In this document: piece after piece, positions 1 to 64,000 of the stretch | Numbering within the stretch: position 1 is the stretch's first letter | Layout: the number at the start of each line of letters is the position of its first letter | Source: Pseudisothecium myosuroides | Taxonomy: Eukaryota; Streptophyta; Bryopsida; Hypnales; Lembophyllaceae | Assembly (NCBI GenBank): GCA_951799445.1 | Contig: CATOGU010000239.1 | Span: 1-64,000, forward strand | Direction: 5' to 3' | Length of the DNA stretch: 64,000 bases | Made by a program: the position numbers and the translations under genes | Notes under the pieces: generated by a model | Databases searched by the model: none | What the model was told of the DNA's origin: nothing | The model's input: only the letters and a program-made list of their open reading frames with translations

Positions 1-421
1 TCTTCTTCCCCTTGGAAGAGTCTGTCATGGAAGTGACCATGTCAGTGGCGTCGTGGTGACACAACGCCCGGTCACACCTCTCCACAACTGTGAAGGCCTG
101 GGCCAAAGTAGCTCTACCCTCAAAATCGAGAATAATACGAGGTGAGGCTAGATCAAGGAGCCGCTTGTCCATCTTCGATAAGAAGATCTTGACAAGCTGA
201 CTCTCAGTGAAAACTCCGCCAGACTCAGCCGCAAATCGCGCCAGGCGCGTGTACATGGTGCGCGGCGTATCCTCCTTCTCCCTACGGAAATCCTGGATGC
301 GCTGCATCTGGTCGCGGCGGAAACCGCCGTACTCCACCTCCAGATGTGCAATAAACCGCGCCAAAGGATCAAATGTACACAGATCATCTCTTGAACCCTC
401 TGTCCTTGACTTAAGAGGCAT
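1..421 (-). CDS. Ty3/gypsy retrotransposon Gag (partial, runs off left edge)
   Basis: Reading the minus strand from an ATG at 421 gives about 140 residues with no stop down to base 1. The protein starts MPLKSRTEGSRDD. Around residues 20-110 it has the pattern of a retrotransposon Gag capsid (Retrotrans_gag-like): FRREKEDTPRTMYTRLARF, then SQLVKIFLSKMDKRLLDLA, then a polar stretch ending SSKGKK. In gypsy elements this region packs RNA into virus-like particles and is followed by a zinc knuckle and the pol genes, which here would lie beyond the left edge. Overlapping ORFs in other frames at 148-474 and 207-455 are shadows with Arg/Ser-rich composition. The strand and frame choice is mine; the family assignment rests on motif spacing, not on a search. 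Confidence 0.72.
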   Translation of the reverse strand, partial: MPLKSRTEGSRDDLCTFDPLARFIAHLEVEYGGFRRDQMQRIQDFRREKEDTPRTMYTRLARFAAESGGVFTESQLVKIFLSKMDKRLLDLASPRIILDFEGRATLAQAFTVVERCDRALCHHDATDMVTSMTDSSKGKK

Positions 422-1185
422 ATATCATCACCACTGTCAAAATCTCCAAGCATGACGATTCCTCTAGATATCATGACAAAAACTCAAGCGAGTATAAATG
501 AAAAATGACCCAACACATGGATATCTTAAATTCAGCCCTTCATTAGTGCAAATTTGGTCTAGAGCACCTACATGTTCAATATTGTGGAAGGGGCTGCTCG
601 CAAAACTACTAAGGCTTCCTGCCACTGCCAAGGTCGCTGGGCCAAGGGCATTTATACAAATATTGCAAGCTCCAAGGATATTCATTAAATTTTCCCTGTA
701 TGTTCAACCCATATTGGCCTTGCTATCTATAAAATGCTTGATGATTTTTGCTTGAGGTTCTACACTTGGTCTTGCAAAGTGAGAGAATGTAGCTTTCTTT
801 GACAAGTTTGGTGTTTTTTTTATCAGAGTTGTGAGTGAGATCGGTATCTTCTAGGAAGACTAAGATTGAGAGTTTAAAGCTGAAGCAAAAGAGCAAGACT
901 CTAGGATTTGCAGGGAAGCTGATTGCCACGTCAGCGTTGGTGCATGGTATTTGAGCTGACGTGGCTTCTGTGCATTAGTGCAATTGGCAATTTGGTGGAG
1001 CTGCTTCTATTGTTTTTTTTTGCTTTTGTATTTGAGATGGAGTGTCCTAATTCTGCGCCTTTTCTGAAGGTGGTAAATATTTCAAGGTAAAATAGCTTAC
1101 AGACCACCTCTCCAAATTTCATAATTAACTTAATTTAGAAGAAAATTAGCACCTAGAGTAGATTATCCCACATCTCATTGAAATC
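422..1185. other. No gene recognised; non-coding DNA
   Basis: Only short ORFs without recognisable composition occur here. A poly-T run lies near 1012-1021. It may include the 5' end of the gypsy element whose Gag starts at 421, but I see no LTR boundary. Confidence 0.4.
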
Positions 1186-1351
1186 TTAGAAATTGATCAT
1201 TTGAGAGTACTGTACACGGCGTCCGCGGCTTGAAGAAGGTCTGGTGAAGCAGCCAGGTTTTGTAAGAGCCAGTTTCCATGGGGTTCCCGGACCCCATCCC
1301 GGACCCCTCCGACGTTTTCCATAGCGAGCATTTAGCGCTGAACGTACAGGA

Positions 1352-1648
1352 TTGGGATTTAGCCTTCGGTCCTGGTTTTCAGGGTCAGGGCTAGGGGGCT
1401 TGGAGGAAGAGAAGGTGCAGGAAGGAGGAAGTATGCCTCGAGCACCATCTATGGATGACCTTTTTGGGCCCATGGGTAGGTTGGATATGCACTCGTTGGG
1501 GGCGGGGAGAGGTACCGAAGCAGCGAATGCGTCGATCTCAAATTTGCGTGCAATCTCAAACAGTGGAACGGCGGTGAAAGCTTCGACATCCCCTCTTGGT
1601 ACCATTGAATTTCAAATTTTTCACAAGGAACAAGGAGTTGAGGGTTAA
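1352..1648 (+). CDS. Doubtful ORF, 98 aa, Gly/Ser-rich
   Basis: An open frame starting MGFSLRSWFSGSGLGG and containing APSMDDLFGPMGRLDMHS. The local GC content is higher than in the flanks, which is the only sign of coding. The last 17 residues fall inside the first unit of a 174-bp tandem repeat, so the real end, if any, is probably an upstream splice donor. No family recognised. The minus-strand ORF at 1186-1605 overlaps it and is equally unproven. Confidence 0.2.
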   Translation: MGFSLRSWFSGSGLGGLEEEKVQEGGSMPRAPSMDDLFGPMGRLDMHSLGAGRGTEAANASISNLRAISNSGTAVKASTSPLGTIEFQIFHKEQGVEG

Positions 1649-1895
1649 ATCAATTCCCATAGCAAAAAGAGTGGGAATCATTTGAAACTTTTCCCAAGGC
1701 CCTAAAAAATGTAGGGTAGCATGTGGGAATATTTTGGGATGATAATGAAACATGGTTCTATGTGATGTCTTGGTACCATTGAATTTCATATTGTTCACAA
1801 GAAACAAGGGGTTGAGGGTTAAATTAATTCCCATAGCAAAAAGAGTGGGAATCATTTGAAATTTTTCCCAAGGCCCCCAAAAGTATAGGGTATGA
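1595..1895. repeat. Tandem duplication, 174-bp period, 1.7 copies
   Basis: CTTGGTACCATTGAATTTCA at 1595 recurs at 1769. The following text (a caaggagttgaggg-like stretch, aattcccatagcaaaaagag, then ttttcccaaggccc) runs in parallel with scattered mismatches. The second unit breaks off near 1895. Divergence between units suggests an old duplication. Confidence 0.85.
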
Positions 1896-2323
1896 TGTGC
1901 TTCATTCTAGCTGGCTTTGTTCTTTGCAATAGAGTCATACTTTGAGGCATGGGAATTGAATTGGTTACATGTGAGAATGGGTTTTGAACGTTTGGTTTAA
2001 TTATGTACGAGCATACCCATCCGTGTGGAAATACAATAGGCTAGTGAAATGAAATGGGAGCAAGTAAAGTATGGACTTGCCAAAATATCTTCCTTGGCAC
2101 TGGTTTGTCAGGCACAATAAGTCAGTAACTCCTTCAAAAACTACCTTTTCTTCCCCAATCAATGATGAAATCAATTTGCTTTTGCAAACAAGGAGAATTA
2201 TCATTAATTGAACAATATATTACCTAGTTGCACGGTTGGAAGAAACAAGTGGTTTATACAATAGACATGAAACATTCTATTTTCATTGATGAAGTTTTTA
2301 AGGTCAAGTGGAGACACCCCCAC
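1896..2323. other. No gene recognised
   Basis: AT-rich sequence with short random ORFs on both strands. It immediately precedes the end of a small transposon at 2324 and the SUV3-like exon, so it is probably intronic or transposon-derived. Confidence 0.4.
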
Positions 2324-2352
2324 TAAGGTAGGAGGCTCATGAATGGACCATC
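2324..2352. repeat. Isolated terminal segment of a small inverted-repeat element
   Basis: The terminal repeat TAAGGTAGGAGGCTC and the next 14 bases match the left end of the element at 16310-16650, with one mismatch over about 33 bases including 3 bases upstream. It lies about 20 bases before the splice acceptor of the SUV3-like exon, so the intron 3' end carries transposon sequence. I did not find the matching right end. Confidence 0.6.
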
Positions 2353-2372
2353 TCTTTGTCACGGATTTGCAG

Positions 2373-2594
2373 AGGGTAGCGATTGTTCTGGACAACGTGA
2401 AAGGTTTGTCACTAGAGGACCGGTTCAACTTCTGCTTTACTCCTGTCAACGTCCGGGATCCGCAGTCACTGGGTGCACTGTACCGCTATGCCATGGCGTT
2501 CAGTCAGAAGATTCCTATGATCGTGCAAATGGGCGCACCCCTTAACTCTGCTTGTGATGAGTTTGAGCTTATGGACTTGGAAACTCGACATCAG
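2373..2594 (+). CDS. SUV3: ATP-dependent RNA helicase SUV3, internal exon
   Basis: A 222-nt exon, phase 0 at both ends, lies between ATTTGCAG and CAG|GTGCGT. Its 74 residues include KGLSLEDRFNFCFTPVNVRD, SLGALYRYAMAFSQKIP and ELMDLETRHQ. This is the conserved segment after the helicase core of SUV3/SUPV3L1, the mitochondrial (and in plants nuclear) Ski2-like helicase of RNA turnover. In the family, LDLETKHQ is followed directly by VLSMYLWLS, so a phase-0 junction after HQ is expected. I could not find that next exon, nor the upstream helicase-core exons. Either the gene has very long introns or this is a captured exon. The exon itself has no stop or frameshift. Confidence 0.75.
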
Positions 2595-3700
2595 GTGCGT
2601 TCTGTTCCTTTTATATTCATATATTTGTATGTACTTTTATGTCTTCCGTGGTTAAGTCAGTTAATAGCTAAGTACATCCACTATGTTTTTTTTCACACTG
2701 ATCTAGAATAAGGAGCGGTTTACATTACGTCCCACTTCCCAACTCTGCAGGTCCTAACTCAATGCCAGATCCCAACTTTGATAGGTTATGAAGGGCAAGA
2801 AAAAAAATACTCCCTCTGTCCCAAACACAGTCGCGTCTTAAAAATAACTCATGAATGAAGGAGCCCCTACGGTCTGCTTTGGTAGCACCTCGTTAGATTA
2901 TACTTTCAATGGCTGGATTGTTTTTAATTCTTTTGTGGACATGTGGCATGTTCCTTGGGTGATCACTGGAATTTCATGGATTTGGGGATGAGATGAACAC
3001 CTCTCCATTTCATGCTACCTTTTTTTTAATTCTTTCCTTGCCTGAACCTGCTGGTCCCATGCTAGAATGTCTCAAGTTAAAGTGTCTCTATTGATACATC
3101 CATCGTTTTCAGGATTGTTTCCATCGTTTTCAGGATTGTTTGTAACTTGGGCACAGGGTGTTTTCATGAGCCATGATTTCAAGAGTAATCATTAGGGAGG
3201 GTGGTTTTACAAACTTGGTCTTGACATGTTGAAGTGGCTTGACATATTGGTGGTTGATTATGACCTTGTAATTGACATGGGAACCAAGGATCAAAGTACT
3301 ATGCATTTTGACTGAAAGTTTTGACTTCAAGAGTGGTTGACATGCACTGCTGGAATTTTTGGATTGATTAGATTTAGGGAGATTTCTTGCTGCAAACCAA
3401 TATGCTAACTTTAATTGGGTCTGCTGTTAATCTGCTGTTCTAAAGTCAACTCTTGAATTTCATGTTTACATAGAAATTTGCTGACGTGTAGTCTTCCGTG
3501 AGTCTCATTTTTGGGTTTAGTTCCGGTACGAAAGAGGGCCAAATTGTTTTATGTAGTTGGTGATATCAGGTCTGTGCAATTCAGTGGATTCGAAATGAGG
3601 TGGTCAACACATTCAAAACCAATCACACATAAAACAATCAACAGACTCAGCCCCACAAATATGACGATAAGTTTTAAACTCAACGTACATAATAGTTATG
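2595..3700. other. Non-coding; includes a Stowaway-like MITE end near 2808
   Basis: Probably intron if the SUV3 gene continues. TACTCCCTCTGTCCCAAAC near 2809 matches the classic plant Stowaway terminal repeat (CTCCCTCCGT-type, TA target). I did not find its partner. A 17-bp unit, ccatcgttttcaggatt, is duplicated in tandem at about 3101-3137. No exon recognised. Confidence 0.45.
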
Positions 3701-3910
3701 CATAATATGATTTAATATATCATAATAACCATATTAATAACTATATACTATATGCCATAATACTATATAGTATGATATACTATATGATTATATACTATAC
3801 ATATATGTTATACATACTATATGATTATTACTATTATATACTATAGTATATCCATAGTATTAATGTTATTAAAAATGATAATATTAATAATAATATGTTG
3901 ACTCCTATAG
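3700..3910. repeat. AT-dinucleotide-rich low-complexity tract
   Basis: About 200 bases consist almost entirely of A and T in degenerate TATA/ATAC steps (tactatatgattatatactat and similar). A second tract of the same kind lies at 10200-10430. Such tracts are common sites of instability; no gene content. Confidence 0.8.
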
Positions 3911-3952
3911 ATATTTAAATGCATAGTTTTGGTTCCTCCTATAGTCTTATGA

Positions 3953-4478
3953 TTGGCAGGTGACTCAACCCCAGTCCTTCCCCGAATCCTGGCAGAGAGT
4001 TGGCCACGGCGATTTGCAGCCCCTTCGGCACGAACGACGGTGCTCCCGCATTCAGCCTCGTGCCGGACAGCGAACGACTCAGTAGCTGCACCTTCCTCTC
4101 ATTTCCACCCTGCCACACCACCAACATCGGTCCACCACTCTGTCAGCTCACGGCATCTTCACATAATCCTCGTCGAGTGTCCCGACGCTCGGGATATCAA
4201 AAGAACCCCCGACAAAACCATCCGTGATATCACTTCGAGGTTTAGGAATCTATGACACTTCTGAACCGTGCAGCCAATATCCCAACTCACGATCCTCATA
4301 CACGCCAAACCAACAATCTGCATCCCGCCTCACCGGGCTTGGACGCTCTACTCACTTGGCCGACCAGAATTCCATCTGGAATCAACTCAAAAGGCGCCTT
4401 TTCCTGGCGTGGGGTCATGTAACGTACGGCGACGTTGTGGCCGGCATTGCATTCGACGTTGGGAGCGGCCTTGGGCTT
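3953..4478. other. GC-rich stretch, no identified gene
   Basis: Base composition rises sharply here. Short ORFs on both strands (for example 3953-4255 and 4000-4227 plus) show no recognisable protein. It follows the peroxiredoxin stop and may be its 3' untranslated region and flank. Confidence 0.3.
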
Positions 4479-4653
4479 CTACAACTGCTTCAGGATCTCC
4501 TCGGCGCTGCTGCTGGTGAAGGCGCCGCCCTCTTCCATGTTGAGTGACTGAACGACGCCGTCCTGCACAAGCATGGAGTAGCGCCGCGACTTCACTTCGC
4601 CGATCTGCGAGATGCCGCTGCTCTGAAAGAGCGCTTGCAAAGCTTTTGCCATC
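4479..4653 (-). CDS. Type II peroxiredoxin, last exon
   Basis: On the minus strand an acceptor GTTGCAG is followed by an exon ending in TAG at 4481-4479. It encodes [27 protein letters not shown] and the C-terminus [20 protein letters not shown]. The R-S-R-R-[FY] segment and the EEGGAFT-x-SSAE-x-[IM]L tail are diagnostic of the plant type II (PRXII/Prx5-like) thiol peroxidases, which reduce peroxides with glutaredoxin or thioredoxin. The peroxidatic Cys lies in an upstream exon that I could not find between 4660 and 6000. The remaining gene may be far upstream, or this may be a stranded gene fragment. The overlapping plus-strand ORF at 4224-4547 is its shadow. Confidence 0.75.
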
Positions 4654-4740
4654 CTGCAACGCCGACGTCGCGAACTAGAAGAGCCATCACTCAAGTCTGC
4701 CTCCTTCGTTGCAGACTTTTGTTACTTCTCCATTGACAGG

Positions 4741-4850
4741 CACACGGCGATGGGGAGATGCTGAGCTTACGATGGGGAGATGATGAGCTGGCGATGGGTT
4801 GAAGCTGAGCTGGCGATGGGGAGAAGCTGAGCTGGCGCTGAGATCATCAG
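4741..4850. repeat. Short tandem repeat with GATGGGGAGATGCTGAGCT-like unit
   Basis: The motif (gcgatgggNNNNNctgagct) occurs about four times at roughly 20-25-bp spacing. It explains the repeated SASSASPHR residues in the minus-strand ORF at 4687-4896, which is therefore not convincing as a gene. Confidence 0.7.
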
Positions 4851-4899
4851 TACACCGAGTGTAGTTACTGGTATAGTGTCCCCTGCCGGGGTTCAACTG

Positions 4900-5515
4900 G
4901 GCAATTTAGGAATGGTACCAATATTGTTTTCCTCCATCCCTTCTGTAAAATTGCTATTCTTTGTATCAATATTCAACCACATATGCCTGACAATTTTGGG
5001 TCCCAAAATCACTTGTATGCTTGAGTCCAGAATAGTAGACTAAGTGTGCTCATTTTTGAGTACTTATTGCAAGGCATTGTATTGTTGATGTTTGCTTCTA
5101 TTGACTTAAAACTGTAGGTGTTTATGACCAACACAGAAGGCTACGAAAGACTCTCTAGAAATCAATCATCACCGACTTATAGAAAGAACTAATTTCTCAC
5201 TTTACCTTTCGCAATCACGAATGTGTCACTAATATTATGTGATTAGTTGATTTGATCCTTCTAAGGATGTACCTGACAGTGGCAGGGGCTAATTAATAAA
5301 ATAACAAATGGTTGTGGGTGATGGTTATGGGCCATGAAGTGATGGTTGTGGGTGACTACAATGACTATTTTGAGTACCCATCTCACTATTTAACCCCTGA
5401 GTGCCCAACGCAAAACCGAGAAAATGCGGCCGGGAGTGACCATGCTCCTAAAAACTGTACATCCCGAGCTAGGAACTTAGATCTGGGAGGATTCACCGCT
5501 GAAATAACAGAAAGA
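4900..5515. other. No gene recognised
   Basis: AT-rich sequence without recognisable exons, RNA genes or repeats, up to the tandem block at 5518. Confidence 0.4.
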
Positions 5516-5517
5516 CC

Positions 5518-5640
5518 CAATGGGAGTGAGTTGGCACTCCAAAAGGTGGACCAATGGGAGGGAGTTGGCACTCCAAGTTATGGAGGTTGGACCAATGGGA
5601 GGGGATGTAAAAAGTTAATGGGAGGATGTAAAAACCGGCT
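5518..5640. repeat. Short tandem repeat block, copy A
   Basis: A 33-bp-like unit (GTTGGCACTCCAAAAGGTGG, ACCAATGGGAGGGA) occurs in tandem, followed by GTTATGGAGGTTGGACCAAT and ending AAAAACCGGCTCGGGTTTAC. The whole block, including its end, recurs 1916 bp downstream as copy B. ORFs across it (for example 5312-5692) reflect the repeat. Confidence 0.85.
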
Positions 5641-5659
5641 CGGGTTTACCCACCACCAC

Positions 5660-5745
5660 CCCCGGGGTTTGAACCCGGAACCTCGAGCTTAGTAATCTAA
5701 GGCTCCAACCGTCTATCGGCCTAATGGTTGGAGCCTTAGATTACC
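5660..5745 (-). repeat. tRNA-like / SINE-like hairpin element
   Basis: Perfect 19-bp arms (5692-5710 and 5726-5744) enclose a 15-nt loop. Read on the minus strand, GGCCGATAGACGG resembles a tRNA A box. About 33 nt later, CCGGGTTCAAACCCCGG forms a perfect T-arm with a B-box core GGTTCAAACC. The A-to-B spacing fits a polymerase III internal promoter. No proper acceptor or anticodon stem is visible, so this is not a functional tRNA. A tRNA-derived SINE head is the best reading. Confidence 0.35.
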
Positions 5746-5864
5746 AAGTATAGCTAATGTTTAATTTACTTTTATAGTTGACACCCAAATGGTATTGGGG
5801 TCACCAAGGATAAAGTGTCAATTAACCCCACAAAAATTCCCACATGACCCTAACCCTACTTCTA

Positions 5865-6335
5865 TTTTAGTTTCAATTACAACTATAGTTCTAATTTCAG
5901 TCACAGTTTCAATTTCAATTACAATTTCAATTTCAATTACAATTTGCAACCTCAATTACAAGTTCACGTTCAATTTCAATCCCTAAACCCAATTCTAATT
6001 CCAATTCCAATTCCAATTTCAACTTCACTTTTGGTTTCACATTCAATTTCAATTTCAATTACAACTTCAATTTCAACTTCAATATCAGTCTCAATTCCAA
6101 TTCCAATTACATTTACAATTCCATTTGCAATGACCATCACAATTTCAATTACCATTTGCAATTTCATTTATGATTTGCAATTTCAATTACAACTTGCAGT
6201 TTCAATTACACTTTGCAATGTCAATTACCTTTATGATTCTAACAGCAATCACAACTTCAATTTTTATTACAATTGCTTTACTTTTGATTTTGGTCACAAG
6301 TTCAATTTCAATTGCGTTTACAACACAGACACCAG
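5865..6335. repeat. Degenerate simple repeat of TTTCAATT / TTACAATT
   Basis: About 470 bases of imperfect 6-8-mer repetition (caatttcaattacaatttca and variants). ORFs through it are low-complexity Ile/Ser/Thr-rich (plus) or Glu/Ile/Val-rich (minus) and are not genes. Confidence 0.9.
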
Positions 6336-6390
6336 CGTTGTCTTCCCCGACACGGCGACAACTCGACAAACTTGACGTCATAGACGGACA
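6336..6390 (+). repeat. Dispersed repeat shared with 46395-46455 (opposite strand)
   Basis: GTTGTCTTCCCCGACAC followed by GCGACA and AACTCGAC occurs here on the plus strand and near 46450-46400 on the minus strand. Both sit next to a tttgactttc motif. It is probably a remnant of one transposon family. Confidence 0.65.
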
Positions 6391-7360
6391 TGAGACCCTC
6401 TGTCCGTCTAGCACAGTCAAACTCAAGGTTGACTTTCAAATTAAACACTTTCTATTTCCGATCTTGACATATTCATGTTTCATTTTATTGAAGTATCTCA
6501 TTTCAATATTCACTTACTAGATTCTACATTTTGGATCACGTTTGAAGTACCCCAAGCAAGGTCACGCCTAAAAGCGACCCCAATGAAGCCACAAAAATTC
6601 ATGGAGGCTCCTCACCATGACACAAGTCATGAGTGCAAGTTTCAGCTTGATCTCACCTAAATTGCTCATGCATAAAAAATGGCCCCCCTTACGGCAACGT
6701 TTGCCAAATGTGACCCCAAAAGGTGCACCAATGGGGTGAGAGTACACTAGAGGTGTACCACTTTGGGTGTCACAACCCAAAAATGAAGGTAAACATGATT
6801 TTGTACTTGAAATTGCTCAAAGTTGAAAGGGTTTTTTTAGATTTTTGTTTTGTTTTCCTATTAACTATATGAGTTAAATACATAGGATCATAATTAAAAT
6901 TGTTAAAAAAATGAATTTAAATTGTTAAATTTGTACTTTTGTGGAACATCATTAAAATGTCACAATACTAGAAAGTACTAGAAAATTATGGAAAAGTACA
7001 AAAAACTTGGACTTGGAGATATCATATTCTTCCACCCTTACTTCACAAAAGACATCCATGGCTCTTCTATCCAAATTTGCATTCAAATTTCTAAATACAT
7101 CACAAATTTTTCAAATATCTACAAAATAACGTTGAATTTTTGCTCATTTTTTGGCAAGGGATAACTTTGTGAAAAATTATGTTTTCCTTAATTGTGATTG
7201 AGATTTCAATTGGTTGCAACTAGCTCTAGAATGGCTTTAAAAGAAAATCCAAATTACTTTTTTTTGCAAAAGTTATTCAACATTTTAGTGTTTTTGATGT
7301 GTTTTTATACACTAAATATAGTAAAAATTCTGCCGAAATTGGTAGAGGTCTAGTGTACTT
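6391..7360. other. Non-coding, AT-rich
   Basis: No exons recognised. Short ORFs at 6475-6660 and 6568-6780 lack coding character. The stretch separates the two copies of the tandem block. Confidence 0.45.
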
Positions 7361-7366
7361 CTACCC

Positions 7367-7556
7367 AATGGGAGTGAGTTGGCACTACAAAAGGTGGATC
7401 AATGCGAGGAAGTTGGCACTCCAAAAGGTGGACCAATGGGAGGGAGTTGGCACTCCAAAAGGTGGACCAATGGGAGGGAGTTGGCACTCCAAGTTATGGA
7501 GGTTGGACCAATGGGAGGGGATGCAAAAAGTTAATGGGAGGATGTAAAAACCGGCT
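7367..7556. repeat. Short tandem repeat block, copy B (four units)
   Basis: The same unit as copy A, but with two more repeats, ends in the same AAAAACCGGCT boundary. Copies A and B flank about 1.8 kb. This could be a pair of terminal repeats of a longer element or a segmental duplication. Confidence 0.85.
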
Positions 7557-7719
7557 TGGGTTTACTATGTAGAATGACATTTTTCCAAGTAGCGAATGAA
7601 ATATACACCTTTTTTTCAATCAATGTAAGTTTGTTGGGACTGGTAACTTGTCTTGTGCAACTTTGCCGTCCCATGAGTGTTAGTTGGTTTATGTAAAACA
7701 TGGGACTTGCCTTGTACAG

Positions 7720-7860
7720 AGTGCCGGCGTGAGAAATTGTTGGGACTCTTGAGCCAGAAGTTTGTTCAGCTTTTTTTAATCTCCCAGACGCAAGTTGTTA
7801 CTCTCGAAGATGCTGCTCGGCTGCTACTTGGTGACTGCAAAGATGCCTCCAAACTCAAGA
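7720..7860 (+). CDS. DEL: DEL / E2F-like repressor, exon encoding first half of second DNA-binding domain
   Basis: The exon follows CTTGTACAG and ends at CTCAAGA|GTACGT. It encodes SRREKLLGLLSQKF-type sequence (here CRREKLLGLLSQKFVQLF), then VVTLEDAARLLLGDC. This is helix 1-2 of the winged-helix DNA-binding domain of atypical E2Fs (DEL/E2F7/8), in its second copy. These proteins bind TTTCCCGC-type E2F sites as monomers and repress cell-cycle and endocycle genes. It needs one base from an upstream exon and donates one base to the next. The first DNA-binding domain, normally encoded upstream, is not visible in 2600-7700. Confidence 0.85.
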
Positions 7861-7983
7861 GTACGTAATGCAATAAAAACCTTGATACTAGTACATGCCG
7901 AGCATTTCTATGTCTGATGTTTTATGTTTTATTCTTGCGGGTATTCCTTGAAGTAACGTGTAACTTTTTTTCTACAATGGCAG

Positions 7984-8045
7984 CTAAAGTGAGGCGATTA
8001 TATGACATTGCTAACATCCTCTCATCACTACAGCTCATAGAGAAG
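7984..8045 (+). CDS. DEL: DEL / E2F-like repressor, recognition-helix exon
   Basis: A 62-nt exon between ATGGCAG and GAAG|GTAGAT. With one base carried from the previous exon it reads TKVRRLYDIANILSSLQLIEK. The R-R-L-Y-D-I-A-N core is the DNA-contacting helix of the E2F winged helix, in the form typical of the second domain of DEL proteins. Phases fit exactly with the neighbouring exons (1, then 0), which is strong support for splicing. Confidence 0.88.
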
Positions 8046-8256
8046 GTAGATCAACAAACTAACTACTTGCTCGAGTTTCCACTGCATCTGAGCATTTTTG
8101 TACGTGTGCCTATGAGAATTCTTGAATTTATTTAGTAAATGCCCAAGCTCACCACAAAATCCCACTTCCAAAAAGCAACCACCTTTGACCATTTTGTTTA
8201 TACCTTTTCTAAGGAATTGGAGGGTGAAACTGAAGCCTTGTGTTGCCACTGTACAG

Positions 8257-8704
8257 ACACATATGGCGGAGAACCGCAAACCTGCATTTCGATGGCTCGG
8301 CACCAAGGATGACCTTGTTGGTCCAGCTACCCGTAGAAGAATATCAGGGACAAACACCCTGAGCCAGAGCGTGAGCACAAGCCCTGCTTGTAGCGCTCAT
8401 TCCAACAGAGGTTTGAAACGAGCGGGGATGGATGCTCCAAGGGTGGAGTGCAGCACGGTGAAGTAGCGAACCGCCTTGAGACCATTGCAGCCAAGAGACC
8501 CGAACGTCATGACCACGACGACTAGGAGGACTTATTCCAGAGATATTATCAACAAACCTGTGCCACTGTATCCACGTCTGTCTCAAGTCAACTCCCCTTC
8601 CAAAATCGTGTGCAGAAAAACAGCAGCAACTGCTCCAAATGAATCTCCTATTGCACCACCAAACACCTCATTTTCAAATGGTGCAGCAGCAGTGGCAAAA
8701 ACTG
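8257..8704 (+). pseudogene. DEL: DEL / E2F-like repressor exon with one in-frame TAG
   Basis: The exon begins after CTGTACAG in phase 0 with THMAENRKPAFRWLG, the end of the DEL DNA-binding domain (family pattern RKPAF[RK]WLG), so the domain itself is intact. The frame continues through an Arg/Ser/Thr-rich stretch to TAG at 8464-8466. In the same frame it then stays open for another 79 codons (RPLQPRDPNV, RRTYSRDIINKPV, ending AVAKT) to a good donor ACTG|GTATGT at 8705. Either the protein ends at 8463, giving a short C-terminus, or the TAG is a disabling substitution. A 33-nt intron (8458-8490, GT-AG, phase 0) would also skip the stop, but that is shorter than plant introns normally are. I lean towards a recent lesion or an allele. 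Confidence 0.7.
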
Positions 8705-8894
8705 GTATGTATGTCTGCAGCTTTCGGTGCTCGTAATTGCGTCAAATTCCACGATCCAGTTCTTGGACTTAGCTTCTTAGCTTCTTTCCAGCTTTCACTC
8801 TATTTGTATTTCATGAACTTGGCTTTTTATGAACTTTGTGCTGCATTGATTTAGTTTTTGTTGTTTTTTTATGTCTTTGTTTTATTGATGGCAG

Positions 8895-9379
8895 GATGGA
8901 GAGGGTGGAATGACGGTCCTCAAGCTCACGTCGTTCCTATCACTCCCCCTTTGTGTTGTGACCACGGTGGGCCTTCAAATGCTGCTGCTGCAGCTGCTGC
9001 CATGAGCACACTGGGTACTCGTAGCGAATGCATCCCAGTGACGAGCCAGAGCCAAGGAGCGCCGGGCTCTCCAGTGGTGGCACCAGGGAGAAGTTGTCCC
9101 ACATGTCAACCCAAAGGAGGTCCTCTGGATACGTTCTATCCTTTCAGGCCCGTCGGAGCTCTGTTTAACCCTTTCTTTCCTCCGTTTCCAATGCATCCTG
9201 GCGGATTCCCTTTTCCAGCAGCAGCCCTTGCGCCGGAACCGTCTCCTGGACCAGACGCAGCTCGGGCAAACGATTGTTCGATGCACAGGCCAGAGAATGG
9301 AGTTGCAGCCGCCGCAGCCTTGCAGTACCGAAACGAGAGTAAGTCTTTTCCCATCGGTACTCCGGTTGGTTTAGATTAA
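8895..9379 (+). CDS. DEL: DEL / E2F-like repressor, Ala/Pro-rich C-terminal exon
   Basis: The exon follows GATGGCAG. Joined to the G left by the previous exon it reads GWRGWNDGPQAHVVP, then Ala runs and a Pro/Phe/Gly-rich segment (ALFNPFFPPFPMHPGGFPFP). The frame reaches TAA at 9377-9379. A consensus donor, AACGAGA|GTAAGT at 9339, gives an alternative end in phase 1. The low-complexity composition and the exact phase match (G + GA) support membership in the same gene. The C-termini of DEL proteins are poorly conserved, so homology cannot confirm it. Confidence 0.6.
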
Positions 9380-10195
9380 AAAAGACATGTCTCATGCCTG
9401 TAATGCTAATTATAGGATTGTGAAAGCAAACGTGGGTAGAATATAATAGTTGAGAGAAGAAGAGGTTTTGAACTCTCATCATGCTATCCCCTCCTTAATT
9501 GTACTTACTTCCAATCTACCGAAGTACTTAATAAAATAGATGTGTAACCAAAGAGGTTTGAACTGCGTAAAACTTAATTTTCAAGATCAGATATTTGTGT
9601 TGAATTTTGTAGTCAAACTATGATTGTCTAGAGTATTAATACTGTAATTCCCTCCACAAAATTTTGATAATATTTTTGAGAATCTCCTCCTAAGATAGGT
9701 ATCGTGAAGACATGGCGTTGATGCGAGCACGCAGAAAGAGAAATCAGAGAAAGCTTAAAATATGAACGCACTCACAAATAATGTTAGAAAACGTTGTCGC
9801 AAAATCTCAGCAATCAAAATCATAAAACGCAAGCGTGCAAGCGGGAATTGCTAAGACCCAACTCTCAAACCTTGCGCTAACCCTAAGCCGAAGTCACAAG
9901 TCCGTTAATGAACAACGTAAGTAGCATCGACTTGTCCAATTTTGCTCATTCACCCTAGGATCCTAAGCTACTATTGACAGCTGATGGCTGGATACTTGGA
10001 CAGGGATCAAACATGGGATACTTTTTCATACTCAAAACATGGGATACTTTTAGCTAACCATTAAATTATTAAAATATATCCAATAAAAGTGTAGATTTTG
10101 TTTTTTGAATATTGGCAAGGCTATTGTACAACTAAATTTTAAATAATTCTCATTATTATGCCCTACCCTTCAACCCAAATAAACAACGCAGACCT
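9380..10195. other. No gene recognised
   Basis: AT-rich intergenic or intronic sequence downstream of the DEL exons. No exon or RNA gene could be supported. Confidence 0.4.
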
Positions 10196-10199
10196 CAAC

Positions 10200-10435
10200 T
10201 CCTATAGGCTCACCCTATATCCCATATGTATGATAATTATTGTATTAGTATAACATTATAGTTAATATACATCATATTAACCATATACTAATAACATATT
10301 ATTAATGTATAATTATTATACAATCATTACATATTATTGTAATATGCATAGTATATAGTATAATAGTATGATTATAATATATTGTGCAGTATGGTATAAT
10401 AATATGTGATGCATATTATTATTATATGTGTATGG
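10200..10435. repeat. AT-rich TATA/ATAATA low-complexity tract
   Basis: Degenerate attatta / tatagtata steps, of the same kind as 3700-3910. No coding content. Confidence 0.8.
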
Positions 10436-10455
10436 TTTACATTTAAGTTGTATAG

Positions 10456-10671
10456 TTTGGAGTATTTTTCCTCGATATGGCGATGTCCTATGGAGCGGCT
10501 GATCGAGGAGTACGGCGATTTTCAGGTGCCACTGGCACCATGGAGTGTGATGATTTCAGGAGGGAGTTTACAATGTGGTGTGAACTCCAGAAATCACGCA
10601 ACTCCAGTTTCAACCCCTACATGGTCGCTGCCACCCGGCATACCACGACGACTCCCGCTACTGCACAGTGA
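10456..10671 (+). CDS. Candidate terminal exon, unidentified
   Basis: After an acceptor TTGTATAG the frame reads FGVFFLD, then MAMSYGAADRGVRRFSG, FRREFTMWCELQKSRNSS and stops at TGA 10669-10671. The codon usage and GC rise look coding. It starts in phase 0, so it does not join directly to the phase-1 donor at 9339 of the DEL gene; another exon or an independent gene starting at ATG 10477 is needed. Family not recognised. The overlapping frame 10406-10753 is the alternative. Confidence 0.3.
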   Translation, partial: FGVFFLDMAMSYGAADRGVRRFSGATGTMECDDFRREFTMWCELQKSRNSSFNPYMVAATRHTTTTPATAQ

Positions 10672-10753
10672 CACCGTGGCAGAGCAAAATCAGCTGAGGT
10701 GGCAGGGCACCGAGACCCCTAGGGCCCAAGGGGTGTTTGTGAGAGAAAAATGA

Positions 10754-11490
10754 GCCCCTTAAATACATTTCCAAGGGTGCTCACCCCCCTTTCTTTTCCT
10801 ACTAGTAATCTTATCACTTGAGATTTTCATCCTAATCTTCTAAATTTTGACTTTCTACGCTGGACCAAACTTCTAACTTTTGGAGAACAACTCCAAATCA
10901 CAAATGGATTGCCATTGTCAAATTTCACTGAAATTCAATAATGTGAGTTGAAAAGCCCAATAAGATATAATCATATTGTAAATTGAGATGTCAACACCTC
11001 TATACGGTTTTCTTCTTTAGTCCTTCCTTTCTGAAATTATCAAGACTTGTCATTTTGTCCTAAAACATTTTGACCTCAAGCTGGGGACTGGGGACTGACA
11101 ACCCCGGAAAAAACGAAAGCAACAGAAAATCTCCAATAGTTGTAGATTGTAGATGACATGGGCAGAGAGTGCGCGGTTTCAGGGGCAAGAACAGCGAGGG
11201 AGACGACGACCCTCCGCCAGTCCAGTCAGAGCAGCCAGGCGAGCGAGGCTGAGACGTTCAGGAGGGAAATAGATTCATCAGCCATCCCACGGCTATGGCG
11301 ACCTCCCATGGCCATGTCCGACTTGCTCTAGCGTCGCCACCCCGGGCTCTGTAGGCCATCTCTTCCCGTGGCCACGTCGCGGTGCTCTCGTTGCTGCCGA
11401 TGCCGTTGCCCGCGTCCGTTTTTCCCATTGTTACCGCGCCGTTTGGTGGCCATTTCCGGGTGCCCTGGGGTTTGGTGTTGTGGTGCGAGC
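10754..11490. other. Non-coding, with a GC-rich patch at 11160-11480
   Basis: The GC-rich patch contains overlapping ORFs on both strands without family resemblance. It lies downstream of the minus-strand ORF at 11492-11731 and may be its 3' region. Confidence 0.3.
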
Positions 11491-11491
11491 G

Positions 11492-11731
11492 TTATGGTGT
11501 GGAGGTCCGTGAGGTTGGAAGCGGTGGTGGCGCGAGGGTGAGCTGAGAGGCGTCGGAGTTTTGGAGGCGTGCGAGGGTTTGTGCGTGGAGAGTTGGTTTT
11601 GGGCATTGCACACCATTGTATTCAGATTCCTTTCCATGACGCAAAGTCGTGCTGGCAAAGCCCAAGAAAGAAGTTGGAAGGAGCAACAGAAAAGAGAGAA
11701 TGAGAAGTGCTTTAGTGTGACTAGAATTCAC
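11492..11731 (-). CDS. Possible small secreted protein, 79 aa
   Basis: The ORF begins MNSSHTKALLILSFLLLLPTS, a textbook signal peptide: polar start, Lys, then a run of about 14 Leu/Ile/Phe residues, with likely cleavage after GFAS. The mature part is only about 50 residues, polar and Pro/Thr-rich. An AT-rich TATATATTCTTG-like box lies about 20-30 bases upstream of the ATG on the minus strand, where a TATA element could act. The small size and layout recall plant signalling-peptide precursors, but I recognise no family motif at the C-terminus. Confidence 0.35.
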   Translation of the reverse strand: MNSSHTKALLILSFLLLLPTSFLGFASTTLRHGKESEYNGVQCPKPTLHAQTLARLQNSDASQLTLAPPPLPTSRTSTP

Positions 11732-13215
11732 TCAATGGCAAGAATATATATTTTACCTATGCCATGTGGCTTCTGGAGTTTGGGCCACCTAAAACCTTGT
11801 CCCCATTCCATGACTTGGGCCCAAAGTTTTGGCGCCAAAATATTGCCAACTAGGATGCCACATAAGATAATTGTAGTTCTAACCCAACCCAAATATAAAG
11901 CCCTTGGGCTGGATTTGGAAGAATCAAGCAATCCTATTGGTTGAAATTCAAAGACTTCAAGCCGGCCTTCAATCTGGCCTCAAGCATAAAGTGGGCAAGG
12001 GTGGTTGGCAATTGGAGGCGAGCAGTGAACCAAGCAACAATGTTGTGGGGATGCTTCTTTTTGCAATCATTAGGGCCTTAGGGATAGTCATGGCAAGGCT
12101 CAAGTATCCACCGAGTTCAGGGAATGGTTCCTCAGCCTTTGTAGTGGAGAGAGAATTTTCCCCGAATCTTTTCTTCAATTTCTACATTTTCTTCATTATC
12201 CTTGTGCCTCTATCCTCGTGTCCCCTTAGCCGTAACCCTCGATCGCTTGGCTAGTCACCGTGACTGCCCCTCTGGAGTACTTTTCTACGGTAGATGTACG
12301 TTCTCTACAGTAGTTCTATAGTGCTCTACAATGGTGTTGCAAGAAGGGCAGCATGGGCATTTTTTGCCTTCCCTGACTGACCATATAGGACAAAAACGTG
12401 GGGCGCGTAAGAGAAGCTTGCAAACTTTGATTTCTACATGTACAGCATAGCAGAGGGGTATCGCATGGAGGATGCACTTGGATTTTGCACTGAGTACATG
12501 AAACGACACAAGTCAATAGTTCATCGAGTATGGGATGCAGATGAGGACCCATTCCTTTGTATATGAATTTCAAATTCAAGTTGAAAAAAGATTCAATGGG
12601 TTCCACCAAATATGTCCTTTCACACCCAACTCCCATGTTCATCACTTTGCCTTTTGACCCTCAACCAATCACAAATTTAATACTTTGCCTCTTGACCCTA
12701 AGCTAATCGCAAATCTTTAAAATTATACTTTGTTTGACCAAAGACACCATACTATTGGAGCTCGACGGACATCCTAATCAATTATATATATAGACTAGTA
12801 AACCCTACGTGCCCATTGTATCAATGGGGTCATGCCCTTCATGTCCTCGATGGCATGACCCCCCATAGCATGACCCTCATAGCGTGTCCTCCAGAGACGG
12901 AGGATGTTATTGGGTTTGAACCTTCAAAATCCTCGCTGGCATTGATAGATGCTGAGTTGGCGTCTGACGTGTACGGGTTACAGGGAACTGGTGGGAATAC
13001 GGGGTGGTGAACGTGAGAACTTACAGCTGGAACGGCCGTTAGTAATGTGACTGTTATTTGGGCGCAGGAATTTTGAATTCTGATGTGGCCGTTTTTGTGA
13101 TGGGAATGGCGCGAACCGCAAAGTCCCCGCCAATCAACGGCACCTGTTATTTCATGTCTGCCATTTATACGTTGATAAGTGAAGACTACTTCATATTAGA
13201 GCCCCATTGCCCTAC
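11732..13215. other. No gene recognised
   Basis: Short ORFs on both strands (for example 11904-12254 and 12316-12645) lack coding character and overlap each other. No repeat structure stood out. Confidence 0.35.
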
Positions 13216-13262
13216 TTAACCCCTAAAGGACCATTAGGGCGTTCGGGCCCTTCAGGGGTTAA
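13216..13262. mobile_element. Minimal TTAA-flanked inverted-repeat element
   Basis: TTAA-CCCCTAAAGG at the left and CCCTTCAGGGG-TTAA at the right, 47 bp in all. Ends starting with CCCCT and TTAA target duplications are the hallmark of piggyBac-type transposition. This is the shortest of several copies in the window. Confidence 0.55.
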
Positions 13263-13559
13263 GATTTGTAGGTACACCTGGCACTCCCGCCTACCCGTGA
13301 CCCGTCACCTCCGACGTCCCATTCTAGGGTTTAATCGACCTGTGAAATTTAAAAATCACGGCGATTCAACGCAAGTAACTTACTCCCGCTGAAAAGTCCT
13401 CAGCTGACAACCGCGCCCAAGCAATCCCGAAATCTGCGGATATGTCATATTTAATGTAGATCTTGAGAACATTCATGAATCAAATAATAAAACGAGGCAA
13501 TTTTTGAAATTTACAAGTAAAGATGTACGATTCCTCGTGTTCACTCTTTGTTCCTGTTG

Positions 13560-13798
13560 GCTAGAATTTCTTAGGTATGGTACAGTAGGTGAGCTATCAT
13601 GCAGATCTACAGGGAGTGCATTTGTGCGATCGAAGCTGGTGCCACTCAGGAGCAGCGATCGTCGTGGCCATGCAAGAAGTTGGAGCGGAAATCGCTCGCT
13701 ATGCCGCTCACCTCAACACGACCACTGCCGATTCTGATGTGGTACTTATGGCATTGCAAGATTTTATAAAGTATGATTCACACCTCCAATTGATCTGA
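13560..13798 (+). CDS. Possible exon, unidentified
   Basis: Two frames look coding. One contains VAMQEVGAEIARYAAHLNTT and SDVVLMALQDFIKYDSH; the other contains MQIYRECICAIEAGATQEQ. The composition differs from the AT-rich flanks. I cannot choose a frame or name a family. Confidence 0.25.
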
Positions 13799-14737
13799 AA
13801 ATTCTCCCACATAAAACCAACTTGGTCTTCTACATAAGAAAAAAAAACATTAGTTTTGTGTAGAGCAATTTTTTTGATTTAGGAGCTGTCAAAGGCTTCT
13901 AAAAATTTTGGGCAGCAAAGAAAAAAACTTTTTTTTCTCTTTAGATGTCAATATCTTACTTCTCTACCCCTGCTCCGGCGATGGCGCTCCGCACATTTGC
14001 GCCGCCGCTGACCTCCAAAGAAATGCTACCTGGCACTGCTCTGGGGTTGCCTCGCGATCCATGAGGATGCAGTTGACTCCCGAATTCGGCCTAATCTGCA
14101 ACTGCCTCCCTCGCTTCCCGAATGGCACCGTCGCCGCGCACGGGGTCGCCAACCCTCGCTGACTTCATCATGGCGGACATCCAACGATATCGGAAAAGCA
14201 CCAATCTGACAAACGAGAGACCGTGAAGCGACGAAATGTCGGACGACAGTGATGAAATCGGACGAAGGACGTCGTCCAATCCTTTTTTGACATGTGAAAC
14301 CTAAAATGGGTGGTCCATGGTACCAAAAAAATTTGAGTATGTAAAGTGTAACATGGAGGACCCCAAGCACTTTATAACCTATTATAATGTGTTTTACGAT
14401 TTCATGAATAGAATGTTTAGTACCATTTTCTGTGGAAGTTCAGATGTACTTCACCCTCATTTCCAAGAGCCTTCAACAGTAGAAAGTAAAATTTCCAGTG
14501 GACACACATGTGAAAATCTTGAATAGACTAATCATATGAAATCATTTTCAAAATCCAACTTCTAATGTTACCTGGAGAATAGAATATGAATAAAATATAA
14601 TAATAACCATAAGTTTAGAAAAAGAAATAAATACTTGACCTACATTTAGAGCAAGATCAGAGGGGCTAGATTTGAGCCCCTAGCCGTTTACACCTTGCCA
14701 CTGCCTAATTTCCAACAGAGGTTTCAAAGCTTAGTGG
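13799..14737. other. Non-coding; GC-rich patch 13960-14290
   Basis: No convincing exon. Sequence from about 14321 to 14700 resembles 15013-15390 inside the next element, with shared phrases such as atttccaagagccttcaaca and an offset of about 690 bp. It is probably a partial copy of the same transposon. Confidence 0.45.
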
Positions 14738-15382
14738 TTAACCCCTCAACGCCCTTACTGTTTTTCAGTATCTCAGATTTTGCTTGGAAGTGAACAAAGT
14801 GTTTGCATTTTGATCAATCTTATCAAATATTTTTGAAGTGTAACCGTACAAATTTAAGGTAGACATGTTATAGATCACATAGGAAAAGAAATTCCAACAA
14901 TATCACTTATGGATTGAAAGATTATAATGTTTGATCATGAAGGTGTTAAAACTGCAAAAGTGATTTGAAATCTTTCAATCCTCTTTTTGCATCTCAAACC
15001 TAAAATTGAAGGTACCAAAAAAACATGAGTACGTAAAGTATAACATGCATAACCCCAATCAATTTACAACTTCTCAAAAATCTATTCTACAATTTTGTAA
15101 ATTGAATTTTTGATGTGATTTCTTCTACAAGTTCTAGTGTACTTGAGGCTCATTTCCAAGAGCCTTCAACACTAGAAAGTGAAAATTTGCAATGGACATC
15201 CTTGTACAAAATCTTGGATAGACAAATCATATGAATTCATTTTCAAAATCAGACTTAAAGGAGACTTCAATAAGAACAAAAAATGACAATAACCACAAAA
15301 AATAATCTTAAAGAAACCTTAGGCATCACCAAATAAAAATCAGAGGGGCAAGATTTTAGCCCCTTGGGCTTTGAGGGGTTAA
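14738..15382. mobile_element. TTAA-flanked non-autonomous DNA transposon (piggyBac-like ends)
   Basis: The left end is TTAA-CCCCTCAACGCCC and the right end is GGGCTTTGAGGGG-TTAA, giving 13-bp terminal inverted repeats with one mismatch. The 645-bp interior has no ORF of note. TTAA target duplication with CCC-starting ends is characteristic of the piggyBac superfamily, but no transposase is present in the window, so the assignment is by ends only. Confidence 0.6.
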
Positions 15383-16241
15383 CCCTTTAGAGACCACTGA
15401 ACCATATTTTGTGTTCAATAGAGCGGTTTTTAGCTTACAAAGTGAAATTGCTCAACAATTTGGAAATTGTTCTTGAAGAATGCTTGTGGTCACAAGAATT
15501 TTGCATCCAACCAAAAAAACAACATTGGAATTGGATATATGAGTTGATAAATAATGGTGTTTATGCAACAAGGCCTCAAAATATATGTATCCCACTTAGC
15601 TACACTTTGTGATTGCTATTTTATCCATTTTTGACTAAAAATAGTCTTATTGGAAAGGTGAGAAACATCGCTTTCTAGAAATATAAGGCTCTTCTCAAGC
15701 AAAGCTTAAATGAAGTAATAAGATCTAAAACCACCCAAGCATGAAAACTAGAGACTTTCCACCTACATCTCACTTAATCATTATAATATTTCACCTCCAA
15801 CAATAAATCTACTTGAAATTTTGATGGTTTATAGTAAATAAGGTGTTCTTCCCATTTGTACGGTTGGATTATGCAAACTAGGTCCACATTTGATTCAACT
15901 ACACATTTAAGTATACTACCTTGATTTCTTGTAGATTTGGTGAAAATGTGTGTGGTCTTTAGAGAACACCATATTCATTAAAATGGGAGATTGGGCACCT
16001 CTGAGGCACCTCTCAAAATAACCATGTTGATCTTGACTTGAATTAGAAATTTCCATTAAAAGTAGATATTTCAGCAAAATTGATATAAACATTCTAATGT
16101 TAGGTCAATCTTAATAAGTTCTATTGTAATTTAGCTCAATTCAAGCTAAATATATAATAGATCATTTTGTCAATTTTCTTTCAATACCTCTCAATTTAGT
16201 GGAAATCTCCCATTTTAATGAATATGCCGTTAAAGGGTTAA
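15379..16241. mobile_element. Second TTAA-flanked element, abutting the first
   Basis: TTAA-CCCTTTAGAG at the left and GTTAAAGGG-TTAA at the right. It shares the TTAA at 15379-15382 with its neighbour. Near its right end, a stretch CATATTCATTAAAATGGGAG at about 15970 is repeated inverted at about 16208-16228, making a roughly 22-bp-arm foldback inside the element. No transposase ORF. Confidence 0.5.
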
Positions 16242-16309
16242 ATCTAGAGTTTGTGTGGTTTCAAGTTTGGTTCTTGTCATAATTCTCATTCACTCACACA
16301 GAAAAGAAC

Positions 16310-16650
16310 TAAGGTAGGAGGCTCATGAATGGAGCATCTAAGGGCTGAAAGCTTGAAACTTAAATTTTGGGTGGGTGAAACTTCTTGAAATATTTTTCAG
16401 TAACTATTTCTTGAAAAACAAGAAGAATTGGCATCTAATCAAAGTTGTTTCATATTTTTTGGAACTTTGTAGGATTAATTATGAAATTTTGAAGTGGAAA
16501 GGCCATAGGGCTCTAAAATGGAGCACCTCCTTAAATGTACATTGCATATACATTGTTAAATGGCTATGAAAAACAACATGTACAAACATAATACATTTGA
16601 GGAGGTGATCCATTTTAGAGTGGTGCTCCAAACTAGAGCCTCCTACCTTA
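16310..16650. mobile_element. Short inverted-repeat element (MITE)
   Basis: Terminal repeats TAAGGTAGGAGGCTC (16310-16324) and GAGCCTCCTACCTTA (16636-16650) match exactly. Inside, CTCTAAAATGGAGCACCTCC at about 16512 is repeated inverted near 16618-16592, so the right half folds on itself. The left 33 bases recur at the SUV3-like exon (2324). The overlapping ORFs at 16479-16754 are products of the palindrome. Confidence 0.75.
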
Positions 16651-17008
16651 CTGCTTGCGTTTTTTTTGCATGGAGTGCAATATTTTGGTTTTCTCATGAA
16701 AATACTCAATTTTTGCATGAGGAATTATTTTCCTCCTACAAAAAAACGTCTTAAGAAGGTTTTACTTCTTTGAAGTTTGCAGACCTTAATGTTTCAAAGT
16801 ACTACACTTGAACCATATCATTATTCAATAAGTCACAACATTCTTCACAATAAACGACTACACCAAATAGTGCATTTAGGTTGCCTTAATAATTAGGTCG
16901 CCTTGCTATAGAAAGTTACCTCATCACTCATGGCTTAGTCACTTGGAGGTGCATGTAACTCTTTAGATATTAGGATTTCACATGGTTTACAATACCAATA
17001 TGGACACA
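16651..17008. other. No gene recognised
   Basis: AT-rich, between two small transposons. Confidence 0.4.
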
Positions 17009-17135
17009 CATTACAAGGAAACCATGGTCAAATTTATAAAAACCTGACAAAGACTCTGACCCAATCTACGGGATATTGTAAATTAGGTCACTTTATCAAC
17101 TTCTTGTAAATTCAACCATAGTTTCCTTGTACTAG
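17009..17135. mobile_element. CACTA-type MITE, 127 bp
   Basis: The left end CATTACAAGGAAACCATGG and the inverse of the right end (CTAGTACAAGGAAACTATGG) form imperfect terminal repeats of about 45 bp. CACTACAAGGAAA-type termini belong to the CACTA (En/Spm) superfamily. The same arm occurs in near-perfect form at 21387-21505, and one isolated end lies at 25659. Confidence 0.7.
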
Positions 17136-18324
17136 TTGTGTTATTTTTGCAAAAACTTTAAAAGTTGCTCATTGCAATAATTATTGCTAAAAATGACTGT
17201 AGCAGCAACATTTATTGAAATAATATAAAACGTCTGAGAAATTAGTGTGGGACAACTTAAATGCAGTATTTGGTGTAGAAGCCAAATGCTTCAGGTAGTT
17301 TACAAGAAGTTGAAATTTCAAAAGGAGGGAATGTAAATACTATATAATATATGAAAACCTAGAAAAATCCTGCTAACGTATTTGAATAATGAACAATCAC
17401 TGATAATGGTAAACATGTGATCATTTTGAGTTCTTACTTGGCAACCATTTTGTAAGTATTGACTACTGAGTGTAATTTTTTCTCCCTAAACTCATACGAT
17501 AGATGCGGGATGTGACCTCTGAAGGATTAAAGGGCCCAAGTTAAATCTTATGTTACTTTTTGAATTTGGTTTGGCCAAATGAAAAAAAGAAACACTTTGA
17601 TTTCCTTTTGTATCAATACATGGAATTTTGGTGGTATACAGTTTGACTTATTTCACTCTTGAATTTTCAAAGCGGTCTGGGAGTTTACGGTGTGAATTCT
17701 TCTTTAACCCCTAAACGTTTCAATGACCCTTTGCTACCAGTACAATACAGGGTATTTTTCCTGTATTTGGAGAGGATTGACACCTCTATTACATTTGAGA
17801 CCAACAAAGAAATTGAAGAATAGATCAATGCAGTTCTAGTGAGCTACTTGAAATCCCAAGTTGAAATTTCTAATTGGTAGCAAATGACACTTATACATCA
17901 GCATATGTACGGTTCCCATGGAACGTTTAAGGGTTAAAATTGTTGACATCTTAACCCCTAAAGGACCATTGTCCCTTTGGCGGACAAATTGGTGTTTGGG
18001 CATGTATCTATGACTAAATTACTTTGCGTGATTTTTTGAAACTTTAATTGAAGATGAGGAATTCAAAAGATCTACGTGGGAATGTAATTTTTTCTTCATT
18101 TGACATTTATTAAAGAAGTTATGCATGAATAACTGAAAATTTGGGGAGAACTGTAGGGAGATCTCTACACAGAATCAGACTGAGTATCGATTTCAGCAGG
18201 TACACTCATATTTTCATCCTCTCTAACAGCCATAATGCTTGAGTCAAAATCTGTAACCTCTTGTTGGTAAAATTGTCACCTGTTCACGAGTTCCCCAATG
18301 TGCTAGTCTATATTGCAAATGTAG
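17136..18324. other. Non-coding; contains TTAA-flanked element 17704-17937
   Basis: TTAA-CCCCTAAACGTTTCAATG at 17704 and the inverse AACGTTTAAGGG-TTAA at 17937 bound a 234-bp element. A further left end, TTAA-CCCCTAAAGGACCATT, lies at 17951 without a recognised partner. No exons before 18325. Confidence 0.5.
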
Positions 18325-18486
18325 GCAATGTACAACATGTTGAAGGAAGTCCTGGGGAAGTTCCATGGGCGAGCTGCTGCCATTACGAGGGAGGAGACCA
18401 ACATTTTGGGGGAGTTAAGGGAACTCCGAAGCAAATCAAGGCTGGTTATGAAAGCCATGTTCAACGGCAATTTTGGATCCACCTTG
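18325..18486 (+). CDS. Coiled-coil protein, penultimate exon
   Basis: The exon lies between AAATGTAG and CCTTG|GTGTGT, phase 0 at both ends. It encodes MYNMLKEVLGKFHGRAAAIT, REETNILGELRELRSKSRLV and MKAMFNGNFGSTL. The heptad-like spacing of Leu/Ile with many Glu/Arg/Lys predicts a coiled coil. It joins in frame to the exon at 18768. No family recognised; an upstream exon may exist or translation may start at the ATG 18328. Confidence 0.5.
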
Positions 18487-18767
18487 GTGTGTGTATATAT
18501 GTATATTTTTCAGAATTTGGATACTGGAGCTCTATTTTTCTCATTTCCCTCTGCGAGTTTGCTCTTTCTGAGACCTTCTAAGATCAGATATGTTACTCTA
18601 ACGCTGTGAAGTAGAGAACGCCTGTCCTATTATTTCTGTAGAACGCAGAGGTCTGCAGTTGTCGAACAACGTTCGAATCCTTGGTGCAATAGATCAGAAT
18701 GAAAGACGTTAGTAATAAATAAGATGCTGTCGTCCTCTTTTTACTAAAGTTGCACCACATGCTTCAG

Positions 18768-18887
18768 GAGCTGGCATTCAAGTCAGAGCAGGAGAGAAGC
18801 AAGTCGGCTGCTCGGGCTGCACCTGGCCAAGAGTTGCAGGAGATCAAGCGGGATTTGGAAAATACGTATGCAGAGCAATTCAAATAG
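18768..18887 (+). CDS. Coiled-coil protein, last exon
   Basis: After CATGCTTCAG the exon reads ELAFKSEQERSKSAARAAPG, then QELQEIKRDLENTYAEQFK and TAG. The last part continues the coiled coil (L-x-x-I-x-x-x-L spacing). Splicing over 18487-18767 keeps the frame. The stop overlaps the stop of the convergent minus-strand AT-hook ORF by a few bases. Confidence 0.5.
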   Translation, partial: ELAFKSEQERSKSAARAAPGQELQEIKRDLENTYAEQFK

Positions 18888-19245
18888 CTCTGAGAAATCT
18901 CCTACTAGATAGTCTTTCGATGGGAGAATCAATGTCGTCCGTCTCCGACTTGGATAGGTCTCGATTGTTGGGACTGCCGCCCTCGCCTGCGCCAGGCTTG
19001 GTAGAAGCGGGGGCGTCGATCTTGTCCACCACCGACGACGACGACTTCTTGCGTCCACGCGGGCCAGAGCGAGAATCAACAGGCGGCACAAGGTGGTCCA
19101 CCATCTCCACATCGGCAGGCGAGGGTGGGGAGTTGAGAGCGGAATGATTATTGATCGAGTGAGGCAGCAGAGCCGGAGAGGAATCGTTGGAGGCCACTTT
19201 GGGATGCTTGGGCGGTCGCCCCCGCTTGCGAGGGGGTGCCTCCAT
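18880..19245 (-). CDS. AT-hook protein, N-terminal exon or short protein (121 aa)
   Basis: Starts MEAPPRKRGRPPKHPKVA, a canonical AT-hook (R-K-R-G-R-P-P-K), with a second basic GPRGRKK motif at about residues 61-67. The rest is Ser/Pro/Asp-rich and disordered, as in chromatin-associated proteins. The AT-hook inserts into the minor groove of AT-rich DNA. The frame closes at TGA 18882-18880. A GT (TCTA|GTAGGA) about 25 nt earlier could instead be a donor, with the rest of the protein encoded further left. Upstream on the minus strand, TTTCAG just before the GAGGC-ATG suggests an intron in the 5' leader. High GC and CpG content contrast with the flanks. Confidence 0.6.
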   Translation of the reverse strand: MEAPPRKRGRPPKHPKVASNDSSPALLPHSINNHSALNSPPSPADVEMVDHLVPPVDSRSGPRGRKKSSSSVVDKIDAPASTKPGAGEGGSPNNRDLSKSETDDIDSPIERLSSRRFLRAI

Positions 19246-19249
19246 GCCT

Positions 19250-20960
19250 CCTGAAATGATGAACAGAAACCGTTCTATCTAAAACAAAAAAGCAAAAGGA
19301 CCAGACACCGGTTGGCAGCACGCCATATTGCGGCACTTCCTTATAGCTGTATAGAAAAACCTGGTAGTTTCTCTACTTTAGGTGAAATCCGTACCGATTT
19401 TGCACCTACCCTCGGCTGCGTTTAGATGCTTCCAAGCATGAGTACTCTAATAGGTATGAGCCTCAGGGACTTTGGTCCATTTGTACCAAGATTCTAGGAA
19501 CCAGTCCCCCCCAATTTTTTTCCATGTAGACCCTTTTCATCTTGCCTGAAGGCATGGCGGAAAGTCTTGTAGAAGTGACGGATTGCAGTGGAGAAACCAA
19601 TATTCAAAGCAAGACGTGGCATCCTGTCTAAGTTTCTTTTACCTTGTGTGTCGACTACTGTTATCATCCTAGGCTTTAGGTCTTCAACTAAATCATCTCT
19701 CGACGAATAAGCATCGCCTCCTTGGAAACTGTGGGACCATTGTTTGTGTTGGCTTGCTTTTGAATGTGCCTAATTTGCTGAGCTCTTGATATGTGCTCTA
19801 CTTAGAGTACATGCTCTGCTTCCATGTAAAGTTTCTCCTGTCCAACACGAGGGTTTTCTTTGTTTCTCAAATGTGTGATTACTTATGCGAACTTGGTTTG
19901 CTGTCGACTTGAAGAATTGACTGCAGCGCCTCTTAGGGTTATATTTAGGGTTAGGGTTGCGGCAGGCATTGGATTTCAGTTTCAGGGCAAAGAATTTGAC
20001 GAGGGATGGCTGAAGGGTTGCAATTTCAGTCTCTTGTATAAGAGTACCATGTCATCGTTCCTAGCAGGGTGGGGTGCGGGCTTGTGAATTCAAACGCTTG
20101 TCTATCAAATGTGAGCTGCAACAACCAGTCGTGTGTTAACCATGAACGGTAGGGCAGAGGTTTTTCTAAAGTTCGTGCGGGTGAACCCTGTCACTAGTTT
20201 CGTTCAAATTAAAGAGTTCAATGCTTCATAATTCTAACGCATCGACCGTATCGGAAACATGGCATGCGTTGCAGGGACACCCGCTCCACGCTGTCCAACC
20301 ACATTCAGGTCCTTCGTCTGGACAGCGCTTATCCCCTTTCCCCTTTTGATTTGGAGCTAACAGCATAAAAGTTGTAGAGTCACGTGCGCATCCAAATCAC
20401 GGCTCGACAAGATCGATGTTGTTCTAAGCGAGTCATTATGGTGCTCGTGACTCCTCACCGCCCACTCTTGGCATCTCAGAATACATCTCAGAATACACTG
20501 AAGGAAAAGGGGGGCGTGGTATACTAGTGCCTCTTTGAGATGAACCTTTATAAGAAAAAACACTTCGCCAAGATGAAGGAGATGATTGTCTGTGATGGTT
20601 GGGGAGCTACAAAAGATGTGTTTGGTTACAATGAATGCTTTCCTTACACAAAATGAATATGCTATTTGGATACCTTTATCTTATCAAGGCACCATTGTAT
20701 TATTACAATACTAGTAAACCCTACCTCTCACTTCATGTGAAGAAAAGACAAAATCATGCCAACTAAGAATAGAAAGAATAAAAGTGCTCCTCCACCGGAT
20801 ATCCGATACCCGGTGTGAAAAGTGTGCACCGGACAAAAAAATCCACTATGACATGACAATTTCCACTCCAAATTTAACCAGATGAAGCACCGGAGAGGAG
20901 CTTTCGGCCGCTGGCTCCAGACGTCCTGGTCTGAACCGGGACAAAACCATCATCAAAACG
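19250..20960. other. Promoter side of the AT-hook gene, then non-coding
   Basis: Contains gttatatttagggttagggt near 19940, a short telomere-box-like (AAACCCTAA) element often seen in plant promoters. No convincing exon; the ORF at 19860-20087 spans this motif. Confidence 0.35.
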
Positions 20961-20963
20961 AGT

Positions 20964-21386
20964 CTACCGTCGCCCCTGCGACGATGGCAGGGCGAACCAC
21001 ACCAAACCAAAAAGCAAGCCCACCGGACTCACTCTACGCCTCCGGCACCCCTGGCACCTGCAGCACCTGCCCGCAACTTTGGCCAGTCTCCTCTCCAGCT
21101 TCCTCTCCCTCTTCCTCTCCCTCCTCCCCAGCAGGTCCAGCGCAACCATCCCCACGGTACCAGCCACGGGAGGAGCCACGGGAGGGGCCACGGGACCGGC
21201 ACCGAGCGTCGTCATCACAGGGTACCCAGTCACGGCCGGAGCACCTGCATACGCCTCGCCTGGATACACCATGTGCCCCACCATCTGCCCACCGCCGGAG
21301 CTTAGGTGGGGTGCCGATGTTACAGGAAGAGAGGATTTGTGATACAGGGCATTGCCCAAAGTCCCATTTGTCCCCTGAAGGGGGGT
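20964..21386 (-). CDS. Possible exon, Gly/Pro/Val-rich protein ending in a basic tail
   Basis: The open frame on the minus strand encodes SSLPVTSAPHLSSGGGQMVG, AGAPAVTGYPVMTTLG, then repeated APPVAPPVAG, a basic helix RRERKRERKLERRLAKVAG and a Cys/Arg segment. The upstream side is cut by the palindromic MITE beginning at 21387, so its 5' end is missing or displaced. Two other frames through the same GC-rich stretch are also open, so the choice is uncertain. Confidence 0.3.
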   Translation of the reverse strand, partial: TPLQGTNGTLGNALYHKSSLPVTSAPHLSSGGGQMVGHMVYPGEAYAGAPAVTGYPVMTTLGAGPVAPPVAPPVAGTVGMVALDLLGRRERKRERKLERRLAKVAGRCCRCQGCRRRRVSPVGLLFGLVWFALPSSQGRR

Positions 21387-21505
21387 AACCATGGTCAAAT
21401 TGACAAAAAGTTGACAAAGATTGTGTCCTAACCTACAGACCTCTGTAGGTTAGGACACAATCTTTGTCAACTTTTTGTCAATTTGACCATGGTTTCCTTG
21501 TAGTG
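21387..21505. mobile_element. CACTA-type palindromic MITE
   Basis: Arms of about 52 bp read AACCATGGTCAAATTGAC, then AAAAAGTTGACAAAG, then ATTGTGTCCTAACCTACAG, and return as an exact inverse. The right end GGTTTCCTTGTAGTG is a proper CACTA terminus. The outer 10 bp of the left end are replaced by unrelated sequence, so the copy is left-truncated. Confidence 0.85.
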
Positions 21506-21518
21506 CATGGATCACAGG

Positions 21519-21860
21519 GTGCCTCTCGGTGCCGAGAGGGGTACCTCAGGAGATCAGGCCATGTGCACTCGGGATGGCGAGACGGGGGAGGGGGATCAAT
21601 GCCCTCCCCATTTTTTTTAAATTTTGATTTATGTTAGTGATCTCTGGATTCGTTGTGCCAAGCCGGTGACTGCTCCGGGGTGCCTCTCGGTGTCGAGAGG
21701 GGTACCTCAGGAGGGCAGGCCATGTGCATTCGGGATGGCGAGACGGGGGAGGGGGATCAATGGCCTCCCCATCTTTTAGTAATTTTGATTTATGTATGTG
21801 ATCTCTTGACTCGTTGTGCCAAGCCGGTGACTGCTCCGGGGTGCCTCTCGGTGCCGAGAC
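21519..21860. repeat. 161-bp tandem repeat, 2.1 copies
   Basis: GTGCCTCTCGGTG begins at 21519, 21680 and 21841, exactly 161 bp apart. The sequence between is nearly identical (gggatggcgagacgggggag and so on). Each unit starts with a small hairpin, CCTCTCGGTGCCGAGAGG. ORFs across it (21546-21908) are repeat-derived. Confidence 0.9.
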
Positions 21861-22122
21861 ACCGAATTGATTTGTGAGAGGTGAACTGTGAAGTGCTTGC
21901 CATTTCAATGCCAGTTTCTTCCGCTTTTGTGGAGAGCTTCCTTAATTTTTGGTGTTATGCCCAGTAGTCTTTGCTCTTATTTTACACGCTTGACGTTGGT
22001 GACTAATGTGTTTCTAGGTTACTGTGGTTATTCGTAGGTTTATACATGATTGTATCTCCTCTAATAGGAGAGTATTGAGTAATTTTCACTCCTACATTTG
22101 GATGAAATACACTGAAGTATGC

Positions 22123-22440
22123 TTAGAAAGTCATTTTGGCCAATTTGACCACAAGACGGACTTTAAATCTGATGACCTCGTGTTTCTCGTTTCTTTTCTT
22201 GGTGAATATTAGCTTGAATCCTATTGGTTTGGTTGTCAGATTCGTTGCTAGCGGGCCGAAGACGTGCCGCTTTTTGAGCAATGCGTATTCAGCTTCAAGT
22301 GCAGATCGCCAGTTGGGCCAGTCGGCACTAGCCTTGGCCTCATCTAAGGAGGTTGGGTCCGATTCGTCATAGCTAGTGGCGAAGTAACCAAGGCAAATTG
22401 CATCTCCTTGTAAATCCAGTGTGTAATTGCTTTCAATCAA
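22123..22440 (-). pseudogene. Ty1/copia reverse transcriptase, N-terminal fragment
   Basis: The minus strand encodes SLDEAKASADWPNWRSALEA, then EYALLKKRHVF, TTKPIGFKLIFTKKRNEKHE and IRFKVRLVV. This is the start of the copia RT domain (pattern P-x-x-x-x-E-A-x-x-x-x-x-W-x-x-A-x-x-x-E, then K-W-V-F-K-x-K, then K-A-R-L-V-A). Homology ends abruptly at RLVV, before the catalytic YVDD region, so it is a dead fragment. Confidence 0.85.
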
Positions 22441-25400
22441 ACCAGATATTTTAAACTCTGTTGACTCAGTTACAGATTATTTCTCTTACTATGTCTGCAT
22501 TTTGTCCGTCAGCTTGATGCAGTATAGCCCTTCTCACAGAGTGATCTGGTGATATGAAAATTTATGTACTGTATTTTTGAGGAATGCACTTGTTACCGGT
22601 GTACGTCTTTGTGTGCATCTATATCGTATGTCATTGAGTACGCAGAGGAGGACGATTATTGTCATCAGATTTAGCTCTGGTGGTTTGTTGAGCACGAGGC
22701 AAAGGGATTGTTTACAATGTCCGAGCAATCTTCATGACAGGTACTGACATGAAATTGCCTGGACCATTATGCACAAATGTTCCTCATAAAAAGACAGCAA
22801 TGTTAGACAAAAGTATTGAAATCTTTGCTTGAACAACCGTGTCAAATAAAAAGGTTTGCAATTTATCCATGGCCCTACAGTTTTTCCTCTGACCGAAGTA
22901 AAATCAAGAAATGCAATCGTTTTATTACCTCAGTTGGGTTCCGTTTCTCGGTGCAGTATTTTGGCAAGGTGCCACTAGCATTCTGCCAACCAACCACAAT
23001 CATCTCATATTTATCAGGCATATAGCTCCACCAATTTACCGTTCGTAATGTCACCACCTCAATGTTGTGTGCAACAATATCCAATAAATGCTAGGGACGA
23101 GATCAAATCTCGAAAAAATCCGGAGCTATAGAAATTGGAATCACCTGTAAATCAACAACATTCTTAAAGTATGTTTGTATTTTGTTCTCGCCCTTGTAGA
23201 GTCAAGGACAAAAAGATCTATTCCTCACTCAAACTCATCTCTTGGAGTTAATTCTCTACCAAATCTAAAACCAATTGCATATTTTAAAGGTCTAGAAAGG
23301 GGGGCAATATTTATTAAACTTTGGGAAGAGTGGATTTTTTCAAATCCATGCCTTTAACCCATGTCAATTACAATGTGGCACTATCAAGTATGATGTATTC
23401 ATCAACCTCAAGTCTTCTATCAATATTCTTTTACCTTTTAACCATCTTTAGAGTTTGAAATTGCCTCAACTCAAGCACCCATTCTAGAGCTGTGTGAGGA
23501 TTTCTTCGAGGTCGGAGAGAGAGGCGGTGGTTAAAGTTCGTGAGGGGATTGTTGCGTGTGGCTCGAGATCTGGTGTTGCGCGAGGTGAGTGTCATGCTGT
23601 ACCTTGCCACCTTCATCACAAAGCTGCATGGAAAGTCCCGTTTCCCCCACCCCTTTTTTCTCTTCTACGGCAGAGACACCTGAATTTGTCTGCTTTGCGT
23701 TGCATTTGAGGCTTGGGTACTTTTGTCCACGAGTGTCGATACTGGGAGAGGGTTTTGTTCCGACAGGATGCCAAGCACTCTTTCGTCGTCGTCTCGTGCA
23801 CATTTTTGACGAAATCAATATGCGAGGCGCTTGTCTTGTCTTGATACGGTTATTTCGTGCCGTATTTTTTGTGACATTCATTGCTGAGCCTACTGGAGGA
23901 GAGGTCTGGTTCGGATGTGAGGTTTTTCGTGAAGGCTTTTGTGGTTCAGTGGCACGATTTTGGTCGATCCGGCTGGGGAGCGGGACGGGGTTTGGAGTGT
24001 TAGGTTGTCGTGTACGCAGCGATTGGGTTTTTCGAGGGGGTCTACAAGGTGAACAGTACGGATCGGTAGACTTTGCGGTTGTTGGGTGAGGCTGAAGATG
24101 ATGTTCTGGCAGTTTGAGTTTTTGTCTGTGTAACTTGTTTGGTCGGTTGATTTCTTCCGGGGTTTTAGAATTTTTTTGGAGTGGATCTGGTTCTTGCCAG
24201 TCGTTGTCGTCCTAGGGCGGGACGAGTGAGCGCGTTTGAATTTGCGCCGGCGTGACCGTGAAGGTTGTCGGAATTTCTCCAAGATTGCGTAGGTTTGAAG
24301 AATTGAGGCTTTTGTATTGTCGGAGGGTTTAGTTGCGGTCTTGGCTTTTTCATGGTGGAACCGTACCTGGAGTTTGGAGCTCAGAGGTTGCGAGGATTAT
24401 TATGAGCATTTAGGGTATATATCAGGGTTAGGGGTGGAGATCGGAGATTTTTGGATTTTTCTTCCGGAGCCTTGGCCTGATAAAGAAGGTGAGACAAGGT
24501 AGCTGCCATTCGTCAAGTGGCGCAAGTCGCGAGACGAATTTGCGTTGGACTTTGATATTTCGAGGGTGACGTGAGGCTGGCGAAGGTGAGTTACTATGAG
24601 GATCTTGGTTATGCTTAGTTTGGATTGGAGGGATTATCGGTACCAGAGTCTGAAGCAGGGTCCAGTACCGGGGCCTGCAATTACTTGCAAATCAACTGGA
24701 ACCACGTCAACCGCATGAGCTGTGTGAGCTGATTTTGCATCAACGACGACATGTTGTCTAGAGTTTGAGCATGTTGTCTAGAGTTTGAGCATGCTGATCG
24801 AGGCATTTGTGCTTTATTATCGATACTTAGCAATTTGCTGGATATACATATATTCTTGTAGATCACTTGATCACTTCCCATAGTCTAGGGCAAGATCCTA
24901 TGGTTGGGTTTCCAAAATAAACAAATTTCTTACTTTTGTAATCATTCCCCCAAAAGTGGCAGTTTTGGGTGACTGTCACAGAAAAAAGGGCTTGGGCTTC
25001 CCAACGTACCCCATGGCTGCACCTTGGTGGCAAGTTTCAACCTACAATATATCCAACAAACCCCCTAGTTGAGTCCAACCGTTTTAAATCCTGGGCTTCG
25101 AGGAAGAAAGCTTATGGCCTCTGGCATGCCCGAAACCTCAACCAAGGCTACAAAAACATCGCTACCTTCGGACGTAGCCGGCTCCCAAGGATCAAAAATT
25201 TGCTCAAGTTTGCATTCATGAAAATCCAATAGGTAGGATACTACTACTAAAAAGATCAAAGACAAATATACGTTGTGAGGAGCAAAATAAAAAGTCTGAA
25301 TTGTTGTGAACTGAATTGACCGATTTCAGACCGGCCGAACCACGAGAGAGGAAAATGCCAAGCAGCAGAGAGGGTGCACATCAAAGTGAACATTCACCTA

Positions 25401-25658
25401 TCCTTCTGAATACATGACCTATTCCAACGTCCTTTCCACAGCTCTAACCTGGCTTTAAAAGTTCGCTTCACAGCCGAGGATCGATGTTTCTCTGCTCCAT
25501 TGTAAAACCAGAACCTTGGGGCTTCTGGCTGCTCGTTCTGGACTGCCTTGTTTCAAACTACTTGTGTTGGACTGCCTCGTTCTGGCTCCAGGCCGTGAAT
25601 CAAAATTTGGAGAAAACGAGTTGGGACTCAAAATATTGATACTAGAAAGGCAAACTAA
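22441..25658. other. No gene identified; T/G-rich plus strand at 23450-24620
   Basis: The 23589-24089 plus frame (166 aa) and the 23890-24282 minus frame are open but have skewed composition (Gly/Phe/Val or Arg/Lys/Ser/Pro) typical of non-coding skew. The region resembles the 5' leader or first intron of a plant gene, but no exon could be fixed. A 22-bp direct duplication containing tgttgtctagagtttgagca lies near 24750-24795. Confidence 0.3.
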
Positions 25659-25680
25659 CACTACAAGGAAACCGCTTGGT
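25659..25680. repeat. Isolated CACTA-type terminus
   Basis: CACTACAAGGAAACCGC matches the ends of the two CACTA-type MITEs. No matching right end was seen; it may bound a larger or broken element extending right. Confidence 0.5.
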
Positions 25681-26209
25681 ATTCTAAGAAGATAGGAGGA
25701 GACATATACTAGTGAAATAGAATTAGCAAGTAGAAGTAGAATTTAGTAGGTAGGAAACAATTAAGAAAAGAACTCTTGGTGCAACGTTTCCATTGCCAAA
25801 AATTCTCTAAAGTAGAATAGTAGCTCTCAAAACTCAAATAAAGTAGAATGGAAGAGATGAAGTGACAATTTAGAATTGTGAAGTGGCAATTTAGAAGTTG
25901 AAGAGGATTTAGGAAGAGATAGGATTAGGTGGAAATCTAGGAAGAACGATTAGAACCATCGAAATTTGGATAGAATAATAATTGACCAAAGAGTTGAAGA
26001 GTCAATTATTGTTGGAAAGTTGATTTCAATTATTTTAGTTCAAGACTAGTCAACCCTTTGAAGTAGAAATAATTGAATTAGAATAGTGTTTGAAGAGAAA
26101 GAGAAATTAGAAGGAAAAGAAAAGAAAAGTGAAATTCAAGAAATTGGCAAACCTTGTACTAAAACCCCTACTTTAAGCCGTGGGCAAAACTACCAAACGA
26201 TTCCGAAAC

Positions 26210-26272
26210 ATGGCAAATGATGGGGAGTTTGAAGGGGTATACGATTACCTAAACAATGACTCCAACTCCGAG
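26210..26272 (+). CDS. Candidate first exon, unidentified
   Basis: ATG followed by ANDGEFEGVYDYLNNDSNSE and a consensus donor GAG|GTAAGC. The 21 codons are acidic and look coding against a purine-rich AT background. No downstream exon was recognised in the diverged repeats that follow. Confidence 0.3.
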
Positions 26273-26474
26273 GTAAGCTCCTAACTTTAAACCATCCATT
26301 CCAATTTCTCAAAAATAGACATTTACAAGTAGGACCGAACTCTCAATTCAATTCAGAGTGTTTAGAATAGTAATATTTCAAGAACCAAGGTAGTATTGTT
26401 GTAGAGTCTAGTTAGAGGTTTCCAAAACCATCTTACACTTAGAAGTTGGAATCAAATTGAAAGAGATATTAGCG

Positions 26475-27180
26475 GATGAAGTTTAGGAGTAATATTGGAT
26501 GAAAGTTAGTACATTTCATCCAAATGGAACAAGAATAGAAACTTACGTAGAAAAATAAATCTAGACTCCAGAAAAGAAACAAAAATTAGAATTCAAGTTG
26601 TAGGTTAGTAGAAAACCATGGATGAAGTTTGAAGTACCGATTAGCGGTCAAACTTCATCCATTGATAACTCCTAGTAGGAAGGTCCAATCAGCACGTGTC
26701 TTAGCATTTTGGAAAGCTAGAATTAAGACTTACAAAGAAAAATTAACAAAAATCTAAAAATAGTAATTGCTCAGAGTAGCACCGAGCCACATAAGTAGGA
26801 TAAAGATCAAATAATTATTAAAAGAGGTAATCAAAGAGAAGAATTAGATTTGGAAATAGGTAGAAAGCACTTAGTAAAGTCCGGAACTAGTCTAACTTAG
26901 GAGAAATTCTTAATCATTTAGTAGCAAACAACGGATGAACTTTGGGTTAGAATATGGATGAAATAGGGTAAAACTCATCCATCCAAGTCCAAACTTAGAA
27001 CTTAGGTAGAAGTTGGCAATATAGAGTCAGAGTCAAAAACTTGAAGTAAAATAGAATAGGGAAGGGGTCTAAATCCAAGGATGAAGTTTGGATAGACTTA
27101 TAGAAGTTAGAACTTCATCCGTCCATAACTCTTGCTAGGAAGGTCGCATAACGTTGAGTTTTATATTTTTGGAAATGGCA
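26475..27180. repeat. Diverged tandem duplication, 457-bp period
   Basis: GGATGAAGTTT-type phrases at 26475 and 26623 recur at 26932 and 27080, each exactly 457 bp on. Each unit holds small inverted pairs (ggatgaagttt with aacttcatcc). Overall identity is modest, so the duplication is old. Confidence 0.65.
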
Positions 27181-27280
27181 TGAAATTTTCTATCTTTATA
27201 TGTGGACAAATTTAGATTGTATCACCTTTCTTTCAAAAACCACCGTGGCCTAGTTCGTACGACCTAATTAGAATAAAACT

Positions 27281-28371
27281 TGCAATTTAAGTTAGTTTTT
27301 CTTGATTTCTTTAGTTTCTTGCAAACTTATGTATATTTAGGATTTAGAAAAGATCCATTGCTTGGAAGGCACAATGGATTTTTGCTAGGCACCCATAGAA
27401 CGAGAATCAAACCTAAAACTCAAGAGCCTGGTTGTGCTCACTTATTTACCAAGGGTGGGTAAATAAGTGCTCACACTACTTTATCATTTTGAAAAATTTG
27501 AAAAAATTCAGGTAAAATCTTTTTTAATAGGAAAAGGTGCACTCTAAATTTCAAATTCATTTCATAATTTATGTAATATTTCTACATGCAATGTGGGATA
27601 CAAAATAGGACAGGTATTTTTTGCAATCACACAAGTGTAGGACCATTTTTGCATATTTTCCATGCCTATTTCTATCCTATCTGTAGCATTATTTTCAATC
27701 ATGTAGAAAGACTATCTATCTTAGTTGTACAACATTGATGTCATAGATGGTCTATTATACTAGTATAAGACTTTAGCCATAATACAACAATTATTATTTA
27801 TAGACTTTAATTTGGCCTAGAACTAGTAAAGTATATGTAAAATATGCATCCTTTGAAATAATAATTTCATTTGTTGTTTTGTGCATTGTCTTGTAGTTCA
27901 AAGTTTAAAGTTAATTTTAGCTATTACAAAGTAATTCATTTATAATCATGAAGCCGTAATTTGTGACTATTTTGGCAACTAAAGGAAAAAGAACAACAAA
28001 AGGATATACCAATAATACAGTTTTTTTTTTGTTAATCTTTTGATGCAATGGAAAACCATTGCATTAAAAAGACTTTACAAAACATTAGCTAAGTCCAGAG
28101 ATTGGAAATGAAGAGATAACAAGCAAAATGAGGTTGCCAACAAAAAAGAGACCCAAAAAATGAACAAATCCCTTCAAATTCCACATACTGTAATCACCAA
28201 ATCTAGTGGCCAAGCCTAGTAAGGGAGTGAATTCAAATATTATTGAATTTAGACTAGTTGTCGTCTGTACAAGCTATTCATAAATGCCATGTTCCTTGTG
28301 AGTACTACTCCTCTAAGTCTTTGTCATTTCGAAGTATTTACGTACAAAATGAGCAAATAAATGGCATTTGA
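27281..28371. other. No gene recognised
   Basis: AT-rich sequence including a near-palindrome acttatttaccaaggg / tgggtaaataagt at about 27438-27470. Downstream flank of the helicase pseudogene. Confidence 0.4.
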
Positions 28372-31300
28372 TCAATACTCTACATTTGGATTTGTCAACC
28401 ACTCCGCAAATTTATAATCATTGATGTATTGAGAGCAACCTAACCTCTTCAAAATTTCTCTGAATCTCTCTGAATTTCTCCAAAAGTACCAACATGCTGG
28501 TACCATCTTATCATGCCCAATAGATTTTTAACCTGGGCCAAAACGTTCAGGGTGCATCACTTGCTGCCCAAGTGTATTGGGCAAGCCGCAGCCAAAGCAT
28601 TGGTTGGCCTTCCATTGCAACCAATTTGGACAGTTTGAAGACCCATGCCCTTGGGCCAAACACTTGAAACAAAGATTTCGAACATATGGGCATTGTGATA
28701 TAGAATGGTACCCACCAAATTGTTGATTTATAGTGCAGAGAATGCACTTATCTTTAGCTCCCTTCAAGAATTGAACTAAATCCAATAAATTGAGCATCAG
28801 GCTTCCATATTGATCTTCATGTGCTGTTGTAGACAATAATGCATTACCAAGGCAAATTTTTTTGGTAGGTACCTCCTCTAGCATTGCAAATGCATCATCA
28901 TCCATGTCAACAAACAAATCTATATCGTCACAATAAAAGTTGTCTGTAGAAAGAGCTGGTCCGGTGGTTGTATTGGTGGATTGAATGTGCATGGCAATAG
29001 ATTGACAAACGTCACATTTTTCAGATCCCAAAGAAAAGCAATCAAATCCACAACCATCTATATATTCTTGAAGTACCCAACGCCTGCACTTCAACCCACT
29101 TATCAATTCCACAAGCTTGGTACATGTCTCTTCATGTGGTTGCCATCGTATTGGCAATAAGATGATATGTTTGCTAGGCAATCCGTCACGGTCTCCACGA
29201 CCACTTTCTTGTGCAAGATCAATCATTGAATAAGGCTCATCCATATGAATAATAAGTCGAACTGTATCAATATCAATGCCTGCACCAAATGCCCCTGTTG
29301 CAACCATAATGTCTACATTACCATTCATCCACAAGTCTTGAGCCTCATTTCTAGACTTTTCATCTAATTGTCCATGGTAATAGACAGCAGTCATGCCTTG
29401 GGAACAAAGGAGTTCTGCAAGTATTTTTGTTTGTTCCCGTCCTCTGCTGAAGATGATGGATTTAGGAGTAGTGGGTCCTAAATCCAATAGAAGCCTTATC
29501 AAAGTATCTTCCAAAGGGCCCTGATTCTTGATGACTTGGTAAATAATTTTGGGACGACTAGTGGGACTTTGAACAACGGATAGATGGGAATTGAAAAACT
29601 GCTTGAGTGAATTTTCCATATTAGGTGGTATAGTCGCTGATAGGAAAAGCAATGGGACAGGTACTTTTTGAATGTACTTCAAATCATGTATGGCTGGTCT
29701 TCATGAACAGGATGTAAGTGCCAAATGACACTCATTCACAACAATCCTTCTAAGACGCTGTTCTTTATATAAATATCCAAGATGATTTTGAAAGGCTTGA
29801 GATAAACAATGCTCCATTGAGACCAATAGAATGTCAACTATACTAGTAGCCAATGATTCTGAATATACTTGTATTGAAATCCTGGCATTTTATAAGCGAC
29901 GTAGCATATCTTTCTTCAATGTCACAAGAGGACATATGACAACAGTGGTATAGCAACCACTTTCAACTAGTGATGGCAAGAGAAACAATAGTGTCTTGCC
30001 TCCACCTATTGGTAAGACAACCAATAGATCTTCTTGCTGTTCCAAAATCCAATGTATTGCTTGTGCTTAATATGGGCTCTTGAACTTGTTGTATCCTAAT
30101 GAAAGCAAACCACGTAATACCAATTCTGAACAAGCCAAAGATGGGAAGTCCATACCAATGTTCCCAAAGAAACGGACTACTTTAATTTCGTGAAGATGGT
30201 GATGGTGGACATCACTAGTTGTAGGGAAAATCATTGCACCACCCTCCTTTTCATGCGGTGAAGCTTAATCTGAAGGAAGACTATCAGAAACAAGATGTAA
30301 AAGTTGATGCCATTCAACAGATGCCAGTCGATAGAATTGGAACTCATCTCGTCCAATACCTGGATGGTCAAAATTAGAGCGACCATAAATCGTACTTGCT
30401 GTTTGTTGGGAGTGCCTTGCTTGGCTATCCAAAGGTCCATCACGTGTAAATTCCAAAACATTGCTATACTTCAAAAATCTATCTGCCAAACCAATAGCCA
30501 TGTGTCGCCACGATTTGAGAGGTTGTGCAACTTTCAAATGAGTCAGAAATATTCTTGAGATTCCTTCAGATAAATCACGACCGGAAAAAGCTTGTCCTTC
30601 CTTCATAGCTAATAATAGACCGTACAAGGTGGTTTGACCTCTTTGTATAAAACCTTGGAAGCAACTTTCTCCATCTTCCAAACATATGTAAGATAGTTAA
30701 TCAATAAAAAAGAGGCATCTTTACATAGAATTCAAGCAATAGGCCTTTATGTCCCACAAAGATTATCTGCTTTTCCATAAAGAGAGAGGAGCATCACAAG
30801 ACCATCTACAAAATACACACCCCAAAGTTGAGTAGGGGTGTTGCGGATTGCAGAAGATAGAAATTCAACACCACGTCCTGGTTGTCCTGCAATGAGATGC
30901 ACAATGGACAAAAAAATTTGCAACCATTTTCCATCTTTATGCATCCAACTACTCAATGCCCCTTGGTTCCAAATAATCTTACTACCAGCATCTTCAATGC
31001 AAACAATAAAGTGACAACGTAATGTAGCATTAGTGACAATGTGATGAATAAGTCCAAGGGTGTAACTAGAACAGTGGTTATTCTCATTCCAAATGAACCA
31101 ATACCCAACTCTATTTTCTCGGAGATTGTCTTCTATTCTACTTCCAGCTTTACTTTGGAGTATCCTATCTTTGTTCAAATGATACTCATGCATATCAAAA
31201 AGTAAGTCTCTTTTCAACTCCCTGTATAACTCTTTGATTGACTCACAAATCATATTTGATATGCCTTGGATATCCACATAAACACCATCAACAATTTGTC

Positions 31301-33102
31301 CATCTCCGGCCCACACCACATTTGGAAGGATCATCTCATTCTTTGTAACTTTAAGAATCAGCCTTTTTGCATCCAATATTGCAGCAAAAGGTGTTCGATA
31401 GCCTTCTTGAATAAAGAACAAGAAAGATTCTTCAACTTGGTTTGTACCATCTATTGCTAGGTTTGAAGTGTAGACAATCTTATAGAGGACAAGAGAACAG
31501 CACCAATACATCAACCTAGAAATGCGCTGAGTTACCTCATTTGTTGTTATCACATGGTGATGTTGTATTGCTGTAAAAACAACAAACCGATATATAAGTA
31601 AAGAGGTCTCAAGAACAAGGTGAGATGGCCGTTGAATAAAAAAAGATCCTCTAGAACCTGTATGCAATGAGACTTGGACAAGCCAATGTGTTCATTGGTA
31701 AACAGCCCATCTTCATCTTCCATATGCAATCCATTCCAAAGGCTTTGTAGAGATTGTTGTAGTGGTTCATCAAGTGGAACCAAGATAGAAAGTATATCAT
31801 CTTCATCATCATTGTTGTTGTCACTATCAAGAGACTTGAGTAGCAAATTGATGAGGTGCACCAATGTTACTACATAATCTTCAGAAGACTGTTCCAATCG
31901 TGAAAAACAATCTGTAGAGGTGTCTATAGCCTTTGTAGATTTGACCTTTTTCCTCAATAGGGGTTTTGCTATATTATTGTTGTATTGAAAGTCGGACATC
32001 AAAGATCTACAAACTTCACGCAATCGGTTGGGAAAGAAACGGGCATCTCCTTGTCTTGGTGCTGATATCAAAGCAGCCATTGTACCAATATCTTGACCCA
32101 AATTTTGTATAAATTGATCCCAATTGAGCCTTTTGATGAACAAAGGTAATTGTCTGGATTCATCAAATGATGCCACTTGAGCCTCCTTCTGGCGTTCTTC
32201 GGCTTCTCTTCTAATTACATCAATAAGAGAACCATGGGCAATGTTTCCAATAGGTTGGCTTACTCCAAACCAACTATTATTCCCAGGAGAGCAAAATAAA
32301 CATTGCACAAAGCAAGCTTTGTGGCTACCTTGGATAGAGCAATTAGACTCATGAATAATGCGAAGGTCAGCTTTCAAGGTGGACAATTTTCTACAATAAA
32401 AGATACAGAACTTCATCCAAATCCATCCACTACTTCGAGACCTTCGATGGGATCCTTCAAGGCAAAAGTACCAATTCTATATTGAGCAAGATGACCAATG
32501 CCCGGATTGAGTTGAAACTTGTTAATATCTGTCGACAACCGTTCCAAATCTACCTTATGTCCATGTCTAGCTGCATGCTGGACAATACTTCCAACCTCAA
32601 CCACATATTTGCAAGGTCGACAAATGGCTATGGAAAGGTGCTTATTCACAAAGAACTCCAACTTTGATTCAATATACGACTCCTGGTCATTTCTTATAGA
32701 GATGAATGGCTCGATGGGAACAAATACCTGAGAGGTGGGTCCTTCAGAAGGGGTCATAAAATCTGCTTCTCTGCAAGTTTTACAATGTTTTTGCATTTTT
32801 CCTAAGTATTTGCTTTCAAATTTCATGCAACGTGGGCATTTGAATAGTTGTGTGTCTGGTCGACGCAAAGTGGCCTTCTCTTGTAGTCCATAGCCATCCA
32901 ATGGAAATGTCACATTGCACATTGGAGTATGGATTCTTGCGTGATTTGTCAACTGGTCCTTTGTATTGAATGCGGGACAGTCACATTTTGTGCATTGGTA
33001 AGGCATTGTTGAGCTCATTGTTGAAGATGAGGTAAGTGATTGAGCTGTAATCTCCTGCGTTGATACAAAAAAATATGTTTTTAACTTTTCCTTGATATGC
33101 AA
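28372..33102 (-). pseudogene. OrsD-type zinc-finger / RecQ-like helicase gene, decayed
   Basis: One ancestral gene can be followed along the minus strand. At 33102-32413 it carries C2H2 fingers (YQCTKCDCPAFNTKDQL..H..IH; FKCPRCMKF..H..C) and an OrsD/DUF3505-like finger (ICRPCKYVVEVGSIVQHAAR). At 32416-30747 there is a central region with HLIAGQPGRGVEFL, and at 30681-30265 a segment with KSWRHMAIGLADRFL. At 30200-28372 lies a RecQ-type helicase: Walker A PIGGGKT, box II as VNECH, SATIPP, then a helicase C domain with YYHGQLD, ATGAFGAGIDID and QESGRGDRDG. A CCHC knuckle (CFKCLAQGHGSSNC) and a C-terminal HDKMVPACWYFW segment follow, with a final TGA at 28374-28372. Lesions: in-frame stops at 30069-30067 (TAA), 29892-29890 (TAA), 29703-29701 (TGA), one TAA after GPG near 28530, two more near 30745-30730, a frameshift within 31550-31667, and Asp to Asn in box II. 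The order matches giant OrsD-RecQ proteins known mainly from fungi. Confidence 0.8.
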
Positions 33103-36100
33103 AGCAAGACATATAGAACAAGGAAAAAAAGAGACAACCCTAAATAAGAAGTTAATAAAAGGATGGAGTAAAATAAATTAGAAATATCCAATCAAGGAAT
33201 ATAAAATATTATTAATATATTATGAATTTAATGCTAGTCACAAATAATATAGTTCATTGTATCCACTTGTAGAGCAACAATTTGATAAGTGGATTGGATC
33301 TGAAAGAACAAGCTAGTTAAACAAAGGACCCAAACCCTAAATACAAAAACAACAACATTCTGAGCAGAAGCAATGGAAGTAAAGAGTACCAAATGAAGAC
33401 AACTGTAACTCAATGAAATGAAAAGTTGTATAGTAACTTAGACATCACAACATTTCTATAACCTATGAATTTATATGGAGGAATCTTAGAGTCCTTTAAA
33501 TTATCAAAAGGTAAAATGAAATTGATAAGAAAAGGGAAGTAGCAAGTGTACCAAGCTGGAAAATTTGGTTTATGCATCTATGGATACAATTCAATGATAT
33601 TGAAAATTCATATAATGGAAGAAATGAAAGCATATTACTTACGACAACATGAAATATACAACTATAAGTATATTAGAGTCTAGATGAAAAGTCTGATTTC
33701 ATGAGTCAAAAATGCATACCTGATCATGAACTTCCAAAAAAATGTGCATTATTTGCTTGATCCACCTTCTTCATCTTACAACACTTTAGTACAACCAACA
33801 CTCTAGACTATTTCTTCCGTTGATATACATCACAAAAAATTGATGAATAGGATCCTTGTGATCATTGAAGACTGTGGACAAGTCTTGGATGATCAATACC
33901 TTGGCATCCTTCAACATACTATTTGGAGAAGTGAGTATTGTAGCAAACTAAGTTCCTACCTAGACGCAAAAGTCTCTAATCAACCAAAATTGGTAGTGAA
34001 AATAAGCTGGAACAACAAAGTAGACCTCCTTGATTCCATTGTCAATGACCAGCGATAGAGTGTTCTATTCATTTTAAACGTACAACACCACTTTTATTAA
34101 AGAGTTTAGTCAAAATGTCGGCTAGGTTTTTATTAACTTGGTTTTGGTTGGATTTTCTTGAAATATTGACACAAGATATAAATGTGTAATTCCTTGATTA
34201 GTGATAATTAGTGATATTTTTCCATTTGGTATCCAAATCAAAAATTAGCTCCTTTGAATTTTTTGGGTAGCATGTCAATAAATATAACTATGTGTAGTTT
34301 AAAAATCTCACTCTAGAAAGAAAAGAAATTTGTTGAATGAGGTTTGAGAGAATTTTTTTTTGCAATAACTAAAAACATTACAAATTTTCAGTCCGTGCAT
34401 TCAAAGTTTTGAATTTTTATCCACAAATTTCCACACAAGTGTAGTACATATTTGTATGGTTGAATTTTGAAAGAAAAAAACAAGCAACTTTCCTTTTGCA
34501 TTTTCTTCTTCCAACTTTGAAAAGGGATAGTTGAACAATGTTTGTCCAAAATGTGCCTGAGTCGTTCAAGGGTTAATGGTGCCAAAATTCTATTTTAAGA
34601 AGAAGTTCAACAACTAGGATTAATGAATGCATTATACAATCTTCAAGAGAACAATGGATTGAAATGGCTATGGAACATAACTTCAATACCATATGGTGTA
34701 TCTTGATCAATCTTGTTCTACAATATGACTATAGAAGTTGGCTTTTGTTCAATCTTATTCCACAACAATCAATGGAGGTTCATAAAAGCAACCGTTAGTT
34801 TTCTTCTTGTATTTTTTAATGCAATGATCACCATCCTTTAATTTAAAAAAGCAACCATTAGTCATGGTAAATTACTTCCATTTAGTTCATTTAATGCATT
34901 ACCATCACCTATACAAATTTGTCATTCTTTGTGAAATGATGAGAGGATAAATAGCCAAATCACAACCACCAAATTGAATAAGTAGCCAAGTCATAATGAA
35001 TGTCACTAAAAACTATGGACCAAAATGCGGTCTGGAGTTTGTGCGGTCTGGAGTTGATGGAGGCAAAAATCATTGAAAATCATTGAATTGAATATCATTG
35101 AATATCATTGAATATAATATAATTGAATGTAATTGAATAGCATTGGACACCGATGTCAATTGATTAAATTCTTAAACAACCCACCCTCCTAATCAGTTGG
35201 ACCAATTTCAAAGATAAATAAAGCTCATGGCTGCAAATTTTGGGAGCCAGGCGGTTTTCATCCTTCACCTCAATGGGATTCAATCTGGCCCTTATGAATT
35301 TCAATCTGCCCATTCTTGGCTTCCCAATGGGATATCAGGCTTCAATTTTTTGACTGAACAGAGTCGGCCTATGTTGCTTTTGCATAGACGTGTTCCAGCT
35401 CATGCAGTTAGTATAACCTGCATACGGATACTTTTCTAATAACTTACTAAAGATTTATTTAGCTAGAGTGGACAAGTTCATTTATGAACTTACGCACAAA
35501 AAAGTGGAATTGCTTCTAGTATTTCAAATTTAGAAATTGGAATTGAGTACTCGTTCATTATACTTAAGGGATTTTGAACTAGTTTGTAAATTAGTTACTA
35601 ATTAATTCGGAAAGTAGGGGTGTTCACCCTAAAATCCATAGATTTAGTTTTATTACTATATATTTCAAGTAATTCCACTACAATTTCAACTACACCATTA
35701 TACTTATTTGTTTTCTTAGAACTTGATTTGTTATGTACTTGAATTATTTTTTATAAATTTCCAATTCATGTACATGGGAAACTTTGAATTATTTCATTTA
35801 CATTAGCGCTTTCAAAGTTAAAATGGATAATCCTCTTCAATTAGCAATATTAGTACAAGGATGAAATTTTGATTGCCCCATAACGATTGGTCTCCTCTAC
35901 ATGAACTAATATAAAAAGAGCCATGCATGGTTGATTAGACGTCATGATTTTTCGCAAAACTAGTGAGCACAACTAATTGTATTTGACAGTATGGCAAAAA
36001 TTTCATGAATTTGTTTAAATTTCATACTCAGTTACCAAAAATGAAATAAAATAGTGTATACAAATATTGTAGGACTGAACTGCTTATTTGAAAGACCAAG

Positions 36101-37026
36101 TCAATTTACCCCTAACCTTGACCTTTCAAATATCCCATAACATTTGGTACTTCAAACATGAGCAACTATAAGAGGACTTACGAAGGATGTTGAGACATAC
36201 TAGAAGACCATGGGGACTGCCTACCACAATTGATTGTGATTGGAAGTTCCCACTGGTCTTCTGGTATTTTGTTTCAATTTCATTTAAGAGTATGTAGTTG
36301 TCCAAATTTTGTTGAAGCCCTGCCTTCATGAAATTAAAAATAGATTCCAATATGTTCCAATTCAATTTCTAAATTCCATTGACGGAATTGCTAAATTTTT
36401 TTTATAAAATATCATGAAATTCGTAAATAGCCTTCATTAAATCATCTTTATGAAAATAAATTGTGAAACTAAATTCAAATGTGTTCTTCATTATTTGTGG
36501 CCTATACATGCCAAATTTCAAAACGCGAATTTAAATCAAATATGCCAATTCTTTAGGATAGCCAAATCTACTAAATAAAATTTAATAGCCATAGAATCGA
36601 ACATAGTGCTCCTACATCACAAGGTTAGCAAAATACTTAAACATACTAAAACACACCCCAAACACATTAAAATCCTCAATGTAGAAAGCCCATACATATT
36701 AAGCAAAAAGTTTAGGGAATCAACTCCAGACCGTGCAAACTCCAGACCACGCAAAATGATGGTTACTCTATAAATTCATTTTTCAAGGCAAGTTGGCTAC
36801 ATGCTTTCAAAAGTTTCAACCCATTTGGAGTTGTACAACATATAGGAAAAAATATTAAGTAGAAAGAACTACAAAATGATTCAAAATACCAAATTGTGAA
36901 TGATTTATTTAATGCCCCTGTTGTAAAGGGTGACACTCCCTTTACAACGGGAACTTCGGTGCTGCGCGGGGAACAAAGCCACGCGGGGAACGTCGGGGAA
37001 CTACCCTTGAGCCGACGAAACTTGGC
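33103..37026. other. Long AT-rich non-coding stretch
   Basis: No exon could be supported. A TTAA right end (TTCAAGGG-TTAA) lies at 34573-34576. The phrases gcggtctggagt (two at about 35030-35050) and ctccagaccgtgcaaactcc / ctccagaccacgc (36725-36755) form a spaced inverted pair about 1.7 kb apart and may bound a large element. Tandem cattgaat steps lie at 35070-35150. Confidence 0.4.
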
Positions 37027-37145
37027 ATGAGGAATTTAGCACTGGCGTTGTGTTTTTGTGAATGGCGGAGAGGGCTCGCATTGTCTTGGAGAGATGCTGC
37101 TAAGAGAATGCTAGAATTTGACGACTTCAAGTGCATTTCGTTCAA
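37027..37145 (+). CDS. Candidate first exon, unidentified
   Basis: ATG then RNLALALCFCEWRRGLALSW, RDAAKRMLEFDDFKCISF, with a strong donor TTCAA|GTAAGT. The GC-rich block starting at 36940 could be its leader. The opposite ORF (36942-37145 minus) is its shadow. Family unknown. Confidence 0.35.
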
Positions 37146-39269
37146 GTAAGTGTTCTTGCAATTTTGGTGTGAAGTTTGCGTTTAGGTTGAGAGACTAACG
37201 TTGAGATTTTCTAATGATTTTGGATTTGAGACGTGCTACTAGAGAGTGCCTGCGGAATCTTTTGCCTACTTTGCGATTGTAACCTTAGGGTAAACATGAT
37301 ATTTAGGTTTCAGGTATTTAGGGTAGACAGGGTGTGGAGCAGATCTGAGTGGAGCAGATCGAGGAAGCTCCATTTTCATGAAAGGCGTGACATGCGGTTG
37401 TACCATTCGAGCTACTCATTTTGGTAGTTCTTGGGATGCCTCTGTTTCTTTTAATTAGTAGTGTTAAGTTTGGCTCTTTTTCACCTCGACAACGGTTTCT
37501 TCGTTTTTTCCTCATTGCAAAGATCGGTGCAGGGTTCAATTTAGAGTGGAGTGGATGTAATTTGAAAGTGCCTTAGTGTGAACATTTATTTTCTCATGCT
37601 AAGTTAGCTCTTGTGCATGAAACTTTTTCCGGCTCTTGCATGCTTCTTTCTTTAGTTTTGTTGTATCCCAATCATTTTGATGGGGTTGAGATATCAATGC
37701 ATTGTTTTTCAATGGTTTAGGATTCTCTGGTTGCAGTTCGGGAGCGATGAAAGCACTGTTGATTCATCGATATCTTTATGATGTTTTACTAGCTATTTTT
37801 TCCGTAGATGCTACGAATAGTTGAAAATATGATCTTGTATATGTTTTTGTGATTATACATATTAGAGTTGGGTCCTACACCTTAGGGTTTTAGTGTCTAG
37901 GTTTTGTTTCTCTCATTTTGAAGGTATATTGCGTTCCAAGGTGGGAGCCATGGAGGAGGTGGCGGACAACAATTTTGATGAAGGTTTGCACCTGCCTGCC
38001 TTGTTGGGATTCTCTGTTCTTCATGTTCCACTTGCTTCATGTTCCTCAAATTCTTTCAAGTACTGGCTTTCTCTATTTTGGTGAGCTTTAGGGCAGGTAT
38101 TAATCATCAATTATACTAAGAGCTTGGATTGATCTCACATGTACTCCTACATCGACCTCATGTTTAGACTTGTTCTTGCATAGTTTTTTTATTCCTAACG
38201 ACCTGTTGGTAAGGATGTGCGATGGGGCGAAATGCTTTGAGATAGGATACAACCTCATCAATGATGTCGGTTTTGTGCTTTGAGAGAGGGTTCAAGCTCA
38301 TCAAAGATGTTGGTTTTGGGCCTCGAGATAGGGTTTGATATCAACAGTGTTGTTGGTTTTGTGCTTCAAGATAGAGTTCACTATCAGCAGTGATGTTGGT
38401 TTTGTGCTTTGAGATAGGGTTTTTAGCTCATCAATGATGTTAGATTTGTACCAGGTTGCATCATTTACACTACATCCACCGATCTCTCATATTTCAACAG
38501 TTTCTGCTCCAGAGACGCACAAATCAACAGCAAGAAGGCGACGCGTTCTTCAGCTTGTTATCAGAATGTCGTTGCAAACTTCAATGCAATATTGTGGGCG
38601 ACTCCCCTACGATCCCCTCCCTCCCGGCTCTCTGATTTTGAACTCGTCAATTGATTGAAGTTAAGTGATTCCAAGGGTTAGGTGTTGTACTAGGTGGCAA
38701 GAGGGCCCCATTCATTTATGACTCTTGCTCAAGAGTAGTTGTTGTTGCGTGCGGGGTGGCAAACTGCGATCTTCCAAAACTTGCAGGCTGTGGATCATCG
38801 CCAAATCGCCATGGCTCCATGAGTCCGAGATGAAGCTAAGCTGCGTTGCTCGATCTCAAGTCGACGCAGCTCTTCAGTGCATGTAGGATCTTAGTAAGTA
38901 ACGTAACGTACAGCAAGTGGCGACTCAATAGCTAGGATCGTTTCCTCAACATACTTCACTTCTTCCACCTATGGATTCCTGTATGTTTCAGTTCTTTGAT
39001 CTCATTGCGACACTACTTGCAGCTTTTCACCAATGGAATGTGTGTGGGTCTCGAGTTCTACATATTATTGATTTACAATGATTTGTTGTAGCAATCCACT
39101 TTATAAGTTGTCTGAAATTCATGATCCTGCACGCAAACTTATTTAACGGCGGAAGCGCTCAGATTAGGGTTTCGCCCTTGTAGTCCTGCAGAATGTCCCG
39201 ATTGGCGAAGCTTCTCTAGCGCAAGCAATTTTTTGTGTGGCGATTCATATGGCATGGTTCCAGTATTAG
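37146..39269. other. Probable intron/intergenic; imperfect repeat 38220-38440
   Basis: Phrases of the type ggttttgtgctttgagatag...tcatcaatgatgtt recur about five times between 38225 and 38445 at 60-70-bp spacing, a local minisatellite. A short open stretch MEEVADNNFDEG at about 37950-37985 followed by GTTTGC could be a mini-exon. Otherwise nothing recognised. Confidence 0.35.
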
Positions 39270-39432
39270 AAGGAGCAGATGGAGGTGGAATTTTTGGATC
39301 CATTCAAATATGATGCCTTTACGAGAAGGATCTTTGGATATTCCAAAAATCGATATGGAGTGTTTGGTTCAACCTTTCAAGGTCTATGCATCTATCTAGA
39401 GGATAGAGCAAATACTTACTCTGGTGCATTCG
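39270..39432 (+). CDS. Candidate exon, unidentified
   Basis: Between CAGTATTAG and TTCG|GTAAGT the frame reads KEQMEVEFLDPFKYDAFTRR, IFGYSKNRYGVFGSTFQG, LCIYLEDRANTYSGAF with no stop. The +1 frame is also coding-like (REGSLDIPKIDMECLVQPFK). After one TAG it runs on into SKRAMEETGRIVEKKGERLE up to a donor CAACAT|GTATGT near 39570. One of the two is real; I cannot decide which. No family recognised. Confidence 0.35.
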
Positions 39433-39769
39433 GTAAGTAGTAGTAAGCGTGCTATGGAAGAGACCGGGCGGATTGTGGAGAAGAAGGGAGAACGTCTTGA
39501 GAGGTTAGCGACAAATTGTGTCGACGAGTGCTTTTTGCAACAAATTACTCAATGCTTCTTGCAACATGTATGTCTTTCAAACTATGTCATGGGTTTAACT
39601 GAGATAGAGTATTTGAGGTCAATTATTGAATTTTGGCAATTGTATTGAATAGACAATACTGTTGTTGCTGTTGTACACCGGTTGTGGTGGATTCCGGACA
39701 CATATTGATGCTTTTGATTATTCAATCTAACTTGGAATTGGGGTTTGGCATGCAGATGCCCGGAAGTAG

Positions 39770-39814
39770 GTGGACCTTGACATCAAAGCAAGATTTGTCA
39801 GTGTATTGGTGGAG
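39770..39814 (+). CDS. Candidate small exon, related to the exon at 39929
   Basis: Between GGAAGTAG and GGAG|GTACGT the frame reads VDLDIKARFVSVLVE. It is preceded by GCAGATGCCCGGAAG (ADARK). The exon at 39929 holds SDAEKVDLDAIDAIKECTII, the same order (DA-[RE]-K, VDLD, acidic/hydrophobic, donor), so the pair looks like a duplicated exon. Confidence 0.25.
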
Positions 39815-39928
39815 GTACGTTGCATACACTGATTCCTTGAAGAGTACCGACTCTTCACGGAATTGTAGAGAGTCGAAGTGGATAGGAGGTTTTGAGAGTT
39901 TGCCGATGGCTTGTTTGATTGAATCACC

Positions 39929-40033
39929 ATGGCTCTATTTGTGTCGGCTGGAGTGAATGCACTATCAGATGCGGAGAAGGTTGACTTGGATGCTATCGAT
40001 GCCATTAAGGAATGCACTATCATTGAATTCAAG
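39929..40033 (+). CDS. Candidate first exon, 35 codons, unidentified
   Basis: CACCATGGC gives an optimal start context. The exon encodes MALFVSAGVNALSDAEKVDL and DAIDAIKECTIIEFK and ends at a donor AAG|GTATGA in phase 0. Amphipathic and acidic. Downstream exons were not placed with confidence. Confidence 0.35.
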
Positions 40034-40929
40034 GTATGAAGTTTTGAATTGTATTTCTTGTCAACTCTAGGATTTCATTTTTGCACACAAATTTCAATTT
40101 GCTCTTCAATTCAGCTTTTAGTTGTCCTCCTTATGCAGGACAAATTGGCCTGCTGGAAGCTTCTCTAAACTATATATTTTGAGAGAGTGAGTTGGAACTA
40201 CAACATCAGGGGGTGTTATCTCGGCTTGAACATTTTAGGGCATTTGGTATGTGCTTATGAATCTTGGAATTGTGCATGTGATTAGGTGTCTGGAATTGGG
40301 GTTTGGAATTGTCAGGCTTAGGATTGAAATACTGACAATCAGTGCACAGCAGTTCAGGTTTAAGGCTCCTGTTAGCCTCACATGGAATTTCAAAGCCTCC
40401 CCACCATGCTGCTAGATTGCAGAAACGATTGCTCTGGCAATTGTATCCACACTTTCACAAGAGCAAAGACTTGTGTGACGTATTTGTGCCCGTTCAAATT
40501 TCATGTTGCATTGCTTAGAAATTCACTCCTAGAGCTACTCCTAGAGAATTAAACCAGCATCATCTCAAAGTTGTTAATACGATTGGACTTAATCCGTGTT
40601 TGGAGTACGCAGAATCACGTTTGGCGGTTTTCAAGATTAGGGCTACATTTTTTTTTTGGCACTGGGGCGTCAGGGGATGCGAGATGATAGAATTTTTTGA
40701 TGTCAGAATCGATCTCCTATTGCGTTTTTGTCGACTTCAGAAGCAAATTGCAAATACTCTTCTGCCAGGCAAAACGATTGCTTTTCCTCGATTTTTTAGG
40801 CCATCTTGTTCTTTAGCCAAGTCTTTCGGTCACTTTTGCAAAATGAAAATCTTTCAGGCGTCGGCATCAAGTGCCAAATGGTGTATCACTTTACCAACTC
40901 GCATCGCTCTGGATTTTAGATTTTGCAAG

Positions 40930-41093
40930 AAGTAATGAAGGACAAGAATTGGACTCCGCTGATGGTTGGAGACCAAACAAATTTTTGATCGATCGGCTAA
41001 CAAAGGATGCGATGAAGCTGTTACACGATGGCAATTACCCTAAGACCTCTAGTCGGATGGATTACTATTTACACCAATTGTGTGTAATTTCTT
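40930..41093 (+). CDS. Candidate exon with a frameshift
   Basis: After TTTTGCAAG the first third reads VMKDKNWTPLMVGDQTNF. From a TTTTT run onward the neighbouring frame reads LIDRLTKDAMKLLHDGNYPK and TSSRMDYYLHQLC before a GTAATT donor. Both halves look coding, so a one-base change at the T run (lesion or assembly error) is likely. Family not recognised. Confidence 0.3.
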
Positions 41094-44000
41094 GGATATT
41101 ATGTTGGTTAAAGATTAGAATTGCTGATGAATGTTGTGATTTAGAATTCAATTTTGGATAGCAGTTTTAGCACTACCTTGTGTAATGAGGGAATAGAACA
41201 CTTATACTCTACGTATGAGGCTTAACATCTCATGGGCATCAAATTGTGAAATGTATTTGACAAATTTCAGTACTTATGGTTCTTGACAATTATCCACCCT
41301 CTTCCATTGCTCACTTAGTGAAAATACTACTGCAAATAATTTGTCAAAGGTTGTTACTAAATTTAGACACCTTGGTGGTGTATTTGCAGATTTGTATCAC
41401 GAAGATATTGAAACTCAATACGCATGCCATCTTTTCTTGAATGTGGTTGTTACATTTAACTTTGTTGAATGCCTCATTAGACTGTGTCTCTTTTTAAATG
41501 TGAAAACTTTCAAGGCTAGAGCGGGAGACCTTCATGGCCATAGAAGTAGTAAAATGTAGAGGGTGGCATTGATACAAGTAGTTTATTGCGGCAGGGAATG
41601 ATAGCAAGGCTGACCGCAAATCGTTTTGATACCAAATAGAAGATGAATTGCAAGTCAATTTTTTTTGATGTCAATGTCAATGCTCAAAGATTGATCCAAG
41701 GGTATTAAGGAATTCATTAGGCAATCCCTTATGGGGAATTTTCACCCTTGTACCCAACCCCTTCATTATTTCAGGAAAACACTATAATTTTAGTAGAAGG
41801 TGGAGACAAGGAATATATTTCATGTGCCCCTAAATTTAAGACATTTGGCCCTACAAGTCAAAAGTGATGGCCAAATATAAACCCTTTTTTTGTAACTAGG
41901 CAGTTTGGGCACCAAACATGAAAAATCCCTTTTTCTCAAAAACCAAAATTTGAAATTGGTTTCCTTCATTTATACATGCATGAAAAGCTTTGAGTCATTC
42001 TATTTTGATCAATGAGTCAAAAGTTATAAGGAGTTTTTATTTGTGGGTAGTTACGGATTTTCTATTCTAAAATAAACTTTGACATCCTTTATTTTTCTCA
42101 ATTTTCAATATTTTTTTCAATGCCAAAATCCTTTGCAATAGAAGCACCCTACTTGATCTCAACAATGAATCCACGGAAGCACCATTGATTTGGACCATTG
42201 TACATATGAATGTCCCCTTCTAAAATATAGTTGCCCTGTATTCTAAAGGCAAAAAAAAAGATTTGAGCATTCAAATATTAATATCTTGCAATCTACACAA
42301 TGGAAAAGTCTACATTTTTTGAATGAAGTACATCTCACACATAGGGGGGGGAGCCAACGGCCCTAAATTTGCACCATTGGTGTGGTTACTATTGCTTCAT
42401 ACTAACCCTTGAGAGAGTTCTTTATTTTGAAATTAAAAAATACGGCATTTGTTTCAGATTCCAATACAATTCTTGAAGGATATAAAAACATTTTCAATGA
42501 TTTTATAATTCTTCTTTTTCTAAAGCTAGTTTTTAGCCCACAAAATTGATCATCAGATTCTAAAATTGTTGTAATCTGAAAATCCAATAGTCAATATTTT
42601 TCAAAATTATTTCTATGTATACTAGGTAATATAGTCTTTATTTTTGTACAATTCTAATTAAAAGTTTAAAACACATCGACGTGAAAAAAGTATCAAAAAG
42701 GCAAAATTTCATTGAAAAATATTGGCTAAATCCAATTGAGAAATGATTGAGTGTTCAGTTTTTGGTGAATTTTTTGAGAATGGAAAAGGCATTGTTGGCC
42801 ATTACTTCACATTCTCAGATATTTTTTACACCTCAAAATGATTTGGAAAAAATTACGCACCAATATTATGATGATATGCATATGTGGAACAAAAATTCAA
42901 AACTTCCTCACTTTTGAGCATTCCGATTTCAACATTTGGATTTCAGCATACATACCAACTAAACCCTATCCAAACATCTTTCATCACTCTTGTCAATGGT
43001 GGCATTTTCTCAAAAAATATGTGATTTTGTTGATCTATTTTTTATATGAAAGCTAAACAAATCTTGGTTCATTTCAATGGTGGAGATAATCAAAATTATT
43101 CCACACAAATGAGGAATTATGCTTGTTACAAGAGCTAGTTAAGAGTTGAAGGACTACTCTAAAACACCCCCGGTTCTTTAGGGGTTAACAAAGACAATGG
43201 CACAAAACATGTTGAATTTTGTAGATGATTTTCCTAGGACCTACACGTCTTGTTAGGGTACTTGAGCATAGTTTTAGTGAATATTGTTGCCAATTTCCTT
43301 ATGGTAGTATTGACTATCCTATAACAAAAAATTCTTAGTTTGTAGCTCCCTGTTATACTATATTTTGTCTATTTCTTGTTATTTGCTCTTGATGTAAATT
43401 TCATCCATAAAAATGATGTTTTTTGAACTATTTTGAATTCAACTAATAAAATGAGGCTCATTAAAGATAATTTAAGTTCTAACTAGAAATTTTATAAAAT
43501 TTGCGAATTTGGGTATTTTAAAGCAATATGAATTCTAGGGCTTAAAGCTTATGAACCCTAAATATAAACCATGATTTTTTTATTTTTTTATTTTAGAGTG
43601 ATACACGAAATTTGGTTTGACCATGATGTTGTGCACTATAATATACATCAACACCCTAATTCTGGTTTTTTTATCATAATATTTATATAATATGAATTTT
43701 CTTCATTTTTTTACACATTAACACCAACTTAAATTCTTCCCAAAAAAGATGAAAACTCTTGACTTGAAGTAAATGGATAACTCCTTATTTTGAAAAATAA
43801 GAATGAAGTTTTTTCATTCATATCTAATTGCAACAAAATAGCACCGGAAGAAATGGATATGGAGGCTTTATATCAATGACTAGGGACCCTTTAAACACAC
43901 CCTAATCTCCTAAATCTATGGCTACCACATCTTGATATGTTTCTGAATCCAATGGAATTTTTCTAATGGTTCATTTACATGTCCCAAGCATATCATTTAT

Positions 44001-44737
44001 ACCTTAAATCCTAATTTTTTTAAAATTTTAAAGACTCTAAACCCAAAGAAAAAATTGAATATTGTAACTATGCTTTTGGACGCCCTTTCTTGCAATGACC
44101 CACCTTGAATCACTATTTTAAGAACTTAAATTTGAAATTGGTTTTCCAAGATTCATGTATATACAAAAAACTTTATATCATTCCATTTTGATGAGCGAGT
44201 TTTAAGTTATGAAGAGTTCTTGTTTTGGAGTAGTTATAGATTTTAAACTCTAAAATAACATTTGATGTTGTTTACTTAACTCTATTTCCAATATTTTTTG
44301 AAAAAAAATAGAAATATAGGATGTAGATTGTTTATTATTGTATCTAAATCATTTGGATTGTCAATTTTTCAACTCCATGATAAGAATTTTGATAATTTAG
44401 ATGTAAAGCACCCCAAATATATCCAATAACCAAGGGCTTCAACATCCATCCTAAACCATTTTGATCAATGTACCTCTCACTTTCAAACTTTTCAAATTGG
44501 ATCCGCAATCGCCAAGTCAACCCTCTTGACTCTAAAGTCAAAGTTGCCATATCTCACAAACTGTGAAATTTTATGGCTATTTATTTATGCCATTGAATTT
44601 GTAGACCTCCAAAATAGGGGGGGAGGTCCAATATTAAAAAGCTATAAATAAGATGTCAAAAAGCCATATGATATCCTTGTAACCCACCTTCTGAAGTACA
44701 GTTGCCTTATTTTCCAAAAGCTGAACTTTAGGGGTTA
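41094..44737. other. AT-rich transposon-derived non-coding DNA
   Basis: TTAA right ends (TTCTTTAGGGG-TTAA at 43185-43188; ACTTTAGGGG-TTAA at 44735-44738) mark the same piggyBac-like family as 13-18 kb. Two stretches (41930-42110 and 44120-44310) share phrases such as ttgaaattggttttcc, attcatttttgatgag-like text and gagttcttgttttgg, so they are diverged copies about 2.2 kb apart. No genes. Confidence 0.45.
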
Positions 44738-44895
44738 ACCAAGGTACATCTACTTTTGGGATGCTCATTTGGTCCAAAGTCGAAGACATTGACAGCATCC
44801 TCTTCTGCCAACGGTGGCCCTAAAACCGTCGCTGAGGCTAGTGCAGATCTGACTCGATTTATGGAGCGCCGCACCTTCGGAGGATGTTTTATTCT

Positions 44896-45612
44896 CTATC
44901 CTCGTGATGATGAAGGTGCCTCAACATTTTGAACCTGAACTTCCACGGGGGTGACGGGCTGCTCCCTGACTCGTGTTGTCCTTGAGACTCGTGTGCCATC
45001 GGAATCTTCATCCTCCTCCGATTCGTCAGTGGGAACTTCAAGAGTCTCTTTGTTTCGAGGATCACTTCGAATAGGTCCAAGTCCGCCCTCTGGAAATTTC
45101 AGAATCCCTCTTGGGATTAATCCAATTTCTGGACGTTCGACGTACGGACTTTCTTTTATCGTGCTCCAGTCCACCTCCTTTTTCAATGCCACCTCAGCAT
45201 ACGCTCCTCTGGCAATGCATAGAGTAACCTCGTTCCTCTCTACGAAAGGGGTTTTGTAGAGGACTTGCCACACTTCCACGCACCTTTGAACGAAAGTTGG
45301 ACTTTCACAATATTTCAAGTTTGCCTTATTGGTGCGCCGGTTGTAATGATGGCGCCATGCCGAAAAAAACTTCCCGATGTGGCACCATTCAATGTAATCT
45401 TTGCAGGTTTGCATTGTCCACGGCTCGGTCTCCTCTTCCCACCCTTTAAAAGCGAGGTGGTCTGGGCTGTTCAACACGTGCCATCGCTTGCGATGAACAG
45501 TACCCCTGCGCTTCCGCCCCTTATCTAAAAGAGCCTTTCTGGCTACACCAGGAGTGACAACTGCAGTGTGCAGGATAGGTAGTGATCCGCCGCTACTTCC
45601 CCCGGTGGCCAT
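44896..45612 (-). CDS. Unidentified 238-aa protein, possibly gag-like
   Basis: Starts MATGGSSGGSLPILHTAVVT. The core has KRWHVLNSPDHLAFKGWEEE, then CKDYIEWCHIGKFFSAWRHH and RCVEVWQVLYKTPFVERNEV, Trp-rich and helical. The C-terminus is acidic (ESEEDEDSDG) and disordered. In the same frame, after the TAG at 44896-44898, the sequence stays open for about 50 more codons (PKVRRSINRVRSALASATVL, FDFGPNEHPKSRC) and stops inside a transposon end near 44738. A TATAAG box lies at about 45773-45780 upstream. I do not recognise the family; a mobile-element or structural (Gag-type) role is a guess from its surroundings. Confidence 0.5.
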   Translation of the reverse strand: MATGGSSGGSLPILHTAVVTPGVARKALLDKGRKRRGTVHRKRWHVLNSPDHLAFKGWEEETEPWTMQTCKDYIEWCHIGKFFSAWRHHYNRRTNKANLKYCESPTFVQRCVEVWQVLYKTPFVERNEVTLCIARGAYAEVALKKEVDWSTIKESPYVERPEIGLIPRGILKFPEGGLGPIRSDPRNKETLEVPTDESEEDEDSDGTRVSRTTRVREQPVTPVEVQVQNVEAPSSSRG

Positions 45613-45771
45613 TGGAATTGTCGGTGTTGAGAACTCGCGGTAACAAAGGGTTGGATGAATCCAAGAAGAAATAAATATTCAACAAGAAGGTAACGCATGC
45701 ACCCAATTACGGATACAAGACCGAAAGCCTCAAAGGAGAATGAAGGTGGGAGAAATGGCATGGGCAAGTGA

Positions 45772-45781
45772 ACTTATAGGC
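45772..45781 (-). promoter_or_regulatory. Probable TATA box
   Basis: CCTATAAGTTC on the minus strand about 165 bases before the ATG of the 238-aa ORF, at the edge of the GC-rich motif array. The position suits a core promoter with a leader of about 130 bases. Confidence 0.35.
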
Positions 45782-45834
45782 GGGGCGAGCACGGGTGAAT
45801 TAGAATTGGACAGGCGCGTGCGACTCTAGCGACC

Positions 45835-46265
45835 GCGCATACGGCGACTTCGGGTACAGATTCTGGGCGACTCCGTGTCCGCCAGGGCGACCTCGGGTCC
45901 CAGTAGGCGACTTCGGGTACAGATTCTGGGCGACTCCGTGTTCGCATGGGCGACCTCGGGTCCCAGTAAGCGACTTCGGGTGCACTTGGGCGACCTCGGG
46001 TACCCAGTAGGCGAATGCGGGTCCCTCATATGGCAACCTCGGGTCCATTGGAGGCGACTACGGATTCCAGTGGGCGACTTCGGGTCAACCCTGCCCACCC
46101 GCGGTCGCTCGCCCCTACCCGCGGTCGACTACCTGCAAGCTCCCACCCGCGGTCGCCTAATCCGCGGTCGCCATATCCGCAGTCGCCCACCCGCGGTCCC
46201 CTTACCCGAAGTCGCCTGTATCCGAGGGCGCCCACATCCGAGGTCGCGCTGTACCCGAAGTCGCC
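45835..46265. repeat. Array of a 13-bp motif that reverses orientation midway
   Basis: GGCGACYTCGGGT and variants occur about twelve times on the plus strand from 45840 to 46090. From 46095 to 46265 the inverse forms (ACCCGAAGTCGCC, ACCCGCGGTCGCC) occur about ten times. The two half-arrays face each other. Spacing is irregular (15-40 bp). ORFs on both strands here are products of the motif. Confidence 0.85.
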
Positions 46266-46394
46266 ACACACGCATGCGCCCCAAATTCTGCCACGCGAGC
46301 GCCACATGGCATCCAGGTGGCGTAGGTAAAAGGGTATTTACCTTTTCGGAAAGTCAAAGGTAAAGTTGACTCTACTAGACGTCGCGGGAGCTCT

Positions 46395-46455
46395 ACTGGA
46401 CGTCGCGTGACGTCGAGTTGTCGCGATGTCGCGGTGTCGGGGAAGACAACCCTGG
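46395..46455 (-). repeat. Second copy of the dispersed repeat seen at 6336-6390
   Basis: Minus strand reads GTTGTCTTCCCCGACACC, then GCGACA, AACTCGACGTCA. It lies beside the motif array and next to a tttgactttcc stretch, as at 6336. Confidence 0.65.
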
Positions 46456-46459
46456 ACAC

Positions 46460-47030
46460 ACCTTCCGGAGTTTAACTTCTACTGCGGAGGAACTGGTCGG
46501 TCCTGCTCTACTCTTGCGAAGCTGAGGCATGGACACTAGCTGTGCTAACCGGATTTCTCACAGAGACTACCTTTCTCTCTCTCCTAGCCGCACGTCCCGT
46601 TTCCTCACTTCTCTCTTCCGATCTCAACCGGAATACCTCTAACCCTGCAACACACACTAAAGCGCTGCGCACCCTAACACCCTAACACGCACACAAAACA
46701 AGAAAACAAAGCGCTGGGGAGGAGGCTTATATATGTGCAGACAAAACGCTTTCCAGCAAACAAAGTTTGAAAAAGAGTGGCAACTGGAGTGGTCGACCTA
46801 TTTATAGTCTGCTTTGTCATCATGACCTAATCTGTTCCTGACCTAATCCGATCCTACTCAGATCCGTTCCAACTCTTATCCGATCTAGATCCCGATCGAA
46901 TCCGGATTGTCACTACTTCCATTCCGTGATTAATTTCCGGTTTTTCGTTACCTCCTGCTCAAATCCGGATCCCAGATTACGGTTTCCGTTCCAAGATTTA
47001 GATAACTTACCAAAAACCAAAAATTCGCAC
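46460..47030. other. Leader-like, CCGGA-rich non-coding DNA
   Basis: No gene. From about 46830 the words CCGGA/TCCGG become very frequent, as they are through to 54480. Confidence 0.4.
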
Positions 47031-47048
47031 TGCGACAATTGGCCTTCT

Positions 47049-47393
47049 ATGACTTTTGAGTATCACATTGGTAGATCTATATTATATGTCAATATCAAAT
47101 ACAACAGAAGCAATATGGTATTGAAGGATGTATATGAGCCAATTGATCAATATGAACAGGTCACTATGGTGACAGAGCACTATGAACTGGATGACTATAG
47201 AGGAGAAGTTGAAGTTGGCTTGACTTGGTCATTGTACAATGTGAGACAAGAACTCAGTATTCAAATTGAATCACTTCTTTCAGATTCTTATCAAATGCAC
47301 ATTATTAGTGATAGACCACCAATAAAGGTCAATACTAGAAATAAAAAGAACTATACTATTGATTATGTACTTGTGAAAGCCAAAAGAGGCTGA
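47049..47393 (+). CDS. Unidentified AT-rich ORF (about 115 aa from the inner ATG)
   Basis: From ATG 47049 the frame reads MTFEYHIGRSILYVNIKYNR, then EQVTMVTEHYELDDYRGEVE, NVRQELSIQIESLLSDSYQM and DYVLVKAKRG. The sequence looks like a folded alpha/beta protein. Its AT-rich codons contrast strongly with the CCGGA-rich flanks, suggesting a foreign insert. It is followed by purine tracts (gagagggggg; agaagggggg before TGTATAG), as seen before a 3' LTR. The 5' part of the open frame (46926-47048) is probably not translated. No family recognised. Confidence 0.35.
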   Translation: MTFEYHIGRSILYVNIKYNRSNMVLKDVYEPIDQYEQVTMVTEHYELDDYRGEVEVGLTWSLYNVRQELSIQIESLLSDSYQMHIISDRPPIKVNTRNKKNYTIDYVLVKAKRG

Positions 47394-47961
47394 GAGGGGG
47401 GGCAAAAGCCTCCCTTCACATTAAAAAATTACGAGTGTGAGTCCCGGAAGAAGGGGGGAACTGTATAGTTCCACCTCCCACCACCGATGTTGTGGGAGCA
47501 CAAAAACTCATAAGGAAGAGATGTAGCTTAGAAATAGGGTAGGAGTTAGTCAAAAATTTCAAAATTTGGTGTAAGATATAGGGAATTAGATCCGGATACT
47601 GATAAATACCGGATAATCAGATTCCGAGGTTCCCGATTCGTTAAAACAGGTTTTTTCGGGAGAAGAAACGGATCTTAAATCCGGGTTTAACCGGAACGGA
47701 ACGAGCTATGGAACAGGTATCCGACCTACGACCCTAGGGAACCATTACGGGAACGGACCTCTTTCCGTTCGCCAACGGGAACGGTTGGCAGCTCAATGAG
47801 TACTTAAGCTCTCGCCAAATCTAATCTTTCTCATTCTCACTATGCTGATCATCTTGCGCACTTAGCTGAGAGAAAGAGTGGTGAGTTAGAGATCGCAACA
47901 GGGAGAAAAGGGTGAGGTCGGTGACGATTGCACCGGATCTAGTTGTCTGTGTCGGTGAACT

Positions 47962-48541
47962 ATGGCGGAGTCTAGCAACCTGGTAGCGCGTTGGTCCATA
48001 GTCACGGCTCGGATAGTTAGGCCTGTCATTCCCACCGACCCAACTTTTTGGAAGGAACTAGAGATGGATCTGACCCGAATGGGGTGCTTAGGTTTGATCC
48101 GTAGGCCATCAAACGTTAAGAACCAGGAGATGCTTGAGCAAATCATCTCCGGAGTCCCGAATCAGTTTGAGTTGACCGTGAGAGGCCAACCAGGAGCGTG
48201 GATAGCAGATATGTGGGCGGAAGTGTACGAGTCCGGAAATACCGGATTGGGATTTATTAGGATCTCGGGTAGAGAAGTACGGAATTGGTAAGTTCTGTAA
48301 CCCGGTCACCACCAAGGACGGATACCCCGTGAGTGACTGTAAGGATGATTGGCAGAGACGGATGTTGGAATTTATGATTCCAATCCTGTATCCAGAAAAG
48401 CCGACCCGAGTTATGGTTACGGTGGCGAATACTGTCTTCGGAGCTTTAGAGGATAAGGTAGTCCACTGGGAGAAGGTCATAGCCGGCGTAGTGAAGAAAC
48501 TAGTGGAACATGTAGGGAAAGGGAAGCCTAGTCTTCTCAGC
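47962..48541 (+). pseudogene. Gag-like family, copy 1, N-terminal part (split by insertion)
   Basis: Starts MAESSNLVARWSIVTARIVR. The conserved domain includes LTRMGCLGLIRRPSNVKNQE and AWIADMWAEVYESG. After a one-base frameshift near 48250 it resumes with GIGKFCNPVTTKDGYPVSDC, RRMLEFMIPILYPEKPTRVM and HVGKGKPSLLS. It then stops at the border of the element inserted at 48542. Each block aligns with the full-length copy 2 (GFLRRPWNLKNE, KFCNPVHPKDGY, EFLVPILNPERPTR). The rest of this gene continues at 52174. Confidence 0.7.
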
Positions 48542-49168
48542 TGTTGGAGCCCGGAACGCCAAATTCTATTACTTTGTAATGGAATTAGGTTAAAGATATT
48601 TTATTTCCAATTTTTTTCGTTGTTTTATAGGGTTATGTCCATATTTTAGTAGAGTTTTAGATTAGTAACTATCGGATCTTCCAGAAGAGATAAAATGGTT
48701 AAGAAGGATCTTAGTTGTTCCTGTCTTGAACCGGAAACCAGAAACCTAGGTTGGATCTTAACCGGGATTCTAGGAATTCGGGAACGGTCGAACCGATTAT
48801 CGGGAACAAAAACCGAAGCCAACAGTCACTAATGGGAAAACTAGAGAGCCGTTGAACAGAAATCATTTTCCGGTGTGGAAGGGAACGGATAGTTCCAACG
48901 GCGGGGGAACCGGACGGTCAGGAGAGAAGTAGGGGTCAAGTAGAAGCTTCTGCATTCTATCTTTTCATTCTGGTGTTTTCCGGTTGAGAGTGAATGTTTG
49001 CAATAGAGTTTGGAGCTCAGAGCTTGGAGGAGTGCAAATTTGAGATTTTGATTCCGGTTAAGCGGTTGTGAGGCTGATTGTTGTTGTAGGAGAGAACAAG
49101 CAGTGCACAATTGTTTAGGGCAGGAAGAGCTCAGAGTTTGTAGTCGATCCAAGTTGTTGGTAAGAGTC

Positions 49169-50593
49169 ATGGTGAAGGCTGAAGCAAGTGAGGAGTCACC
49201 TTCATTCAAGCTCCGGTTGGTGGTACCCGGACTGCCGAAGAATGTCAAGGAGATGGCATTCTTGCGGGAGGATCTGAAGGGACTGGGTTGTGATGGGTTC
49301 CTGCGGAGGCCATGGAACTTGAAGAACGAGTCGATGGTGGGGGAGCTGCTCAAGAAGCAGTCAAGCGAATGGCACCATACAATCCAGTCGCTGCCAGCCG
49401 GATGGACTCCGGATACTTGGAGCGAGGTCTACAACTTTCCGAACGACGGGGAAGGATTGGCCGGACGACAACCTGAGTTTGACGGGGGTAAGTTTTGTAA
49501 TCCTGTCCACCCCAAGGATGGCTATGCCGTGGCAGATTGTATCAATCTAAGGCATAGGAGGGTACTAGAGTTCCTAGTTCCGATTCTGAATCCGGAACGT
49601 CCTACCCGGGCCAATCTCACCATAGCTAAGACAATATTTGGTGCGCTGACCGGAGGGAGGAAAGTTAGTTGGGGACTAGTGTTGAAGGAGGTGGTTGTAA
49701 AGATGGTAGCAATTATAAGGAAGTCAAAGCCTTCCGGTTTGTCTCCGTTTCTCTTCCATTTGTATGAGCATAATGACTTGTTGAGAGGAAAGGAGGTAAC
49801 TGAGTACAAGTCCGCAGTCGTCATGTTGCAACATGACATCAGTCCGGAACCGGAAGAGCAGAGAGAGGCGTCTGTAGATGAGTCAGAACCGGATGTGGAA
49901 CCGGAGAAGCCCCAGAAGAAAGGCAAGGAAGTAGCAAGCGAGGGGGCTAGTAAGGATCCGGTTTGGGCAAAGTCTACTGACCCTCTAGGGGTGATTATAA
50001 GTGAACTGAAGGGCATCAGAGAGAAAATGTTGAGTGATAAAGAGGTGACCCTGAAGTTAGAGAACCGGATAGCTAGTCTAACCGTTCAGGTAAAGGATCT
50101 GAAGAAGGAGTTAGAGAAGAAGTCTGAGAGTGAAGGTAGGCAGCTCTCGGCTGAAGCCTTAGAAACTCTCAACCGGATCCGGAAATTTGTGGCACATTCG
50201 GGCGAGGTGCTTAACAAAGCCCAACTTTTTGAGGCTGAGGTTCTCAAGGAGGGATCTCAGATGGGACCCAAGGTTGTTTCAGTCTTGGTGTCGTATCATG
50301 AGAAGATGGAGCGTACCTTGTTTGAATTGAAGGGGGTCATGGACAATGCGGGCTTTCAGTTGGAGCCGGAACCGGTAAAGGCAACCGGAAAGGTGAAGAA
50401 GGAGACCTCAAGTAGGGCAACACCGTCCAAGGGTTTAGTTGACCGGAAGTCGAAGGAAGAACCGAAGGAGAAGACTACACCATCCAGCAAGACCAAGTTG
50501 AAGATTGACACGGTAACCAAAAAAGGGCTTTCACCCGCATCCCAGACCTGGAGTCAGAGCAAGTTTGCAGAACCGGATCAGGGAACGCCATAG
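49169..50593 (+). CDS. Gag-like family, copy 2, complete (474 aa, plus in-frame extension)
   Basis: ATG 49169 opens MVKAEASEESPSFKLRLVVP. Residues about 20-200 form the conserved globular domain (DLKGLGCDGFLRRPWNLKNE, GWTPDTWSEVYNF, GKFCNPVHPKDGYAV, LEFLVPILNPERPTRANLTI, GLSPFLFHLYEHN). An acidic Pro/Glu linker follows. Residues about 290-420 are coiled coil (LENRIASLTVQVKDLKKELE and beyond). The tail is Lys/Ser-rich. The frame stops at TAG 50591-50593 but remains open for 114 more codons, ending KTTQTPAKRQKK at 50938, a basic tail like that of copy 3. A globular N-terminus, coiled coil and basic tail suit a structural or nucleic-acid-binding role. It resembles plant-mobile-element gag-like proteins; the family is not identified. 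Confidence 0.65.
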   Translation: MVKAEASEESPSFKLRLVVPGLPKNVKEMAFLREDLKGLGCDGFLRRPWNLKNESMVGELLKKQSSEWHHTIQSLPAGWTPDTWSEVYNFPNDGEGLAGRQPEFDGGKFCNPVHPKDGYAVADCINLRHRRVLEFLVPILNPERPTRANLTIAKTIFGALTGGRKVSWGLVLKEVVVKMVAIIRKSKPSGLSPFLFHLYEHNDLLRGKEVTEYKSAVVMLQHDISPEPEEQREASVDESEPDVEPEKPQKKGKEVASEGASKDPVWAKSTDPLGVIISELKGIREKMLSDKEVTLKLENRIASLTVQVKDLKKELEKKSESEGRQLSAEALETLNRIRKFVAHSGEVLNKAQLFEAEVLKEGSQMGPKVVSVLVSYHEKMERTLFELKGVMDNAGFQLEPEPVKATGKVKKETSSRATPSKGLVDRKSKEEPKEKTTPSSKTKLKIDTVTKKGLSPASQTWSQSKFAEPDQGTP

Positions 50594-50938
50594 AGTATCC
50601 TTTCCAATCAATTGAACAAGCCGTCAACCGGAACACGAAGGAAAGAAACTTCCAAGCGAGGAAGGGAGGCATCACCGACAATCGAGATCGAATCAAAAGA
50701 AGGTGAATCGCCAGAGACCTCGGAGAAGGAGGAGGACCAGTCCGAGTCAAGAGAGGAGAGTGAGGAAGGTGAAGAGGAATCGAAACCGGAATCAAAACCG
50801 GCGCATGGAAAGGGCAGAGGAAAACCGCCAACTCCGCCAAAAGGGAAAGCTTCCAAGGCAACTGGGAGTAAGCCGCAGTCAGTAAGGAAAGGAGTGGCCA
50901 AGACCACACAAACACCAGCCAAGAGGCAGAAGAAGTAG
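50594..50938 (+). CDS. In-frame extension of copy 2 after TAG: acidic then basic tail
   Basis: Same frame as 49169-50590. It encodes REASPTIEIESKEGESPETS, an acidic Glu/Ser stretch, then GKGRGKPPTPPKGKASKA and AKRQKK, ending TAG 50936-50938. The basic end parallels KKPPAGPSSSAKKSKRGK of copy 3, so it was part of the ancestral protein. Read-through or a disabling CAG-to-TAG change are the two explanations. Confidence 0.55.
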   Translation, partial: SILSNQLNKPSTGTRRKETSKRGREASPTIEIESKEGESPETSEKEEDQSESREESEEGEEESKPESKPAHGKGRGKPPTPPKGKASKATGSKPQSVRKGVAKTTQTPAKRQKK

Positions 50939-52168
50939 ATAGAGTTTAAATTTAGAAGTTAAGTTAAGGAGTTAAGTGGAACTCCGGTTTTTGTAGTTCG
51001 AAAGTAAAAATAGATTTCAGTTAAGTTAAGTTTTGGAAAGTGAAAGATAGTTGGAGTTCAGTTAAGTAGAGGAAAGTAAAAGAAAGTCACTGTTAGTTTC
51101 TTTTCCGGCTGCATGTACTTGGATAGCAAGATCTGGTTTTAACACTTAGAGTTAGGATTTTTGAAGATTGGGTGAATGACGCGTGTCATTCTCTGGTTTG
51201 CAGTTAGGATTCCAGGGGGGCCTTCTTTGGGTTCCTTTGGGAGGGTATTTAGGAGGTTGAAGTTAGTTTCAATCGCGGGCGGACTTTGATAGGATAATTT
51301 TGTCCTACACTTGTGTTCTTTTTCATTTTCCATTGCAAAGCGTGTTGATTTCCACATCCCAAGCGTTGGTCTGAAAAGTCTTGATGCTAGGTTGATATGC
51401 CGGTAATGCTAGAACCATTATTTGTGCGGGTAGCCATGTTTGCAGGTTTTGGAAGAAGATGAATGCCCCCGGATGTTTCTTGTATCCGGTTTCCGGTCCG
51501 AGCAGCGACTCCGCCTAGAAACTTGGGTGGGGAAAATCTGTCATTGTAGTATTGTGAGGACAGTAGGGGTTTCCTGAGTGACCTACTGATCTGGATTAAG
51601 CTTCCAAGTTAGTTGTGAGGAGAAACCAAGATCCTATTTCTTTTTGTGTTTTGTTATTTTTCTTCTTTTTAGTGAAACTTCAGTCACTCTAAAAATAACA
51701 AAGGGTAGGAATTCACGCCACCTTCCTTAACCAAAATATGCGGAACCCTCTGACATAGAGGCAAAACTTCAAACCGGTTACTTGTTTTGAGGATCCAAGA
51801 GCGGAAACAGGAAGAGGTACAGGGTAATGACACTCCTTCCGGTTCCGGTTTCGAATCCTAGAGTCAGAAAATGTATTTGTGAGTAAGGGAGTGGTATATT
51901 GTAGAGACACTTCCTTGTTGTTGTTGAGCGGATTAGGACTAAAGTGAGATAGTCCAACCGGACGGAAAGAAATCATTTGTGTATTTTTAGCTTTTTGTCT
52001 TAGAATCCCATTTGCTTGTGGTTGTTGTGATTTCTGCATCCGTTTCCGGTCGTCACTATAGAAGTTCGATACAGATCTCTGAGGGAACGATACTCGAGTC
52101 ACCCAAAAGACAGTTTTAAACACTTTAGAACGTCTACTGGAGGGATTTTACTTTCTTGTGCTACGACA
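50939..52168. other. 3' non-coding part of the inserted element
   Basis: Contains repeated aagttaagttaagg / agttcagttaag phrases (50945-51075) and CCGGTT/TTCCGG words. No pol, integrase or protease coding region was seen. Confidence 0.45.
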
Positions 52169-52173
52169 TCAGC

Positions 52174-53493
52174 CCATATCTGTTCCACCTCTATCACCAT
52201 CAAGAAGTTCTCACCCAGGAGGAGGTGTTGATTTATAACACGAGCATTGAGATTCTGAAGTACGGTCTCACGCACGAGATTCCGCCGGATACTCCAATCC
52301 AGGGAGAAGAGAAGGAAAAAGAAGAAGAAGACAATGAGGAACAGCAGCAACCGGACCTGGTCGACAAACGGGAGAAGAGGAGGAATTCGACCGATCTGAG
52401 CTCACGGGTCGAACAGTCGACCTCGGAAAAAGGAGATCCGAGTCAGCCCCCGGGATCGGAATTGGAGTCGGACTTCTTCGATGTCGGAAAGCAGTGGATG
52501 GAGGAGGCTCAACACGTGCACTTCGGCATGTCGGACATGATCCTGGGGATTGCTGCGGAGTTGAAGGTGGAGGCGGAAGATATCTTGACGGAGATCCGGC
52601 GACGACCAAACCCGGATGTGCTACGTAAGAAGGACAAGCAGATCAAGAACTTGGAGAAGGAAAGGGATGACCGTTTAGGTCGAGTGAATTGGGCAGAGAT
52701 GGATTCCGTAGCTGCATGGCAGAAGGAGACGGAAGCTCTCCAACTCGTCCACAACTTGACAGCGTTGGTGGAGCAGCCTGCAGAAGCCGTTTTGAAGTCC
52801 AGGCTCTTCAGCAACCAGCTGAGTGGTATAGGCCACTTATCCGGGTCCAAGGTGGTGACTATCTTGGTCGATTTCCAGGCCCGGATGGAAGGAATACTGA
52901 AGGAGGTGGTGCAGCTGTTAAGGCACCTCGATCAAACAAGCCCCTAGATTGCACGAACTTTCCGGAGCTACCCAATGTCGACTTGCTGAAGACGCCCCAA
53001 GAGCCAGTGCCGGGGATCATTCTACAGCCATCCCCAAAACCAACTTCCAGCCAGACCCAAATCCAAACGAAGGCTATTAAGTTAAGGCCATACGAGGAGT
53101 ATCCAGTTGATTCCGGTAGTAGCAGGGAGTACCGTTCCGACACCCGGAACATCCGTCCGGAGCGTTTTAATCCATCGGATGGGGGCCTTGTCAAACCCGG
53201 CTCGGACCAATCCGGTCGACTTCCCTCATATGCAGAAGGTATCGCCCAAGAAGAATACAACACCAATTCAGCTGGATGATTCACCAGAGAGGGAAGCCAG
53301 AGTGGAGATGATCCACGAGTCTGAGAAGGGGGAATTCACTTCCGGGGATGAGACGGCTTCGGATGACGACCCGCCGCCGATCAAGCGGAAGATACCAACC
53401 CGGGCTGCAACAAAGACCACTCCACCGAAAACGAGCAAGAAACCACCTGCAGGGCCGAGTAGCAGCGCGAAGAAATCGAAGCGAGGAAAGTAG
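52174..53493 (+). pseudogene. Gag-like family, copy 1 continued: C-terminal part
   Basis: After the target duplication the frame reads PYLFHLYHHQEVLTQEEVLI, an acidic linker, then the coiled coil (KKDKQIKNLEKERDDRLGRV; EALQLVHNLTALVEQPAEAV; GSKVVTILVDFQARMEGILK). Each segment aligns with copy 2. The frame stops at TAG near 52945. A +1 frame (PELPNVDLLKTPQEPVPGII) carries the coding signal to about 53240. The original frame then resumes to the basic end AKKSKRGK and TAG at 53491-53493. Two compensating frameshifts mark it as decayed. Confidence 0.65.
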
Positions 53494-54572
53494 TTACTTA
53501 GCATGTTTTTAGTTAGTTAGCGTTTTTTTGAATCTGGAGAGTATTTTCCGTGCGTGGGGCCCGGTTCCGGATTCTTAGGAGTAGTTGACTTTGAACTTTC
53601 CGAATTATACGGTTGGTTACTGGTTGGTCACCTGGATTTTTGGTGTGCCTTTTTGGCTTTTTGTTTGGGTTTTTAAGTGGAGGACAGCTTGTTGCCCTCT
53701 CATTCCATCCTTGCCCATTTTATGTGCATTAGTTTATGTTCATGTCTCCTTTTCTCTAATCTGAGCCACTAAATGGACATTCGGATTTTTGGCTATATGT
53801 ACATTTTCCTGAGTTGTTTATAAAGTGTCAAAGTGTGAGAGAAGACGGATGAGGGGGAATCCGGGTTGAGAATAGTTGGACTTGATTTGAGCGAGTAAGT
53901 TTGTGAGGAAGCTTTGCTGGACTTGTGAGTAAGGACTTGAGCGTGGTACCTTTAAATTGCCGTAACAGTGATCCGGTTCTAAGAAGTGGTGTGGATGCGA
54001 GTCCGGAATCCAGGGAGGGTTCCAAGCGGAGATAAGCGACCGCTTGCGGAAAATCCCCACTCACTAGAAGGTCTGCCAACCATAGGATCAGTCTGGTAGA
54101 TTGATGCACAAATCTTTGTTAGTTCTGGATGTCTTGATTTGTCGTTGTAGAAAAAGCGGAAGGATGCAGTTCTGAGTGACCTGCTTTCCGGGCAAGCTAC
54201 CCGGGAAATTGTGAGGACTATTACTTTCTCTATTCTACAATAAAAACTCGGTTAGGATCGTTTTGTGTGAAGTTTTGTGTAGAGAAATAGATGTCTATGA
54301 GTGGTGAGTTCCTACCCCTCTAAAGATCAAATGCGGACACCCTGAGGGTAAAACAGGGGAATATAAAACCAGTCAAGTTAAGAAGTGAAACCCGGGATCC
54401 GGATCAAATCGAAAACCGGAAATGGATAGATCCGGATTGAAATCCGGAAGATATTTGTGTCAGAAATAGGAAGGGAAAGAGGTTTTTGCTTGGGTTTTTG
54501 TTGTTTTAATTAGACCCGGATAATCCTTAGCTTGCTAAAATATACTAGAATCTCCTGGGACGATATTTCATG
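53494..54572. other. 3' flank of copy 1, CCGGA-rich
   Basis: No coding region. It shares short phrases with the 3' part of the inserted element (gagtgacct, gtgaggac), as expected for two elements of one family. Confidence 0.4.
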
Positions 54573-55104
54573 TTATCTTATCATCTTTTTGGTGTTAAGG
54601 ATACTTACGCCTAGATTGCGCGTACGATAGGTGTTACAAAGAAGAGGAGCCCATTCTTGATGGAAGGCGTTCTCTAGCACATTGAGTGATTCATGATCTC
54701 TAATGACACTGTGAATGTGACGCCAGACAGCAACACCCGCATGGAGAGTTGAAGTCCAAGTCAAGGTAAGTACTCTTTCCCTATTGACCGCTTGATCTGC
54801 ATATCTCTTGCTACAACGATCTGTCCATATATGCCAAATTAGAAAGCTCCTAAGAATATCCCAGGGTTGACCTTCGTAGACAAATTTCTCCATCTTACCG
54901 GTACAATTAACGTCACTCCGACCTAATAAGGCTTGTTTGAAGCTCTGAAAAGTTGGAAAACCAATACTAGCATTAGAGAAAAAATGAACCCTCCGGAGGG
55001 CTGCTCCGGAGTGACATGCCAAGCTATTAAAAAGCTTGGCCTGTCACTCCAGTACTGTCCTGCGGTGAGCAGTCAGCCAAGCTGACTGCTCGCCGAAATC
55101 GCGA

Positions 55105-55135
<31 letters not shown>

Positions 55136-56620
55136 TTTTTTTTTTTTTTTAATAATTTTTTTAAGATTAAAAAAAAAAAAAAAAAAAAAAATTTTTTTTT
55201 TTTTTTTTTTACTAGTAATTTTCGGTTCCTGCGCCAGTTCTGCTGCAGTTTCTACCAGGCGGAAATAGGGGAAAAAATATTTTTTGAGCCAAAAAAAAGT
55301 AAATTTCAGGGTCCTCCGGAGGGCTGTGGAGTAGCCCTCCGAAGGGTTGATATTTTCTCTAATGTCGCCAAACGATTAACTCTCCTCCATAACTCCCGGG
55401 TGTAAAGACACTCCCAGAAGAGATGTTTGATGGTCTCTTTGGGGCATGAATACATTGAACAACCCAAGAAAGCATAAGGAATTTTCCAGCTTAGCCACTC
55501 ACCGATAACAATGCCACGGTTCAGTATTTGCGTTGTAAATGTAGCTTGCTTTTGTGGCCTTGCATTGTGCCACATGAGCTGAAAGACTTTCTTGATTTGC
55601 TAATCGATGAAGCTTCTGTCCTTGAGGGTCCTAACTCCCGCCGGTGTCTTTCCCACAATTGACAGTCTATGCTTATATCCTCTTTTTGAGGTGTATGAGT
55701 AAAAAGGCGCCTCCTTGAACATCCCAATTTTCTTCCACTTCTAATCCCCTGGGTCCCATGGCAAGTCTTCAATGGCTTGGTGCCCAAGAGCCCACACCTT
55801 GTTAGGGTGTTTTGGAGGCTCTTTTGGGTTGCATTCTGAGAAGGATCGGGCTTGGATATCCCAAAGGACTACTCTGGCCCTACTAAGTTTTGTTTGGGAT
55901 AAAGCTGTCACTCCTGCTTCTGAAAGGATCCCCGTGTTGTGATGCCACAGATACATGGATACTGGAGCATCTTGCTGGTCCGGATTTGTGATGAAATAAA
56001 AGTAGTTAGTCCCGGGTGCAAAAAGCCACTCTCTTTGGTTCCAATTATTTTCTCTATCCCTTGGATCCCACAGGATGTGGGAAAGAAGCTTAAGTCTTTG
56101 GATCCTCCCTTTTTCTGTCACTGCTCCTTTCCGTGGAAGTAAGGCTTGAATTTGTCTAGCTGAGAGCCAATCCTCTTGCTCCTTATCCCATACATCTATA
56201 ACCCTTATGATGCCTTCACGAGCCCATAAGTGCAGTCCATGATTCTCCCCCATCCCTAGAGGTGTACCATCTTCTTCTAGTAACATTGGATTGCCAAATA
56301 GAGGTTGTCTGAGAATACTTTGAGACCCTTGAGGCTCTAAGATGACAAGGTTATCCCTAACAGCTATAAAGGCCTTCAAGCAAGCATCTGTAAGTGGAGA
56401 GTGGTTGTTTTTCCATACCCCTTTACTATAAAACAACCAATTGGAAGAATCATGCCATTTTGCATCCCCCAAAGGCTTGGCAGTATTTATCTTATATTGT
56501 AATACAATTTTCCATGATTCATTGCCAGGGGAAAGTTCCCTAACCACCATCTTTGCCAAAACATTATATTCAATAAATTGGGAGGTAGGGGCCCTCTCAA
56601 AATAATATTAGTCTATTGAA
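54573..56620 (-). pseudogene. L1-type LINE ORF2 C-terminus, 5'-truncated and interrupted
   Basis: The minus-strand frame opens near 56600 (YYFERAPTSQFIEYNVLAKM), runs through LWHHNTGILSEAGVTALSQT and KEAPFYSYTSKRGY to the reverse-transcriptase zinc-binding motif CPKETIKHLFWECLYTRELW (zf-RVT). This is the C-terminal region of plant L1 ORF2, which aids target-primed reverse transcription. Two isolated TAG codons (55743-55741 and one near 55602) lie in an otherwise open frame of about 420 codons. The frame is then broken by the 394-bp element at 54971-55364, after which the C-terminus resumes (FPTFQSFKQALL, WDILRSFLIWHIWTDRCSKR) to a stop at 54573. Reverse transcriptase and endonuclease are absent, as in 5'-truncated LINE copies. 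Confidence 0.75.
54971..55364. mobile_element. 394-bp terminal-inverted-repeat element with poly-T/poly-A core
   Basis: Ends CATTAGAGAAAA..AACCCTYCGGAGGGCTRCTCC are inverted over about 37 bp with four mismatches. TA dinucleotides sit at equivalent positions in both ends. Next to the left terminal repeat is a hairpin, GCCAAGCTATTAAAAAGCTTGGC-like, and then CAGTCAGCCAAGCTGACTG. The core at 55107-55220 is almost pure T then A then T runs. It splits the LINE reading frame, so it inserted after the LINE. Confidence 0.8.
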
Positions 56621-57108
56621 GGTACAATGAGTGAATTAAAGGCAGTTGTAGTTTAGCTCTATAGTCACTTATTTAATTAGTTCAAAGTAGCAATTTCCAT
56701 TAAAATGAGAGTATTACAAACAATAAATGACTTCACGTAAACCTTGCATTGCTATTTTGTCAAACATTGCATGCATTTCTTTAAAAAAATAAATGTAAAA
56801 TATAAAACCAAATATATTAATATGGTATACACATTGCGCTTGCAATATGAAAGTTGCAAATACATCACCAACATAGTTATGTATTCACTACTACAAATGT
56901 ATAACTATTACCATACACGTAGAAATCAATACTTTAACATCTATGAGCCTAAATCTACAACCTCACATGTAGGATAATACAAAATTTTATCCTTCTCCCA
57001 CAATCATGTGAAAGCATATTGTAGACATCTAGAAACCAAATAGCATTCTAAAATATATAGCTCACAACATACTTTAAATTTCAGAAAACCACCAGTGCAC
57101 CGCGTGGT
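56621..57108. other. No gene recognised
   Basis: AT-rich. The short ORF 56744-56977 is not convincing. 3' flank of the transposase-like gene. Confidence 0.4.
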
Positions 57109-59985
57109 TCAAGACGAAGCATTCAAAGCCAAACTCTGCCAAATGACTTCAATTTGAGCAGCAGGAATCTTCATCGTACAATCTGCAGTATCCTTTTGGA
57201 TCCTAGACTTCCACGCTGTCATAATAGCATCCGTGTGCTGCCAAACTGGCGGTTCATCTTCATCAACCTTCCAACGAAGACCTCTTTCGGTGTCCCATCC
57301 AGTGTAGAAGTCTTGAACATCCTGATCTCTTGATGTTGGACGGAAGTATTGAATGAACACGCAATTTGGATTCTGTGGATCTACAAAAGGATCAGTCAAC
57401 GCCCTTGCAATCCAAACTGGATGCAAATCATTGTCCGCGGGAGTAACCGCAACAAAATAGTCTTTGAAGAGATCTCGACCCACCCTAAAGGACGGTTGTG
57501 GGCGACCACGTAATGGCCCCACATACGCGTCATCCTCCCCAAATTCTTCACGGTCCTCGCCATCTTCATCTAACTGATCCACCAGAGTCGCTTCAACACG
57601 AGTAGTTGGCCCTAAACCATCCTTCAAAACAGTACTTTCAAGTATTGGTTCTTGCAACTCTGTCTTCACATCACGCCAGTAGTGCACCACATGCTCGTAG
57701 CGCCTTCGGCATTCCCCAGTCACGTCCGCATTGCACAAGTTCTCCCAGTACTTCATAAATCCAGATACACCTTTCACAATGTCTTCCTCGCCTTTCATTG
57801 CCTTCAACGGAATTGGCGAAGGTGCACCTCGCGGCCACAAACTTTGCCCTTCAGCATCTTCTTTCCACAATTTAAGGCCTCTACCGTCTCCCCCCAACCA
57901 ATCTACATCGGTGCACAACAATTTGTACTTCATGACTGGGCATCCCGTTGAATCTAGGTAGAACTTCACTTGTTGAGGCCTTGTATGCCCAACGAGGGTG
58001 TCTGCACCGTCTACTATTGCATCTGCAATGAAACCCTTGAAGTCGGGCACCTCCTCTACAAGGTGAGGGATAGTGGGAACGGATTCAACATCCATGAATG
58101 ACTTCATAAGAGCAGGAACTGTAGGGAAGTTCTCTTTCTTCAATTGCATACTCCATCTCCCAAACAGTGCATCAATGTCGTTGTGCGTATGACCAACAAT
58201 CATGATGTTCATGTATACTTCACGAAAGATCTTGTTTGCAACAAGTAGAGACCAAAAACAGAAAACATATCTATTCTTGTTGTCCCCAGTAGCATTGTCC
58301 ATCTGCACATTAAGAATGGGTGGCAATGGTGTTGCTGGAACTAATGTAATCGGCGGCGGCGGAAGTGACGCCTCACACATGTCTGCGCCCTTAAGAACTG
58401 CCTTAAACAAATTTGTCGACCTCGATCCCGCAAACAACTCTCGAGAAGACGACTTTGGTGGCAATTCTAGATCTCGCAGCAACTTTGCCACTGAACCAAT
58501 GGTGTAGTTCGAATCGTGTGGAAAGAGATCCAAACCATAATGCGCATACCGCACGTCAGCATGACCATGAGCAATCATGCCAGTGACAGACACGGGCAAC
58601 TTTGTAAGGCCGTCAGTGTCTTTGCTCTTATGGAAAAAGACTGGACATGCGGTTTTTGAATGATCCATCTTGTCATGCATGATCGTAAGACACTCGTGCG
58701 GAGAGGTATGCGATCGGTAGCGGTTCGCATAATACAACTCCCGGTGAACGCGAGCTATAGCGAGATGTTTATCCAATTGCTGCGTCCACATCATACAATC
58801 GTTGGAACCCGCAAGAGCAGCCTTCCTAAGCTCTTGAAATCTATCACATTTAGCGCAACGAGCAAAATTGTCTCCTGGCTTCTTGACCTCATACTCTGGG
58901 AGCCTAGAAGATCTGCTCTTGCTTAAATTTGAAGTTGACACTTCCGGCAATCCAAAGGCAGCATTGGCATCATTGATTTCCTTTATCTTTCCCTTCCACT
59001 GAAAGGTAGAGGGAAGACACATAGACACCACCTTCTCCCCTGACTTCATAGTACGGGTTCGATGAGGCATGTGATCGGCCTCCTTATCAAGGAGGCACTT
59101 CAACGTAGCAGTAGCTTGTTCGGTGTGCTTCCTGGGCTTCAGCAATCTCGTATTACCATGGTCTGTTGCTTCTCGATGACCCTTCATGTATGTTTGATAG
59201 CGAAAGAATGTAGACTCTGGGACCCCGGAAATATGCATCCATGCTCGCATGCACACAGGAATCGCTTCAACCGTCACCATCTTCCTTCCGTGAGAGTCAT
59301 GATGAATTTGTCTGTGAACATCAGTCTTCATGAAGGCTCTGTGCTTGAACGTGGAATTATGATACATGCGCTCCCGATAGGCCCGAATCTTCTCCCTCGG
59401 AAAAGGTTGCACACAATTTCTTACACAGCATACTTTACTCGACACCGCGTTAATGGACTGTTGAGTAAGCAGAGCTTTAGATTTCAATGAAGTCTCCCGT
59501 GGCGGGTTTCTCATGGTACTCGCATACGGTCGGGAAGAAGTCAAGGATGGTGGGTTCAAAAGAGCCGCTTGAAGAATGTTGAACTTATCCCGGGCCTCAT
59601 GGTCATGAAGGCTTGCACCACGACAATGGACTAGATGAATAGGCCAAGCTCTCAAAGAGTAAATCTGCTCACGAGAAATGTCCACTTCAGAAAGTGTTTT
59701 TGAAATGTGCACTGCTACATGCGCATCACCAAGGGGACCGTTGGCACCGAGCACCAGATCCGAGTTCACGCTATGACAAGTACCCTCCCCAACCAGCTTC
59801 CCCTCGTCGTTGTAAAGAGTTACGCACATAGTGTTCCAGAGTCTCCGAGGAAGTCCTTCGCACTCTGGAATGTCTTCAATCATTTCCTGAGGAACAAAGA
59901 TCTCTTCCTCTGATTCCTCCATACGGTCAACCAGATTATCAATTGAAGTCATGTCACCTAGACTGCAAAAGTTACAACCGAACAA
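57109..59985 (-). CDS. Transposase-like protein with DUF7869-type core, 958 aa, intact
   Basis: A single uninterrupted frame ends TGA at 57111-57109. Residues about 45-120 (LVGEGTCHSVNSDLVLG, PLGDAHVAVHI, SLRAWPIHLVHC) resemble the DUF8039-type N-terminal module of plant transposon proteins. Residues about 190-340 are basic with Cys pairs (CCVRNCVQPF). A CAKCDRFQELR motif with downstream His resembles a zinc-binding site. The core has VQMDNATGDNKNRYVFCFWS and IVGHTHNDIDALFGRWS. The D-N-x-x-x-D-N-K-N and G-H-T-H-[NE]-D-[IV]-D motifs are the diagnostic core of DUF7869 proteins and probably supply acidic catalytic residues of an RNase-H-like fold. The C-terminal part is acidic with Trp-rich ends. 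It is the only long intact mobile-element ORF in the window. A foldback palindrome lies 30 bp upstream. Whether it is an active transposase or a domesticated gene cannot be decided here. Confidence 0.75.
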   Translation of the reverse strand: MFGCNFCSLGDMTSIDNLVDRMEESEEEIFVPQEMIEDIPECEGLPRRLWNTMCVTLYNDEGKLVGEGTCHSVNSDLVLGANGPLGDAHVAVHISKTLSEVDISREQIYSLRAWPIHLVHCRGASLHDHEARDKFNILQAALLNPPSLTSSRPYASTMRNPPRETSLKSKALLTQQSINAVSSKVCCVRNCVQPFPREKIRAYRERMYHNSTFKHRAFMKTDVHRQIHHDSHGRKMVTVEAIPVCMRAWMHISGVPESTFFRYQTYMKGHREATDHGNTRLLKPRKHTEQATATLKCLLDKEADHMPHRTRTMKSGEKVVSMCLPSTFQWKGKIKEINDANAAFGLPEVSTSNLSKSRSSRLPEYEVKKPGDNFARCAKCDRFQELRKAALAGSNDCMMWTQQLDKHLAIARVHRELYYANRYRSHTSPHECLTIMHDKMDHSKTACPVFFHKSKDTDGLTKLPVSVTGMIAHGHADVRYAHYGLDLFPHDSNYTIGSVAKLLRDLELPPKSSSRELFAGSRSTNLFKAVLKGADMCEASLPPPPITLVPATPLPPILNVQMDNATGDNKNRYVFCFWSLLVANKIFREVYMNIMIVGHTHNDIDALFGRWSMQLKKENFPTVPALMKSFMDVESVPTIPHLVEEVPDFKGFIADAIVDGADTLVGHTRPQQVKFYLDSTGCPVMKYKLLCTDVDWLGGDGRGLKLWKEDAEGQSLWPRGAPSPIPLKAMKGEEDIVKGVSGFMKYWENLCNADVTGECRRRYEHVVHYWRDVKTELQEPILESTVLKDGLGPTTRVEATLVDQLDEDGEDREEFGEDDAYVGPLRGRPQPSFRVGRDLFKDYFVAVTPADNDLHPVWIARALTDPFVDPQNPNCVFIQYFRPTSRDQDVQDFYTGWDTERGLRWKVDEDEPPVWQHTDAIMTAWKSRIQKDTADCTMKIPAAQIEVIWQSLALNASS

Positions 59986-60015
59986 TAAGAGCTACTTCAA
60001 ATATAAGAGGGCCCA

Positions 60016-60478
60016 GGAACTTGATTATATCCTCAGTCGAAAAGACAATATTAAGGGTAAAGGAGCTCACCCTGCAATTTATGTCGGCTACAATTCAATT
60101 GCAATTCAGCTCGACTCGATCTGAATTGCAATTCTCCTTTGGTCGAGCTGACCTTAGGGTTATGCTTATGTTTGGCACGAGCTCCGCTGCAATTCAGCGC
60201 TAGTCGAGCTGAAGTGCAACTACTGTCAGCTCAAGTCTGGCAATTCAGTATTGTTGGACTTGAGCTGAAAGAAATTGCAATTCAGCCGACTAGAGCTGAA
60301 CTGCAGCAGAGCTCTTGACGAACATAAGCATAACCGTAAGGTCAGCTCGACCAAAGGAGAATTGCAATTCAAATCGAGTCGAGCTGAATTGCAATTGAAT
60401 TGTAGCCGACATAAATTGCAGGGTGAGCTCCTTTACCCTTAATATTATTTTTTCAACTGAGGATATAATCAAATTCCT
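60016..60478. mobile_element. Foldback element: 463-bp palindrome with roughly 225-bp arms
   Basis: The left arm, from GAACTTGATTATATCCTCAG through CTGCAATTTATGTCGGCTAC and TCCTTTGGTCGAGCTGACCT, returns inverted on the right, with a centre near 60245. The arms differ at few positions. The arms are themselves rich in GAGCTGAATTGCAA. The same motif continues to about 60570. ORFs on opposite strands (59943-60203 plus and 60290-60535 minus) encode nearly the same peptide, which is the palindrome showing itself. Confidence 0.9.
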
Positions 60479-60569
60479 CCAAGCGTGTTGTTTCAGCGCG
60501 ACTCGAGCTGATTTGCAATCAAGGAATACCAACAATGGTCATTGTAGTTCAGCTCTAGCCGAGCTAAAT

Positions 60570-61595
60570 TGTCCCGGAATTTACGGGAAAGATCTGCTTA
60601 TGTTTTCAACCATGAACTTTCTATTTATAGAAATCCAAACATCGCGGCGGAGTATTCGAACAGTCTCACACATTAGCCTCGGACAATCCTAGGACGACGT
60701 CCCGAACATAAAATCAAGTGCAAGGTAAGCAGTACAAAAGCATCACAATATCAAATGCACAACTAAACAACAGTGCATCCTCATTGAAAAGAACGGAATG
60801 ACAGGTGACATGTAAACCTCTATCCTGGTAGAGTCAGAGAAGTTCAACAATACAAAAACGGACGCATTCGCTTACTCACAGCACTGTGCAACGGCGTGGC
60901 TCCTCAAACAATGTGATGGCAACAGCACTACAATAACAATGCAATCACTCAAGAAACCAAACTCCCGCAACTCTTGACGTCACTAAACATTACAAATGAA
61001 AGACGCACATACAGAACGCAGCGGCCGGAGACATCGATACAATGCAGGAGAAAGGTGGAAAGAGTTGTTCGCTACTCGGTTGACGACGCATACTCGACTC
61101 TTGCGCGGGAACGGAAGGGCGCGAAAAGAATCCAAGTTTTTGAACACGTTCCAATTATAAAAGTCCCGGAAAGTCCAATTATAAAAGTCCCGGGAATGTT
61201 GATGCCCTCCGCAGCTGTACAGCAGAAAAGGTCGTGCAATGGTTGATCCCACGAAATTTCTGGGGGCAGCAGTCTTTTGGTGAATCCCTTGATATATGCT
61301 CCGGAGACTTTTTTACAGTGATGTGGTTCTGGGCCATTGGCTAAAACTACCACTTGTGTACTTTAGTCAAGTCATTGCTACAGCATCTTCTCGCATGCGG
61401 AATACTTATTTCCGGCAAAATACGGATTTAGAATTAGTTTGGCAAAACTGCAGCTTTAATGCTATGTCAGTCCCATTTTCAAGGTCTAAGAATTCCCTTT
61501 TTCAGTTTGTAGTGGAAAAATAGAATTCTGTCATAAAAAAAGGACTGCTTCTACTAATCCTATAGCGGATTTTACAAATCATCAAGAGGATTTCT
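60570..61595. other. No gene recognised
   Basis: Contains a direct duplication ttccaattataaaagtcccgg / tccaattataaaagtcccgg at 61148-61192. No exons supported. It may hold the upstream region of the transposase-like gene. Confidence 0.4.
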
Positions 61596-61599
61596 AGGC

Positions 61600-61715
61600 T
61601 ACAGGGTTTAAGAGGTTTCAGGTTCAAGGTTTCAGGGTTCAGGGTTTAAGGTTCGGATTTAGGGTTTAGGGTTGGGGTTTGGGTGTATGGGGGTTTTGGG
61701 GTTCTGAGGTTTTAG
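61600..61715. repeat. Degenerate telomere-type repeat (TTTAGGG)n
   Basis: Runs of gggtttaag, ggtttcagggttcagggttt and ggatttagggtttagggttg, then G-rich variants. TTTAGGG is the plant telomere unit. The degeneracy indicates an interstitial or subtelomeric relic, not a functional end. Confidence 0.75.
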
Positions 61716-61739
61716 TTTAAAGCCCATTATCAATGAACC

Positions 61740-64000
61740 CCTTCGTGAATTTTAGGAAAAATTGAATACACCCGCCCTTACAGTACTTTAATGACAACCC
61801 ATTTCAAATGGCATGGAATTTGTACGTAGAGTGTTTAGCAAAAAAATGTACAACTTCCAAACATTCTCAAGATTTAAAACCCACAAGAAATTTGAATTAA
61901 ATTGAAATTCTAATGAAACCCTACGTAGTTTTTAAAAAATATAGAATTAACTCGCCCCTGTACTTTAATGACCTTGCGTTTTAAATGTCATGCAATTTGT
62001 ACGTGAAGGGTTCACCAAAAAAATGTACAAGTTGCAAACATTGTGAAGATTCAAAACCCACAAGAAATTTGAATTCAAAACCATTTTTAATGAAATCCTA
62101 CGTGGGTTTTTTAAAAACATAGAATAAAACCGACCCTATACTTTAATAACCTTGAATTTTAAATATCATAGAATTTGTACATGAAGGGTTCACCAAAAAA
62201 ATGTACAAGTTGCAAACATTGTAAAGATTCAAAACCCACAAGAAATTTGAATTAAAAACCATTTTCAATGAAATCCTACGTGGGTTTTTAAAAATACAAA
62301 GTAAACCCGGCCCTATACTCTAATGACCTTGCATTTTAAATGTCATAGAATTAGTACGTGAAGGGTTCACCAAAAAAATGTACAAGTTGCAAACATTTTC
62401 AAGATTCAAAACCCACAAGAAATTTGAATTAAAAACCTTTTTTAATGAATTCCTACGTGGGTTTTTAAAAATACAAAGTAAACCCGGCCCTGTACTCTAA
62501 TGACCTTGCATTTTAAATGTCATAGAATTTGTACGTGAAGGGTTCACCAAAAAAATGTACAAGTTGCAAACATTTTCAAGATTCAAAACCCACAAGAAAT
62601 TTGAATTCAAAACCATTTCTAATGAAACCTATGTGGGTTTTTTAAAAACATAGAATATACCCGACCCTGTACTTTAATGACCTTGCATTTTAAATGTCAT
62701 GCAATTTGTACGTGAAGGGTTCACCAAAAAAATGTACAAGTTGCAAACATTGTGAAGATTCAAAACCCACAAGAAATTTGAATTCAAAACCATTTCTAAT
62801 GAAACCTATGTGGGTTTTTTAAAAACATAGAATATACCCGACCCTGTACTTTAATGACCTTGCATTTTAAATGTCATGCAATTTGTACATGAAGGGTTCA
62901 CCAAAAAAATGTACAAGTTGCAAACATTGTGAAGATTCAAAACCCACAAGAAATTTGAATTCAAAACCATTTCTAATGAAGCCTATGTGGGTTTTAAAAA
63001 ATATAGAATTAACTCGCCCCTGTACTTTAATGACCTTCCATTTCACATGTCATGGAATTTGTACGTGAAGGGTTCACCAAAAAAATGTACAAGTTGCAAA
63101 CATTGTGAAGATTCAAAACCCACAAGAAATTTGAATTAAAAACCATTTTTAATGAAATCCTACGTGGGTTTTTTAAAAATATAAGATTTTAAAAATATAA
63201 GATTTGGAAATTTGAATTCAAAACCATTTCTAATGAAACCTACGTGGGTTTTAAAAAATATAGAAAGTAAACCTGGCCCTGTACTTTAATGACCTTGCAT
63301 TTTAAATGTCATAGAATTTGTACGTGAAGGGTTCACCAAAAAAATGTACAAGTTGCAAACATTTTCAAGATTCAAAACCCACAAGAAATTTGAATTCAAA
63401 ACCATTTCTAATGAATCCTACGTGGATTTTTTAAGAACATAGAATATACCTGACCCTGTACTTTGATGACCTTGTATTTCAAATGTCATGCAATTTGTAC
63501 TTGAAGGGTTCACCAAAAAAATGTACAAGTTGCAGACATTCAGAATTTAGAAAAAATTGGAACTTAAACTTTAATTACCTTGAATTTCAAAAATCATGGA
63601 TTTTGCACGTAAAAGCCTCACCAAAGCAATTGTGGAAGTTGCAAATTCTCTCAAGATTCAAAATCCACAAGAAATTCGAATTTAAACTCATTTTTAACTA
63701 ATTCATACGTCAATTTAAAAAAATATATAATTAATAAGTTATATGCTTCAATGATCTTGAATTGCAGAAGTCAATAAAAAGAGACTATAAAAACATTATG
63801 GAATTTCATACGTGCATGCATAAATTATTATTGAAGAAGTTGTAATTACTCTTAGAACTTAGATTCCACCACTACTTCCAAGTCTTATCCATTGAAAAAT
63901 TCATCTTCACATGAAATAAAAAAAATCGGGAATGAAATGCATTCTGCCATTGAATGGGCCCATTTTAAAAATGTCATGGAGTTTCATACGTGCATGCATA
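61740..64000. repeat. 177-bp satellite array, about 12-13 monomers, continuing past the right edge
   Basis: GGGTTCACCAAAAAAATGTA or its variant recurs with the TTCACC word at 62011, 62189, 62366, 62543, 62720, 62897 and 63073, i.e. every 176-178 bp. After a local 82-bp insertion or duplication it returns at 63332 and 63509. A diverged monomer precedes them (61834). Diverged monomers after 63600 keep the same period (ttcatacgtgcatgcata at 63805 and 63983). The monomer length is close to that of nucleosome-sized plant centromeric and subtelomeric satellites. ORFs inside (62871, 63483) are repeat-derived. Confidence 0.93.

Follow-up and report, generated by a model that had tools for sequence, protein, structure and literature searches.

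Repeated RecQ-like helicase genes lie near telomeres in several fungi, among them UTASa and UTASb of Ustilago, tlh of fission yeast and TLH of Magnaporthe, and studies of these telomere-linked helicases (TLH) leave open whether the genes serve their host or themselves. For Ustilago, part of one account describes RecQ-like helicases linked to telomeres and places an OrsD domain in the neighbouring UTASb (PMC10532341); the domain, PF12013, was formerly named DUF3505, according to a passage in another (PMC4469406). The moss gene family analysed here resembles the fungal TLH genes in consisting of repeated RecQ-like helicase genes near telomeres, and UTASb in its OrsD domain, but differs from them in its host, a plant with TTTAGGG telomeres, and in a tyrosine recombinase that we recognised between OrsD and the helicase from motifs and a modelled homologue. 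The likeness to the named fungal genes is one of description; kinship in sequence was found only with fungal-type OrsD-RecQ proteins. Because the OrsD-helicase architecture is shared and the genes are multi-copy and end-linked, we regard the family as a plant counterpart of the fungal telomere-linked helicases.

Starship captains are the tyrosine recombinases of giant fungal elements and resemble the moss protein as eukaryotic tyrosine recombinases in large DNA elements; the moss family differs from them in giving no captain-type Pfam match among those listed and in the fusion of its recombinase to a RecQ helicase. Cryptons, as partly described in PMC3212892, likewise have a tyrosine recombinase; they have short direct repeats at both ends and no terminal inverted repeats, and that description gives them no helicase. 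In the two contexts available for the moss block (below), no inverted repeat was seen at its ends and no short terminal direct repeat was recognised, and the moss recombinase lacks the His of HxxR. KolobokH of fungi and Academ share with the moss family a RecQ helicase on a mobile element but, in the passages that describe them, have a DDE transposase (PMC9587614, PMC3627910), whereas Pfam gave no match to a transposase domain at E <= 0.1 in the intact moss proteins (types A and B, below).

A broken copy in the window

The original prediction for the window, a stretch of 64,000 nucleotides, had placed C2H2 fingers, an OrsD-like finger, a central block, Walker A, helicase motifs, a CCHC knuckle and a CWYFW end in one order on one strand of a single giant gene. 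A motif scan of the window located all of these in the given order on the minus strand, in the region 28326..33018. The gene is not a single open one: over 1570 codons it is interrupted by 3 frameshifts and, in frame, by 9 internal stops, so that it reads as four pieces. Nor does it end at 28372, as had been supposed; that position is an internal stop, homology extends to 28309, and the gene ends naturally with a tenth stop, at 28326. The features are as follows.

27476..35027, minus strand: shared block and putative mobile unit, 7552 bp, 93-94% identical to intact type-A copies, flanks different
28326..33018, minus strand: broken gene (pseudogene), ~1560 codons, frameshifts near 32407, 31643 and 30640, 9 internal stops
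32929..32994, minus strand: N-terminal C2H2 finger (motif; Pfam zf-C2H2 weak, E 0.034)
32419..32655, minus strand: OrsD (PF12013) zinc-finger domain, first part, ahead of the first frameshift (Pfam E 1e-5)
32611-32622, minus strand: OrsD CRPC motif (motif)
30373..30950, minus strand: tyrosine recombinase catalytic region, bounds approximate (motifs and fold of a homologue)
30861-30887, minus strand: recombinase box I, GQPGRGVEF (motif)
30765-30779, minus strand: recombinase Lys (motif)
30496-30513, minus strand: recombinase Arg-His, SWRHMA (motif)
30403-30420, minus strand: recombinase His (motif)
30373-30387, minus strand: recombinase Tyr (motif)
30196..30207, minus strand: histidine-rich linker from recombinase to helicase (motif and alignment with relatives)
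29056..30099, minus strand: RecQ-type helicase region (Pfam, homology and motifs)
29992-30006, minus strand: Walker A, GGGKT (motif)
29725-29736, minus strand: NECH in the window copy, DECH in relatives (motif)
29182-29211, minus strand: helicase motif VI (motif)
28630..28671, minus strand: CCHC zinc knuckle, C-x2-C-x4-H-x4-C (motif; kept in relatives)
28480..28494, minus strand: CWYFW near the C-terminus (motif; PACW invariant in the alignment with relatives)

Comparison with Pfam gave Helicase_C at E 1.3e-17, far beyond chance, and OrsD with 26.4 bits, 0.2 bits short of its cut-off of 26.6; the two matches sit in separate reading frames. For intact sister genes of types A and B, OrsD (43.0 and 41.4 bits, E 6.9e-11 and 2.2e-10), DEAD and Helicase_C all scored above cut-off. 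Ten further frames of the window gave nothing above cut-off against Pfam, and the Rfam search gave no match. Five of the 9 internal stops occur at positions where relatives mainly have Gln, Arg or Trp, codons that are there one transition away from a stop, a pattern that would fit decay at methylated cytosines. The window copy, a pseudogene, retains 317 of the 367 columns that are identical across the relatives P0001-P0004.

Relatives and the central recombinase

A search with the central region returned four proteins, P0001-P0004; when the pieces of the window copy were joined into one read-through, their identities to it were 69, 57, 54 and 47%. OrsD is joined with DEAD and Helicase_C in the intact proteins P0003 (1672 aa) and P0004 (1650 aa), a finding that answers the concern raised with the original prediction that finger and helicase might never occur together elsewhere. 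P0005 and P0006, from contigs of 429 and 675 kb that contain 20 and 9 member sequences, came from a profile search; the plant-type relatives stood at 47-81% identity. The profile search also gave a fungal-type protein, P0007, for which a search produced 176 matches, 120 of them listed. Fourteen of these 120 carry an organism name, including Cryomyces, Aureobasidium and Hortaea, and we take all 14 to be ascomycete fungi of the Dothideomycetes. As judged by motif among the 120 listed of 176, 118 have the central boxes, 105 have Walker A and 104 have the boxes before Walker A, in agreement with the earlier view that the OrsD-helicase architecture is one found in proteins of fungal type. These fungal-type OrsD-RecQ proteins have the same domain order and the same recombinase boxes as the moss family but differ in sequence (~25-32% identity between plant-type and fungal-type proteins, and only 24-25% to P0007 over a long alignment), in box III, which is Arg and not His in 118 of 120 rows, and in forming a separate clade.

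Of solved structures, those of bacterial RecQ and of human RecQ5 gave the relatives their best matches, with E 3e-41 to a solved RecQ, and TIGR00614 (RecQ) was the best-scoring helicase family, below its own cut-off (E 5.7e-41 for P0003 and 6.1e-44 for P0004). Neither P0001-P0004 nor the intact proteins of types A and B gave a Pfam match to RQC or HRDC, so that the closest sequences were not ordinary plant RECQ genes; not every cellular RECQ carries both domains. The helicase tree, comprising 29 rows after 6 RecQ-UvrD rows and 5 of the 24 fungal-type rows were left out, contained separate groups of 5 plant-type (99/98), 19 fungal-type (100/99) and 5 bacterial (100/100) rows. Scans of viral and prokaryote contigs, with two short patterns each, gave 28 and 19 pattern matches, none of them confirmed.

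The central block, which the original prediction had not recognised as such, is a tyrosine recombinase. When its boxes were compared across 6 plant-type and 120 fungal-type rows, with lambda Int as the yardstick, the order Arg I, Lys, Arg II, Tyr, with the Tyr 9 residues on from box III, was kept in 126 of 126 rows (Lys in 124 of 126); the His of HxxR was present in 0 of 6 plant-type and 26 of 120 fungal-type rows. A tyrosine-recombinase catalytic fold was found in the model of P0028, a fungal-type homologue and not the plant protein. The catalytic Tyr of this good model falls in a stretch with pLDDT <50, and the plant-first model was poor, with a mean pLDDT of 43.5. Foldseek alone gave no match at E <= 0.001, no recombinase was among the Pfam families listed, and the central region, when compared with PDB sequences, gave one chance match only. 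The motifs and the modelled fold of the homologue together place a helical region and the predicted recombinase between OrsD and the helicase, and strand cleavage through the Tyr is its predicted activity. This domain supplies a concrete biochemical activity to test. In searches of the open-licence PMC literature we found no report of a recombinase in this gene family, or of the family in plants, a result that is weak as evidence of absence.

Copies in the genome and at chromosome ends

The genome searched comprises 388 Mb in 222 contigs, with the window as C217:1-64000. The helicase piece had at least 63 matches genome-wide; the repeated copies suggested by the original prediction do exist. 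The window type occupies 7 full-length places including the window (99-100% identical), type A 19 full-length places at 92-93%, 11 of them with a 1620-codon open frame and no internal stop, and type B 15 full-length places at 64-66%, 8 of them with a 1575-codon frame. Many family copies are broken. An intact 1567-aa frame was found in 8 of 10 fetched type-A loci and a 1566-aa frame in 5 of 5 fetched type-B loci, and the searched motif strings were kept in all but one each of the fetched type-A and type-B intact genes. An intact member of ~1567 aa thus contains a C2H2 finger, OrsD, the helical region with the recombinase, a RecQ-type helicase and C-terminal zinc knuckles, and intact members live in large repeated blocks adjoining chromosome ends. 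The 8 intact type-A genes are mutually 99.45-99.91% identical. Between types A and B, protein identity was 66% and dN/dS 0.21 at a dS of 1.02, which is near saturation, indicating that purifying selection acts between them; for the window copy and type A, dN/dS was 0.32 and dS 0.11.

The 11 large contigs (380.5 Mb) contain 34 full-length type A/B matches, and 31 of these are no more than 1 Mb from an end, where uniform placement would put 5.8%; the telomere link that the original prediction drew from fungi is borne out in the moss. Binomial values for this linkage overstate it, because the copies are not independent, many being recent duplicates. The end-near copies occupy 17 of the 22 ends; 28 of the 31 face their end, and at 16 of the 17 ends all copies do, so oriented that transcription would proceed towards the telomere. 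Arrays of TTTAGGG, the telomere repeat typical of plants, were present in the last 200 bases at 6 of 22 ends (4 read N, 12 neither). Five of these 6 ends carry copies, 8 in all, every one facing the array, the nearest 13.4 kb away. The exceptions to end location, all on C1, lie megabases from an end, two at 3.79 Mb and one at 47.2 Mb. Window-type places on large contigs (n=4) comprise one on C10 at 320 kb that faces its end, one on C6 at 748 kb that does not, and two on C7 at 11 Mb. Intact, conserved, end-facing copies in a genome whose telomeres are TTTAGGG extend the phenomenon beyond fungi, and the moss copies offer an independent system for how repeated genes come to chromosome ends.

Three further observations concern individual ends. 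All three type A/B copies within 1 Mb of the G000 C6 right end face inwards, unlike those at the 16 other copy-bearing ends, suggesting an inversion or an assembly error. Near a contig end, at G000 C11:16757011-16890155, five type-B copies, all oriented alike, follow one another at intervals of ~30 to 43 kb. The type-B genes at the C8 left end (L021) and the C11 right end (L022-L023) are at least 99.9% identical across chromosomes, the near-identity that recent exchange between ends would give.

Possible mobility and competing explanations

All 10 fetched type-A loci match the window over exactly 27476-35027 and nothing beyond, so that the shared termini envisaged in the original prediction were found as the identical sharp ends of a 7552-bp block. 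Junction letters were concordant at the left ends displayed, of which 6 were type-A and 4 window-type, and at the right ends displayed; among further type-A copies they agreed at 8 of 9 left ends and at all 9 right ends. At the block ends, in the two contexts available, no inverted repeat or target duplication was seen and no direct repeat was recognised; absence of the first two is as expected of tyrosine-recombinase elements (PMC3627910). Among the repeats searched around the window gene, none was an obvious terminal pair. The block occurs in only two contexts, each multiplied as part of a larger block, and the data therefore show no more than one transfer event; every checked type-A copy sits in one identical flanking sequence, the outcome expected of block duplication, which does not demonstrate independent insertions. 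The presence of a 7552-bp block with sharp ends in two contexts suggests an element whose own recombinase would have moved it. Directly outside one block end, at 27433-27475, is an imperfect palindrome whose arms measure 18 bp and whose centre measures 7 bp, a shape like that of tyrosine-recombinase sites; it is absent at the corresponding junction in type-A copies.

We propose, with a probability of roughly 0.7, that the window holds a decayed plant telomere-linked recombinase-helicase whose protein most likely acts much like a transposase for a selfish element of the subtelomeres. The C2H2 and OrsD fingers would bind DNA and could locate the element's DNA ends or subtelomeric sites, the recombinase would cut and rejoin DNA through its tyrosine, and the helicase, by unwinding, might open DNA or drive branch migration, all of these activities presumably serving movement. 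Exchange between chromosome ends would then spread and homogenise copies, and the window copy would be an old unit that decayed after it had landed in another context or been carried there.

The purifying selection between types A and B, and the end location and orientation of the copies, would also be accounted for if the plant kept the helicase-recombinase as a host gene for telomere upkeep, rebuilding ends by recombination; part of one account of Ustilago maydis lacking telomerase reports up-regulation of telomere-linked RecQ-like genes and proposes a role in telomere maintenance (PMC10532341). Selfish elements likewise show purifying selection, however, the copy number is high with many copies broken, and a recombinase domain with a conserved tyrosine fits mobility better, so we consider upkeep unlikely. 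The gene might instead be a passenger on subtelomeric blocks spread by ordinary end-to-end recombination, its own enzymes playing no part. That all 10 fetched type-A loci share sequence beyond the 7.55-kb block, that B copies on C8 and C11 are so nearly identical and that the C11 array has ~30-kb steps are what a passenger would show; selection on the protein, the presence of two diverged types, both at chromosome ends, and the sharp-ended block in a second context weigh against it, and we doubt this account.

Entry of a fungus-type gene into the lineage, as originally proposed, has in its favour the identical domain order in fungal-type proteins and the fact that all the organism-named matches among the 120 listed are, as we take them, ascomycetes. 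Recent transfer from the sampled fungi, a narrow set, is not supported and seems very improbable, given the separate, well-supported plant-type and fungal-type groups, the low identity between them and the plant-type relatives at 47-81%, which suggest a long history of their own; an ancient transfer would be compatible with these data. The best score for the RecQ family might suggest an ordinary RECQ gene of the plant cell, or a pseudogene of one, a candidate ruled out by the intact frames that fuse OrsD, recombinase and knuckles to the helicase and by the lack of RQC and HRDC matches.

Returning to the selfish-element reading, we suggest tentatively, and at somewhat less than even odds, that the fungal TLH genes and the plant family belong to a single class of transposons, ancient and so far unrecognised, that use a tyrosine recombinase, bring along a RecQ helicase of their own and take up places at the ends of chromosomes, oriented towards the telomere. 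If so, the long-known TLH genes would be transposases of telomere-seeking elements.

Elsewhere in the window, an intact 960-aa frame at 57109-59991 on the minus strand carries a DUF7869 domain (E 4.5e-42) and is possibly a transposase-like gene. Just upstream of it, at 60015-60478, lies a 465-bp near-palindrome with a 91% inverted self-match. Degenerate AGGGTTT repeats followed by ~8 to 10 copies of a 177-bp satellite occupy 61603-63540, possibly an old telomere or a satellite array.
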